NCBI GenBank assembly: GCA_902728285.1 | Contig: CACVBU010001294.1 | Location: 2,078,483-2,142,482, forward strand | Length of the DNA: 64,000 bases | DNA from: Clytia hemisphaerica | Lineage: Eukaryota > Cnidaria > Hydrozoa > Leptothecata > Clytiidae | Direction: 5' to 3' | Translations under genes and position numbers: made by a program | Notes under the pieces: model-generated | Seen by the model: the letters and a program-made list of their open reading frames with translations, nothing else | The model's database searches: none | What the model was told of the DNA's origin: nothing | Shown: piece after piece, positions 1-64,000 of the stretch | Layout: every line of letters starts with the position of its first letter | How positions within the stretch are numbered: position 1 is the first letter of the stretch

Positions 1-494
1 AAAGCCACATTCTCGCCCGAACTTTAAGATACTAAAAACAAGGGATTAACCAAAATTCTCAATACGTTTTGACCGATATTGTATACTTTTTAATCGTGTT
101 ACCCAAATTCACCTCATGACAATGGCACAAGTTTCTTATCATGCTTAGGATCAAAACATATGCTGAATAAATCTATATACGAACGTAAATTCAGGGTCAG
201 CATTTTATTAAAAAACAAAAATATATTACCGATGCAAAAATAGTATGTGGTTTTAGTGTGGTCGTGTTACAAAAATACAGGCTGTTTGTAGGAAAAAAAT
301 AAGATCTAGCTGAAACTTTCTCCAGACCTTCTCTATAGGATGCTTATACCTCAGGAAAAATTCCCCTAAAATCCCACTGGTGGAACATCCCTTTTTTGGG
401 ACATTTCTATTTTCCCCAGGCAAAATCCTAAGGGCGAGATTTTTTGAACATTTCAAACTTATTTCCAGACAATATCATGTATACCATTCGAAAG
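1..494. other. Left edge, no gene seen
   Basis: AT-rich sequence with scattered short ORFs that show no family features or splice context. I see nothing I can name here. Confidence 0.5.
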
Positions 495-700
495 CTCTCG
501 AAAAACTATATAGAAGACTTTTAAACGGTTATAGCAGATTTCCCTACCTAACTCGAGATATTTCATGCGCAAGTTCCACTTTTCGCCACACTTTGGTCAA
601 AATTGACCATAAATAGCATCTTCTGCGTGAATTATCTTGAGTTAGGTAATGAAATCGGCTATCGTGTTTTACAGGATAGCTCTTTTTTAGCTTGCACGGC
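495..700. repeat. Imperfect long hairpin
   Basis: The arm at about 531-573 (ATTTCCCTACCTAACTCGAG) is inverted at about 620-662 (TTGAGTTAGGTAATGAAAT). Probably a degenerate MITE; the edges are uncertain. Confidence 0.65.
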
Positions 701-1255
701 GGACGTTTGTTTCTTCCTATCGTGTCGGAGCTTTCAAACAATGTCAATTGAATTATCTGGTATTTCTTCTATTGACTATGTTTCAAACGATCAGCCGATG
801 GCTCTGGCTTTAGGTATAAGGTAATGTCAGCGATAAAAAAGGAAAGTTGGTGGACCTGATGTGATGGTGGCAGACATCTTGAATTTCTCCCTGTTTCTTT
901 AAATCTGTTTTATTCCAGTTATTAGCACAGTCCAGTAGTCCAATCGCACTACTTTTCTATAAACCCAACAATCCAGTGTGAGTTTGCTGAAAGGAAAACT
1001 AAACAATTTGAATCCTTTTTAGACATTGAGATTGATTTATATTTTCCAGCGAAACAGAACACAGACTGACAGAACAACAGTCTGACAGTTATTTATATAG
1101 TTTTTTCCATCATCGTTCTAACACTATTGATACAGAACAGCACACAGCTGACAATTAAAAGAATTTTTGAAACTGAACTAAAGTATAAAACAAGGCGCCC
1201 TATAAAAGGGAAATTCCATAAAGGAAAGTTTGCATTTTGCAAAAATCTATATATA

Positions 1256-1702
1256 CAGTAGTTGACACTCTCTAATTCAAATTTCAAGGGATTCTCATCG
1301 AATACCACAGCATATTGAATATTGAGAAAGTCTCCCAAATCCCTAAAGTAAATATTGAATTATAGAGTAACACAGGAAGAAGAAGGCGAAGCGAAGGTTG
1401 ATTATTGCGATTGGTTTTTGAACGTCGAATCAGTACAATAACCGAAGATCTTGCTGAAAATTTATATAAGTTTTTTGGAAGAAATCTTTGATATTTGCAA
1501 TATTTGAGGAGTCAAATTTTGAGTTTCTAATTTGAACGCAACAAAATCGAACATTTGAATTTCAAAATATCTGGCATTTTTTTTGTTACTAGAAATCAAA
1601 TAAGAGAGTGGTTTTTCAAAACCTTTAAAGTGACTTCAAATTTTTATCCAAAACGGGCTTATCAATAGTAGAAGAACGTCAAATTAGACAGTGTCAACTG
1701 TA
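1256..1702. mobile_element. TTGACACTCTCTAATTC MITE (pogo-like)
   Basis: ACAGTAGTTGACACTCTCTAA at the left and TTAGACAGTGTCAACTGTA at the right are inverted. The interior has the ATCGAATA and ACGTCGAATC phrases shared with 8477, 22180, 41531 and 51649. Shortest family description: CAGTTGACWCTCTCTAATTC. Confidence 0.7.
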
Positions 1703-1753
1703 ATTACATTTTTTGCTTTTTGCTCCTAAAATAATTTGAAGATTTTTCACAGT

Positions 1754-2290
1754 ATGGCAGAGGAAGACTTTGCGATTAATCTAGACACTGCATTGAATGT
1801 TGCACATTTCCGAAATTCAAGCAGGACAACTGGCAGTCGTACCTATTCTTGCGCTGTTGATTGCTTTCTTGAAATATGTTACCGCTTGCTTCTTCCAGAA
1901 ATGAAAGCTAAAGTATCATATGAAAAATCAAGTGATTTTTTTAAGCTGCTTCAATTAAGTGGATCAATGGAAATTTCACTTGAAGATTACGATATGAAAA
2001 GTAATGCTTTTCGACTGCTGGATGAAATTAGGGAACCGGTATGGTCTAAGATTATTGAAAATTGTGGTACCTTTGTGAGAAGAAATAGCGACGCAGAGTT
2101 TCAAGAGATTTTTGGAAGTAATATTTTCAAAGAATTATCAGAAGAAGAGAGACATGTTTTTGAAACAAGTTTTTGCCACCGCAGGAAGCCTAAAGCTTCC
2201 GAGGATGGCATTCATAGCTTCACGCATAAGGAAGTTAGGCAATCATCTCATAATTTTGCGCGCGTTTTTCAGTATTTTAGTTCCGGTTAA
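1754..2290 (+). CDS. ORF of unknown function, possibly Cys-protease-like
   Basis: The ORF starts at ATG 1754 (MAEEDFAINLD...) and runs 178 codons to the stop at 2288-2290. Around residues 30-50 it reads TYSCAVDCFLEICYRLLLPEM, which resembles the region around a catalytic Cys in ubiquitin-peptidase-like folds. A REPVWSKI block follows near residue 110. Length and composition argue against chance in DNA this AT-rich. It lies just right of a MITE (1256-1702). It may be a domesticated or transposon-borne ORF; the function is not established. Confidence 0.4.
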   Translation: MAEEDFAINLDTALNVAHFRNSSRTTGSRTYSCAVDCFLEICYRLLLPEMKAKVSYEKSSDFFKLLQLSGSMEISLEDYDMKSNAFRLLDEIREPVWSKIIENCGTFVRRNSDAEFQEIFGSNIFKELSEEERHVFETSFCHRRKPKASEDGIHSFTHKEVRQSSHNFARVFQYFSSG

Positions 2291-2299
2291 ATGGTGTAC

Positions 2300-4770
2300 C
2301 TGTAACATTCTTAGCTTGACTGTATTCTTATTGTTTTATCATCATTAAAACACTTTTCCGGATTTGTTTTGATCTGATTACCCATTTTCAAAGCTCTCTA
2401 TATGTCTTTTTTTATTACCTCAGGGAGTCGAATTAAGGGAAATTCCTTTTTTGTTGGGAAATTCCCTATTTAAACCACAAGTAGTTATTAACCGCTCTGA
2501 GCAACGCAAATTAGAAATTTTTATCCTTTCATAAACTTGTCGTTTGACTTCAGCTTGGTACAGTAGCGTTTAGTATGATATAAACTAATCGTTATATACC
2601 ATTATTTTGGTAATAAAAGAGATGACAAAAAAAACAGATAAATAACTTATCTTATTTCTATTTAAGAGAAGGACACAAATTGCTAATTTTTGTAGACTAA
2701 ATTTAGTTATTTCCAAATTCAACAACTTATTTGATCGTTCTTCTGCGGTGGCACTTTAATGAAAATTATGGCTAGTAAGAATACTTTTGCTCAGGTAAGA
2801 AAATGAAAATGGCTGTTACTTAGATTAAATTTTTGCCTTTTTTCGCGATTTTGGCTAAAAGCCTGTTTTTCAGGCCATTTGTGATATAAAACAAAAATTC
2901 TGAAAAATTAATATTCAGGTACTAGTCATACAAACATATCAAATCAAATTGGTTGAGAAATAAAGATGTTGCCTGGAAAATTCAAAGTAAATATTTTAAA
3001 AATCACAAATTATGGAAAGAAAATTAATTAAAATATAGTCACATATATTCCATTATACCCGAGTATGGATCAAACAAGGGAGCAAAAAAGAGTGCCCTCT
3101 TAAAGTGCAAGGATTTCAAAAATGCTTATATTTTTATGTATAATACTCACAACGTTATGTTTTCTACGGAACCACTCCCGTTTTTACAAGAAGCTAGAGA
3201 AATTGTTTAAGATTTGCCACTACTGACTAAAATTTGGGTGTTTAAATAGAAAACATTACGTAATAAAGATCATAAATTGAATCTATTAGATCAAGTTAGT
3301 TAAGAAGGATGTTTTTCGGCATTCACATTCACATCCGGTATGCATCGTATAGTAAATATTCTCCATGGTTCCATCAGCTTTCTTCTTCTGTATAAAGATG
3401 ATGGTGCTCCTTTGTATACAATATCCTTCTCCTTGGAAACAAAACTTTTGATTGTTCTGGTCTGGTTTGCATTCAATTTCAGTTGTGTATCTTGGGAAAC
3501 TGGGAGTAAAAAAGGTTCAATGTTAAATTGAGGAAGTACACCGTCGTATGGCATAAGATTCCACTTCCCAAACTAAAATTCTCCTAACTTTTCCAGCATT
3601 TTTCCGCGATTTTTCCGGGATAACCGACATGAATGTAAGGTATCTTGAGTTTATTAAAGAAACTACCTAGCTTTCCGAAGCTCATTTTTCAACTACCCAA
3701 ATTCTTTTTCCGGTAGGAAAGTGACACTGGCTTCTTAGTGCAGGAAGTGACATCTTATGCAAAACAACGGTACTCAATCTTAATCGACAGGTCTATTACA
3801 CATTTTTCTTTTATAAGAACAAACTATATAAGAACATAAGGCTTCGATAGCAAAAAAGTTAAAAACATTTTCTAAAGCATTGTGGACTCAACACCATATT
3901 TCTTAAGAAAATGGCCAAAATGACAAAAAATAAGAACATGTTGAGAACATTAAGAACATCTGAAGACTTTATTTTGGATGTTTTTACAAAAATCTTACTG
4001 GTTACTTCCGAGGTCATAATGTACAGAACAAACAGAACATAATATCATAGTATCGCCTCTTGCACCACGGTCTCCTTTGGTATAACAATGACGGCTTATT
4101 TCGTGTCGACTTTCACATAAGATAATACATGGCAGTAAGAAGATCGCTGTGACCTAAAAAAGAGGAATAATGAATTCTAGACAAAAGCTCTTGGAAGTTT
4201 AGAAGTGACTCCAAGTATACGTTTTTTTACTTTATAAGAACAATTTTATAAGAAAATGAGGCTGAAAACTGCCCAAAATATTTAAAACAAGTTAAAAAAA
4301 ATTTAAAAGGGTCCAAGCGGTAAGTCTAATCACGATTAAACGCATTTCTTTGTCTTCAATCACGATCACTCAAATTCAGTAACAATCCAATGTGAAAAAG
4401 CTTGCGAGTTTAATTTGATGAGTATGCAACCGATATCACTCTTGTTCAAAAGCAAAACCTTTAAATCAAGAAAAGGAATAATAATGGAACTAACCATATT
4501 AAAACAAGCCATTTCGTTGCTGAATAAAACCAAAGGCTAAACCCGGAAGGATTCAAGTAAATTTGATTAGATGATTTCTTTCTACAAATTAAAAAGTTAT
4601 ATAAATTTTTGTCAAAATCACACTTCTTGCTTTAAAGCAGTGAAGTTAACCATAGACATATGAACAGTTAGAAAGACTCACAATAGCTATTTTCTTTTAT
4701 TTTAACCGTACATGTTGAACTTGTGGTACATTAAAAAATTCTTTCCCTTTTGTTGAAATCTAGTCTACAC
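2300..4770. other. Intergenic AT-rich DNA with degenerate TATAAGAACA repeats
   Basis: From about 3800 to 4260 there are repeated TTTATAAGAACA phrases resembling decayed relatives of the TTTTTTATAAG MITEs. No coding signal. The short ORFs at 3300-3554 on both strands look like chance. Confidence 0.5.
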
Positions 4771-4774
4771 AATA

Positions 4775-4961
4775 CTCTTGTCTCCCGAATAGACGGGGGG
4801 GGGGTCCGAATAAGCAAATCTTGACAAGTTTAAGGTCTACACTGTAATGAAATATTGAATCATTCTAATTTAATTAGCGGGGGGGGGGGTCTTAATAAGA
4901 GCGGGGGATGGATTTTTTTCTTTTAACAATTAGCGGGGGACATCTATTCGGGAGACAAGAG
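4775..4961. mobile_element. CTCTTGTCTCCCGAATAGAC MITE with a TA TSD
   Basis: A 187-bp element with ends CTCTTGTCTCCCGAATAGAC and its inverse, flanked by TA (4773-4774, 4962-4963). The interior has G-tracts. The related uninserted sequence at about 51032-51046 reads ACACAATAGACAG with a single TA. Confidence 0.9.
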
Positions 4962-4962
4962 T

Positions 4963-5581
4963 AGACAGCTCCAGGCTTTTAGGCCTTATTCTTGGTCTAT
5001 AGGCACTGCTATAGGCGGCCACAATGCTGGACAAAAGGTTTGTAGACTTCTGCAATATTTGCAAAATACTTCAGTATCGATCAAAAACAAGTTCCCAAGA
5101 GGCTCTGGGTGCTTTCCAAACCTATCCAAACCTATCGAAAGTCTTTCAAAGTCACCCACTGCAGTCTAACCGCAAGGGCAAACCACAAGGGCTTGATTAA
5201 CTGGCTTACACCAGTATCAAAACGCTGATTTTTTGCTTGTGGTTCCCTCAAAAGCAATTCAAAAGCAATGCAACGACTTCAAAAGTGTTTTTCTTAACTT
5301 CCATCCCCTTTCAGACACATTGAAGAGTCATTTTTTTCTATTTCTCATCATTTTTCACTGAAATTTCATTTGTCTACAACCTTTTGTCCGGCATTGCACT
5401 AGTGACCCTCACCGGGAATTTCTTATTAATAGATTTAAACATAATAGACAACTTTCACAAAAGATGTTTATCAATAGAAATTTCAAATAAAAGAATCTTT
5501 AAAACACAGCGATTTATCCAGAGGTTTTCAGTATTCAAAACAAGAGCAGTGCTCATTAGTCAAGCGTCCGAGATCCAGAAT
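4963..5581. repeat. Host repeat of the two MITEs at 4775 and 5022
   Basis: The flanks (ACAGCTCCAGGCTTTTAGGC, then CACCGGGAATT through CAAAACAAGAGCAG) match 51040-51300, where the same unit is uninterrupted apart from a small extra block. The ORF 5384-5584 is part of it. Confidence 0.75.
5022..5396. mobile_element. CAATGCYGGACAAAAGGTT MITE
   Basis: CAATGCTGGACAAAAGGTTT at the left is inverted as AACCTTTTGTCCGGCATTG at the right. It interrupts a repeat that is continuous at 51060-51110 (GGTCTATAGG ... CACCGGGAATT). Confidence 0.82.
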
Positions 5582-6060
5582 TGATATTATGCTCCTAATA
5601 GTAGAATTGAATAGAATTGAAAAGTGAATCGATTTTTAGTTAATCGATAGAACTTATCATGAGCTTATCTTAGCATTTTTCTGGGAGCATTTTCAGAAAA
5701 AGTCATTCTCACAGCTGGATAACCCTGAATTAGTAGTATCCGAAAATGGTATGGTTTGTTAACTTTCGATGTTCCGACCTTGAGATATTTCATTTTTAAG
5801 GTGGGTAAATATGCTGAAAAACTGCTGAATCAGCAAAAAATATCGATAATTTTATTTAAACCAAAATATCTTGAGATCTAGACATCGAAAACTGACAAAC
5901 CATACCATTTTTGGATACTTCTAATTCAGGGCTATCCAGCCGTGAGAATGATTTTTTCTGAAAATCCCTCTAGGAAAATGCTGACGTCATCGGAAAACGC
6001 CAAAAACATAGATTTTTCGCCTTAAAAATGCCATTTCTCGGCACCAGGTGGTCGAAACTT
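5570..6060. mobile_element. Foldback element related to 38497-39121, degenerate
   Basis: The arms around GGTATGGTTTGTTAACTTTCGATGT and its inverse (ACATCGAAAACTGACAAACCATACC) share the CATTCTCAC and ATCCGAAAATGG phrases with 38497-39121. Confidence 0.7.
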
Positions 6061-6260
6061 AACAAATAACCCCATTTTCTTTATCTACTTTTCACGCTGA
6101 ATCCGTTGGTAGCCTCAGATATTTGATTTTCAGACTTAAAAAAAAAACCGTTAGTAAAATGTCCCTTGATAAGTATCAATTCACTCAAAAACTGCAGGAG
6201 ATTCGAAGGGCAATTTTTTTTGTCAACTCTAGAACCTATTTTCTTATTTGGCACCTTTAA

Positions 6261-6352
6261 AGAGAGCAATTAATCGTTAATTGCATCGTGTAGAGAGCAA
6301 TTAATCGTTAATTGCATCCTGTAGAGAGCAATTAATCGTTAATTACACTCTC
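6261..6352. repeat. 31-bp tandem repeat, three copies
   Basis: Unit AGAGAGCAATTAATCGTTAA plus TTGCATCGTGT, starting at 6261, 6292 and 6323. The unit itself contains the palindrome TTAATCGTTAA-type core. Confidence 0.88.
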
Positions 6353-6723
6353 GAAGGGGCGCCAATTTCTTCAAAATTGAGTTTTTAATATTTTTCAAAG
6401 ACTTACTTGATTTCCACGTAATCAAGCAACCCTAGATTGAAAAAAATTAATTAAAAAAGTATCGCACTAAATTATGCAAAAAAAGAAAATAAAGAGAAAT
6501 AGCTAAACATTAAAATTTGGAGGTAAGCTAACAATATATTCTCTAGCCTTTTTGAAGCCCTTTGTAGTTAAGAAGAGAAAACGAACAACCTCGAAAACTA
6601 AAGTGTTATATTCAAGTATGAATATCTACGGTGGCCGAGAAGGGCAAAAATCTTACTTTCTTTTATTTGGGGATTCTTTCTTTTTTGAGGGGAACTTTAT
6701 TTTTTTTGAGGGAATCTTTATTA

Positions 6724-7048
6724 CACGCTTTTTTTATAAGAATACACTTTATAAGAATGTCCATGATAAAAATGGCCAAAAAACTAAGAATATGCTAAGA
6801 ATATCACCATCATGGAATTTTGCTAAGAATGCCATTTTCAATTATAAATCATCAATTATCCCCAAGTTAGGCTCACTCCTTTTACAAAAGTGCCATTTTA
6901 TGCTTGAGACGTATGTACTAAATCTAGTATAAATTAGGATCCTAACCTAAGAATTTGATGTAAGAATATTTTAGGATGATTTTCCCAAAAAAAGTTAAGA
7001 ATATCCATAATGAAATGGATTTACACCATTCTTATAAAAAAAAGCGTG
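6724..7048. mobile_element. CACGCTTTTTTTATAAGAA MITE with a TA TSD
   Basis: The ends CACGCTTTTTTTATAAGAAT and its inverse are flanked by TA (6722-6723, 7049-7050). It shares the TTTTTTATAAG core with 19381-19551 but has a different tip. GGGAATCTTT-type low-complexity repeats lie on both sides. The ORFs 6552-6932 and 6976-7167 are shadows of it. Confidence 0.85.
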
Positions 7049-7344
7049 TATTGTTCGAATCTTTAACTTTGAGGGAATCTTTAATTTTTTGGGGAATCTT
7101 TTTTTTTCGAATCTTTAACTTTGGAGGAATCTTTTTTTATACGAGGGAATGTTTTTTTGAGCCATGACTTTTAAATTTTCTCTCATTCGGTACCGTAATA
7201 ATTGATATTACTGTTACTTATCAAAATGGTAAAAATTTTCAATTTTCATTTTGAATCACGTGGGACATTTTCTGCAATTCAATACCATTTGCTAGTTGAA
7301 GACGTTTGAAATGGAGCATCAACGTTGCATCAATGACATAATTT

Positions 7345-7721
7345 ATGCGTAAAAAATGTTGTTTATGCGCAAAAGATAATGATTCTAACAGAATCGCTTT
7401 GGGACATATTGTTCTCGAAAAACAATATAAGAGGGTTGATCTCAAAGGTACGGGAAATATATTGTATTATGTTTTGACTGGCCACTTTTTAGAGACTCGT
7501 TTTCCAAATCGGGCTCCGGCTCCTGACCTTGTCTTGTTCTGCAGGAAAGAGACAGTGGAATCTCAGGCGGAACAACGGTATGTGCTAAATTAGGACCGTT
7601 TCGAAAGCTCTTAGATAAAAGGCATTGACTTTTTAGAGACTCGTTTTACAATTCGGGCTCCGGCTCCTGACCTTGTCTTGTTCTGCAGGAAAGAGACAGT
7701 GGAATCTCAGGCGGAACAACG
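7345..7721 (+). CDS. Plus-strand gene fragment with a duplicated 33-bp exon
   Basis: The ORF from ATG 7345 (MRKKCCLCAKDNDSNRIALG...) reaches an AAAG|GTACGG donor at 7447. After an intron ending CTTGTTCTGCAG there is a 33-nt exon, 7545-7577, followed by GTATGT. The whole unit recurs 144 bp later with a second identical 33-nt exon, 7689-7721. All junctions are phase 1, so each copy would add 11 residues (KRQWNLRRNN core) in frame. The CxxC may be half of a zinc site. I do not recognise the family and see no continuation downstream, so this could be a gene relic or part of a mobile element. Confidence 0.35.
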
Positions 7722-7769
7722 GTATGTGCTAAATAGGACCGTTTCGAAAGCTCTTAGATAAAAGGCATT
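7485..7769. repeat. 144-bp tandem duplication
   Basis: Two near-identical units begin CTTTTTAGAGACTCG at 7485 and 7629. Each contains the intron 3' end, the 33-bp exon and the donor described for the 7345-7721 gene fragment. The few differences suggest it is recent. Confidence 0.9.
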
Positions 7770-8035
7770 GATAAAGAAAATATGAAGAACAAGACTTTGC
7801 CATTTCTACAGGACTCTAAAAACACCAAATTTCTTCAGAAATTGCACAAAAATACTCCCAAATGATGATGATAAGAACATTTTAAGAACGTTTTTAGCCT
7901 TAAAACTAAAAAAGTTAAAAAGTATTAAAAAGTTAAATTGGATGCGTAAAAGTACAGTTAACACGAAAACAGGGCTCGTAATGATTCTGAGATACTTCTC
8001 AAGTTTATCGTTCGCTGTGTTCAAGTCCTGCTGTG

Positions 8036-9459
8036 TCATTTCCCAAGAGATTTTATCAATTTTTTTGTGTCCTCGCTGCATTTAAAATGTTCACCAGGTT
8101 TTTCACCTTTATTGTTACGTAAAGTCAAATCTGCATCAAAATCAACCAAATACTCTAAAGTTTTTAGTTTATTGAAATATGCCGCCATGTGCAGGGGCGT
8201 GTCTTGGCGTACTGAATCGACAGCATTAATGATGGATGGATCTTTGATGTTTTGGTGTTTTGATAATGTTGTTAACATCGTAAGAGCTTCATCATCTGCA
8301 CCATGTATTACAATGCGATGGATTATATTTCGATCATAGATACCAACAACTGATATATCTTGATTATATTCTGGTAAAGAAGAATATTAACAGCTGTGAT
8401 TCAAAGTTAGAGCGAAAGTTAGAACATTTGGTTACGGTGCAGAAAATCATAGGTCCTGTGTGCGACTGATTGTCTAAAAATGTCGTATAGTTGATGCTCT
8501 CTAATTCGATTTTCCAGGGGAAAAGACTTTTTGTCGAATAAGGGAGCGCTTCGAATAGTAGAATGTCGTTCATGAGAGTTTCTTGTTGACGTTGACTTTT
8601 AATATTATTGAAGCGTATCGAATAGTAGAACGTCGAATAACACAGTGTCAACCGTATTTAAAAAAAAAGGCCGTGGGAAATACTATTCATGGTAAGAGAG
8701 AGCAACAGTGTAAAGGAAGTATTTGGCTACGGTGACAATAAGAGTTCAATTCCTGTTGGGTCTTACCAAGATCTTGTAGAAAAGTACTTGGACGGCTATA
8801 AAACAACTTCCCGAAGTACAGGTCTTCAGCATAACTAACCCAGTAACCCATTTAACAACGGACAATTTCAAAAATGAAAGTAATAAAACATTGTGGTTCA
8901 AATAAAAGGATGTGATATCAGTACATCAAAATTCCATCACACGGATAGTTGATTGACCAAAATAAAGCTCTAAAGGAGCGGGCCAATATATCCATCGGAG
9001 AGGAATGATATTTAACCTTTGATGTGTCGCATCCCCAGTTTGGTGTAACTACCCTTGCGCGTAAACTTGAAAAAATTTCGGTTGGACCCACCAATCGCGC
9101 CGAAAACGAGGGCTGGGGTTCATGCCTCTCGCTGCGGATTCCTTGACGCGGTCTGGCAAAATTCCGTAATTTAAATATTCTAGATGTTAAAAATTTTCCC
9201 GATCTTCAGAGCTTTATGGCGTGTCGGATAAAAATTTCTGCATCTTGGTGTCAAATAACCTACCAGCCAGTTTTGGAAAAGTTTCAGCCCATGTTCTGGA
9301 CCATGCGGACTCCATTAATAAAGTAGTTTTATTTCTTTTTGTTCGCAACGAATTGATCAAATGTGGATTGTGTTCCAGAAGTTCTTCAAATTTCTTGAAA
9401 TTGTCTTCAATTATCAAGTCGTCCACTTCTAAAAAAACGTTATTCAAGAAAACACTCAA
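8036..9459 (-). CDS. Ankyrin-repeat protein, 3' part (two exons, 5' end not resolved)
   Basis: Exon 9264-9459 (right edge approximate) splices through GTAGGT to exon 8036-8370 (acceptor TTTACCAG). The phase-1 junction forms a Glu codon. The last exon reads DTPLHMAAYFNKLKTLEYLV followed by DADLTLRNNKGEKPGEHF, a clear ankyrin repeat (TPLHMAA core), and ends KKLIKSLGK before a TGA. The upstream exon has more weakly repeat-like helices (FEELLEHNPHLINSLR, KTTLLMESA). There is no ATG in frame: the exon opens after an upstream TGA with no methionine, so at least one 5' exon lies further right. The intron (8371-9263) contains an ATTCGA-type MITE. The partner and cellular role are unknown. Confidence 0.75.
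8477..8656. mobile_element. TTGATGCTCTCTAATTC MITE, same family
   Basis: Left end TAGTTGATGCTCTCTAATTC and right end GTCGAATAACACAGTGTCAA are inverted relatives. It lies in the ankyrin-gene intron. Confidence 0.75.
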
Positions 9460-9559
9460 ACAAACTTTCTGGTCCTCTCAGTTAAAAATTCCTTGTAATC
9501 CTTACTGCATAAATCGAAATTTCCTTGACTCGAACAAATTTGTTTTCCCGATTCCTTGA

Positions 9560-11776
9560 AATGATAAGTCCTTTGAATCCGTCAATTGAATTTTCCATTT
9601 TTGTCATTGTCAACAATGAGGCTCAAAATTGTCAAATAGACTAAGAACTATGCTGACCCTATAATTCTTAAATTTCATGCAATTTCGGTGCTTAAGCCGA
9701 AAAATTCTGGTTTGTTGCTTAAAATATGTCAATCCTAGCCTAAATAAGAACAGGATATAAACAATTTGAGGCTCAAAGTGCCAAAAATACTAAAGCAACT
9801 GAGCCTCAACAAAAATTTACTGGTTCTTATAAAACAAGAGAGTATTTTACTGACCATGAAAAGTGTAATTTTGTCCTGACTGATCTTCAATTTCATGATA
9901 TATATTTCCATCCCAAATTCTGTAAATGAAAGTGAAATAGTGGATGCATGAAACAATAATGCCAATTTTAAAACTCTTCAAAGAACATTTCTAAATTTTT
10001 ACATCTATTTGAGGCCTGGAAACCTGAGTTAAAAAAGGGACTTCTTTTGGTTTTGGTTGGATTGGTTTTCGAAGGGATAATTCTTACAGAGCACCATATT
10101 TTGCCGTTTGTCTATCCATCCTTTATTTCTTTGCCATGGATGTTGCCATCACATATCTTTCACATTTTGTAAATTTTGTATTTTCATTATTTGTGATCTA
10201 AAGAGAGAGTGAAAAAATTTGTCATTTCTTTTAAAAAGTTTCGTACATGACTATCATTTACTATAGAACATGGATCACAATCATCCTAACTGACCAGAAG
10301 ATTTTTCAAAGTAATTTAATCATGGAAAAATGAACGTAACAAGAGTCCTTGAGTTTTAAAACCTATTTAGACCCCCTGAAACCCTTAAACTCTTGAAGAT
10401 ACTCCTAATTTTTCATAAAGCTTATTATATTCTGTATTAGATTTAAGATTACACACTTTATTTCAAGATTTATTCAAAAAGCCAAAACCTAAGAACAAAC
10501 TAAGAACAATACCAAACTCATATTTTCTGAAATGGTTTATAAAATGTCGATTCTTAAGTGACTTGTAAGCATATTAAGAACAATTTGAGAAAATTTAACT
10601 CTATCTAAACTCAAGAAAAAAGAGCCTCGGTTATAACTTAATGGCTCTATTATTAAAAAGCCTGTATTAACAACCTCGTGTTGTTGGGGCAAATTTCTGC
10701 CTAAAATATCTTAATCCAAATGAAAATTGAGTTCAAAAAAGGGCAAATGAAAAAAATATTTTGTAATTGTATGATAATAGCATTATAAAAATAATCTATT
10801 TTGTTATTTGTGTTATCTACATATAATATTCTTAATTCACAAAATATCTCTAAATGATGTTATAACATCATAACATCAATATAAATATGTTATACAAAAT
10901 TTTCATAAAATTTCATGTCGATTGATAGTAAAATTTCACGTACAAAAACATAAAAGACTGGATTGACAGAGACTCTAGCTAGGATATAACTTTAGTCTTA
11001 GACCAATAATGTTATTTTTAAGATATTTTGTTTCCGTCAGTGATTTCCAGGGGGTTATTATTTCAAGTCTCAAAATTATATACCCAATACCATGCTATTT
11101 TCGAAAGAAAAGCTCTCTATAAGAGAGGTAGGTAGAAAATGGCAAATACAAAAATAAATCACTACAAAAAGGGTGTGAAATGAAAAATTCAACATTTTTT
11201 AGAGACTAAAAATCCTATTCATCCAGGATATCATAATGTCAGATCATCGATTAGATAGCTCGATAATTTCCAGGGTCCCGGCATTCCAAATGTTCTAGAC
11301 TAAACTGTAAGCAAACTCAGAAATAAATCTCTTCAAGCCTGTTGAGTGTTGTGAAATTAGACAACAACCTCCTTTTAGGAGACCCCGACCAGGTTTCCTG
11401 AACGTGGATCTATCGTTATACGAACATTACGTATTACATTACATATTCTTGAATGTTCATACTTTAATGTTGGATGTGTAACAAGTATAATTTAACAAAC
11501 CCTGATGAACTCGAATCCAATCCCCTTGTTGCGTTAGAGGGTTCATAGGTGTAACGGATCCTAAATCCTAGACTTCATTTGGGTTAATCAGGACGGATTG
11601 CGCTCGCTGCCGTAAAAAACTCCATTTAGTAAGAAGTAAATCCTCTAAAGAAAGTCATTATCAGAGCGCCGGTGGTCTTGATTGATTACCCATGATCCCT
11701 TTCGATTGGGAAATTGTCAATTCTAACCTATTTTATCGTTAATTAGATCAACTTCACCATTATGACACACATTAAA
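9560..11776. other. Region between the ankyrin exons and the TMC stop
   Basis: It should hold the TMC 3' UTR and the missing 5' exon(s) of the ankyrin gene. A minus-strand AATAAA lies near 10456, a possible but distant TMC polyadenylation signal. GAACA-type repeat remnants occur at 9735-9830 and 10480-10700. I could not place a confident exon. Confidence 0.4.
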
Positions 11777-14700
11777 TCAATCCACATGTTCAGCTCTCAT
11801 TATGAGTCTTAGTTTTTCGATCAGAAATTTCTTGTCTTGACCAGCCTATAAGAAAATCACCAAATATCAAAAGAGTAGGGGACCTAATATTTTGAAAAGC
11901 AAAATTTGCTAAAATTTTACCCTAAAGAAAGCCTTTTTTAAATAAACAATTGACAGATGTCACGGAACTCCAGACTTGGCCCCCTACTAACATACGGTAA
12001 CTTAACATTTAGCACTACAAAGGCCACTGTGACAAGCATGTAAGACATTCTAGCATATAGGTCTTTTGCAAATAAACTTCTCAGTTGTTTTCACGGCATT
12101 AGCTCTCTTGAATTAGCCTAATTTTCAAGAAAACTGCGATCGCGCGATCGTTTCTACCCTAAAAAATCATTTTCAGTATTTGTCTATTTAAGTTGATGTA
12201 GAGCATTTAATGCACTTACCAATGCTAATTGCTGTTTCAGTAATTGAATTTTCTTTTCGTTTGATACTTTCCTCATTCGGAAGTAATATGATAACAGTCT
12301 AAAATAAAAGAGAAAACAATCTAGTATCATGGTCAAAATATATTAACAATTTAGTGTATTTTAACGTTTTCAGCATTCAAAGTTTGGGTGAGAATCGCTA
12401 TATTGCACTTTCACTTTCTTTCATTGAACATTTCGTTTTTGGAGGAGTTCAGTGGCTTTTAGGCTATATTCCAAGTCTTATTGGAGCAAACTTGAGCTTT
12501 TAAATCCTGAGATCCTAAGGTCCTATCGTGAAGTCGGGTAACTTGCATCAGTGGCTAAAATGGCTAAAATGCATAGCCCTCAAATTAATGACCTGGCTGG
12601 TCATTAAAATACAAAGTTAAATCAAAACAAAAATGGTAGAGTAGAGATGCGAGCGGAGCTGCGTAGTAGAAATTTTTCTGCTTTGATTGGTCAGCAGTTT
12701 GAGGGCTATGCATATTAGCCTCCACTAATGCAAGTTTCCCGACGAAGTCTCATGTTAAAACTCAGAGTTAAAAATCTACTTTCCAACTGCAGTTTAAGGC
12801 GCTTAAAAATCATTTGTGGTGTTTAAAATTTTGCAGAGAAATCCCCTTTGTCTCAAATATTTGATTGTAATAACCAGGATTTACTAAAAGACTCAGTCAC
12901 CTAAGCTTTCGTCTGATAACAAGCTTATCGAAATGATCCAGAGAGACATAATACTTTTGAAGTTAATTAATAAACCCCTGTGTCACAGAACCGGACGTGT
13001 GACCCTTTACCTACTGGAAGATTACCCATTTAAAAATCGATGGAGAAAAATTGCACTCCAAAACCATCCCCACTGATCCCTTTTGAGATTTCGGTAGAAA
13101 TTTCAGAAAGTTCCATCGGGGCTGTGAGACAGGGGTGTATTAATGTTAAACGATCTTTTCCCAGTTGCCTTTTTGAACATGTAAAAATCGACTCTTTGGA
13201 GCCAATTAAATTGCTGGGTTTTTTAAGCCACCGATATAAGGATGTGTGGTAAACTTACCCCATAAAGAACAGAATAGCAGCGATGACAGGTAAAGAAGAT
13301 AAAGAGTTGACTATTTTTCGGATAGTTGTTGGTGTTTCATTGATGATGTCAGAAACGATATCGTATATTCGTTCTTGACCTCTATGTAATAGTGAAAAAA
13401 ATAGAAGAAAGATTTACATCGGGGTGTTAAGGTCCCTTTTCTTTATGCTATTAAAACTTAATTAGTCTTACTATTTGTCTTTCTAAGAAGGAGGATCCCA
13501 AGCCGGGTCAAACCAAAAACTTTGAAAAATTATATTTGAATAGAATAAGAATAACTCGAGGAAAACCTTCGGATGAATAGCTAAAGGTGAAGGAAGAGGG
13601 GCTTTCTTGTGGCTCCCGAATGAGGTGACAAACTTTAATAAAGAAGCTTTTATTATTTTCTGAGGATTGCGTTACGAAATAATTTCCGAGTTAACATAAT
13701 AGATTTTGTGGGAAGGAAGCACTGAGCGAAAAGAAATTTCTTCTGACTGACATCAATTTTAGACAAATTCAAATCGAAATTTTTTACCTGAAAGGACCAC
13801 ATATTGTCGATGGTTTTAATCTAGAATGAGAAAAATAAATTCACAAAAATTTGATTCCAAACATAGATTTCTTTAAAGCCCGAAGGGCTTAGATATCGTG
13901 TTTTAAGCTCTTCCAAGAAAAAAAAGTGAATATCACAAAAAATATTGCTGCTATTGTTTTCGAAAACCTACGAAGCTTCTTATTGGTCAAGCGCTGAAAT
14001 TCTATTCTAATGTCATGTGACCTAGGTAGGATTTCCTATCTAGCACGACATCTGTCCCTTCGGGCTTTATAGAATTATGATTCAAAATTGGCTGACTGTA
14101 TGAACGTCAGTTGAACGTTGTGTCCGTTGCAATCACGCATCTCGATTATTTGACAGGAAGAAGATTTCTAGTAACGACGGTTGTCGTCTGAAAAATGCAC
14201 AAAGATGGCGGAAAAAATTCAGGAAAATAATCAAAAATCACCATCAATAAACGACTTTTGCAGCCCGTCAAAGTGCATCATAAATGAAGAAAACGCACCA
14301 AAAGATACCCTACAATGCAGGAAGTGCCACCGTTTAGTCCATTATCTTTGTACAGAACTGCCACTTTACCAAATCCAGATATGCTTGTCATACAAATCAA
14401 GAAGTTTCCAGTGTCAAAACTGTACCAAAATCGCACCACATGTAATGGAAAGGTATAATTCAAATGAAACATCAAAAATTGAAGGATTCAAAAACGAAAT
14501 CAAAGCCTGTGAGAATATAATGAAAAGGCAGGACGAAGAAATAAACCATTTGAAAGCACAGGACGTCGATGTTATGGTCAACGAAATGAAAGAAACTATT
14601 GACACCAGAATAACCACGCTTGAAAAGAAGATTGAAAACATCATCGAAAAGAAAGAAGAGGAAAGACCACCAATGAGCTACGCTAAAATCACATCCAAAC

Positions 14701-17700
14701 AGATCGAGAAAAACATTGGAGATGCAATTCGAAAAGAGAAGCAGGAGGAGCAGCTGATTCGATCGACAGCACGCAACCTAATTTTTCATGGGATAGATGA
14801 ATCGACAGATGAATCTGAAGAAGAAACGAAAATCAAGGACGAAGAATTTATCCATGAGAAAATTATTGGTAAGCGGCTCCATCTGAGGAATATAAAGATT
14901 ACCGAGACGCAGCGGATCGGGAAATTTACGAAAGAAAGAGAAGATAAAGCGAGATACCGACCAATCAAAGTCATATTTACGAACGAAGAGGACAAGAACA
15001 CAGTGTTGCAAGCAATAACAAGTGATACTTTTATGGACCTACCTGGTTATGCATTTAACACATTTATAATTGATATCTACGTGACGTGACCGTTAAACAA
15101 TCATTCAGAACACAAATAGTGACGATAAAATTAGTCGTTTGTTTCTTATAAAAAAAACGTGCATGCTCTTGAAATATTCTTTTAGATTAAAGACTTTGTG
15201 AGCAAAAAAAACATCTATCTCATAAAAAAATTGAGTAATTTGACTAAGAACATTGATGTATGCTTATTAATAGTGGTTCTTATAGATAAACATGCGTTTT
15301 TTCAGCCAACAAAATTTTTTTGCAAAAATATGCTTGCTTATTTTTTTTCTTCGAAAATCGGGTTCCGTCACATTTCGGCCATTACCATTTTGCACCTTTG
15401 TACCAAAAATCAAAAAATTCCTATGATTCGATCCCGAGAAAAGTTGGTAACAGACGGACGGACGGACGGACGAACACAGGTTAATTTATAGGACCTCCAG
15501 GTAGGTCCAACAAAAGCAAAAGGCTTTCCTTACCGAGTGACAGAGGACTAGACCAAAAATAAAAGACAAAAATAATCAAAGAATGGTGTAAGGAAGCCGA
15601 AAAAATGAATGCTAAAATCAAAGGAGATAACACAAAATGGAAAGTCCGGGGGAGCCCGCGAAAAAAACTCTATTTCAAAAAGTTCATTGTAAAAAGTACG
15701 AGCAGTTTATAGAGGTCCATGTGTCTTCACGGTGGCCTGCATAACTGTAAAGCTTTATTATTATTATAGTAAGTAGTAAGTCTGCTTTTCGATTCACTTT
15801 GGGAGAAACTCAATGAGCAAATAATCTTTCGGTTATTCGAGCTCCCATATATTCGAAATTTTAGATGTTCAAACTTTTATTGTTCGAATTCTTTATATTA
15901 AAGTTTATTAAGGGACAGTTTAGTTGCTTTCAGTTATTCGAAGTAAATATTTCTATCGTCAAACATCGAAAAGCTAGGAGTCTCCGACCTATTCCCCGTG
16001 TATCCCAGGCTTTATTTACGTTACTGATTGACGCCAGCGTCAAAAAGCTGATAATAGCGAGGCTAAGCAAGTGTTTATTTAGACCGTTCAATGCAATATC
16101 ATAGGCCTGTACATAAGATTTCACTTGCATGGTTTGCTTTGGCAAGTTATGTACAGGCCTACGGTATCGCACTTTACGGTCAAAATAAATCCGCGCTTAA
16201 CCTCGCTAATATGCAGGGAACGAGGTTGGGAAGTCTTTTAAAGAATATGATATCTGTGGTTGAATTTCACTTACGTTTCGTCATCCATCATGATGTAACC
16301 AATGACAACCAGAGCTAGCATCAACATTAATGACAGTAAACAAAGAAACCATAGCAACATCTTGGACGCTTTGAAAGGACGAGTAGATGGTCTACAATTC
16401 CTTACTACGCTTACCTAAACGAAACAATCACAATTAATAATTATCTTTTCGCCTCTGTTGTTTGGAAGCTTGCACTGAAAACCATGAAGAGACTATTTTT
16501 GTTTTAAAGATAAGCTCGTTCATCCACTTTTTCAGTGGTCAAAGAAAAGTCTTTCATCTTGTTGGTCACCATGACTGGTCGACGAACGACTCTTCGGACA
16601 ACCACACCTTGGTCGTCCTTGACGACAAAAAACAGACTCAACACGATAAATTAGCCCAGATTCTCAATATTTGACTGCTCTTTTTTTCTAAATTCTAAAG
16701 GGCGTAAAAGCCTCTTTTTATACTTTACTGAGACGAATCCGTTTGAGACAGATGAACTGTGAACATTGCTTCATTAAAACGAAGATCTGATGTTTCCATT
16801 GTGGTGCTATGCGCACTGGAAGCAAAAATGAGCAATTTCAATTACAGAGGGATTTAAAAATATATCAAAATATGGATTAAAGAAAACATAACAAAGAAAC
16901 GAGGCTTACTGGAATAATGTTTTATACACCCAGTTAATCCGTTCTTACCTTTTTGACATAGAAAGTGATGAACAATTTTAAGACATTGATGAAAGGTAGT
17001 AAAGGACAATAGAATGTTCCAAGCCTGAATTGGTGATGAAGAATAGACAATTATAATTAGCATTAGAATTAGACCAGAATATAGTCTGACAGTCAAATAT
17101 AAACGTTATGATCAAGAATAGCATATCCCCCAAGGATTTTGAACAAAAATAGCTAACAAATATATGTGAAATATCTTTAGAGAGAGAAAGCGAAATAATA
17201 AACTTTTGGCTCAGACTACTCTAACAGAAAACTTCCTTTCGTGAAGACCAAATTTCATAACAGTGTTTGAAAATAATCTACAATATATATGTAAGCCCCC
17301 CTTTAAACTATCCCCTTTATAAATTATCCCCCCTTCCTTCCTATCCCCCTTTTTCATTTTTTCGGAAGGTGCCATCCCCCCTTAAGAAAGGAGGGAAACA
17401 ATTATTGTAGTAAGTAGCTCAGCCGATACCACAAAATTTCCCTTGAATGTACGTTTTGGATGTTATGAACGCTAGATAGATGTTGTTTCAATTTTCTGCG
17501 CACCGTCTATTGGTTGAACAAGTCACGACTCTTGACATTAATCCACCTGGCACAAATAATCTTAAAACAACGTATATCCATTGGTCTATTTGGTGACAGG
17601 AAAATTATCCCCCGGAATCCCCCTAGGAAATTGCTCCCCCATAGATTTCCAACTGGTAAAATTGGATGGGCACAATTCCCGGGGGCAAACTTTCTAGAGT

Positions 17701-20700
17701 CGATTTGTCCATCGCATCCAAGTAACATTAGCCTGATTGACCCCTAAGGGTTGAAATTTAACCCTTGCGAAAATGGTAATTATTGCACCATTCTACAATA
17801 AGTTTCTTTGCTGTCTTGAAATAATTTTGAAAAACAATTAATTGGAAAATATAAGTACATTTAAATATCTTTCCAATGATGCCAACCTTTTTACTATATG
17901 ACAAACACTTGGGAAGTTACGGTAAAAAATAGATAGATATGAGCCCTCCGAATGCATTCGGGATGGGTCCGAACCACAAATGAGTAGGAATCACGGCGCT
18001 GACAGACACTGCGACTTGACAGACGCGAGCTGCCAAGCCATGGTGTATACCATGACACTCGAAGGACACTGGGAGAGCGATGCTCACGCGAGGCCAAACC
18101 TTAGGAGTGCCACGGCACGTCACAATGTGTGTCTAATCTACCCACACTCTTATATCAGAGTAATGGTACCCAATTCCCCTAAGTCTGTTCTTACCAGCAT
18201 ATTCCTTGACAATATATGAGGTTGAGTACATTCTTGGAGATATCGAAACCAGGGAGATGTTTGCTGCAACATTTCTTGGCAACAATACTGTAAGACGAAG
18301 AAGAGCGAGGTTAACTTTTGATAGATACAGTAAGTTGGTCTAATGTCGACATCCCATATCTATTTCCGACGTCCTCCTTTAAAGATGGGAAAAATAATAG
18401 GTCGGAATCACTGATCGAAAAAATATTTTTTGCTCTGCCTCTATTTAGTTTTTCCAAGTTTTTCTTCGATGTTGGAAGGGGGCGAATCGCTTTCTGCAAT
18501 ATCCCAAACCTACTTTCTAATGAATTCTTCGAAGAAAGTGGCCAGTAAAACAGCAATGAAATCGATGACTGCTAATTTGTAAAATGCTTGTCCGATGAAA
18601 TTCTCCCAGCATTTCTCTTGTCGGACTTCTCTCTAGAGACAAAATTGAAACAAAGTTATTTGAAATGTAGGGTAAATCTAGATTCTCTTAAACAGAAACT
18701 TAACATTGTTTGGCCGGCTCTTGACCCAAAAGACCGATTTTTTCGCCTTGCCACGGTCCAAATTATTGACCAGAAGTAGATGTCGACAGTTAACGCATGC
18801 CTTGTTTTGACGCCATAGTAACAAATATTTTCCAAACAGAAAAAATAAATAAATGCAGCTCGTAAAACACAAACATGGCTTTATTTTTAACTATTCGTCA
18901 ATTACTTTTTAGAATGTTCGTCCCATGAACCGAAGGGAGATTGACATCTCTTTGAGTATGGTTCGACTCGTAAAACGTAATAAAATCGCGGGATGGTCTA
19001 ATAGTCTAGAATAACTGCTTACTCGCCGCCTTTCTTCTACAATATCAAGCGGAGACAGGATAAGGAGAAATAAAAAACAGGGGAAAAAACATACGTTTAT
19101 TGTTGATAGTCTGACAATAACAGTGACAACATAAACAACCAGACTTGCTAATTTCAATGTGATCGTCCTGGAAATTTAGAAAGAGTACAAATAAAATTAA
19201 TCCGGCCAGAACGTCCAAACAACGTCCATTTAACATCCTTAACCCCATAATCAACGAAGCGCCAGCTCGCGGGAAGAACCACCTCACGTGGAACTATAAT
19301 TGCCAAAAAATAAGAGTTTTGATCTTACGTACTGTTAAGGATATTTGTTACCCAGGTAACAAACTTTTCCGTCTGATGTACATGTTTTTTTATAAGCATT
19401 GCGCGTATAAACATATCTAGGCTCATATATGGCAAAAATTTAAGCTTAGGATATAAGCATCCCTCAAAGCATTTTTCAGCTTTGTAAATCTCTCGAACTA
19501 AGTATTTCCGAGCCAGCTTTTGGATTTTTGTATGCTTATAAAAAAAACATGTAGTTAACCGACAAATCTATGAGTGCCTCGTTATGCAAACGTCATGATT
19601 ATTACTTCTCTCGTTTGACTGAAATTCAATCCCACAATCCTTTTCGTCTTAATTCAAAAGTCGTGAAAGTTATTACTTCTTCTTTGTGACTGAGTGTAAT
19701 TTGCGTGTAAGCGTAATAAACGCAAAGGGTGTATTGAATTTCGATCAAACAGAAAAATCAATGTCTATTTTTAGATTCGCCACGGTATGCTATTGAACAG
19801 AAAAAGTCTTTGCATGTTACTTACCGTAATAAATTAATTGTTAATTCGTATTTAGGGTTGGAATAATTTTCTATAGAAGCGATTAAACGAAATCCGGAAG
19901 GGACGATCAGGTTGATTACGGACATGGTTATAGCCGGAAGGAGTCCTTTGATACCATGTTCTACGTGGTTTGATTCGAATGATTCCTGGAAAAATCCAAT
20001 TTATATAATTAAGTTAAGACTTAAAGGCCGGTCTCCACTTGCGCGCGCTGCGATCGCAATTTTTGGCTTCAATCCATTCTGCTTGGAAAAAAGATTACGT
20101 CATAGAAATGTAGCGCGCGCTCGAAAGAAAAGTTGAACACATTTTAACTTTTTTCAACAGTTACGTCAAATCGCACCAATGGAGTTGCTTCATTTTTCTT
20201 TTGACCAATAGCATGGAAGCTTTACTCGAAAAAGTGCGATCGAAACGCGCGCAAATGGAGACCGGCCTTAAGTTTGTTCCAAATAATCTGGGTGGTAGAT
20301 TACACATTTCGATCCACTGTTCTTCGCTGATTTTTTATATATATTTTGGAGTGCGAAGGAGTGAGATTATGTGTCCACTGATACCAATATCGTATTGGAT
20401 TGTTTTAAGAATGTCTCCATTGTGACGTCAGAAAGATAAAGATGGCAGATTACCACATAAATAGCATTATTCAATCGGGTTTAAAAATCTTTTCTAAACA
20501 ATCAGATTTTGCACAACCCTGTAATATTTGAGACCTTTATTGAACCTTTGAGCGATTTCAAAACTCAAATCAGGGAAAAAATCAATCCCGCCTTTTACAG
20601 ATATGGAGTTTTAATAAACTGGGTAAACTCTTACCTCGACGGACATATCGGAAACATAATAGATGAGAAATGCAGAACCAAACAACAAAGCCATTGTAAT

Positions 20701-23700
20701 CATGTTCATCAACACACGTAGAAAAATCACCAGACAAAAACTAAAACAATCCGTCTTGAACTTCCCACGCTTTGATCCTAAAGTTTCCTATAAAAGAAAA
20801 AATATATTTGAAAATATAGCAAAGAGCAGAAGAAGAGTTTGAAGATTCAGGCTAAACTATCAGTTTTATAGCATTTTGGAAAATATAAAAACCCAGTCTG
20901 AATTTCTTTCTTTGTTATTTTTTCTTATTTCAAAAATTTAATTTGATACTAGGGTGGGGGTTAGTTTCTTCATAAAATCGTACGCCATGTGATTTCAGTC
21001 TCTTGGGGTCTGGTACAGAACAGATATCTTACCAACATATCTTGAGCAAAACTTTTCATTTTGATGCGTGCCGTTTCCTTGTTACATATCCCATAATCCC
21101 ATGCACAAAAAACTTTAGATGAGAAGGGCGCCACGTTGTCACCTCCACTTATGATGAAATTCTGATTATACGAGCTCGCCATACTAAATGGAAAAATGTG
21201 TTAATCATTGACAGCTAGGAGAAGACAACGTCAAAAAACGTTCATAACGTCCATATATCGTTAGATGAACATTCATATAAATCTGTCTGTTCGGCATGGC
21301 CATGAGCAATGTTTAGGGGTTCTGTGGTTCTAGTCTAAGACGAGTTTCATCAGAAGCAAAAGTGGCGTTTTTTCTGAGAGGGGTAGCTGTTTTCTTGTAT
21401 AGCTCGTCACTCCCGCCGAGTTTTTCTACACTGTTGACTCTCTCTAATTCGACCTTTAAGGGACCAAAATGTTCTTTGAATTAGAGAAAAATTCAAATTA
21501 TGGAGAGTATTGTATACGATATTCCAGATAAAGGGATCAATATGTTGATTAAAAGAGGGTACACTACAGCCATAAACGGCTTCAACCTCCAGCTCCAAAT
21601 TTCCCAGCGCGATTACATTTGTTGTTAGAGTAATATTCGACGGGAAAGAAATGGTTTACCTTTTAACTAACACAATGATACAGATGAGAAAATATCCACC
21701 ACCCACGAGTAGATACGCATACCGCATGTTGTAACGACCGTTGATTGCCTTGTCCGTATATGTACCGTAATACAGTTCCGTATGATTAAAGTAACCCTTT
21801 GAGAAAAAAGAAAAGATGAATTGTACTTTCACTAAATAGTTTCTGTTTGAAAAGTCGATGCTTATAAAGTGGGTTACTGGCTAAGGCAGTTACACCAGTA
21901 GTCACTTGATCTATCAACAAATTTCAAAAAAAGGAGTTACAATGAGTATCGGCCAGACAAAACAGGGCTAAACTCTAAATTGTTCGCTAAAATACACGAT
22001 TCTGTTTTAGGGTTTATTTATGGAGGCCGGCTCGTCCAGCTAGGTTGGATGGCTCAAGTAGATAGCCTTATAATGTTACATTGAAACTATTATTGACGAA
22101 TCAAATCGCTCAAAAAAAGATCAAGTGACATCAGAAAGAGATACCATATAGCAAGTAAGCCTGTATATGAAAGGGCCATAATTGACACTCTTTAGTCCGA
22201 TTTCAAGAGGAATTGTATTTTCATCGAATAAGAGAGCATATCGAATGATAGAGCGTCGAATTAGAGATAGTCTGTACAAAAGCCCGATATCTACGGTTAA
22301 TTTCAAAATTCTTTGAAATTCTTTGAAATTTTATTTTTGATTTTCTTGATTTATTTGACTAATCTGTTATTTGTTCTACTTTTTAGACTAGATAATGCTC
22401 AAAGAAATGAGCGAAAGATCTCGTAAATGTATGGTGATTCTCCCTGTCTGAAAAACATTCTTTGCCTTAGAATTTTACTACAAAACGATAAACGTGAGAT
22501 ACACTCTGGTACAGAGTAGACAGAGTAGATAAGAGAGTTTCGACTTTAAAAAGAAAGGTAAGAAATATTTAACCAACCTCTCCAGTCAGAAGGTCAATAC
22601 CAGTGAAATCACTACTGGGAAGAATTCTGGCACTCTGTTCGTAAATCATTTGAGGTACAAACAAGAAGCATAGCGTCAACAAGGAAACAATCAAATTGAT
22701 ATACAGCAACCATCGCAAGAAAGTGAAATATGATAACACTCCTGTACCAAACAAACCTGAAGAAAGAAAATTATAAATTCAAAATAAATTGGCAAGCCTA
22801 AATCAGGCATTTTTTAAACCTGATATCAGATCGTTATCATTTTCTTCCGCGCACGGTAAACCTCTAAAGGCGCTTGAAAATTAACCATCTGAGTAAGAAA
22901 ATGGGCAATCTATAACAAGAATCTTGTTACGTGCCGTGATGCCAAAAATTTATCTTTTTTTTTGATACAGCACCCTATTTTCTAACACAATAACACAACT
23001 TTGTTATCATTCCCAGTCCTTTGAAACGAGCGTGGTCCTCAATAATTCGAGATGGCTTATTCGTCAGACCTTTGCTTTTACATATCCCTTCAGAGGATTC
23101 GCGTGGTGTCCATAAAACAATCACGATCTAATCTCAGGTTAGCATTTTGTTAATAGGCTATGGTTCGAGCAATCTGATTTATCAAATAAAAGTGACACGT
23201 GGCCGAAAGAATTTGTACAATCGGTGTTCGGTAATTTACATCCTCCCCGCCCGGCATCATCATAGCGCCAGTACTCTAAAGCCTTTTGTCACAGAAATTG
23301 AAGTCGTTAAGTCTAGTCTAGTTTAGTTTATAACCTTGTTCCCTGAGTATTATCGGTTTTTGATGTTTATTTAATAGCGCCAGATAATATTCTCTGGAGT
23401 CCATCAGTAACCTAACTAAAGCCTTGGATACACGGGGACGGGGATATCTTAACAATTATTGAATTTTTGGGCTTCGATTCAAATAATTTAATAACCTTCG
23501 ATTTCCTTCATGTGTCCTTTCCATATGGTAAACTGTGTAAATGATTCTTTGACATTGTTCTTGAATTTCGTGTAACGCTGAAAATAATGAAGGGAAAATA
23601 TCCAGTTACAGAAAATTTCGCGTTTTTCGCGATTTTGATCCTTTTTCGCTAAAGTTTCTGCCAGGTAAGAAATTAAACCTAAAAAACGCGAAAAATAAAC

Positions 23701-26700
23701 TTTCCTACTCAGTTTTGCACTGTTTGCTAAATTTTATGCGTGTTTTATAAGTTTTTGTTACCAAAAAAGGTAAATTTTATATGAATTCGCGAAAGTTCTA
23801 TCTGTGAAATTTCGGCTAAAACCATAATTTGCGACTTTTTGACTTCGCAAAACTTTCTGCCCGCAAAACTTTCTGCCCTTAAAGTAACAGCAATGTGAAA
23901 ATGGCGAAAGATTTCAGGCAAGAATTCTGTAGTTTACGTAGACTAAGCCATATAGTTTAAGACAAGGTTCAAGTAAGAGGGACAAACCCAAGAATGGAAG
24001 CTCTTCCAGGCTCTTTTGCTCTTGCAAATCTTTAAGGACGATTAAATTAAAGCTGTCTATTGATTTGTCTAGCATGCCAGAAGTCTAATTCAGATATAGC
24101 AGAAAATAAGCAGAATAAGACCATGTTCACACGTTACTGTCCCGTCTAGCTGCGGTATGATTTTTGTTACGGATTGAGTGTGTTCATATTGGTTTTGGAA
24201 CGTTTCGGAGCAAGAAAACAGAGCAGTCCATTCCGATGAAAAAAGTGGAGCGAAACCGTTTTGATCTTTTTTGCTTTGTAACGTCTTATGACGCTTCGAA
24301 TTTTGATGTTTCGGAACAGTTTCGTTTCGGAACGGAACCGTAACGCCTGAGCATGGTCCAATGCTAATAATGAAGGGAGAAATTGTATTTTATACAGCAC
24401 AGCTGATACTGTCCATTGTTAACCGGTTACTTTTTCGAAGCGGGCTACACGACTTTACAATAATGACCGGTTTTTTTCGGGCTGTACTGAAAATATTGCC
24501 CTCGGTCAACGCAACAACCTCGCAAGCTCGGTCGTTACTTGACCTCGGGCAATATTTCTCAGTACAGCCCTCACTAACCGGTCATTATTGTATTAGTAAA
24601 AATCATTGCATTATCATAAAACATTCATATGTCTCTGTATTACACGGATTATAAACAATAACCAGTCCATCTCTATGGATTTGTTCGCATACAGCTCTTT
24701 AGTTGCTACTAATCATGAGTTAACTTTTTCGATAATTTACTGTACAAATGAGAAATCAAACACAAGTACAGTACATACCATAGCTCGTTCAAGCTTGAAA
24801 TTTTCCCATCCACTCAGCGGTCGTTCTTCGTTTTTACCTTTCACTCTCTGTCTGTTTAATTAAACGAAGTATTTCATATCATTTATAGGAAGATTATCAC
24901 GTGAAGAAACGCCGAAAAAGAAAGAATTAAGTGTTTTTTGACAGCAAGGGGAGAGAAATAGTCGTAAACTTACTTGCTCGGAAATATAAGAAAGACTTGC
25001 CTGACGGATCGTTTATGTTGTAGTGTTGTTGTCATGTATCGAATATTTTCAGGGTCCACTGGTTCAACCATGAGATCGTCAGAAAGAAAAACATCCTCTA
25101 CTTCCAAAGTGTTTTGACCTGGAAAGAACAAAAAATAGTACTTTAATCCGATTAACTTTCGCGAGATTAAATTTCGCGATGTCGCGAAATTTCCAAAATC
25201 GCATTTCCGGCGGAGAAACCAGTCCAAAGTTTCCATTTGTGGCAAAAATGGCTATTTTCAGCTGTTTTCAGGCTTATTCACGAAATTAAATCCAGAAAAT
25301 TTCGCGATTTTTTTCGCTCGCATCTCGCGAAATTTAATCCGATTGAAGTAAATGATTAAAAGTGGCTGTGGGTCACGGTCGGGGTTCGAGATCCTCTCCA
25401 CGAGACAAATCTGGTGAAAAAGTGACCCTTAGTGGGGTGACTTTTGAATATTTTCCACACTTATAATTAATCGACTCAGTTCAAGGTGCCTACCTGAAGC
25501 TATCTAGTGTTTGTTGTTGCAACAAAACAAGAGAAATGAGTGCTTTAAGAGCAAATCTTCAAGAATCACTTGAACAAATGATAAACAGTTGAAAGTTACT
25601 TATTCAAATATTTCTATATTTCTACCCAATTCTCAGTTCCTGTCATAAGGCAACCCTTGTAAAACACTCTCCTTTTGAGTTTGAAAAATCAAGGGACCGT
25701 AGAACAGTGGTACGACCCCGGGGGGTGCGGGTACTAGGGCAAAATGGGTTACAGGGATGAGCCACTGGTCAGGGTACCTTTTTTAACCTCCACGAGTCCC
25801 AGGTAGGGTCACAAAAAACACCAAAATAGAAAAATCAGTCCCTCGTAGGGTGACTTTTTTAGAAAATTTGGGGAAAAAGTAGAAAATTTGAGAACATTTT
25901 GGAATTTTAGTCCCATTCAGGGTCACTTTAATCGTAGGGTCCATTTTTCGAACCTCAGCGGAGCACCCCCGTCGGTCGGCAAGGGTTGTACCCCCCCCCC
26001 CCCGGGGACCAATCCGTACTACCACTATTGAGATTCAACTGTAAACATAAAATTATACAAACCTGAGGAAGGTCCGGGTACATTTCCATCAGTTGCGTCA
26101 TAATTTACATCTTCTAAAGGTGTTCTGACTTTGATTCTATGCAATGTTCCTAGAAAAATGGTTGAAAATTGTACAAATGTATATTGAAAAGTATGAATGA
26201 GAGAATGAATTGGTCATCAGCTAGAATTAATACGATCAACCCTCTGCCTTACCCGGTCGTCGGCTAAAAGTTAAAGCAAAATTATTAGGACGAATCTAAG
26301 ATGAAGTATTCAAAGAAATGACCTCCCTTTGAATATTGAATTGATCTAGCACTGATCTTGAAAATCACCCATTTCTATCGGTCTATTGCCTTATGGGGAA
26401 TTAAGATTTGGCGGGTTTGGCGGGTTTGGAGATTAAGTTCAAACTAAATTTAATTTTTTCCACCCCCCGTCAAATCAGAGTCCACCAAATTTGATCTTTT
26501 CCCTACCATCCGCCAAATTAAACTTTTAATTATTGTATTCATTCCCTTAAACCAGATTTTTCTTATTTAATAGTGTTTTTTTGCCCAGTTCATCCGCCAA
26601 ATTAAATTCACATCAAAATTTCTATCAGTAAGGAACTCTACAGAGCTGAAGTTACCTCATAAGGCATTCGGCTATGGCGTCGTTGGTTCAAACCCGGCCG

Positions 26701-29700
26701 GATGATACTAAAAACTTCGAACTTAGTTCAAAAATAGTACTTGATGCCTCTCTGCTTGATAATCATCAATTGATCGATAGCGATCGTAGTGCAGTGGTAG
26801 AGCATTCGGCTACGGTGCGCAAGGTTGTGGGTTCAACCCCCAGCCAGGTCATACCGAAAATTCCCTACTTGATGTTCAGCAATTAAGAGAAGAATCAAGG
26901 GTAAGTGGAGAAATCCAGGGAGAAAGAGTGGCACCCTCTCCTACCTTCTGGAGGATAGCTATCGAAAGAGGAGCCTTCGGGTCGCATCCGACTGCGGTCG
27001 CAGACTTAGATACTAGCAATTGAGAGATGGATCAAGGGTTATGGAGAAACTAAGTCGGAAGAGTGGAAGTCTTACTAACCTGCTCTAGCAAGGGTATGTA
27101 TTTTTCTCAGCTCAGTGGAAGGTAGTGATTTCTTGAGGCCAGCCTCGAAAAGTTCTTCCTCTGTTTGTCCATCATCTTCATCTTCAATTTGTCTGTTGAG
27201 GTAATCTTCCTCTAAGTCTTCAGGTTGATATTGAGCGAAACTGTCGTATTCAATGCCTTCAAATGATGGGTTATCTATGAAAGAAATGATTACATATTGC
27301 TAAAAGATTTGGTACTTGAAAGAGCAGAACGATCCATTTAAGTTTGTATTCCATGGACTTTGAAGGCTATTCTTCAAAATATGACATAACCTTTGGATTT
27401 CATAAAAGCTTCAAAAACACCCCTCTGTATCTTTTTCATACACCAGTGTGGAAATGATGTAAAGTCCACGCCAAATTGTTATTTGTTAAAACTGAGGTCT
27501 ACACCGAAAAAAGTTCTGTTTGCGGAACAGCGAAATTTGCAGGAGGGGGTTTTGGGGGAGCTGCAAGCCCCCCCTTCAAACGGGTCCAGGGCTTAGCTCT
27601 GGTGGGGGGGGGGGGGGTTCAGGGGGCAAAGCTCCCCGAAAGCCCTGGGATATTTGATTTTCTCACCCCTAAAAGTTGCTCAAATAAGCTTTATATTCTA
27701 TTTACACTCTAGGTCGTTATATGACGGTTAAGGTCGAGCAACCCTCCTTACGCCAATACCCCAAAGTTTTCCTTTACCAGTATGAATGACATTATGAAAA
27801 TACATTGGAAAGAAATTTGATCATATTCTAGAACTCTTATTAAAACGATAATTTTAATTTTAAAGGTAGTTATCAAAAAAATTATCTGTTCTTATCAAGG
27901 CATGTTTAAGTCGCGTTGAATAATAAAAAAAATAATAAACATATACAGAGGTAAGACAATTACAAATTAGAATCATTTTAAGTTGTGAGCAGGTTGGAAA
28001 ATGTTAATTTTCCTTTAACAACACTGATTTTATCTAAGACTACATATAGCAGGGTATCATAAAAGGTATCATATTCCTGATAAAAGCATTGGCTGTAGTA
28101 ATAATTCAGAGAGATAGATGCAGGGTCTACAGCTTGGTTGAAATGGAAAAATAGGCGAATAAATAAAACATGGGATGGAAAATCTTCTAAAAATGATGGG
28201 AAAGGGGAGGAGGAGGGTTTAAGGGTTTTATGGAAGGAAGGAGAACAAACCTGGTACAGATTGCTTTTTCAGAGGTGCTCTTTCTGATTCAGAAGAATCT
28301 GAAATACTTGTATATCGTCTACTTGACATTTTCTGTCAAAACATTGTCAAACAATCAGCTTGAACATTCTTTACTGTTTGAATTCAACTAAACGTTATGA
28401 TATTCAGTACATGTCAAACATGAATTTCGTGTGAAGTAAAACCATCCTTTTTAAATGAAAGCTTTTTCGATTAAGATATCATAACAACATGGTGTCTTAG
28501 CTTTTTTTATGTACACATGACTCCTTTTTTGTAAATTTCAGATTATATGTTCACATAAACTAATCTTGCTGAGCACCATGGGCTATTATGAAAATAAGTG
28601 AATTTATATCAAAGTTTGGAAAAGTATCACAAGGCAGCTGAAAAATATCTTTTTATATCGATATTGAAAAAATGAAGACTTGAAAAATGAATTTTCAACT
28701 TCGAACATTTAATTCTATCATATCTTGATAAAAGAAACTAAAAAGAGAAAAACTGTAACAAAAATAAAACTCCCTCTATTTCAACATCTCAAAATGATCA
28801 AGTCTAAAACAAGAATCCATTTAAAACAACTTTGAAATGTCAATTTACTAAATAGTGATCAGACATATTTTTGCATTGTAAATCACTCACCACTGACAAT
28901 CAAAAAACCTCATCTAAACACTTTTATCGTGGCAATATATCAATTTCCTAAATGACATATGTAATTACTCAGGAAGTATTCTGAAACAGATTTATTTACT
29001 CATTAACTTTGATAATTAAGTAAACTTGTGTGTAAAGAAATATCATATAAACAGCACTATTGCGACTTGTTATTTAATGCCGGATAAGTTAAGAAAATTT
29101 TGTAGTCTATCAGCATGAAATATTAAGAAAAAGGAAAATGAAAAGTTAAAAATCTATGACTTATAATAAAATGATAATTTGCCAATCTTACTGGTTGAAA
29201 TGACATACATAATTTGCTGATAGTTAGAATTGCTAGCACAACTTGAACAATCAAGAGCCTTTTAATTTTAATCATAAACTTTACCTCGGCTTAAATCCAT
29301 ATCATAACTTGCATGGTCTGTTTTGCCAGGCCTTGACATTTCAACCTGTTACAAAAACCTCTGATAAACTTAATACATAAAAGATTTTTCAGACAAGTTG
29401 ATGCTTTCTGAATTTTCAGATCAAATATAAACTTTCCTTAAAGATTTTTAAATTTGTTGATCACACAATGTGAAAATCTGAATGAATGGTAAGGCCATGT
29501 TGTAAATCAAATTTCTATTGAGAAAATCAGTTTCTTAGATTTTAGCATTCCATTATTTTTCTTTTTAAAACTTGAATGTTCATTTAGAACTGAATACTTG
29601 TTACTGCACAACATGAGAAGCTCATTCAATATTCAGAAAAAATCTTCACAAAGGATAAACTGGATATAAATTATGTCTCAATTAGAATCTGCAGTGGAGA

Positions 29701-32700
29701 AAAAAAAGCTATAAATTTTGATAGAATTCAAATTAGATACTGTATGCTTTTTTCGTTTAAGTTTAAAAGATAATGATTAGTGGACCCAAATATTATCAAA
29801 TTGAAAAAAGTCAAAAACATTTGGAAAGTAAGGATAAGGAATTATTTCTTTCCACAGTGATGATGTCCTAAGATCAAAGAAACACAATAAGCATGGTTGT
29901 TGGCGTGGTTTTTAGTTCTTCATTTTTATCTTTGTCAATTTTTTTTCTATTTTACAACAAAATGGAAAGGCCGCAATGAGGGTTTAATCACCAGCTTGTT
30001 ATTTTTTAAAAAATGTCAGAAACCTAAAAAGCCAAGTCCCTCATAAAAAAACTTGATGTGAATCCATACTGAACTGATCTTAAAAACTAAGGTATATAGT
30101 TTAAATATCTTGTAAATATATTAAAATGCAGGTTTGACTTTTTCACTCTGTTGGCCATTGAAATCTTTTTGCAAAATTTCCACCCACAATCCAAATATTT
30201 TAAGTTGACAAAGATCAATATCAAAATTGATGCTGTCTGACCAGTGGACCAGAAACGAAAATATTTTTTAGGTATGCTAGAAGAGAATTTTTTTTTCAAC
30301 CTTCAATTCTTATGTTAAAAAAGGTACCAAGATTTACCTTTGGATGCAGCCAGCCATAGTTAAAACTTTAAAAGTGATACAACTTGCTACCATAAATTAG
30401 ACTAATGTTGACACCCCTTCTAATCCAGTAGCCCTTCCTTAGGGATGAGAAAGATTGAAAACAAAAAGGTGGGTGGAATCTCTGGCTGTTGCAACTAAGG
30501 AATCTTCCTATCTTCTTTTATTCATAATATTGTATGAATGAATTGCGCTAAATCTGTATTGTGGTTGTTTACAAAACCACGGTATGTCCCGCAAATATTT
30601 AAACATGTGCACCATACTAAAGACTTTCTTTTTTTTTTAATTATGTTAATTATCACCATTGGCATTGCCTACAAGTCTTTCTTCACTTTGCCCACATCAA
30701 GTTTTTAAGAGGTCAACACATTCCAATGAATTTAGTTTTGCAAATAGTCCTTTAGAAGATGTCATTACGATTTTTATTTGATGTTTACTCCACCTACTTC
30801 ATTTCCATTTTCACCCATGTCCTCAAACCGTGCACAAAATGGTATCGTAAGTTGGTCTAATGTCAACATCTGTCTTCTATTTTCGACACCCTTCTTTGGA
30901 GAATAGAAAAGTCAGAGTTGCTAATTGAAACTAATCAGCTAATTGTCTTTGCTTAACGTTCAAAGAAGGAACCAGGGTGTCAAAATTAGAAAGCGGATGT
31001 TGACATTAAACCAACTTACAGTATAGCTGCGGAAAATCATTTTCAATGGAAGTTGTTTATGTTTTTACAATGTGTAGTAACATGTGTAGAAACATGTGAC
31101 TGGTTGATATCTGGTCTGTATTTTCACTTACTGTTAAATCTCTTTGACAACAAATTTGTTTTCATAACTCCACCAAGTCTATCAATAATACCTTTTCGTT
31201 CCTTTCAGAGTGCACAGACACTCGCGTGTGTTCCACTACGGATTTTTTTCATATCTTTGATTTAAAAGCCTACTCAGTGCGAAAGAGAAATCATGTATTT
31301 TTAAATATGCCGTTCTTTAACTCAAATCAAAATGACTTTGGAGGTTCGGTGAAATGGTGGCCGAGTTACTGTCCCATGTTTTATCAGATAGTCCCTAGAG
31401 CAGTCAACGGTTATTGACAGAAAATCCTTTGTTTGATTGTCAATGATGACAGTGCCATTATTAATTTTGTTAGATATGACAAATTGATGTTTGTGAGTGC
31501 ACTATAGTTTTAATTCCCATTGAAGAATCATATTCTGGTTTTCGTAGATGGTGTTTCAGCTTTAGTAGAGCTCGCCTGCCTGTAGATGACTGATGTTGTT
31601 TTTTCTGAAAGCTTGATTTCCTTGCGTGACTAACTGTCAACTAAGCTTTAGTACACTGAACAGAATAAAAGAAAATATAAAACATATAAAAAGAAACTGA
31701 CCTTCAGCAGAGCCTCTCTTCCTACCAAAAAAGCTCATCCTCAATCTTCTTACACATCTACAAATTTCAAATCTATTTGAAAATGTGTTACTCAGCCATA
31801 GTAAAAGTTAAGTTAACTTTATCTGCTGATTTTAATAATAAAAAGCTGATAAACTCCTACGATAGTACATGAACCTCATAATAAAATCAACTTTTTTACC
31901 ACACTCCTTTCTTTTCATAGAATTACAGAGATATTAAAATAAACATAAATCTAAAGAAAAGGTCAGATAAAAATTATAAAGGAATTGGTAATCCACAAAA
32001 GATAAAAAGAATTAAAACTCATAATAAAATGGTTAGTCAATATTGATAAAAACAAAAAATCAATCTCAGCTAAACAGTGTACCCTATCTTCCCAAGATGT
32101 TTGACAAATTTGGAGTGTTTTTGTTTTAGCGCGTAATATTGATATGACCTCGTTTTGAAACGAATTTTCTTAGAATTTTAACTGTGTTGTGTAGCAATCT
32201 CTTCTGTATGGCGCGAAAGATTTCAAGTCTAAACCGATCAGATTGATTTGATTGTGGTTAAGTTAAAGGAACTTTTAGATTGTTTTCGGTACATGTTTTT
32301 TATAAGCATAACTCTTATAAGTATATGAAGGCTCAGTTTTGCAGAATTCCTACGCATAACATAAGCATATAAATGTCAGCCTGGAATCCCGGGGGGGGGG
32401 CACTCGATCTGAAAACGACCATACGTTCGGCCCAAAATTTGGCTTCTAAAATCGGACCCTTACAGTGCAGTGAATTTCCATGAAAAATCATACCCTAACA
32501 GTGCACTTTTTCAAAATTTCTCGCCCGTAAGGGCGAAAATTTTTGCAATTTTCCAAGAAAATGTGGAAATTTTCCTCCAAAATTGACCAATTTAGTGCCA
32601 ATTTTACAAAAAAATTGGCCTTTTATCACAATTTCCTACCCTTACAGTGCAGTTCAGTGCAGTTTTGTAATTTCCTACCCTTACAGTGCACTAGCTGAAC

Positions 32701-33618
32701 TATGAAAAACCTACCCTTAAGGGCCGAACGTCTGGCAGGTCATTTACCTTGACGAGTGCCCCCCCCCCCGGGCCTGGAATATTTTTCAAGTTGTCAAAAA
32801 AAGACATTCCACGGCTAGCTACATTCCAATGCTCCCAAAATCTGAACAAATTTTTACAAAATTTCTGAAATTTAACTAAAAACTTGCCTCGGGTGAATCA
32901 TAAGCATAAGCTATGCCTGGATGCTTTAAGAACTTAAGCCTACACGAGCCTGACCAAGAGGGGCATACACTTGCTTATAAAAAAACATGTAGCGTAGGTA
33001 AGTGACTGACTTTTCCAGAAAATTTCAGTCATTTTTTCCGGTATAATCCGCCGCATGAGAGAAGAAAAATGTTTTTTGTCTAAATGAAAACCCTGTGTTT
33101 ACTTGATTGGAAAGTGCTTTACTTTCATTGCCGTAGGTAGAGTAGGGTCTGTTGTCATTGTCTTTTCTGGTTTGAGATTTTCCAAACCAACCGCTGCGAT
33201 GGAGTGCTGTTGGAGTTTGGCGAGAAATCGGAGGCGATACAAGAGAAAATGGCCGTCAGAATTGTCAGTGAATTAAAATTGATGAGTAAGCAAACGATAT
33301 CACTCTTATTTAAAAACAAAACCTTTTAGAATAACACTTTTCATTTTGACCATCGTGATATGAAATTAGAAAAGTGATCACTTTTTTACAGAGAGGTTGG
33401 GAATTAAACTTAGTGTTAGTGTCCATTTATCTTCCTTTTTCCTCGTTCCATATACCCGGGAAATAAGAGATTGTCTCTGATATTGTATAAAAAGTTTACA
33501 ATAGATATTTAGATGATAAAGACCTACCTAATTCACCAGATGTTTCCAGGTCTTCTCTTTCACCAAATCGGTTGGTTTGACAATCAGAAGATGACGGCGG
33601 TGAATATTTACTGCTCAT
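11777..33618 (-). CDS. Transmembrane channel-like (TMC) protein, with alternative start exons
   Basis: TMC proteins are multi-pass channels; some members are linked to mechanotransduction. Body exons: 27080-27274, 26063-26149, 24974-25118, 24779-24851, 23496-23577, 22578-22756, 21660-21796, 21033-21183, 20635-20787, 19825-19985, 19095-19167, 18514-18632, 18195-18287, 16949-17024, 16275-16414, 13259-13381, 12220-12298, 11777-11845. All phases agree. With the 33528-33618 start exon the product is 741 aa. Family marks: FGTGVLSYFTFLRWLLYIN near residue 225, FSSKVFCAWDYGICNKETA near 350, LLPAITMSVINLIVPSGF near 450, KCWENFIGQAFYKL (the CWE-GQ TMC signature) near 517, NVLNLIY then WLGTFYCPLLPFINVLKLF near 570-600, RPFKASKM near 615 and GQDKKFLIEKL near the C terminus. 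The N-terminal about 170 residues are acidic and low-complexity. Which TMC subfamily it belongs to is not resolved. Confidence 0.93.
12350..12870. repeat. Repeat also found uninterrupted at 40467-40753
   Basis: Shared phrases: GTGTATTTTAACGTTTT, TCTTTCATTGAA, GGCTATATTCCAAG, AATCCTGA, CTACTTTCCAACTG. Here it is split by the 12524-12756 MITE. Confidence 0.85.
12524..12756. mobile_element. AACTTGCATYAGTGG MITE inserted in an older repeat
   Basis: GAAGTCGGGTAACTTGCATC at the left and GATGCAAGTTTCCCGACGAAGTC-type sequence at the right are inverted. The flanks join seamlessly as at 40467-40753 (GGTCC then AAAACTCAGAG). Downstream of TMC exon 13259-13381 in the next intron. Confidence 0.85.
12974..13136. 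mobile_element. ACCCCTGTGTCACAG MITE, second copy
   Basis: A 163-bp element with ends ACCCCTGTGTCACAG and CTGTGAGACAGGGGT, the same family as 42801-43080. ATTAAT occurs close to both ends. It lies in a TMC intron; the ORF 13040-13252 is a shadow. Confidence 0.75.
13874..14072. mobile_element. TAAAGCCCGAAGGG MITE, related copy
   Basis: TAAAGCCCGAAGGG at the left is inverted as CCCTTCGGGCTTTA at the right, about 200 bp. The TAGGATTTCCTATC block near its right end resembles the same position in 34285-34970. The target duplication is unclear. It lies in the TMC intron 13382-16274, left of the LINE ORF. Confidence 0.75.
14205..15712 (+). pseudogene. LINE-type ORF1 (PHD-like finger, coiled coil, RNA-binding-like), interrupted
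   Basis: From ATG 14205 (MAEKIQENNQ) the frame holds a Cys/His finger near residues 20-75 (CRKCHRLVHYLCTELP, FQCQNC), then a long Lys/Glu coiled coil, then ARNLIFHGIDES and TQRIGKF, typical of non-LTR ORF1 RNA-binding regions. At about 15017 an insertion of roughly 490 bp breaks the frame. The C-terminal part resumes at 15514 (FPYRVTED ... WKVRGSPRKKLYFKK) and stops at 15710-15712, but it carries a TAG after TED and a frameshift before IKEWCKEAEK. No reverse transcriptase follows; a short (TTA) tail ends near 15765. The copy lies in the TMC intron 13382-16274 on the opposite strand. Confidence 0.8.
15017..15513. mobile_element. Insertion in the LINE ORF1, with 13-bp inverted repeats
   Basis: TGGACCTACCTGG at 15034-15046 is exactly inverted at 15497-15509. 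AACAA flanks both sides (15017-15021 and 15509-15513), and removing one AACAA plus the insert makes the ORF1 frame continuous. The interior has an AT-rich unit and a GACG microsatellite at 15455-15472. A related tandem array lies at 46905-48400. The superfamily is unknown. Confidence 0.7.
16052..16211. mobile_element. AATAGCGAGG foldback MITE
   Basis: AATAGCGAGGCTAAGC ... CATAGGCCTGTACATAA is mirrored by TTATGTACAGGCCTACGG ... GCGCTTAACCTCGCTAATA. About 160 bp, 64 bp 3' of TMC exon 16275-16414. Confidence 0.82.
17930..18180 (-). mobile_element. SINE family A, 5'-truncated
   Basis: It matches the body and tail of the full copies (GGGTACCATTACTCTGATA region through the ATCTATCTATTTTTT tail) but lacks the tRNA head. 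Its truncated end is 14 bp from the TMC exon 18195-18287 splice donor. Confidence 0.85.
18514..18632 (-). CDS. TMC exon carrying the CWE-GQ signature
   Basis: It encodes REVRQEKCWENFIGQAFYKL and then a hydrophobic stretch ending FFEEFIRK. The Cys-Trp-Glu...Gly-Gln block is the diagnostic TMC domain motif. The acceptor TCTCTAG is at 18633 and the donor is GTAGGT; phases are 0 in and 2 out, and the exon links cleanly to 18195-18287. Confidence 0.93.
19381..19551. mobile_element. CATGTTTTTTTATAAGCAT MITE with a TA TSD
   Basis: A 171-bp element with inverted ends CATGTTTTTTTATAAGCAT / ATGCTTATAAAAAAAACATG and flanking TA. It is the same family as 32292-32989 but uninterrupted. It lies in a TMC intron. 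Confidence 0.88.
20025..20268. mobile_element. AGGCCGGTCTCCACTT MITE with a TAA TSD (PIF/Harbinger-like)
   Basis: A 244-bp element with ends AGGCCGGTCTCCACTTGCGC and its near-inverse, flanked by TAA (20022-20024, 20269-20271). The TAA-type 3-bp target is characteristic of PIF/Harbinger. It lies in a TMC intron, 39 bp right of exon 19825-19985. Confidence 0.88.
21429..21515. mobile_element. TTGACTCTCTCTAATTC MITE fragment
   Basis: ACTGTTGACTCTCTCTAATTC opens the copy and an AAATTATGGAGAGTA remnant closes it. It is short and degenerate. TMC intron. Confidence 0.6.
22180..22286. mobile_element. TTGACACTCTTTAGTCC MITE, short copy
   Basis: Left end ATTGACACTCTTTAGTC and right end GTCGAATTAGAGATAGTC, with the internal ATCGAATA phrase of the family. 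TMC intron. Confidence 0.65.
24119..24358. mobile_element. GACCATGTTCACACGTTAC MITE
   Basis: Left end GACCATGTTCACACGTTACT and right end GGAACCGTAACGCCTGAGCA are inverted relatives. The internal CGAAACCGTTTTGATC block matches 44427-44905. TMC intron. Confidence 0.75.
24456..24593. mobile_element. AATGACCGG foldback MITE
   Basis: ACAATAATGACCGGTT and TCGGGCTGTACTGAAAATAT are inverted on the right (AATATTTCTCAGTACAGCCC ... AACCGGTCATTATTGT). About 140 bp with almost no unpaired centre. TMC intron. Confidence 0.85.
24974..25118 (-). CDS. TMC exon with two candidate donors (GT at 24973, GC at 25000)
   Basis: The exon encodes NTLEVEDVFLSDDLMVEP... through LQHKRSV. Two donors in the same phase follow: AG|GCAAGT, ending the exon at 25001, and AA|GTAAGT, ending it at 24974. 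They are 27 nt apart, so the choice adds or removes nine residues without a frameshift (741 or 732 aa). The next exon (24779-24851) supplies the third base: R with the GC donor, K with the GT donor. The GC site fits the strong consensus expected of real GC-AG introns. Confidence 0.75.
25139..25350. mobile_element. ACTTTAATCCGATT MITE rich in TTTCGCGA
   Basis: ACTTTAATCCGATTAA at the left is inverted as TTTAATCCGATTGAAGT-type sequence at the right, with TTTCGCGA blocks inside both arms. It lies just upstream of TMC exon 24974-25118. Similar TTTCGCG-rich DNA lies at 23605-23890. Confidence 0.7.
25706..26035. mobile_element. CCCCGGGG element with AGTGGTA arms
   Basis: AGTGGTACGACCCCGGGG at the left is loosely inverted at the right (CCCCGGGGACC...TACTACCACT). 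The interior has repeated TAGGGTCAC and GGGTACC blocks. No clean target duplication. It resembles, but is not clearly the same as, the 8-bp-TSD CCCGGGGG family. Confidence 0.6.
26660..27058 (+). mobile_element. tRNA-derived SINE (family B), with a second partial head
   Basis: The main head at about 26780-26860 has TAGTGCAGTGGTAGAGC (A box) and GGGTTCAACCCCC (B box). A related partial head with GGTTCAAACCCGG lies at about 26663-26710. The body continues through CACCCTCTCCTACC. It ends about 20 bp from the TMC exon 27080-27274 donor. The acceptor-stem arms do not pair, so it is not a tRNA gene. Confidence 0.75.
28251..28329 (-). CDS. TMC alternative start exon D
   Basis: This 79-nt coding segment (MSSRRYTSISDSSESERAP... 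ending VP plus a phase-1 G) is followed by GTTTGT. A TTTTGACAG acceptor lies directly upstream; inclusion from an upstream phase-1 exon gives an in-frame TAG. It is the start nearest to the common body. It is Ser-rich, like exon A, and may carry phosphorylation sites (inference). The predicted protein is 737 aa. Confidence 0.6.
29285..29339 (-). CDS. TMC alternative start exon C
   Basis: This 55-nt coding segment (MSRPGKTDHASYDMDLSR plus a phase-1 G) is followed by GTAAAG. A TTTTTGTAACAG acceptor lies 6 nt upstream of the ATG; entering through it from another phase-1 exon gives an immediate TGA. The predicted protein is 729 aa. Confidence 0.6.
30846..31022. mobile_element. GTAAGTTGGTCTAATG MITE
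   Basis: GTAAGTTGGTCTAATGTCAA at the left is inverted as TTGACATTAAACCAACTTAC at the right. A half copy lies at about 18328-18400, and a GACTAATGTTGACA fragment near 30400. It lies between TMC start exons B and C. Confidence 0.82.
31702..31738 (-). CDS. TMC alternative start exon B
   Basis: This 37-nt coding segment (MSFFGRKRGSAE plus a phase-1 G) is followed by GTCAGT. An acceptor-like TTTGTAG lies about 17 nt upstream of the ATG, but splicing start exon A into it would hit an in-frame stop. It therefore fits an alternative start rather than an internal cassette. The predicted protein is 723 aa. Confidence 0.6.
32292..32989. mobile_element. CATGTTTTTTATAAGCA MITE with a TA TSD
   Basis: CATGTTTTTTATAAGCA at the left is inverted as TGCTTATAAAAAAACATG at the right, and TA flanks both ends (32290-32291, 32990-32991). 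It is interrupted by the hAT-like MITE 32388-32772 and lies in the TMC 5' intron. It is Tc1/mariner-like by TSD. Confidence 0.85.
32388..32772. mobile_element. CCCGGGGG-ended MITE with an 8-bp TSD (hAT-like)
   Basis: The terminal CCCGGGGG...CACTCG is inverted at the right end (CGAGTGCCCC...CCCGGG). CCTGGAAT is duplicated at 32380-32387 and 32773-32780. The ACCCTTACAGTGCA blocks match 53577-53900. It is nested in the 32292-32989 MITE. Confidence 0.9.
33528..33618 (-). CDS. TMC alternative start exon A
   Basis: It begins ATG AGC AGT (MSSKYSPPSSSDCQ...), ends ...SGEL with a phase-1 G before GTAGGT, and is 91 nt long. It joins the common exon at 27274, whose first two bases (AT) complete an Asp codon. 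A pyrimidine-rich acceptor-like CAG lies 9 nt upstream of the ATG, so the exon may have spliced 5' UTR attached. It is the most distal start of the gene. Confidence 0.7.
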
Positions 33619-34284
33619 TTGTCTTTGCTGGTCAAGCAAGAAACGCAAAAGGGGTTAAAAACGAAAGTAAGTCGAATGAACGTTGATATTAGTATGTGTG
33701 TGTATTACTCGAATCAAAGGTTTTGAATCCGAATTCAAACCGATTCAAACCTCATTGCAATCAAATGTAAAATGGCTCGGTAAAAGATATCTTTCGTTCA
33801 TAGTTCACTCTACAAAATATTGCCCAAACTCATCGTTCATGAAAAAGTATCAAAATCAAAATATTGCAAGCAAAGTGTTTTATTATAAAAACGAATTTAT
33901 ACATGAAATTAGACACCCGTCGAGAGCAATTCGAAACATAAGCTTTACCAATCACTCAATGATAAAAAATAAGCTTAGTCTTGCGTATTTGACAATCTTT
34001 TCTCAGCAACGCAAAAAGCACTGTTTGCTTTGAATATTGATATTAATTAAATTTAACATCAAAATTAGGAGAATAATATGAATAACTCAAGTTTAGTTTG
34101 TTCCTTCCTTTAACTTTAATTTCCGATATTAAAAACAAATAAACGAATAACAATAAGGCAAAGAATGGATACAGTTAGGACTTTGGAGCCTTTAAGCTGT
34201 CTGTAATTTGAGTCATGCTTGAATTCGGTTTCCTGATTCGGTCTCTTTTAAAATTTGTCCGTTAAGCGTCAAGTGGGTTTTACC

Positions 34285-34970
34285 AATGAAATATAAGCCC
34301 GAAGGGCTAGAATCGAATATTTAACCTTTCTCAGACAAAAATAACTGAAGCCTTAAAATTGCCCCGTATTTTTGACGACGGATTGAATCTAGCGATTCCT
34401 TTGTTTTCGAATGCTATTTTTTTTCTTTTTTTAAGGCGTAGTTGTATAGTGGTTATCGTGCTTTAATTTCTGTCCAGGAGGCCCGAGTTCGATACCCACC
34501 GTGGCACTACGATTCACTTGGCAAGTGAATGCTCCTTCGCCCGGGTCAACCCATGCCATGTTAGGGGAATTGGGTACCATAACTCTGATACAAGAGTAAG
34601 GGTAGATATGCCAGACATTGTGGTGTGCTAAGACACTTAGGAGGTTCTACACCTGCGAGGACACCCATTCTTCCGTGTAGTTCAAGTGTCGTGGTATACA
34701 CACCGGCTCGGCAGCTCGCATCTGCAGGGTTGCAATGTCTGCTTGCGCTGTGATTCCTACTTCATCGTGGGTAGGACCCATTCCGATGCATCGGAGGGCA
34801 TATCTATTTATCTATCTTTTTCGAAATTTAGGTGTAAATTTTAATTTCAATCTGTCATTTGTGTAAAAACCAGGCGGACTGCGCAAGGCCGCGCAACTTG
34901 GGTAGGACTTGGTAGGCTTCAAATCCTACCAAGAAGATTTGATTCTAGTCCTTCGGGCTTATATTTCATT
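34285..34970. mobile_element. AAGCCCGAAGG MITE with a 10-bp TSD (Mutator-like), SINE inside
   Basis: A perfect 21-bp terminal inverted repeat begins AATGAAATATAAGCCC. GGGTTTTACC is duplicated at 34275-34284 and 34971-34980. SINE 34435-34818 was inserted later. It is intergenic between TMC and XPO6. Confidence 0.9.
34435..34818 (+). mobile_element. tRNA-derived SINE (family A), full length
   Basis: The head carries an A-box-like TAGTGGTTATCG and the B box GAGTTCGATACCC (about 34484-34496). A roughly 300-bp tRNA-unrelated body and a TCTATCTATC tail follow. It is near-identical in layout to 63464-63836. It is nested inside the MITE 34285-34970. Confidence 0.88.
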
Positions 34971-36333
34971 GGGTTTTACCTGTACCAGTAGACGAACATA
35001 TCGTCTACACAAGATCACTGAAAAAGAGAATAGTTCAGGAGGCAGGATGAATTCGAAAACGGAAGGATAAACTCGAAGGAAAAACTACAACGAGTTTTGA
35101 TTTCTGCTAACCTAGCATAAAAACCTCATTTTAATCTCTATTTATCCGTGTATTAAAACCTGATGTTGATTAGGCACCTTTGAATTAGAGAGCCAGGGCA
35201 AAATCTTAATGAGGGACGACAGATAAAAGATAAACAACGACAGCAACGAAAATTTGAAAGAAAAAAAATTGTTACAAATTTTATCAAAATAAAAGACATT
35301 AAAATAAACCTTCTAAAATCTATCAAATAAAAAAAATTTCTCTACTACTGTACTCTGGTTTGTTTGAGTTCTCCTCATCTAAAGTTTCCTATCATAATAT
35401 TAAAACGACAAAAATTACAAAGAAATCGTGTCAAATATAGTATAGAGTGGATCAAACCTTTGGCATTTTCAATTTGGGACCAAAAAAAACCCCTTCTTAC
35501 CCCAGCTGGCGAACAAAGTTTCATCAATATCCATCTAGCGTTCACAACGTCCAATGTCATATGGACATTGAAACACTTCCAGTGGTCACACTTACTGACT
35601 GAATTTTCAAGTATCTCATTCAAAAAGTCTCGAAAAATAAAAATTCAACACTCAAGCTAGGGCTTATAAAAAGAAACATAAAAGGAACGTCCATTTCACG
35701 TCAATATATATATTGTGTACCGGCCGGTGTATTTCTTGAAAAAAGATTTATGCTTTGATCAATGTCCACTAAGTATATTGACTTCAAAGATAAAACTTCC
35801 TTTGAGCTTTGTCTTCCAAATAGCGTTACCGAGAAGAACTTTTAAAGGCAAAAATAGTAGAACAGTTAACTAACAATTTTCGATAAGTGAAAATTTGAGA
35901 TCCAATTTTGGCGGAATTTCGACTTAAGTATATTAGAGTCATTCTGTAAAAAAATTACCCAATTAATCGTTGACAATGTTTACATAACGAAGCCAAGTTT
36001 TATGAACTAAAAATACCCGAAATTCTATTCTTGATATTATAAGCCTAAGGTAGAATTCCCGACCTCTCCTGCTTAAAATTGCCAAAAGGTCAAAAAGTGT
36101 TAACGTAATCTGAAGACAACACCCAAATAACCTAAATAAATCTCTCTCTAATTAAAAAAAAACAAAATTCATAAAATCTTTTAGCTTTTTTCGTGGTAGA
36201 AGGGAGATGAAAAACGCAAAAAAAAAGTTCTAAATATTTGCGCTTCTCATTAAAAGTTTAGAAAATATTAAATATTACTTTATTAAAAAAAAGATCAAGA
36301 AGAAAATGATAGCAACATAAAAACAAGTAGAAA

Positions 36334-37679
36334 CAGGGGGGGGGGTACAGCCGCAGGGTACTAACCCATAGGGTACTAACCTGATTTTTAAGAAAAATTG
36401 TCTTAGGTACCACCACCCCCTTTTTAGTACCGGGTACTTACTTTTTTTTAAGGAAAAGGGACCCCCACCCCCTTTTTAGTACCGGGTACTTACTTATTTT
36501 TAAGGAAAAAGGGACCCCCACCCCCTTTTTAGTAACGGGTACCGGCTTTAAAATTACCAAGGAAAATAGAAGACACCACCCTTAAAACTTGCCAAGTATG
36601 GTCCCAATCTTTCAAAAGCCAGCAAAAGCAGCTCTTTGGCATTATTATGACTTGTATATACCATATTTTTAACTCAGATCCTCTAAAAAGTTCTTTAAAT
36701 CAAACACAACTTTTAATTACAAAGGTAAAACAACGAAATTCCTTGGCAAAAGTAAAACATTATATAGCTGTAATAACGACAATAAAAGAAGTTGAAATAG
36801 AAAAAAGTTGCATTGTTGGCTCTGGTTGGCTTTGCTTAGTTGACCTGCCCCGTCTTAATTGTCATAAACAGACAAACAAACAAACAAACAAACAAACAAA
36901 CAAACAAATATAAACAGAAATAAGCTATAGGGTATAATATAAACTGCAATAAACTAAAATAAACTAACCCCTTTAGCAAAAACAATCATCAGTTTGGATA
37001 AGAATTTTATTGTTTAAAAGACAGATTGTATCACTTTGGATGCAACAGCTTGTAATTCTTTTCATCAGAAGGCAATGACATACATATACCTCGTTCTAAC
37101 TTGAGATATCAAAGACGAACTATCCTTCTCACTAATTAAAACAATACTGATTTTGAACAATAGGTTTCTTTACATTAGCTATCTCAATATTTGTATAACT
37201 TAGTGGTTATAAAATTCTCCTCTTAGAAAGTAGGAAAAGTACCCATGAATTTGAATAAAATAATTCTTTATTGATAGAAACATAACAGTTCTTTTTTCTG
37301 AAAACTATTGAAACTAACAACCTCCAAACTTCCCTACATACTTGATAAGCAGGGAAAGTACCTTCAATTGGAAGGGGGAACTTTTCAATACTGTCAGATA
37401 CTGTAAGCCATGACAAGGAAATCTTTTCTCATCAAAATCCTGAAAGTTGAAGACAAAAAATTAAACAAATGTACCATATTCAGGGCCTGAGTACTTGAAG
37501 AAAAATTGAAATGATACCCACCCCACCCTAAAATTGGTACCGGGTACTAACTTAAAATTGGAGATATACCCACCCCCACCCCAAAATTAGTACCGGGTAC
37601 TAACTTTTTTGAATTTCCAAATTAGACACCACCACCCGACTATGGGTTAGTACCCTGCGGCTGTACCCCCCCCCCCCTG
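36334..37679. mobile_element. CAGGGGGGG-ended element with a 7-bp TSD, 1.35 kb
   Basis: The termini CAGGGGGGGGGGTACAGCCG and its inverse are flanked by GTAGAAA at 36327-36333 and 37680-37686. Just inside each end are two or three tandem repeats carrying ACCCCC and AGTACCGGGTACT. A (CAAA)n microsatellite lies at about 36870-36907. No transposase ORF is evident. It is intergenic, downstream of XPO6. Confidence 0.88.
36868..36907. repeat. (CAAA)n microsatellite
   Basis: About nine CAAA units inside the 36334-37679 element. Confidence 0.9.
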
Positions 37680-38275
37680 GTAGAAAAGGTTCTAAAACTA
37701 ATCAAGTTTTTGTAGTGAAGGAAACAATGAACCAGAAGCTCTTCATTCCAAGAGCCATTCATTTCATTGATATTTTTCGACTTGATTACTTTACAATCAC
37801 CACCGTAATATTTGGCACATATAAAGGGAAATTTTAAAACTGCAAGTGGTTTAAAGTGCTTTAAAGTACGGTTGGAAAGTAGATATCATTGTAAAGGAAA
37901 AACACAAAATGTGGGTTCGCTCACTAAAGAATTCGGTTTACCGAATGGCAAAGAATGAAAAACAATTTTTCTTGAGAAGAGCGTGTAGAGTAGGTAGTAT
38001 TAAGAAAACGGAAAAGTTTGCAAAACATCTGTACAGTAATTAAAGACCGGAAAATCATCTTGGTAGTGGGGTTAATATCTTTGAATAATCGAGGCCAATA
38101 CCAACGACATGCCTTGATCATTCAGCGTAAAAATTATCAAAATGCAAAAATAAATCCAATCCAAAAATAAAACCAATTCTTCCCTTCTCTATCTATGTCC
38201 GGGAGTGAAAGCCAATTCCCAATTGAACAAGTTTTATAATCATATTACACAGACCTTTAGCGTAGCCTACGTGTG

Positions 38276-38377
38276 TCATAGCGTGATAGTCCCCTTGGGT
38301 AGACTACTGTTTACGATCTGCAAATAACGAAGATCACCGATGAATTGTTGAAGTGACGTCATGAAAGAAGGTGTATC
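38276..38377 (-). CDS. XPO6: XPO6 terminal coding exon
   Basis: The acceptor CAG precedes GAT ACA CC and the exon reads through FIGDLRYLQIVNSSLPKGTITL to a TGA stop. The C-terminal pattern (N)DLRYxxxxNxSLPxGTxxL is the conserved end of exportin-6 and fixes the 3' end of the gene. The preceding intron holds a foldback element (about 38497-39121). Confidence 0.92.
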   Translation of the reverse strand, partial: DTPSFMTSLQQFIGDLRYLQIVNSSLPKGTITL

Positions 38378-41300
38378 CTGGAAATGAAAAAAAATAAAAC
38401 GTCGAATCTGTAATAAAAATTGATGGACCGTAAAAGGCCCGAAGCCCAAAATAAGTATAGACCAGCGTCGGAGATTCAGGAAATGCCTTAAAAATGGCAC
38501 CCCTTAGATCAGGGCAAATTTTTGACATTATGCTCCTAATAGGGTGTAGAATTGACAAAAATATTTGCCCTTCGAATCTCCTGCAGTTATCGAGTAAATC
38601 GATTTTTAGTTCATCGATAGAACCCCTTTGCTAACGGTTTTTTCGAAGTCTGAAAATCAAATATCTGAGGCTAGCAACTTATTTAGCCTGAAAGGTAGAT
38701 AAAGAAAATGGACTTATTTGATAAGTTTCGATCACCTGGTGCCGAGAAATTGCATTTTAAGGCGAAAAATCGACGTTTTTGGCGTTTTCCATTACATCAG
38801 CATTTTCCTAGAGGGATTTTCAGAAAAAATCATTCTCACGGCTGGATAGCCCTGAATAAAAAGTATCCAAAAATGGTATGGTTTTTCAGTTTTCGAGTCA
38901 GCAGTTTTTCAGCATATTTACTCACCTTAAAAATGAAATATCTCAAGATCGGAACATCGAAAGTTAACAAACCATACCATTTTCGGATACTACTAATTCA
39001 GGGCTATCTAGCTGTGGGAATGATTCCTTCTTAAAATACTCCCAGAAAAAATGCTGACGTCATCTATTATCGTCATCTATTAGCGGCATAATATCAAAAA
39101 TTTGCCTTGATCTAAGGGTTGCCCTACGAAGTGGCACAATTCACTACCTCGGCCGCTGGTCTAGTAAAAGAAATTGAGCATAAATGAAACACCGACAAGA
39201 TCATATTCTTGCCAAGGTATGACTTCATCTTGGACCTTGTAAAAACATATTCCTGTTAGACGATATGTAGTAAGTAAAAACAGAGCTCACTGAAGGTTAC
39301 TTGTGTGTTCTCAATAAATAAAATCTTTTAGTGAGTTTAAACCATAAGACTTTATTTTCCTCTCGAAATGTTGAAAAGTACTTGAAGTAACACAGTAATC
39401 GATATGTCTGGATAAAGACTATTCTTCTCCAAGTCAGTCAATATTCCAAATACTCACCTGGTGCCGTTTATAATTAGCGTGGAGTTGTGATTTCTGGTGA
39501 TCCGTAAGACCTCCAGTGTTCATCAAGAAAGAAGGGATGAATTGTGAAAAGTATGCATCGAAATTGGTTGAAACCATACTGTAGACACCTGAGATCGAAA
39601 AAATCTTTATTTTGCACTGCCTTCTGTACAAACAGAATAGATCTTATCAGAGTTTTTGATTTTTCTAAAAAAGCAATGCATTGTGGGATTGTTTCGGGAG
39701 TATTACAATAGAAATCTCTTAGGAATTCCTCGAGGGAATTATATTGTAATACTCCCAAAACAATCCCACAATACATAGCTTTTTTAGAAAAATCAAAAAC
39801 TCCGATAAGATCTATTTTGTGTGTGACCCCCAGAATACAGGTCTGACGTAAAGCGTTGATTACAGGTCACAAGAAAGTTAAAGAGAAGACTTTTTATTGA
39901 AGAATGAGCTTACAAATTGCTTCAATGTCTTCATGATTAATACGAATTTGGTCAAATTTTGCCTGTTTTGGCATGGTTTTGAGAAATTTGAAAAGCGATA
40001 TTTTTTGGAAATTTGACTATTGGGCTATTTATATCAAGTCAAATGCTTTCGGTGGACAACAAACCTTGTATGATTTCTTCTTGTAGTAGATTGTGTGACT
40101 TGGTGACTAAAGAGTTCATCAACACTTGCAAAAAACTCGATAACATTGTCGTCTGGAAGAGCGCCTGAAGTAGCATTAAAAGAGTGATCAAAGCAAACTT
40201 TTTCTAACGGGTTATTTTTCTTATGATCCTAGTTTGATAGGTTGTTAATATCGAAAAAATAATTGAATTTTACTATTTTTGTTCTTTATAATCAACCAGA
40301 TTGCTAAGGCTCGAGGCGGTTTTTTTTTACTATCTCGTAAAGTAAAATCCTTTTTGATAATCTAACCATGGCAAACGATAGTCCTTGACCCAATAAGTAT
40401 AAATAGGGTATAATCTCAGGGGTAGTCAATTAATTTGAGCTACAATCATCGTCGAGATATATTGAGATTTTAGTGTATTTTAACGTTTTTCAGAATTTAA
40501 AGTTCGGGCGAGAATTGCTATTTTAGCACTTTCATTTTCTTTCATTGAATATTTCGATTTTAGAGGGGTTTGGTGGCTTCTAGGCTATATTCCAAGCCTT
40601 ATTGGAGCAAATTTGAGCTTTTAAATCCTGAAATCCTAAGGTCCAAAACTCAGAGTTAAAACTCTACTTTCCAACTGTAGTTTAAGGCGCTTAAAATCAA
40701 TTGTGGTGTTTAAAATTACACCGGGAACTCCCCTTTGTCTCAAATATTTTGTCGATGATTGTAGAATGTTAAACAACCCCATCCATGCCTAGCCAGGAAA
40801 CCGGAGCTGCTTCAAAAAAATGTGTATCAGAGAAAAGGAAGAAAACTTTTGAAAATAGACAGTTTCGAAGAATAAAAAATAAACATTGTATCACAAAAAA
40901 GAGACATACCTTTTGATACAGTCTGTTTTTACTGTTGATGCTTTCAAGAACTTGTATTGATTTCTTGAAAAGTTCAATTTCAGTCTCCATCAGAGGTTGA
41001 CCGAAGGCCTGCAGGATGAAGAAGAACACAAAAATATCAGTGATTGTGTTTAAGCTAAGAAGCTGATGTCACAGTGAAGGCATCCTAAATCTCAACTCCT
41101 TCCAATCTTCTTAGCTGGCTGACCGTAAGAGCCTTGTGAAAATAATGGAAATTCGTACCCACTGCGGACGGTGACCCAAAACGAGATTCTCAAAAGATAC
41201 ATTTTTAAAGGTTGAGAAAAAGACTATTCTGAAAAGTTCGCAGCATGTTACCAGGATGGCCAGAACTTTCATTGGTAGCACAATCCAGGTTTCATTTCGT

Positions 41301-44300
41301 TAAAAACTTTTTAAGAATTCAGCCTGGTGAACAAATGGTTAATGAAGCTGGTTACCTTGAGGATAGTAAGAAATTGATCTTCGTGTTGTATTTGATCTTC
41401 ACCATTCATCTTGGACAAGACGTTTGACTTGAAGAAATATCTCCAATTTTGTAAGAGGAGTTGATGAAACAATTCCAGAAGATCCATCTTCAGATCAGGA
41501 ACATTGTGCTAGAAACAATAATCATAATACAGTCAACTCTCTCTAATTCGAACCTCTATTATTCGAATCTTTCTTTAGTTCGAACTAAAATATTGATTCC
41601 CTCAGCTGGAAAGTGGTTTAAATTACTTTCTGTAATTCGAATCTTTCTCTGAAGATCGAATTAGAGAGAGTCAACAATAAATTTTTTTTTTGATTGGAAG
41701 TATTCTTATTCTATTTCATCCTCCCGCACTCACATTCATGGTGTATTTCATTTGGCTTTTGAAAGGTTTAGCTAGTTAAACTCGCCGTAGTATCATCTAT
41801 CACAACAAAACCATTATAGATCTTTTCATAAATTACATCACGAACTAACAATAACCATTGATTCCCAGAGGAGTTCATAGCAAGTTCTCCCTACTTTTTA
41901 AAAGTAACACTTCAAGACTCAAGGGTTTTAACCCCTCCCTGTTATGGTTTCAGAATGAGGCAGTAGTTACACTCAAAATAATTTATAAACAGGCCTCTAA
42001 CCGACGTTTGGTAAAAATTATATAATTTTATAATATTGTAATTGTAAAATAATGTAATTTTGAGTTACCCCATCAGGAATAAACATAACATGCACCAAAG
42101 CCGAAAAGTGGGTTGTTTTTTTAATTTTCACATATCTTGTGGGGGTTTAATATTACTTAGAGGGCATTTTTGGTGTTTTCCAAAAGCGGGCCTTTAGCTA
42201 CAAAATTTAATCATCATAATCATGGTTTCTGCCTACTTTTTCAGTCCCCCCTTAAAATGTAATTTTGCCCTTAAAGAAAACTCCCCCCTTAAATCGAACA
42301 AAAATTACCAGTACCCCTTGTTAGAATGTCCCCCCTCAGTTACAGCAATATGCCAAAAACAATTTGTTCAACCACCTTCACTTCAAGATAGGCCACCATA
42401 GAATGAACTTCCTTTTATAGGATGAACCATATTCATGTGGCTTTCAGCCTTGCACTCCATCACAGAGCCTATTTGAGATATTTTACTAACTAGCCCAGAG
42501 AAAAATTTTAAACCTTTATTATTTGAATGCATGCCTTTTTAATACTCAAATATAAAAAAATTAACAAATTTTAACTTGGTCATTAGTCAGAAAAGTCATT
42601 AAAATTGATTAGCCTCTGCGATGGAGTGCAAGGCTGAAAGCCACATGAATATGGTTCATCCTATAAAAGGAAGTTCATTCTATGGTGGCCTATGTTGAAG
42701 TGAAGGTGGTTGAACAAAATAGTTAGTAAAATGTCTCAAATAGGCTCTGTGTCCATCAAGGACAAGGCTGTGCAAGGCTAAAAGCCACACGAATATGACA
42801 ACCCCTGTCTCAGTGCCCCGGTGGAACCTTTTCCCTCAGTGGTGATGAAAATTTCTATCGAAATCCCAATGGGGATAGAAAATCTATTGTTTCCAGCTCA
42901 AAAATTCAGTGGGAATGGTTTTGGATTCCAATTTTTTCCGTTCAATTTTCGATGGGGGTAGATTCATGTAGCAATTACCCAGTGGGGTTGAAAATGTAGG
43001 GTATTTTTTCCACTGGGGACGATTTTTTGGCCTATTTTTCCACCGGGGCGGGAGGTCCACCAGGTCTGTGACACAGGGGTAATATGGTTCATCCTATAAA
43101 AGGAAAAAAAAATAGTCCCCCCTCAGATTTTTCTCTTTAGAGTTTGACAAAAACGAAGTACAACGATTGGTTTGATATCAATGCCATCAACATTATACCT
43201 AATGATATCCAACTAAATAAACCCAATAAAAAAAAGAAATCATAAATTGGAAATAAGCTGGATCCTATAATCAAATGGTACAAATAAAACTTTTTATGAA
43301 TAAAACCAATCAAAAGATGCAGTATCTGGTATAACAGTTGTGTTTTTCTAATATCTTAGGCCTTGCAAATTATCTTTATTATTAGATTTGAATTGGGAAT
43401 ATCTTCTTATTGTAGTCCTAGTTTAAGTTAGGTCAAGCAAGAGGTCTTCCCAAGTAAAAAATTTAGGCAGTAAAACACATAAGTAAGATCTATGCTTATG
43501 ACATTGATTTTGGATGTGACAGAACTTGTAAAAATAAGTCTCTGCTGCAAATGTCAAAGATCATTAATGTCAAAGATCATTGATGTCGACCAACTATTTA
43601 AAGAAAATCTTTGTGCCCTTCAGCAAACATTTTTTACAATAGATAGAGAGGGAAGAGAGGATGCAGATTCATTGGCCCTTACTAGCCATTTTGAGTGGGG
43701 GGCAAGATTTTGGAAAAAATGTCGCCCAACATGGTTTGGCAACGAAGAAGATTTTTTACTTTTTACACCCTCAAAACATCAAAGTGGGCATGAAATTGTG
43801 AGCACGGAAACGGGAAAGAAGATATTATTAATATTAGATAAAGAAATCTATCAATAAAACCAAAGACATAACATCTGAAATTCAATCAACAATTTTTAAA
43901 TTTTATAGTCCCCCCTTTTTTCTTCTTTTAATAGATTCTTGCAGCCCTTGATAAAGAATCCCCCCTTATTTTAAAAAGATTACAAAAATCCCCCCTTTTT
44001 TAAAAGGCAATTTTTTTGCTCCCCCCTTATTTTAAGGGGGGGGGCAGAAACCATGCATAATTTAGGTAGCTTAAAGATTTGTATTTTTCTTTGGGGTGGC
44101 GAAACAAACGGATAGTCTAACGGGGAAAAAATGTTCCGCTTAAAAAGCATCCTGTTTTTGTTTTGTTTTTTTCAATTAAGAAGTAAACACACAAACACTT
44201 ACTTCAGCCAATATTGGTAGGATATCGTTCAAACAGAAGGATATGACGTTTGGTAGCAACGTCTTGAAGGATGGGTTATGTTCTTGTACGATAAGTTCCA

Positions 44301-47300
44301 ACATTTTTAAAAACCTGTAAAGAAGATATCTCAAAATTAAATCAAACTCAACATAACCTACTTCTCTCTGGTATTTTTATATGCACAAGTCGAGATTACG
44401 TCATTCTTACTAGTGGATAAACCTTTAAGACCATACGCCCACACACTACGTTCCGTTTCGCTCTGAAACAAAACGGTTAGGGAACACTGATGTGTGAACG
44501 TCAAAATTGGAAACGTCAAAAAAGAAGACGTTACAAAGCAAAACAGATCGAAACGGTTTCGCTCCACTATTTTTATCGGAACGGAACTGCTCCGTCTTAT
44601 ATAAACACATTTGATCCGTAAAGGCCGGTATCCACTTTCGCACGAAATAGGCGACAGTTTTTTTCTCAACCTCTTTTGCCAAAAGAAAAGATTACGTCAT
44701 AAAAGAGTTTCGCGGGAACAAAGAAAAAGTTTTTTCAACCGTTACGTCAATTTTGACCGATGGAATTGCCTCGTTTTTCAACCGACCAATGAGTGACCTT
44801 ACAAAAACATTATAAAGTTTTCGCTCATTTCGCGCGAAAGTGGAGACCGGCCTTAAGGAAAATCATACCGGAGCGAAACGGAACGGTAACGTGTGAACAT
44901 GGTCTTAGAAGGAAAAACATTCGGAATTTCCGCGAAAACGAACCCCGTCCCTCCAAAAAATATTCGTATCCAAACGGGAAAATAACGGAAGTGAATAAAA
45001 AATTACAGCTTTAAAAAAAATTAAAGTCCATATAGATGAATATTGAGGCATTTGTTTCTCTGCTGGGAAGACTAGGTGATTCTGGTGATCGAAGATAAGG
45101 ATTCCAGGGCATATAATTTTAAAAAGTTATCGTACCTGCTTAGTGCATTGATACCAGAGGTATTTCCACTTTGAATAATGTACAGAATTTGATCCCTGAA
45201 AATCAGCAAAAGTGAAAAAAAAAATTCTTCAAAATTTGTATAAATATGAAAATCCGCTCTTAAATCTTTTGACCTTAGTCCTGTTGTGCTTTGGAAAAAG
45301 TGAAATAGCGAGTGAAATTTATCAAATTTAAGAAAAACATTGCAATGATAATTTAAATAAAATTTAAAAATCTTTTAAGACACTTAGGTTCTTTACTTGA
45401 AGGGCTTTAAAAAGGTAATGAATAATCTCTGGAGTCTGATTCTTGGATTGTTCTTAACTTGGTTTAAGGTCTCCCAGCAAATTCAAGCTTCGTAAAATTA
45501 AGCTTATAAAATTGTTAAAATAAAAAAAGATAAAAATGGTGTACCTTTTAAGCAGTTCGAGTAATGTATTGACGAGTTTTTCAACACCGACAGTTCCCAT
45601 TTGTATCCGAAGACTTCGTAAACATTCCAACAAAAACGACATAATCTTGTCTGCAACGTCTGAACAAAAAGGTAAAGGGGGACTTGCAAAGGTTTCTGAA
45701 TGCTTAGGCTAAATTATTTCAGTATGAGGTTAAAGGATAATCAGATGATTTGAGATATTTGACAATTGGATTCCCTCTATTGTACAGAGAAGATATCTCA
45801 AAATAAATTTGCTTCCTGTTACGGCACATAATTCATGAACAGAGTATAATAAAAATCCGGTGTAAAGTTCAAGATAACGGCCGTAGAAAGTGACAAAATC
45901 GGTAAGTTATTTCCTTTTCGGCTAACACTAACTCCCTGTTCGAGAAATTATCCCCGGGATGGCAGATCTTACCGTTTTGATATAATATTGCCAACTGTCG
46001 TAGCCTGCTTGTTGAGATTTCCCAAACAAAGTGTCATTCAACGAAAAAAAAACTTTTTCAGCAGAAATATTTCACAAATCATCTGCGAAACAGACAATGC
46101 ACATAGTGCACAAACGCACGCTAAATTCGAGATTTTATCCAGAGTACACCCTTCAGTAAAGTAAGGTTGTGACAGCAGCCAAAGGCGACCGGAATGCTCT
46201 CTTCCCTCTAGCTTTCTACCCTGAGGTAGGGGAGGGCACCACTCATTTCCCTGGATTCCTCCCCTTACCCTTGACTCGTCTCTTTAGTTGACAGTGAGAA
46301 TCAAGCAAAGAGCCACAAATTACCATTTTGGGAATCTTCGATACAACCTGGCTGGGGATCGAATCCATAACCTTGCGCACCGTAGTCGGATGCTCTACCT
46401 GCATGCTACGGCCACATGACAACCTTTACATCCTTAGCAAGTGTGAACTAACCTGTGTCAGTGATGTAGGCAGTCAACATGTGGGAGAAGACATCGATGT
46501 ACTCATGGACAGAGTTAAACATGATTTTTCTTGACTTGGTTCCTTCGCTTGATGCAGCGTCAACGATATCGCTCAGTATACTGCATATAGTCTTGATAGT
46601 GCTTTTATCTGAGGTAGGATAAATTTTGAAACATTATATTATTGTGGAGAGTTTTTACTTAGAGTGGTGCAGTTTCTCCTTAAATCGATTAAGTTTTGAC
46701 TCTTAGTCTCTTGACTAACAAAACCTTCTCATAAACAAGTTTCTATCACTCACATTTTCCATAACTCGAACAAATTTTAGTTCCCTGTGCGTGTTCGAGT
46801 TCTGGAGACTCCATCAGTTATCTATATGATTCCTTCGATAAGACACTAAACTACAAGCATCTCCAATATAGCTTCTGTTATAAGCAATGCAAATTTGACT
46901 CAAACAAGTGATACTTTTATGGACCTACCTGGTTATACATTTATAATTGATATCTACGTGACGTAAACTAAACAATCATTCAGAACACAAATAGTGACGA
47001 TCTATTAAAATTAGTCGTTTGTTTCTTATAAAAAAAAAGTTTAGAAACCAAAATTTCATGCTCTTGAAATATTCTTTCATATTCAAGACTTCGTGAGCAT
47101 AAAAAGACATCTATCTCATCAAAAAATTGAGTAATTTGGCTAAGAACATTGATGTATGCTTATTAATAGTGATTCTTATAGATAAAGATGCGTTTTTTGA
47201 GCTGAAAAGTTTTTTTACAAAAATCTGCTTGACCCATCTTTTACCTACTTTCATGCAAAAAATCAGAAAAAAACAACGATCCAATATTTCACAATGTCCA

Positions 47301-50300
47301 AAAAAACCTTTTTTTAGCCGTTTTTTGACCCAAATTTGCCCAAAAACATTTTTTTCGAAAATCGGGCTCAGTCACATTCGAGGGTTTATAGTTATGCATC
47401 TTTGTGCAAAAAGTCATAAAGAATGAAAGAGCCAATCTCGAGAAAAGCTAATACCTAAGTAATTGATAATGTGCTTATAAAAAAATATCGAATTTGGCCA
47501 GTTTTTCTATAAAAACACGCCAAGCAACCAAAATTTCATGTCTAAACACACATATGCTTCAAAAGTAAGCCCTCGTGAGCAAAAAACATCTATCTCATAA
47601 AAAAATTGAGTAATTTGACTAAGAACATTAATGTATGCTTATTAATAGTGATTCTTATAGATAAACATGCGTTTTTTGAGCCAACAAATTTTTTTTGCAA
47701 AAATCTCCCTGAGCCATCTTTTACCTATACAAAAAAATCAGAAAAAATCAATGATCCAATTTTTCATAAAGTCCAAAAAACCCGCTTTTTAGCCGTTTTT
47801 TGGCCCAAATTTGCCCAAAAACATTTTTTTTTTCGAAAATTGGGCTCATTCACATTCGAGGGTTTATAGTTATGCATCTTTGTGCAAAAAGTCTTAAAGA
47901 ATGAAAAAGCCAATCTCGAGAAAAGCTAATACCTAAGTAATTGATAATGTGCTTATAAAAAAATATTGAACTTGGCCAGTTTTTTCTATAAAACGCCAAG
48001 CAACCAAAATTTCATGTCAAACCACATACTTTCAAAGTAGCCCTCTGAGCAAAAAAAACATCTATCTCATAAAGAAATTGAGTAATTTGACTAAGAACAT
48101 TGATGTATGCTTATTAATAGTGATTCTTATAGATAAACATGCGTTTTTTAAGCCAAATAAATTTTTTTGCAAAGATATGCTTGAGCCAACTTTTGCCTAT
48201 GATGGTACCCTACTTTCATGCAAAAAATCAATGATCCAATTTTTCAAAAAGTCCAAAAAACCCGTTTTTTTTTTTTGGCCCAAACACGAAATCGGACATT
48301 TGTTTTGCAACAATCAAATGATTCCTATGATTCAATCTCGAGAAAAGCTGGTAACGAACGGACGGACGGACGGACGGACGGACAGACGGACGGAATTTAT
48401 AAAACGCTTAAACTTTTTCATAGCAAGTTTCTTTGTCACTAAAAAGAATGAAAAAGGAAATCAAACAATTGCCTGGTAAAATTCTAATAACGTCACCAAG
48501 CCTCAATAGAAGAAGCTTGCTATCATTCGAAATTGAAAAAGAACCTACATTGTTCTTTAGCTGCAGGGTTTGACAGGAGAGCCGCCATATTTATTGAAGA
48601 GATATCTTTACAAAGCGTGTTGATCAAGTTCCGATGATTTTCCGAGCGGCTTTCCCATTCCTAGAACGAAAGAAGAAAACAAAAATTCAACACATGGAAT
48701 TTCTGTGACAACAATCGACAAATTCCCCAGCAAAATTCTGTGTCCCTAAAAACCTTAAAATTTTCAAGTAAAAATGCGAAAGGCGAATATCAGTATAATC
48801 TTTCAATTCAGTAGCAAAATACCTGTTGGGCGTCATTCAAGAAGTTCCATGTCAATATAAGTGAATTGGAAAGCGCACGGTATAGCAACGTTTGTACCTA
48901 CAAAAAACACATCATACAGGATTTTTTAATAAGAATAAATTCATAAGAACATGAGGCTCAATTTAAGCCAGACCCTAAGAACAACTTAAGAACAACCATA
49001 GTCTTAGATTTCAGTAATGGCTAAGAATATGGATCTTCATTCCATTCTAAGTCCATAAGTGTTAAATTGAGCACATTGAGCACATTGAGCCTGAAAAAGT
49101 CATAAAGGTATACGAACAGCTGAGCCTGGACTAAAATGTATTGGTTTATGTAAAAAAACGTATATGTCTTTTTTTTGTGAACTTCTAGTGTTCTAGGTAC
49201 ATCGTAAGTCGACTTAATCAAAGTTAGAATCAAGGTTGCCTTTTTTTAAAAAAGGAAAGTAAAAGTTGGAAAAGTAAAGGCCGGCCTGGTCGGCTCCCTT
49301 AGAGCTAAGTCTCATGGAGCGCTGAAAAACACAATTTTATTCTGAAATCAATTAAGCTGCTAGCATTCATCTGAAATATTTTGCTCTAAGGAAAGCGAAT
49401 CGGCCAAAAAATTAAGTCCGCTTAGAAACTTTTGCTAAGAAAATTTTAAGAGGTTCGAATCGAGGAAGGTTGCACGAGGTCATAAATTTGTTTTCTTCAT
49501 AATGTTGGCGACTAAAGTTGAATGAAAAGGGTCATACTAAAAAGATGTTTAGCAACTACAACATAGCAAAAAATTGCTATTTGCAGCGTTCAAATCGATT
49601 CTAGGGATACACGCAGCCTAATACCAAACAGATGAAAGATATAAAATAATTCAAAATTTGAAACTAATTGTAGTTACCGTTTGACTACACTCTTTACAAC
49701 CACCTTCGACGGCTTGAAACAATTTCTGTCCTTGCTCAATACGCAAAAAGAAACTGGGGCGAACTGTTGTTGTTATGGAAACCAAAAGATGGGCGGCAGC
49801 TGAGGATATCCTCTCCGGTACCTATAAAGTTAATATATGATACATATAAAATTCAGGCCAAAGTATATCGAATAAACAATAGCGAGTTTATGTATTTGCC
49901 CTTTTTGAGGACAGTGGAGTGACTGAAGCAATTTGGAACAACCTGTATATTTATTCGACAAATCGAGGACGGAAAAGCGCTTGTCAACCGTCGTCCTCAG
50001 CCAATCCGGATCTGGTCAAATCAAAAGCTAACTCCGTCTCTGTTGGGCGTTAGAAACTTTGACATAGAAAAAGCAGGAAGAGCATAAGTCACAAATGCCG
50101 GCCACGTACGCCAAACCTTTAGGGTTTCAAGACGGCGATGAAGAAAGAGAATACTGACCTCTTTACTAAACAGTGTGTGTATTGTATCCAGCATTGACAC
50201 AACTATGGATTGGAATTGTTGGAGACCATTTTCATTGTTTTGAGCGGCACCTTGACACTTAACCAGCCAATGACAGTACGCTTGAACTGAGGCGATTGCT

Positions 50301-53300
50301 TGTGCATGTCTGAAAATAAAGTTCAAAACATAATACAGAATACATACGTCAGCTCTTTAGCAGAAAGTTCGGCTTGTGAAGGCAAAATGGAAGATTTCGA
50401 GAATCGCAGACCTCAACAAAGCCACAGGTAGTATAAAGAGCACGAATCCGTTAATCTATGCTATAGTCTATGAGCTCATTAGATATTAGACTTTAACTAA
50501 AATCCGAAAGTTTCGGCTACCATTTTGGGACACCATTCGCCTTGACTGTTTAACAGAAATTGTTATGCAGATTTTCATTTTTATCCAGTCTTTATTTCAG
50601 ATTTCGACGAGAGTACTTTGGGGCTGACAACCCATATAACAGAAAGCTAGTCAAGATTGTCTTACACTTCAATGAGATCGTTCCTGAGTGATTCATCTTG
50701 AACTTTCACTTGATACGTCTTGTAAAATCCTCCGAACATCGCACCTTGGATCAAACTAGAAAAACAAAACACGATCACATAAAATATAACAATAATTTAT
50801 AAAGAATAAAAAACGGACTAAACAAAGTCAGACATATCGCGGATTTCACTGGTCTTGGTTGGAATTGATTTCGCCAAGTAAACTTTTCTTTTTACAACCT
50901 CGCGAGTTTTGGGCATGAAAATCAAACTAATCTGGAAAAGAAATAATCGGACACGTAATCATTTGTATTTGTATCTTATCCTATAGATTTTTCAAAAGAA
51001 AGAAGGTAACTAGACCATGGTCTACCATGGTCTACACAATAGACAGCTCCAGGCTTTTAGGCCTTACTCTTGGTCTATAGGTGGCAATTAGTAACCCCCA
51101 CCGGGAATTGCTTACTAATAGGTTTAAACATAATAGACTTTCACAAAACATGTTCATCAATAGAGATTTCAAATAAAAGAATGTTCAAAACACAGCTGGA
51201 TTGGCTTAGGTTTCAAAACTCTCTATTGTTTCATTAAAACCTCAGTGCGCATGCGATTTATCCGGAGAATTTCAATATTCAAAACAAGAGCAGCGCTCAT
51301 ATCCCGAAGAGTAGGAGTTTTACGCTCGAAATTCGAAACGAAGGAAGATATGACGTAGCCAAACTAGACCATGGTATCTAGGTTTCAGAAGACTTTTGGA
51401 GACGAATGGATCAAAAAAGTGTCCACAAACCTCCCGATCAAGACTTCTGACTGCTCATAACGATTCCGGAAATTTACATCGTCGGTAAACAAGCCGGATA
51501 AGCGACCCATGATGCGGAAACCAGTACTCAAATCCAACAGCCGGATGTGTAGAGTTTTGCATTCGTTAGATGAAGGGAGAGTCAAACCTATGAATGAAAA
51601 GAGCTTTCCTTTTTTCTTTCTGTGGAAGAATTGTTGTTCTATTAATACAGCCGGCGCTCTCTAATTCGATTTTAAGGGGAATCAGATTTCCATCCAATAA
51701 GGGAGCGTATCGAGTGGTAGAGCGTTGTTGAAGAGAGTTTCTTGTTGACGGTGACTTTCAATATCATCGAATGATGAAGCGTATCACATAGCAGTACGTC
51801 GAATTAGAGAGCGCCATCTAAAGACTAATATCAAAACTTTGTATGATTTCGCGTAATTTGGAATATAAAATATCGCATTCCTGAGGTAAGTCATTGTAGA
51901 TAAAACTTGTCTTTGTAAAAGAACTTGAGAGAATGGTGGCTGTCTTGGCTGTGAGTTCATTTAGTGTTAAGGGGTATAGTCATTATGGTATAGGAGACCC
52001 ATTGTAGAATTTCGTCAGCAGAAGTATTGCGCTGTATTTCGATAAGAACTGCTCGGAAATAGTTTTGAGCAGTCTTTCAATACACCTTTTTACGATTAGC
52101 TGCTTCGTATAAAAAGTCACCAAAATTTCGAGTAAACAAACCATCTCATTGGCTAAAAGCAAAAACATAAACAAAAAAATGTCCAGAGTAAGAACACAGA
52201 AAGCACATTTTTCTCATACTTTGCACATTTTTTTGTTCATGTTTTTGCTTTCAGCCAATGGGGATGGTTTGATTACTCGAAATTTTGGTGACTATTTATA
52301 CGAAACGGCAAACCGGAAAAAGGTGTATTGTGGTAAACATTAAATGAATACGAATGGGAATACTGTGATTGGTGTCTTTCATGGGGAGGTTACATTGAGA
52401 GTGAAAAGAATTTTAACTTACAATCGTTTGAAATAACATTTGATAAAGCAAAGTAGACATCCAAGTTTTCTTTGAAAATTTGTGACTAGAAGAGGAAGGA
52501 TTTTAAAAGGGATTTTAAATAAAAGCCATTGGATATAGTCGCGCGGCTGAGGTCGAAAAAAGTGGCTAGAAAATGATTTTCGTGATACACCTCTTAGATT
52601 CCACTTTTTTCGATGGAAACTCTCGAATTAGCATATGTAGATTCCAAAATCAAAAAGTTTCCACGATATTATCGTGCAAGTAACGAGTAATTGGCGATTT
52701 TTTGCGTTTCCAGGCAAAATTGCAAGGCCTGGAAATTCATGATTTTTGGGGGGTCTTTAAATTAAAAAAAAAACCTATATCACATGATAGAGCTCTTCAA
52801 ACTGAGCAAAAAAGTGTATTACACCAAAGTCCCAACTTCTCTAGATCAAAAGTTATGGGCCTACTTGTGGTCAAAAAGGTGTTTAATTTTGCATAAATTA
52901 ATGCAGATTGTGGGGAAATCCCCTGTTTTCCATCAGTTTTTTACCACAAATAGGCCAATAAATTTTGATCTAGAGAAGATGGGACTTTGGTGTAATACAC
53001 TTTTTTGCTCAGTTTGAAGAGCTCTATCATGTGATATAGGTTTTTTTTTTAATTTAAAGACCCCCCAAAAATCATGAATTTCCAGGCCTTGCAATTTTGC
53101 CTGGAAACAGGGGGGGGGTCAGGATCCAGATACCAAACCCAGGGCCGGGGGGTGGTGTCAATTTTTTTTTCAAATTTCAAAAAGTCAAGTTGGTATCGAT
53201 ACCAAAATGAGAGGTTGGGTCCCCCTTTTTTAATTTTTGCTGAATTTTAAATTAGTATCTGACTTAAAATGTTGTATAATGTAAGTATAAAAACTTATTT

Positions 53301-56300
53301 GAATCGTTTACACTACCCTGATTCCATATAAAAGCATTCTTCATTCTATAATTGAAATTAAATTCTTATTTAACTTTTGCTACTCTCAATCCTTTCAATC
53401 AACCAAAATTCATTCAAAACTAGAGTTGAACAAACTGAATCAAGTCGTGAATTTTTAGTCGTGATAAAATTTTTCTGTACATAACGTTCATCATACAGGC
53501 TATGTCAGGCTATGTTACAAAGACTCAAGGCGTGCCTAATACAATGAGTCTTTTATCTAACTAGTTTATCAACTAGCCCGGGGGCAGTGGGTTTACCAAC
53601 TGACGGCAGTGCGGCAAAGAAAATGGCTTTTTAGAATCGCACCCATCCAGTGCAGAAAAAAATCGGTGAAATTCATACCCTTACAGTGCATTTTTTTTCA
53701 TATTTTAAACTCTTTTAGAGCAAAAAAATCAAGATTTTCAGCGAAAATTTGCAATTTTTCCTAGATTTGCTGAAATTTCCACCCATCCAGTGCATTTATC
53801 AAAAGTCCACCTTTACAGTGCATTTCTGATATTTTGAAAAACATACCCTTAACCGCCGCACATACCCGTCGGTCTATTTGCCTGACTGTCCTCCCCCGGG
53901 TCAACTAGTTTTATGAATTCGATACATTTTGCCAATTTAGTTCCAGAAACTTAATTTACGTTGTGTTAGAATGAGAAAAACTTGTTTTCATTTTCAGGAG
54001 TCTAAAGAGTGGTACATAATATAAGTGATTGATAAGAGGAATGTTCTTTGAATAAAAACATCAACAGATTTTGTTTAGCGTCCCTTGTATGCAGTATCAT
54101 GCATATAACTTCTTTCATTTTTACTGATTGCCAATTTAGGGGGGGGGGGGTGGGTCCCCCTTTTTCAGAAAAATCGGGGTTCGTATTGATACCAATTTAG
54201 GGGGTGGTGGTGTCTACTACTTTCAAATCTCGAAAAGTCAGGTTTTTGGGCCCTGGGTTGGTATCCTGGACCCTGACCCCCCCCTGCTGGAAACGCAAAA
54301 AATCGCCAATTACTCGTTACTTGCACGATAATATCGCGGAAACTTTTTGATTTTGTAATCTACACATACTAATTCGCGAGTTTCCGTTGTTTTTTTTGGA
54401 ATCTAAAAGATGTATCACGAAATGAAACGTTTTTCGACCTCAGCCGCGCGACTAATAGTAGATAGCCGACAAAAAAAGGCAGAGATGATGTTATTAAAAA
54501 TGATGAAGAAAAAACTAAGCGGATCAACTTACACATTGTGTGAAAGATTCTTCGGGCAACAATTGTGAAATCTTTTCAATGACTTCTAAACACGGACTGA
54601 TAAACTTCTCCCATTCTGTTTCACTCTGTAACGAAAAAAAGAAAAGTGAGCAGAATTGTCTATAAGGCAAAGCATCTATGCAATGTTGTAGAACATGAAT
54701 TGAACAGTCAGAAGATATTCCAGTAGTGCAAAGCAAGACAAGACATACAGCTTCCCAAGTGAAGATAGGCCCTTAACTAAATTAGAGAACATTGCACAAG
54801 AGAGATTGCTGTACAAGTGAAGTAGTGTATATCATGAAAATAATATAAAATTCAAAATTATACTTCATCTTCTTAACCAATCAGATGAGAGTATTTTGAA
54901 TAGCTTACGTCATCGTCATATTTCTCCATGTCAACAGTGTCCAGCCAATCAGCGTTGTGTTGGAATTGAATTTTCTGAAGCATTTCAATCAACAGTTCTT
55001 GTAGACAAGCCACATATCTATGGTAGAAAATATAAAAACCAATCAATGCTGATTAGAGTCACGTAAATTTGACGAAAACTTTAACATAGCAGTCAAGGTT
55101 ACGTCATTTTTATTACGACAACTGATTGGCTGCAAAGATTATAGCGTATGAGGTAGAAAAAAACTGAAAAGTCACATAAAAGTCATTAAGGTTGTGCATA
55201 TAACCCAAAATACTCCAACCCAACCTTACCTTTCCATAGCAGCCACTTTGAAATTACTTGTGATGCACGAAGAAACTTTATCAACAAGATAATCTAAGAA
55301 GATGATCCAAATGTCCAGACAACTTGAAAACGTCTCTGGTAGATTCTGCGTAATGAAAGATCATAATTTGCTTTTTTAAGATTTTAGTATATAAAAGATA
55401 AATTATATATGCCTTCCTCCTTAGGCTTCAGTAGATACGAATAGTGTTTAAAACGGGATCCCATTTCGGAAACTTTTATGGCCTCACTCAATCTATAGAG
55501 TATAATGCTCGTGCCTCGGAGATCCTCTTATCGCTGCTTATCGGGAATCGCATATCCAGCTGTTTTATGCTCTGAACTGAACAAAGGAAAAAACCGTATA
55601 CCCCCTGTTGAGGAGGTCCATTTCCGTTCCAAGGGGTAAAGGTTTGATATGTGGCGGAATTCCAAAGGGAGATACAAAAATCTGTCAAAAATAACTGGAA
55701 TTCCATAGGGGTAGCTTTTCAAATCCTACTAAAATTCAGAATTCCAGAGGGGTTTAAAGCTGAAATTGCCTGGAATTCCAGGGGGTTACAGTATTTCCAG
55801 CCACAGAGGGATGGACCTCCTCGGCAAGGGGTATACGGTTTTTTTCTGGAAAAGCCCAATAAGAGTAAGACGTAACCTACCTGTTGCATGGTGTATTTGA
55901 GGAAGAGATAAAGCAGCTCAACAGTTGGGAAATGATCACTCGGTTCAAATCGTCTTAAATGATTGCCGATGAACAAACTCAAATATTCTGTGAACTTCTC
56001 AATGTAACTGAAAAATATATTATTGATTATATACAATGATGACTGGCTTCTCCTTGCAGAGGGTGCCCAGTTCTAGATTGAGTGGTTTACTTTAGGAGTC
56101 GTCTCGTTAGAAACTTCTTACGCTGTAGTTTATACTGCCTGTCAGCTTGCGAGACACTGACACAGAGTTTTTCGGATCAAATGCGTTAATCCAGCGTAAC
56201 CACTAGGAAATAAGGCAAGGGCTCCCTCACCTTTTTCACGATGGATTGTGGAATCGATACCTAGCAGTCACGGACAGGCTTCTTGAGTTTCTGTCTACCC

Positions 56301-59300
56301 AATTTATCTCACATGGCATTGGTTGGCCCAGGCGAAGGTATATTCACTAGCCAAGTGAATCACAGCACTGCGAGTGGGAATCGAACCCCTACCTCCTACT
56401 TACAATAGTCGTTTCTGGCCTGACAGCTGAAGATGTCATAGATGTAAAACGCACTATTGGTATAATAGACTAATAGGAATATTCCAGAAATATTTCACGT
56501 TCAACGGCCAATTTTGGATGTAGAAACCGGCCCTGTAGACTCAGGTAGACTTACACTAACGAAGCATAGAAGTTCAACGATGGAAATAATTGATTAGAAA
56601 AAGATATTTTTATATTTATAAAACATTATAACTGTATCGTGCACTTTTTGAATGTTTGCTTCACAATCTAGAATTGAAAGTTTTCTAAGAAAACTTTGGA
56701 ATTCAAACAACGAAATCACACCTCTCATCGACAGTTTTGAGAACCCCTCCTTCACTGCCAGACGTCATCACTTGTAGCAGTTTGAAAGTCTGTTGAAACA
56801 TTTGGAAGAGGAATGATTCGTATTCTGCGGGGATGAACTTCTTTGATAGGATCTCGTTGATGCAACTCATAGCATTGATACCTAGAAAAAGAGGAAAAGT
56901 ATAATTCTATTGACTTATTCAAAGTCTAACCATGACCAACATTAAAGTATATTTCTTATCCACAAAGCATTCTATTTGCTTATTCTGGGAAAGACGTCCT
57001 TTCTGACCAATACATTTGTTTCAGTTGAGGAAAACCTCTGAATCGTGTTCCCATACTTAATTGTTTATAATAGAGCACATGTTGTTTACTCCGTACATTA
57101 CGGTCCGAAAACTATATTGTCGACTATTGCTCATCAATATATTGTGTAGTCTAAGTAGCCCTAAATTGTTAGAAATTTTATTACTTCTGTGGTCCTGAGA
57201 GGATTATAATTTTCAAATTGTTAATTTTAGCTGAAAATAAGGAGATTCAATGGAGATGCATACGAGCAGCGTCTGCGAAATGGGAGAATATGGATAATAT
57301 CGATTTTCAGAATTTCAATTCAGATATCCCAGATTATAAAAACATTTTGAAGGCTGAAATTTGTCAAAACTTTTCTAGTTATTACTCTAAACTGTTAACG
57401 AAAAGCCTGAAAATCTAAGAATCTTTAAAGTAAATGTCTACTGACCTACTTTCGTCCCAATCACTTTATCTGAACCTTTCATGACAGCTAGATTACATCC
57501 GTATTCTGCGTAGTTGAAAATCTTTGTCACAAGGCTGGGCGTAATGAAACGTGAAAGTGGCAACCAAGAAATATATTGTGTTAAACAGTCAAAAATCGCT
57601 ATACAAAGCTCCTCTGACTGAGCTGACATGACGACGGCCTCAATCTTTTGCGGCGACGTGGTGGAGCCGGGAACAGTGAGACGGTGTATGGGTGAATGGT
57701 TGGGCGTGGTGTAGGGTGAGCGTTGTATAGGCGAGGGCGGTGGTGTAACTGTGCTGACGATATGTTTAAACTTGTGTGATATAGATGTGAGTAGTTCTGT
57801 TAAAATGTGTAGTGCATTGGGAATATGTTGTAATAAGGATTCTTTCAGTTCTTGTCGCCGTTGCATGCTCAAGTCTTCCCTGGGTGAGATGAATTCTTCT
57901 GAGATCATTTGTAGAGCTAGTACACCAACCAAGGATGTGTCAGGATTTTGCAAAAGCTAGAATTAAGAAAAATGTAAACATTTTAGATTTTCAGCAGCTG
58001 CATTCTATTGTGGTATTCAAAATCAGCCATGAATAGAATGCCATTTTGGAAGAACCTTACTGTAAAGTACCCAGCAAAAAACTCTTGTTTTAGTTGAAAG
58101 ATAACACCAATTACCGTATAAAATCATTCAGTATTTGAATGGCACTCCCTCTTTACTCTCCAGTAAAGCTAGAAGCCTATTCCAAAACTAGCGTATCTCC
58201 TTAAAACAGCTCCATAAACATTGACTATACCCAGGTGTTGCAACTAGCTTATGTGAATATGCACGGAAATCTTGGAAAATCGTTGAATTGGTGTGTCATT
58301 TGACCATAAACCCTCTTAATAACAAAACGGAAGTTGTGTATTTTGTTTCTCGAATATCTTTAAAAAATCTTGAACCCTTTCAGAAAATTCGGTCCCAACA
58401 TTTAAACTTACTTTGATTATATTCGAGAAGAAGTTTGGATAAAACATTGGCCAATCATAACGTCCGATGATGACCACTGATTTGATGGATTTGTTACGGA
58501 TAAAAGGTGGCACTGCATTATACTTATTGACCATGTAATTGTAAAGAAATTTACGAATCTGTTGTTTGTCTTCACCCAGTAGACCATGCCATCTCTGATT
58601 TATAAGGTTCTAAAAAAACAAACAAAAAATTATACAATTCTTTATGATTGAGTGGAGCAGTAGTTTTCACAAAGTGTAGACTAAGGCTGGAAGAACTGTA
58701 GGATTTGAATATTTCCTAACTTAGTGACAAGGCCCATGTTGTTCCTACACTAATTCTTGATAGATAATAATAACATATGCCACCAGCTTTTCAAATTGTC
58801 CTTCTCAAGAATTTTGAGTATATGGTTACTAGCCAAAATATCAATTATTCAATCCAGGGATACACAGGTCAAATTTATATTTTTGAGATCTATAATAAAA
58901 ATAAAAATACCTCAAAAATACTGAAAGAATACATCTGAACATATTGATTGGACGACTTGGTCAAGAAATAGATACACTGTCTCCATGCTCCGTCTTGTAA
59001 ACCAAAATTATTCAAAAGTTCTTCTGGTAAAAGAAACATTAGAAATTTAGTGGTTTATGGTCATTTTGTCAAGCAAAGTAAAGATAAACTTCAATTTGAA
59101 TCCCGAGTGAGGAAGTTATACCTGATAAAAGTATTCTATTTTGAAAACTTTCAAATGGTATCATATTATGTGATATTGCATGAATACGAATATGAGATTT
59201 TGGCCCTAAGGACTTTGCTGTTCAAAAGTGGATATTCCAACTAGAGGCATTTCAGGTTTTTTTCTTGAGCATATCACATAGAAAGAGAAAGTATGGACAA

Positions 59301-59694
59301 TTGTTATATTTCTTCCTACAAACAACATATATACGACCCTAATACATTCCTTTGGAAAAGAATTACCTATTTGCCGTTTCCTGTCATTGTTGCTGGTTGG
59401 TCCAAAGAACTCATCCAGTAAGTCATTTAAACCTTTTAACGTAGCCTCGTCAGATGCCTTAAATGTGATACGAAAAGAAAAAACACATGGAAACACAAAA
59501 TACTATACCATAGTTATTTTTCTTATGAAAGAATTGGTAAAAAGTGACAAAGCAGAAAAACAAAAGGATTTTTCAAAATTTGTGCTCGCGCAGGACTGAA
59601 AGGGGAGAAAATTGTTATTCTTTTGTTTAAAATTCTGTTCAAGTAAATGGTAGATTTTTTTGTCATAAATCAATAAAAACATTGTGCTTACCAT
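38276..59694 (-). CDS. XPO6: Exportin-6, complete gene of 26 coding exons
   Basis: XPO6 is an importin-beta-family receptor that exports profilin-actin from the nucleus with Ran-GTP. Coding exons in transcript order: 59692-59694 (ATG only), 59367-59457, 58911-59023, 58412-58609, 57446-57956, 56722-56881, 55881-56007, 55230-55345, 54909-55017, 54533-54625, 52422-52485, 51431-51587, 50666-50755, 50159-50309, 49678-49821, 48823-48897, 48549-48660, 46453-46608, 45545-45659, 45136-45195, 44203-44314, 41356-41508, 40910-41008, 40065-40152, 39458-39588, 38276-38377. Every junction is GT-AG with matching phase, and the total is 3,330 nt (1,109 aa), close to the usual size of animal XPO6 (about 1,125 aa). 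Recognisable blocks include the start ASDEATLKGLNDLLDEFF, RYDWPMFYPNFF, DESYIEKFTEYL, AFGQPLMETEIELF and the end NSSLPKGTITL. The long 511-nt exon carries a Pro/Ser/Thr-rich loop with PPPSP. The family call rests on remembered conservation, not a database search. Confidence 0.95.
38497..39121. mobile_element. GGCAMCCCTTAGATCARGGC foldback element
   Basis: Long inverted ends (CCCTTAGATCAGGGCAAATT, then GACATTATGC...CTAATAG) are mirrored at 39080-39121. The interior hairpin carries ACCATACCATTTT and its inverse. It occupies much of the last XPO6 intron. Confidence 0.82.
39630..39830. mobile_element. AATAGATCTTATC foldback MITE
   Basis: AGAATAGATCTTATCAGAGT ... GATTGTTTCGGGAGTATTAC is inverted as GTAATACTCCCAAAACAATC ... 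GATAAGATCTATTTT. It abuts the acceptor side of XPO6 exon 39458-39588; the ORF 39474-39776 is a shadow of both. Confidence 0.85.
40467..40753. repeat. Uninterrupted copy of the repeat at 12350-12870
   Basis: It is continuous through GGTCCAAAACTCAGAG, the site occupied by a MITE in the other copy. XPO6 intron. Confidence 0.85.
41531..41677. mobile_element. CAGTCAACTCTCTCTAATTC MITE, best-preserved copy
   Basis: Near-perfect inverted ends ACAGTCAACTCTCTCTAATT and GAATTAGAGAGAGTCAACA, with TTCGAA-rich arms. It lies 22 bp upstream of XPO6 exon 41356-41508. Confidence 0.82.
42362..42745. repeat. Foldback repeat (arms about 130 bp)
   Basis: The left arm (42362-42492) contains CCACCATAGAATGAACTTCC and the right arm (42612-42745) its inverse. 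A further partial arm at 42767-42800 resumes at 43081, interrupted by 42801-43080. Confidence 0.8.
42801..43080. mobile_element. ACCCCTGTSTCA MITE
   Basis: ACCCCTGTCTCAG at the left and CTGTGACACAGGGGT at the right are inverted. AATATG occurs on both sides, within an imperfect 8-bp duplication. It splits a foldback arm (GAATATG then GGTTCATCC). Confidence 0.75.
43492..43857 (+). CDS. ORF of unknown function inside an inverted-repeat element
   Basis: A 121-codon ORF begins MLMTLILDVTELVKISLCCK; a CCKC lies near residue 18, followed by acidic and aromatic stretches (HFEWGARFWKKCRPTWFG). It is antisense to XPO6 and within its intron, framed by the 42221-44055 inverted repeats, so it may be the remnant of that element's protein. 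I do not recognise a domain. Confidence 0.25.
   Translation: MLMTLILDVTELVKISLCCKCQRSLMSKIIDVDQLFKENLCALQQTFFTIDREGREDADSLALTSHFEWGARFWKKCRPTWFGNEEDFLLFTPSKHQSGHEIVSTETGKKILLILDKEIYQ
44427..44905. mobile_element. GACCATG...CGTTACCGTTCCG MITE, with a nested Harbinger-like MITE
   Basis: The arms, TCACACGTTACCGTTCCG-like at the left and GGAACGGTAACGTGTGAACA at the right, are inverted. An uninterrupted relative lies at 24119-24358. The nested element is 44622-44853. It lies in an XPO6 intron. Confidence 0.78.
44622..44853. mobile_element. AGGCCGGTCTCCACTT MITE with a TAA TSD (PIF/Harbinger-like)
   Basis: A 232-bp element with ends AGGCCGGTATCCACTTTCGC / GCGAAAGTGGAGACCGGCCT and TAA on both sides. 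It is the same family as 20025-20268. Confidence 0.85.
46155..46425 (-). mobile_element. SINE family B, second copy
   Basis: The minus strand shows a GTAGAGCATCCGACTACGGT head and a GGATTCGATCCCC B box. The GAATCAAGGGTAAG and AGGGTAGAAAGC body blocks match 26780-27058. It lies about 28 bp 3' of XPO6 exon 46453-46608. Confidence 0.75.
46905..48400 (+). repeat. Three tandem copies of a 470-480 bp unit ending in (GACG)n
   Basis: The left edge matches the 15017-15513 insertion from AACAAGTGATAC onward. The internal block CATCTATCTCAT...GAGTAATTTG recurs at about 47107, 47587 and 48058, and the last unit ends in a GACG/GACAG microsatellite at about 48356-48392. The right-hand TGGACCTACC inverted repeat seen at 15497-15509 is missing. 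The small ORFs in each unit are repeat shadows. It lies in an XPO6 intron. Confidence 0.8.
51032..51300. repeat. Uninterrupted copy of the repeat at 4760-5581
   Basis: It shares TCTACACAATAGACAGCTCC, ACCGGGAATTGCTTACTAAT and CAAAACAAGAGCAG with 4760-5581, without either MITE. XPO6 intron. Confidence 0.78.
51649..51826. mobile_element. GCGCTCTCTAATTC MITE, same family
   Basis: Left end CGGCGCTCTCTAATTCG and right end CGAATTAGAGAGCGCC are inverted. The interior matches 8477-8656 (TTCTTGTTGACG). XPO6 intron. Confidence 0.78.
52078..52330. mobile_element. CAATACACCTTTTT foldback MITE
   Basis: The arms CACCAAAATTTCGAGTAAAC / GTTTGATTACTCGAAATTTTG and the CAATACACC tip are inverted. About 253 bp, in the XPO6 intron next to exon 52422-52485. 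Confidence 0.83.
53108..54286. mobile_element. CAGGGGGGG-ended MITE with a 7-bp TSD
   Basis: The ends are CAGGGGGGGGGTCAGGATCC... and its inverse ...CCCTGACCCCCCCCTG. CTGGAAA is duplicated at 53101-53107 and 54287-54293. It is inserted in the right arm of the 52536-54454 foldback and itself contains 53577-53900. The 7-bp TSD fits P- or Dada-like elements (inference). Confidence 0.85.
53577..53900. mobile_element. CCCGGGGG-ended MITE with an 8-bp TSD (hAT-like)
   Basis: It begins CCCGGGGGCA and ends TCCCCCGGG. TCAACTAG is duplicated exactly at 53569-53576 and 53901-53908. It contains repeated CCCTTACAGTGCA-type blocks shared with 32388-32772. It is nested inside 53108-54286. Confidence 0.9.
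55580..55856. mobile_element. AAAAAACCGTATACCCC foldback MITE
   Basis: AAAAAACCGTATACCCCCTG and GAGGAGGTCCAT are inverted on the right (ATGGACCTCCTC ... GGGGTATACGGTTTTTTT). It ends 25 bp from XPO6 exon 55881-56007. Confidence 0.85.
56230..56410 (-). mobile_element. SINE family A relative, diverged
   Basis: Read on the minus strand it has GGGGTTCGATTCCCAC (B box), then GATTCACTTGGCTAGTGAAT and a CCAATGCCATGTGAG block shared with the family A body. Its 3' half differs, so it may be a subfamily. It lies in an XPO6 intron. Confidence 0.7.
59692..59694 (-). CDS. XPO6: XPO6 first coding exon: initiator ATG at the exon's 3' edge
   Basis: The ATG is the last codon of exon 1 and is followed immediately by GTAAGC. 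The next exon (59367-59457) opens with GCA TCT GAC, giving M-ASDEATL, which matches the conserved animal start M-AS(E/D)E. This decides the start: reading upstream in exon 2 gives FK without a methionine, and AAG just before GCA is the acceptor. The upstream part of exon 1 is 5' UTR whose start I cannot place. Confidence 0.85.
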
Positions 59695-62600
59695 TTCTTG
59701 AGTGTTGCAGTCCTTGATGAAAAAATGTCAACTAACTTTTATTCTTCTTCATTTTTTCTTTTATTCCAGAGCAGTATAAACTGCTGCCATTATCTCACAG
59801 TTTAAATGTTTCTTTTATTTAAAGCCTTAACTAAGAGAGAATGAAAATAAAAATCACAATGTTATACTTCAGATTTCGCAACATCTGGTTAGGAATAAAA
59901 AGGAGAAAAAAATACTTGGTTAATCATTAATTATTTATATGAAAAAACAAATACAATAAGTTTGTTGTTTTCAGGAAAAAATTGTAACAAAAATGTCCTT
60001 TAAAGTGCTGGTGATATTATTCAAATATTTTCTGCTAATTTATGCTTTTTAAGAAATAAGGAAAAAAGAAATCTTTAATTTTATTTTTCACATTCTGTAT
60101 GAATCAACTTTGAATTTGAAAGTTTTTAAAAATGGCTTTATTATAATTTAACTAACAACTTGACTTTGTTTATTAAAGCAATTTTAATCAGCTATCAATG
60201 TTTATATGAACAAATTGTGCCATTTAATACTCAGCTAACTTCAAGAAGCAGACCAAACTTTATTCATACATGTTCCATTTCAAACAGGTTTTAAATTTGA
60301 TATTTTATATTTTGAAAAAATAAACAATCATAAAAGTCAAACATTTTAATAACAATCTATCTTTTCATTATGAAGTAATTATCAAAAAATGTAAACAGAG
60401 ACATGTGAAAAGGAAATTAAAACAAAAAAAGGAAGTTTCTTAATTTTGATAAGAGATTTATTTCTAAAGGAGGTCAGTGGTATTCATTATTTGGTATTAT
60501 CAAATTTGGAATATGTCTTTAGTAGGGGAAGCATCTTTTGAGGAAGGAACTGCAACTATCAAAATTTAAAACAAACATATTTTTTTAATTGCAAAAATGC
60601 CAAGGGGGGGAGGCAAAAATTTTTGAAAATCAAGGGGGGAGCAAAAATTAGATGCGAATGGAACAATCTCTAGGTGGGGGAAAAGCCTTTTTCAGAAAAA
60701 TGAATAAATTTTTTATCCAAAAATGTCAATCTTTAGGTAAAGACCCATGAAACTTTTCGAAAAGGAGGGACAAAGAGGTTTTTCAAAATCTAAGGGGGGG
60801 GGGTTAAAAGGATTGGGGCAACCAGAATTTTTCAAAATCTCAAATCTCACTATGAACACATGCAAATTGAGATGCATGGATATTTTAAAAATACAGATGA
60901 CATGAAATTTGGCTGAAATTACGTTTGAACTGATTGGTCAGTCTCATTTAAATTTTATAGCTAATTGAACTTCTTCATCTGACCTTTCTACACAGACCCC
61001 AAGTTATGCCTAAAAAAGGTTGATATAAAATAATAATGATTTGAATTGGCTTTATTGAACATAGTTGACGAGAACTTTCAAAGGTTTTGCAAGTGTTTTT
61101 CCAAAGTCAGTCAATTTTGACGTCAATCCTTAATAAAATCTAAGTCAGGACTGCTAACAAAATTTTGGGCATAGGCAAAAAAATCACTTTAGGCAGACCA
61201 AGGAAAGGGCTTTTAAAAAAAAGAAAAAATATGTAAAATTTCACTTGGTTTTTTGATTATAGAGTATTTTAACTTAAAAAGCTAAATCTCAGCATAACTA
61301 CTCTGACCAAATTTCGTGAAATTTTGACTGCAATCTTGTATCATTGGATTCTAGGAAATTTGTATCTTTATTGTGGTTTAAGAAGTGTCCTGAAGCTTAG
61401 CAATCATAGGCATAAAGCATAAGCATAGTAAGACTGACTTGGGCATTAAAAATAGATAACACAGATGTCAAGATATCAAGTCGAAAGCCATTTCCAATCA
61501 TGAGATATAAAAACCAAAAGGCGGATTTTATAAAATAGGAAAGAGGACAATTTTGGGCTATTAAATTTGGCTTTTTTCATTCAAACCCTGTAAATATGGA
61601 TGAGCACCATGTTGATATGTTGGCTTGAAATTGAAAAGTAAGCTACTGGAAACAAAAGTGCACCAATTTTCATCTTAGAGCCTCACTCCAAAGAAATTAA
61701 AGGAATATATACCTTTAAGTGTTTTTTTATCAAAAGTTTAAAAGCTTTCATCTCAGTTAGAAAAAAAAACAAAGCATATAAACATTTTTGGAAAGATTTT
61801 TTTAGACTTTATTAGGCAAGGCCAATTTAATTTGTTGTTTTATTGGCCAATTTAATTTGTTGTTTTATTGGCCAAGCTACCCAAAAAAGAGTGTCCGTCG
61901 GTCGGCGAAAAAATAAAAATAAAAGTAGAATTTCACTTATAAAATCTCCTAAAAAGACAGCAGAAATTAGTACTATATCTTGACAAAAATGCAAAAAAGA
62001 AAATAAAAAGACACAAAAAACTCTAACTCATGAAAAATTGATCATAAAATTCTCGAACACTTGGAAAAAGTACCAAAATTTGACAATCTGTAAAGCAATG
62101 AAATATACTATATACCAAAATTTATTATATTTTTATTTCGATTTTAGGAATTTCAGGTACGGTCGGGCCAGTAAAACAACTTATCATTATCAAATTGTTC
62201 TTGCCTTACCAGTTTTCTGACTTTCATTGACATTAATCTCTCTCTCTTGTATTGGTACATGTGTTTGTCAGAAGCAATGAATTCTTTTTATGATGTGAAT
62301 AATAGTGGATGTTATCGCTAGGGTAGAGAAAATATTGCTGATTTTTCTCAACTTTCCTCATTTAAACAAACCATAATTTCTTGACGAACATCTGCAAAAT
62401 TATTGCAAAAGTTATAAATATTATTGTATTGTTTTTTAAAGCTTCTCCTCTCAATTTTCCACATTACGGACCAATGTATTGAGACTTTTTTACTTGAATA
62501 TTACAGATCACCACATACTGTTAGTTAGTGCTATTTTGGATATATCTTGGACAGAATTGTGCTGTTTTTTATGAGCGGCATATGGTGAAGACATGAATGA

Positions 62601-62718
62601 ATGGCATTTCAGTGCCTTGCAAAATGGGCGGTTTTATAAATGACACCCTATTAATGCCATGTTGTTTTGTTTTAATCGATGATTCTTAGGCTTGGACTTT
62701 TTTTCATCTTTAGTTCGG
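59695..62718. other. XPO6 upstream region
   Basis: Contains the XPO6 5' UTR and presumably the promoter, right of 59694. Very AT-rich, with G-tract repeats at about 60603-60805 (AAGGGGGGG units). No second gene seen on either strand, so a divergent partner is not supported. Confidence 0.5.
61821..61875. repeat. Short tandem duplication (about 27 bp, two copies)
   Basis: GGCCAATTTAATTTGTTGTT plus TTATT occurs twice in direct order. Confidence 0.85.
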
Positions 62719-64000
62719 TTAGTGTAAAACGCAGGTCACAGGTCACAGGTCGCAGGTCACAGGTCAGTGATGACAGCTTGACTCTAATCAATGTCATTGC
62801 AGAGAAAAATGTTTGGAAAACACAAAGAATTATCAAAAACATAATTCTCAAGCAATTTCATCCATATAAAACCATTTCAAATATCAAAATTTAACCATGT
62901 GCTTTTATCGATCTTTCGCAGTTTGCGCCGTGTATAACGCAGACCAGAAAATATTTGAAACCATATTATACGTATAACAGGTATATTACATATTGCAATG
63001 TTTGTAATGTTATATGATGGTTACATATAATAAAACACATCGCTCTAAAACTACCTTCTCAGAGAACTCACGAGCTTCTGATTGGTGTACTTTTATATCC
63101 AGCCATATTGTTATCATCACATTCGGTATGCTAAATATTTTTGGTGTTTTTTTCTTGTAAGACATGATATTTTGTGATTCTGTTAATATATTTGTCAAAA
63201 ATTGTCATTAAGACATTAAAATAATAACTGAATAATTAATTAGTTCCATCCTTCTAAAACCACTCTCTTAGGGACCTTGCAAGCTTCTGTTTGGTGCCAT
63301 TTTTTATCCTTTCACACCATCCACATCACATTTTGTTAAATAAATATTTTTCGTGCTTGTTAGACATCATATTTTATGATTTTGTCATTATTTGTGTAAG
63401 TAAGTGTACCACCAGGTTGTTATTCTATGTAATTGTCATTTTATAATATCTAAATAACATGTAGGCGTAGTGGTGTAGTGGTTATCGTGCTTGACTTCTG
63501 TCCAGGAGGCTCGAGTTCGATACCCACCGTGGCACTACGATTCACTTGGCAAGTGAATGCTCCTTCGCCCGGGTCAACCCATGCCATGTGAGGGGAATTG
63601 GGTACCATAACTCTGATACAAGAGTATGGGTAGATATTCCAGACATTGTGGTGTGCCGAGACACTTAGGAGGTTCTACACCTGCGAGGACACCCGTTCTC
63701 CCGTGTAGTTTGAGTGTCGTGGTATACACCATGGCTCGGCAGCTCGCATCTGCAGGGTTGCAATGTCTGCTTGCGCTGTGATTCCTACTCCATCGTGGGT
63801 AGGACCCATTCCGATGCATCAGAGGGCATATCTATCTAAACAACATGTATTATTTTTTGTCATTTAATGCGTTATGTATTATTGATATTGATGTATTGTT
63901 ATGTTATGTATATGTTATGATCTTATTATCTTTTTTCCGGTCTGCACTTTGTTGACCTGTGACCTGTGACCTGCGACCTGTGACCTGCGTTTTACACTAA
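62719..64000. mobile_element. Inverted-repeat element with AGGTCA-array termini, SINE inside
   Basis: TTAGTGTAAAACGCAGGTCA at 62719 is exactly inverted at the window's last bases. Each terminus continues as five AGGTCA-like hexamers at 7-bp spacing. SINE 63464-63836 is inserted within. The right target duplication is outside the window, so the class is unknown. Confidence 0.8.
63464..63836 (+). mobile_element. tRNA-derived SINE (family A), full length with target duplication
   Basis: It has the same head, B box (GAGTTCGATACCC) and body as 34435-34818. It is flanked by TAAATAACATGTA (63451-63463) and TAAACAACATGTA (63837-63849), a 13-bp duplication with one mismatch, showing retroposition. 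It lies inside the 62719-64000 inverted-repeat element. Confidence 0.9.

Follow-up and report, generated by a model that had tools for sequence, protein, structure and literature searches.

The DNA analysed here is a 64,000-nt stretch of the Clytia hemisphaerica genome (hereafter the window), the minus strand of which carries a TMC channel gene whose 15 modelled exons run from 27274 to 16275 and are joined in frame at GT-AG sites. The exons were picked by a small script and then corrected by hand. The first of them, which is common to all the forms considered below (27080..27274, minus strand; DNPSFEGIEYD...), is entered through the acceptor TTTCTTTCATAG and has phase 1 at both its start and its end. 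It is followed on the same strand by three exons with little or no homology support (26149-26063, 25118-24974 and 24851-24779) and then by modelled exons at 23577-23496, 22756-22578, 21796-21660, 21183-21033, 20787-20635, 19985-19825, 19167-19095, 18632-18514, 18287-18195, 17024-16949 and 16414-16275. When begun with the most upstream of the start segments (the A form), the model is 651 residues long and matches the Pfam TMC family (PF07810) at 7.3e-39 and, among solved structures, TMC protein 1 (7usw) at 2e-41 and TMC protein 2 (8tkp) at 2.1e-33, which we take to be C. elegans TMC-1 and TMC-2. The alignment to 7usw covers model residues 202-509 and 514-647. These matches confirm an earlier note on this DNA that had called the body a TMC channel. 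Because homology to the solved TMCs starts only at model residues 182-202, the first four modelled exons (27274 to 24779) are supported by reading frame and splice sites instead. Model residues 343-387 align to the TMC1 peptide of 6wud, presumably its CIB-binding peptide, far from the variable tail. The model ends at 16275, with plausible further C-terminal exons at about 13.3 kb.

Several other features surround this gene. Opposite its 3' part lies a 304-aa plus-strand ORF (14178-15089) that matches the PHD finger weakly (0.00014, short of the Pfam cut-off) and is probably a LINE-type ORF1, and an ankyrin-repeat exon at 8039-8386 on the minus strand (Ank_4, 3.5e-9) belongs to another gene near the window start. 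Upstream of the TMC gene and on the same strand is an exportin-like gene at about 38276-59502 (Pfam Xpo1, 1.2e-10, at 57441-57956), whose ORFs, we presume, resemble XPO6; its ends were read by eye, and its outermost ORFs are without a Pfam match. It appears to end about 4.7 kb before the first TMC start segment, a gap far wider than that of a Hydra operon, reported as under 417 nt (PMC3273482), and we therefore set aside an operon of the two genes.

Between the exportin-like gene and the common exon, the earlier note had described four minus-strand segments opening with ATG at 33618, 31738, 29339 and 28329, encoding N termini of 30, 12, 18 and 26 residues and each ending in a single phase-1 G before a GT donor. 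They are present exactly as described, and the terminal G of each is in phase with the acceptor at 27274; we call them A, B, C and D in this order. The coding segment of A (33618-33528; MSSKYSPPSSSDCQTNRFGEREDLETSGEL) ends at the donor GTAGGT, 9 nt before which is a second, weaker donor, GTGAAT. With its leader, exon A spans 33528..33627: the acceptor TTGCTTGACCAG is followed by a 9-nt leader and then the ATG. Exon C has the same layout (29285..29345), with the acceptor TTTTTGTAACAG (score 1.07), a 6-nt leader and the coding segment 29339-29285 (MSRPGKTDHASYDMDLSR) closing at the donor GTAAAG, as does exon D (28251..28332), with the acceptor ATGTTTTGACAG, a 3-nt leader and the coding segment 28329-28251 (MSSRRYTSISDSSESERAPLKKQSVP) closing at GTTTGT. 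Exons A, C and D thus probably begin at acceptors 9, 6 and 3 nt before their own ATGs. Candidate B (31738-31702; MSFFGRKRGSAE; donor GTCAGT) is doubtful, because splice-site scoring found no usable acceptor upstream of its ATG and because its start is overlapped by an 11-codon uORF in another frame (MCKKIEDELFW, 31757-31722, minus strand), the ATG of which lies upstream at 31757. On a generic animal scale the donors of A, B, C and D score 4.7, 4.5, 3.1 and 2.5 (2.46 for D), inside the range of the other modelled donors of the TMC gene, and the donor of D, GTTTGT after CAG, is also used by the body exon 26149-26063. The coding score is slightly negative for D and negative for B. Two further upstream segments were considered as a fifth start exon and set aside: 35534-35501 on the minus strand (MDIDETLFASW, 11 aa, phase 1, donor 4.9) has no acceptor, and 34969-34930 has an acceptor at -10 and a weak donor. 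Thus, the sequence gives good support to three of the earlier note's four starts (A, C and D), each with an acceptor and a serine as residue 2, and the fourth, B, is doubtful.

The joins among these segments constrain how they could be used. If the AGs in the 60 nt before any of the four ATGs are used for phase-1 entry, a stop is met every time, and the five explicit joins (A to C, A to D, B to C, B to D and C to D) are all broken by stops, which bears out the in-frame stops reported before. Since joining two start exons gives a stop, each mRNA would carry one N terminus. Mutually exclusive starts, as against cassettes, remain the best interpretation of A, C and D, but the stop rule proposed in their favour bars phase-1 feeding only: the acceptor offsets of 9, 6 and 3 nt are all multiples of three, and these exons therefore read through without a stop under phase-0 entry.

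If exons A, C and D start at 3' splice sites, as is probable, they must be joined to a leader, which would come either from trans-splicing or from an exon farther upstream. The acceptor-like sites, which had been invoked only as a test for cassettes, point at these three exons to a spliced leader or a common 5' leader exon, and not to ordinary first exons with the ATG at their very start. We favor, with a probability of roughly 0.6, the reading that A, C and D, and possibly B, are alternative coding start exons lying behind 3' splice sites, most likely spliced-leader acceptors, that feed the common acceptor at 27274. We infer that the locus is transcribed and that these acceptors are used: a trans-spliced leader would be added at the acceptor of A, C or D, the phase-1 donor of the chosen start exon would then be cis-spliced to 27274, and the resulting mRNA would consist of leader, start exon and common body, with one N terminus each. 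The product would be a single channel whose N-terminal tail is interchangeable and 18-30 (or, with B, 12) residues long.

Spliced-leader addition is favored by what is reported of hydrozoan trans-splicing, by the placement of acceptors in other genes and by the upstream ATGs that the acceptors would remove. Spliced leaders and spliced-leader genes are reported from Hydractinia (PMC11067881), and for Hydra the share of genes that may be trans-spliced is put at a minimum of 67-94%, where earlier estimates stood at about one-third (PMC7986045). In a set of 30 7TM receptor ORFs (long-exon ORFs with the first ATG taken as the start, a few of them near-duplicates), an acceptor lies within 2-12 nt of the first ATG in 7 and within 2-40 nt in 17, as compared with 5.9% and 20.5%, respectively, of the 2,097 ATGs of the window. 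Use of the predicted acceptors would also eliminate an upstream ATG at -39 of C and those at -15 and -38 of D. A single Hydra leader pattern gave one match versus one in the control; as this is not above control, a spliced-leader RNA gene is not identified here, and at the gathering score Rfam has no match in the window.

The best-surviving alternative dispenses with the spliced leader: a single upstream promoter would drive a non-coding 5' exon that is cis-spliced to one of the mutually exclusive AUG-bearing exons A, C or D. The acceptors of these exons are as expected under such an arrangement, the approximately 4.7 kb separating A from the apparent end of the exportin-like gene leaves room for a leader exon, and introns in 5' UTRs would account equally well for the acceptors near the 7TM receptor starts. 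However, a separate leader exon becomes unnecessary if, as is common for hydrozoan mRNAs, a spliced leader is carried, and we regard this alternative as unlikely. Trans-splicing may itself operate on the output of one promoter upstream of A, with a single pre-mRNA in which the choice among the acceptors of A, C and D selects the N terminus and everything upstream of the chosen site is discarded as outron; we hold this particular version of the spliced-leader reading to be rather improbable too. Were it correct, alternative trans-splicing would act as a protein-diversifying switch for a channel of the mechanosensory type in an animal.

A different objection is that there is one true start, A or D, and that the other segments are chance ATG-to-GT intervals in AT-rich introns. 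Its force can be gauged from a comparison of the target region (27275-34200, 6,926 nt) with 272,484 nt of control strand, made up of the window minus its 15-36 kb minus strand, together with both strands of the paralog loci L018-L026, candidates being defined as an ATG followed by 12-35 codons and a phase-1 donor. Splice scores derive from splice-site frequencies that are generic for animals and come from background knowledge, and cut-offs of 2.4 for donors and 1.0 for acceptors were set after A-D had been seen, just below the donor of D and the acceptor of C, so that the probabilities that follow are approximate. Counted bare, the target holds 4 candidates versus 0.86 expected at a donor score of at least 2.4 (P 0.012), 4 versus 2.34 at 1 or more (P 0.21), and 5 versus 3.53 at 0 or more (P 0.28). 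The opposite strand of the region yields the same number of bare candidates (5 and 5, at a donor score of at least 2 and a limit of 60 codons), Markov-shuffled versions of the region contain 1.7 at a donor score of at least 2, and a further bare segment lies upstream at 35534-35501. An ATG with a phase-1 donor is by itself weak evidence, and these bare frequencies speak for the objection.

What sets A, C and D apart are two features that lay outside the selection by which the segments had been noticed, namely, a nearby acceptor and a serine at residue 2. At the donor cut-off of 2.4, Ser2 is present in 4/4 target candidates versus 3/34 in the control (13/135 when all phases are counted), and an acceptor scoring at least 1 lies 2-15 nt upstream in 3/4 versus 0/34 (9/135). 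The combination is seen in 3/4 target candidates and in none of the control candidates, be it among the 34 of phase 1 or the 135 of all phases. It survives the loosest cut-offs (donor 0, acceptor 0), with 3/5 versus 8/476, and with the acceptor cut-off at 0 the three compare with 0.08 expected at donor 0 and 0.05 at donor 1. None of the phase-1 candidates of the opposite strand has either the acceptor or Ser2. A scan blind to ATGs, which counted open acceptor-to-donor intervals per acceptor and phase pair, points in the same direction: the number of intervals is not in excess (7 in the target versus 6.0 expected), yet 3 of the 7 target intervals, namely A, C and D, have Met-Ser among their first five residues, versus 1 of 236 in the control. 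A, C and D thus stand out from chance by the near acceptor and Ser2, and B is without the acceptor; against this pattern a single true start amid chance segments appears quite unlikely.

The least tenable alternative treats A, C and D as internal, mutually exclusive cassettes, entered in phase 0 and left in phase 1 behind an upstream phase-0 coding exon, with the methionine internal; the offsets of 9, 6 and 3 nt would permit this, and phase-0 candidate segments do lie upstream (e.g., 35560-35501 and 34580-34500), but none of these is convincing, and Met-Ser within the first five residues of 3/3 exons, versus 1/236 control intervals, fits start codons far better, making internal cassettes very improbable.

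Relatives of the start exons were sought elsewhere in the genome. A protein search of the Clytia genome with the first common exon returned the window's own copy only, and in a DNA search with 26800-34200 as query, for which the best 40 of 14,089 first-look candidates were scored and weak copies could be missed, no second copy of A-D or of the common exon is among the matches listed. The matches listed outside the window, most of them to a repeat at about 32384-32776, all miss the start exons and the common exon, and we accordingly rejected an origin of the start exons by duplication or from a transposable element. Other TMC genes (C340, C310; loci L018-L026) match several body exons, and no match to them was found for the common or start exons at E 1e-3. 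The repeat, about 390 bp long, lies between A and B, is flanked by C/G runs and has at least 39 further genome copies at 95-98% identity, so it is a young, abundant element. Elsewhere in the assembly, the mitochondrial contig has what we recognize as the order nad4-cob-cox1, with TGA read as Trp, an order typical of the Hydroidolina. A tandem repeat with a unit of about 6.2 kb, in which successive 5S genes are mostly spaced by about 6.0-6.2 kb, was seen on another contig (C212; L059, G000:C212:203200-209700); its reading frames we take to be H1, H2A, H2B, H3 and H4, Rfam places 5S, U1 and U2 in the unit, and ARAGORN reports no tRNA in it. It is like the 5,998-bp repeat of Hydractinia echinata, which includes an Arg-tRNA as well and whose constellation its authors call not previously described (PMC5011920). 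In the Clytia unit the Arg-tRNA is either absent or missed. A search for members of the GFP family gave no match, and as its controls were equally silent, this is no sign of their absence.

Returning to alternative starts behind spliced-leader acceptors, the tails that they would provide are short and probably disordered, and they differ in composition. That of A (30 residues) is acidic, with 3 Lys or Arg, 6 Asp or Glu and 10 Ser, Thr or Tyr; that of B (12 residues) is short and basic, with 3, 1 and 2 residues of these kinds; that of C (18 residues) is neutral, with 3, 3 and 5; and that of D (26 residues) is basic and Ser-rich, with 5, 3 and 10. The N terminus of TMC proteins is cytoplasmic, as established for the family. 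The tails may differ in function, and we infer a possible role in targeting, partner binding or control by phosphorylation. TMC proteins are candidates for the pore that serves hearing and touch, and little is known of what their cytoplasmic N termini do. If one cnidarian TMC carries several interchangeable N termini, the contribution of the tail could be tested directly, for instance with respect to targeting in stinging cells. One paper (PMC10463417) refers to work on TMC-1/2 in the cnidocytes of Clytia. For cnidarian TMC genes, alternative starts are not described in the best-ranked open-licence papers.

The closest precedent is mouse Tmc1, for which two coding starts are described (TMC1A/TMC1B, Tmc1ex1/ex2), about five residues apart, MPPKKV and ML, and used at about 95:5 (PMC7554986, PMC7920537). 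The Tmc1ex2 form is reported to go untranslated in a heterologous system on account of a uORF and a weak Kozak context (PMC7554986), and both start forms are reported to rescue the transducer current, such that the difference between them is expected to be minor (PMC7920537). Therefore, different tails need not mean different function. The two cases are alike in that a TMC gene has alternative coding start exons on one body, with the N terminus as the sole difference, and the uORF overlapping B resembles the hindrance at Tmc1ex2. They differ in that mouse has two starts, whereas the hydrozoan gene would have three or four, which encode N termini of 12-30 residues and of which three lie behind acceptors. 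With respect to mechanism, alternative trans-splicing is reported to yield different proteins from C. elegans sma-9 (PMC2904332), and the account of trypanosome alternative trans-splicing (ALT-TS) finds protein diversification unsupported as its general function (PMC6821157). Both resemble the arrangement favored here in that the leader is added at different 3' splice sites of one gene, resulting in different 5' ends and coding starts. However, sma-9 and ALT-TS give shorter or shifted products of one transcript, whereas each predicted acceptor of the TMC gene would carry its own ATG exon, cis-spliced to a common body. Should the acceptors indeed prove to receive a spliced leader, this gene would offer a clear case for testing the diversification of proteins by alternative trans-splicing. 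A row of first coding exons, one per mRNA, joined to constant exons is also the organization of UGT1A and the clustered protocadherins. Those genes have large variable exons that specify entire domains, unlike the 12-30 residues seen here, and an acceptor just upstream of each is foreign to their pattern. More generally, alternative first exons are a common kind of arrangement; the set described here is larger than that of mouse Tmc1 and is tied to what are probably spliced-leader acceptors.
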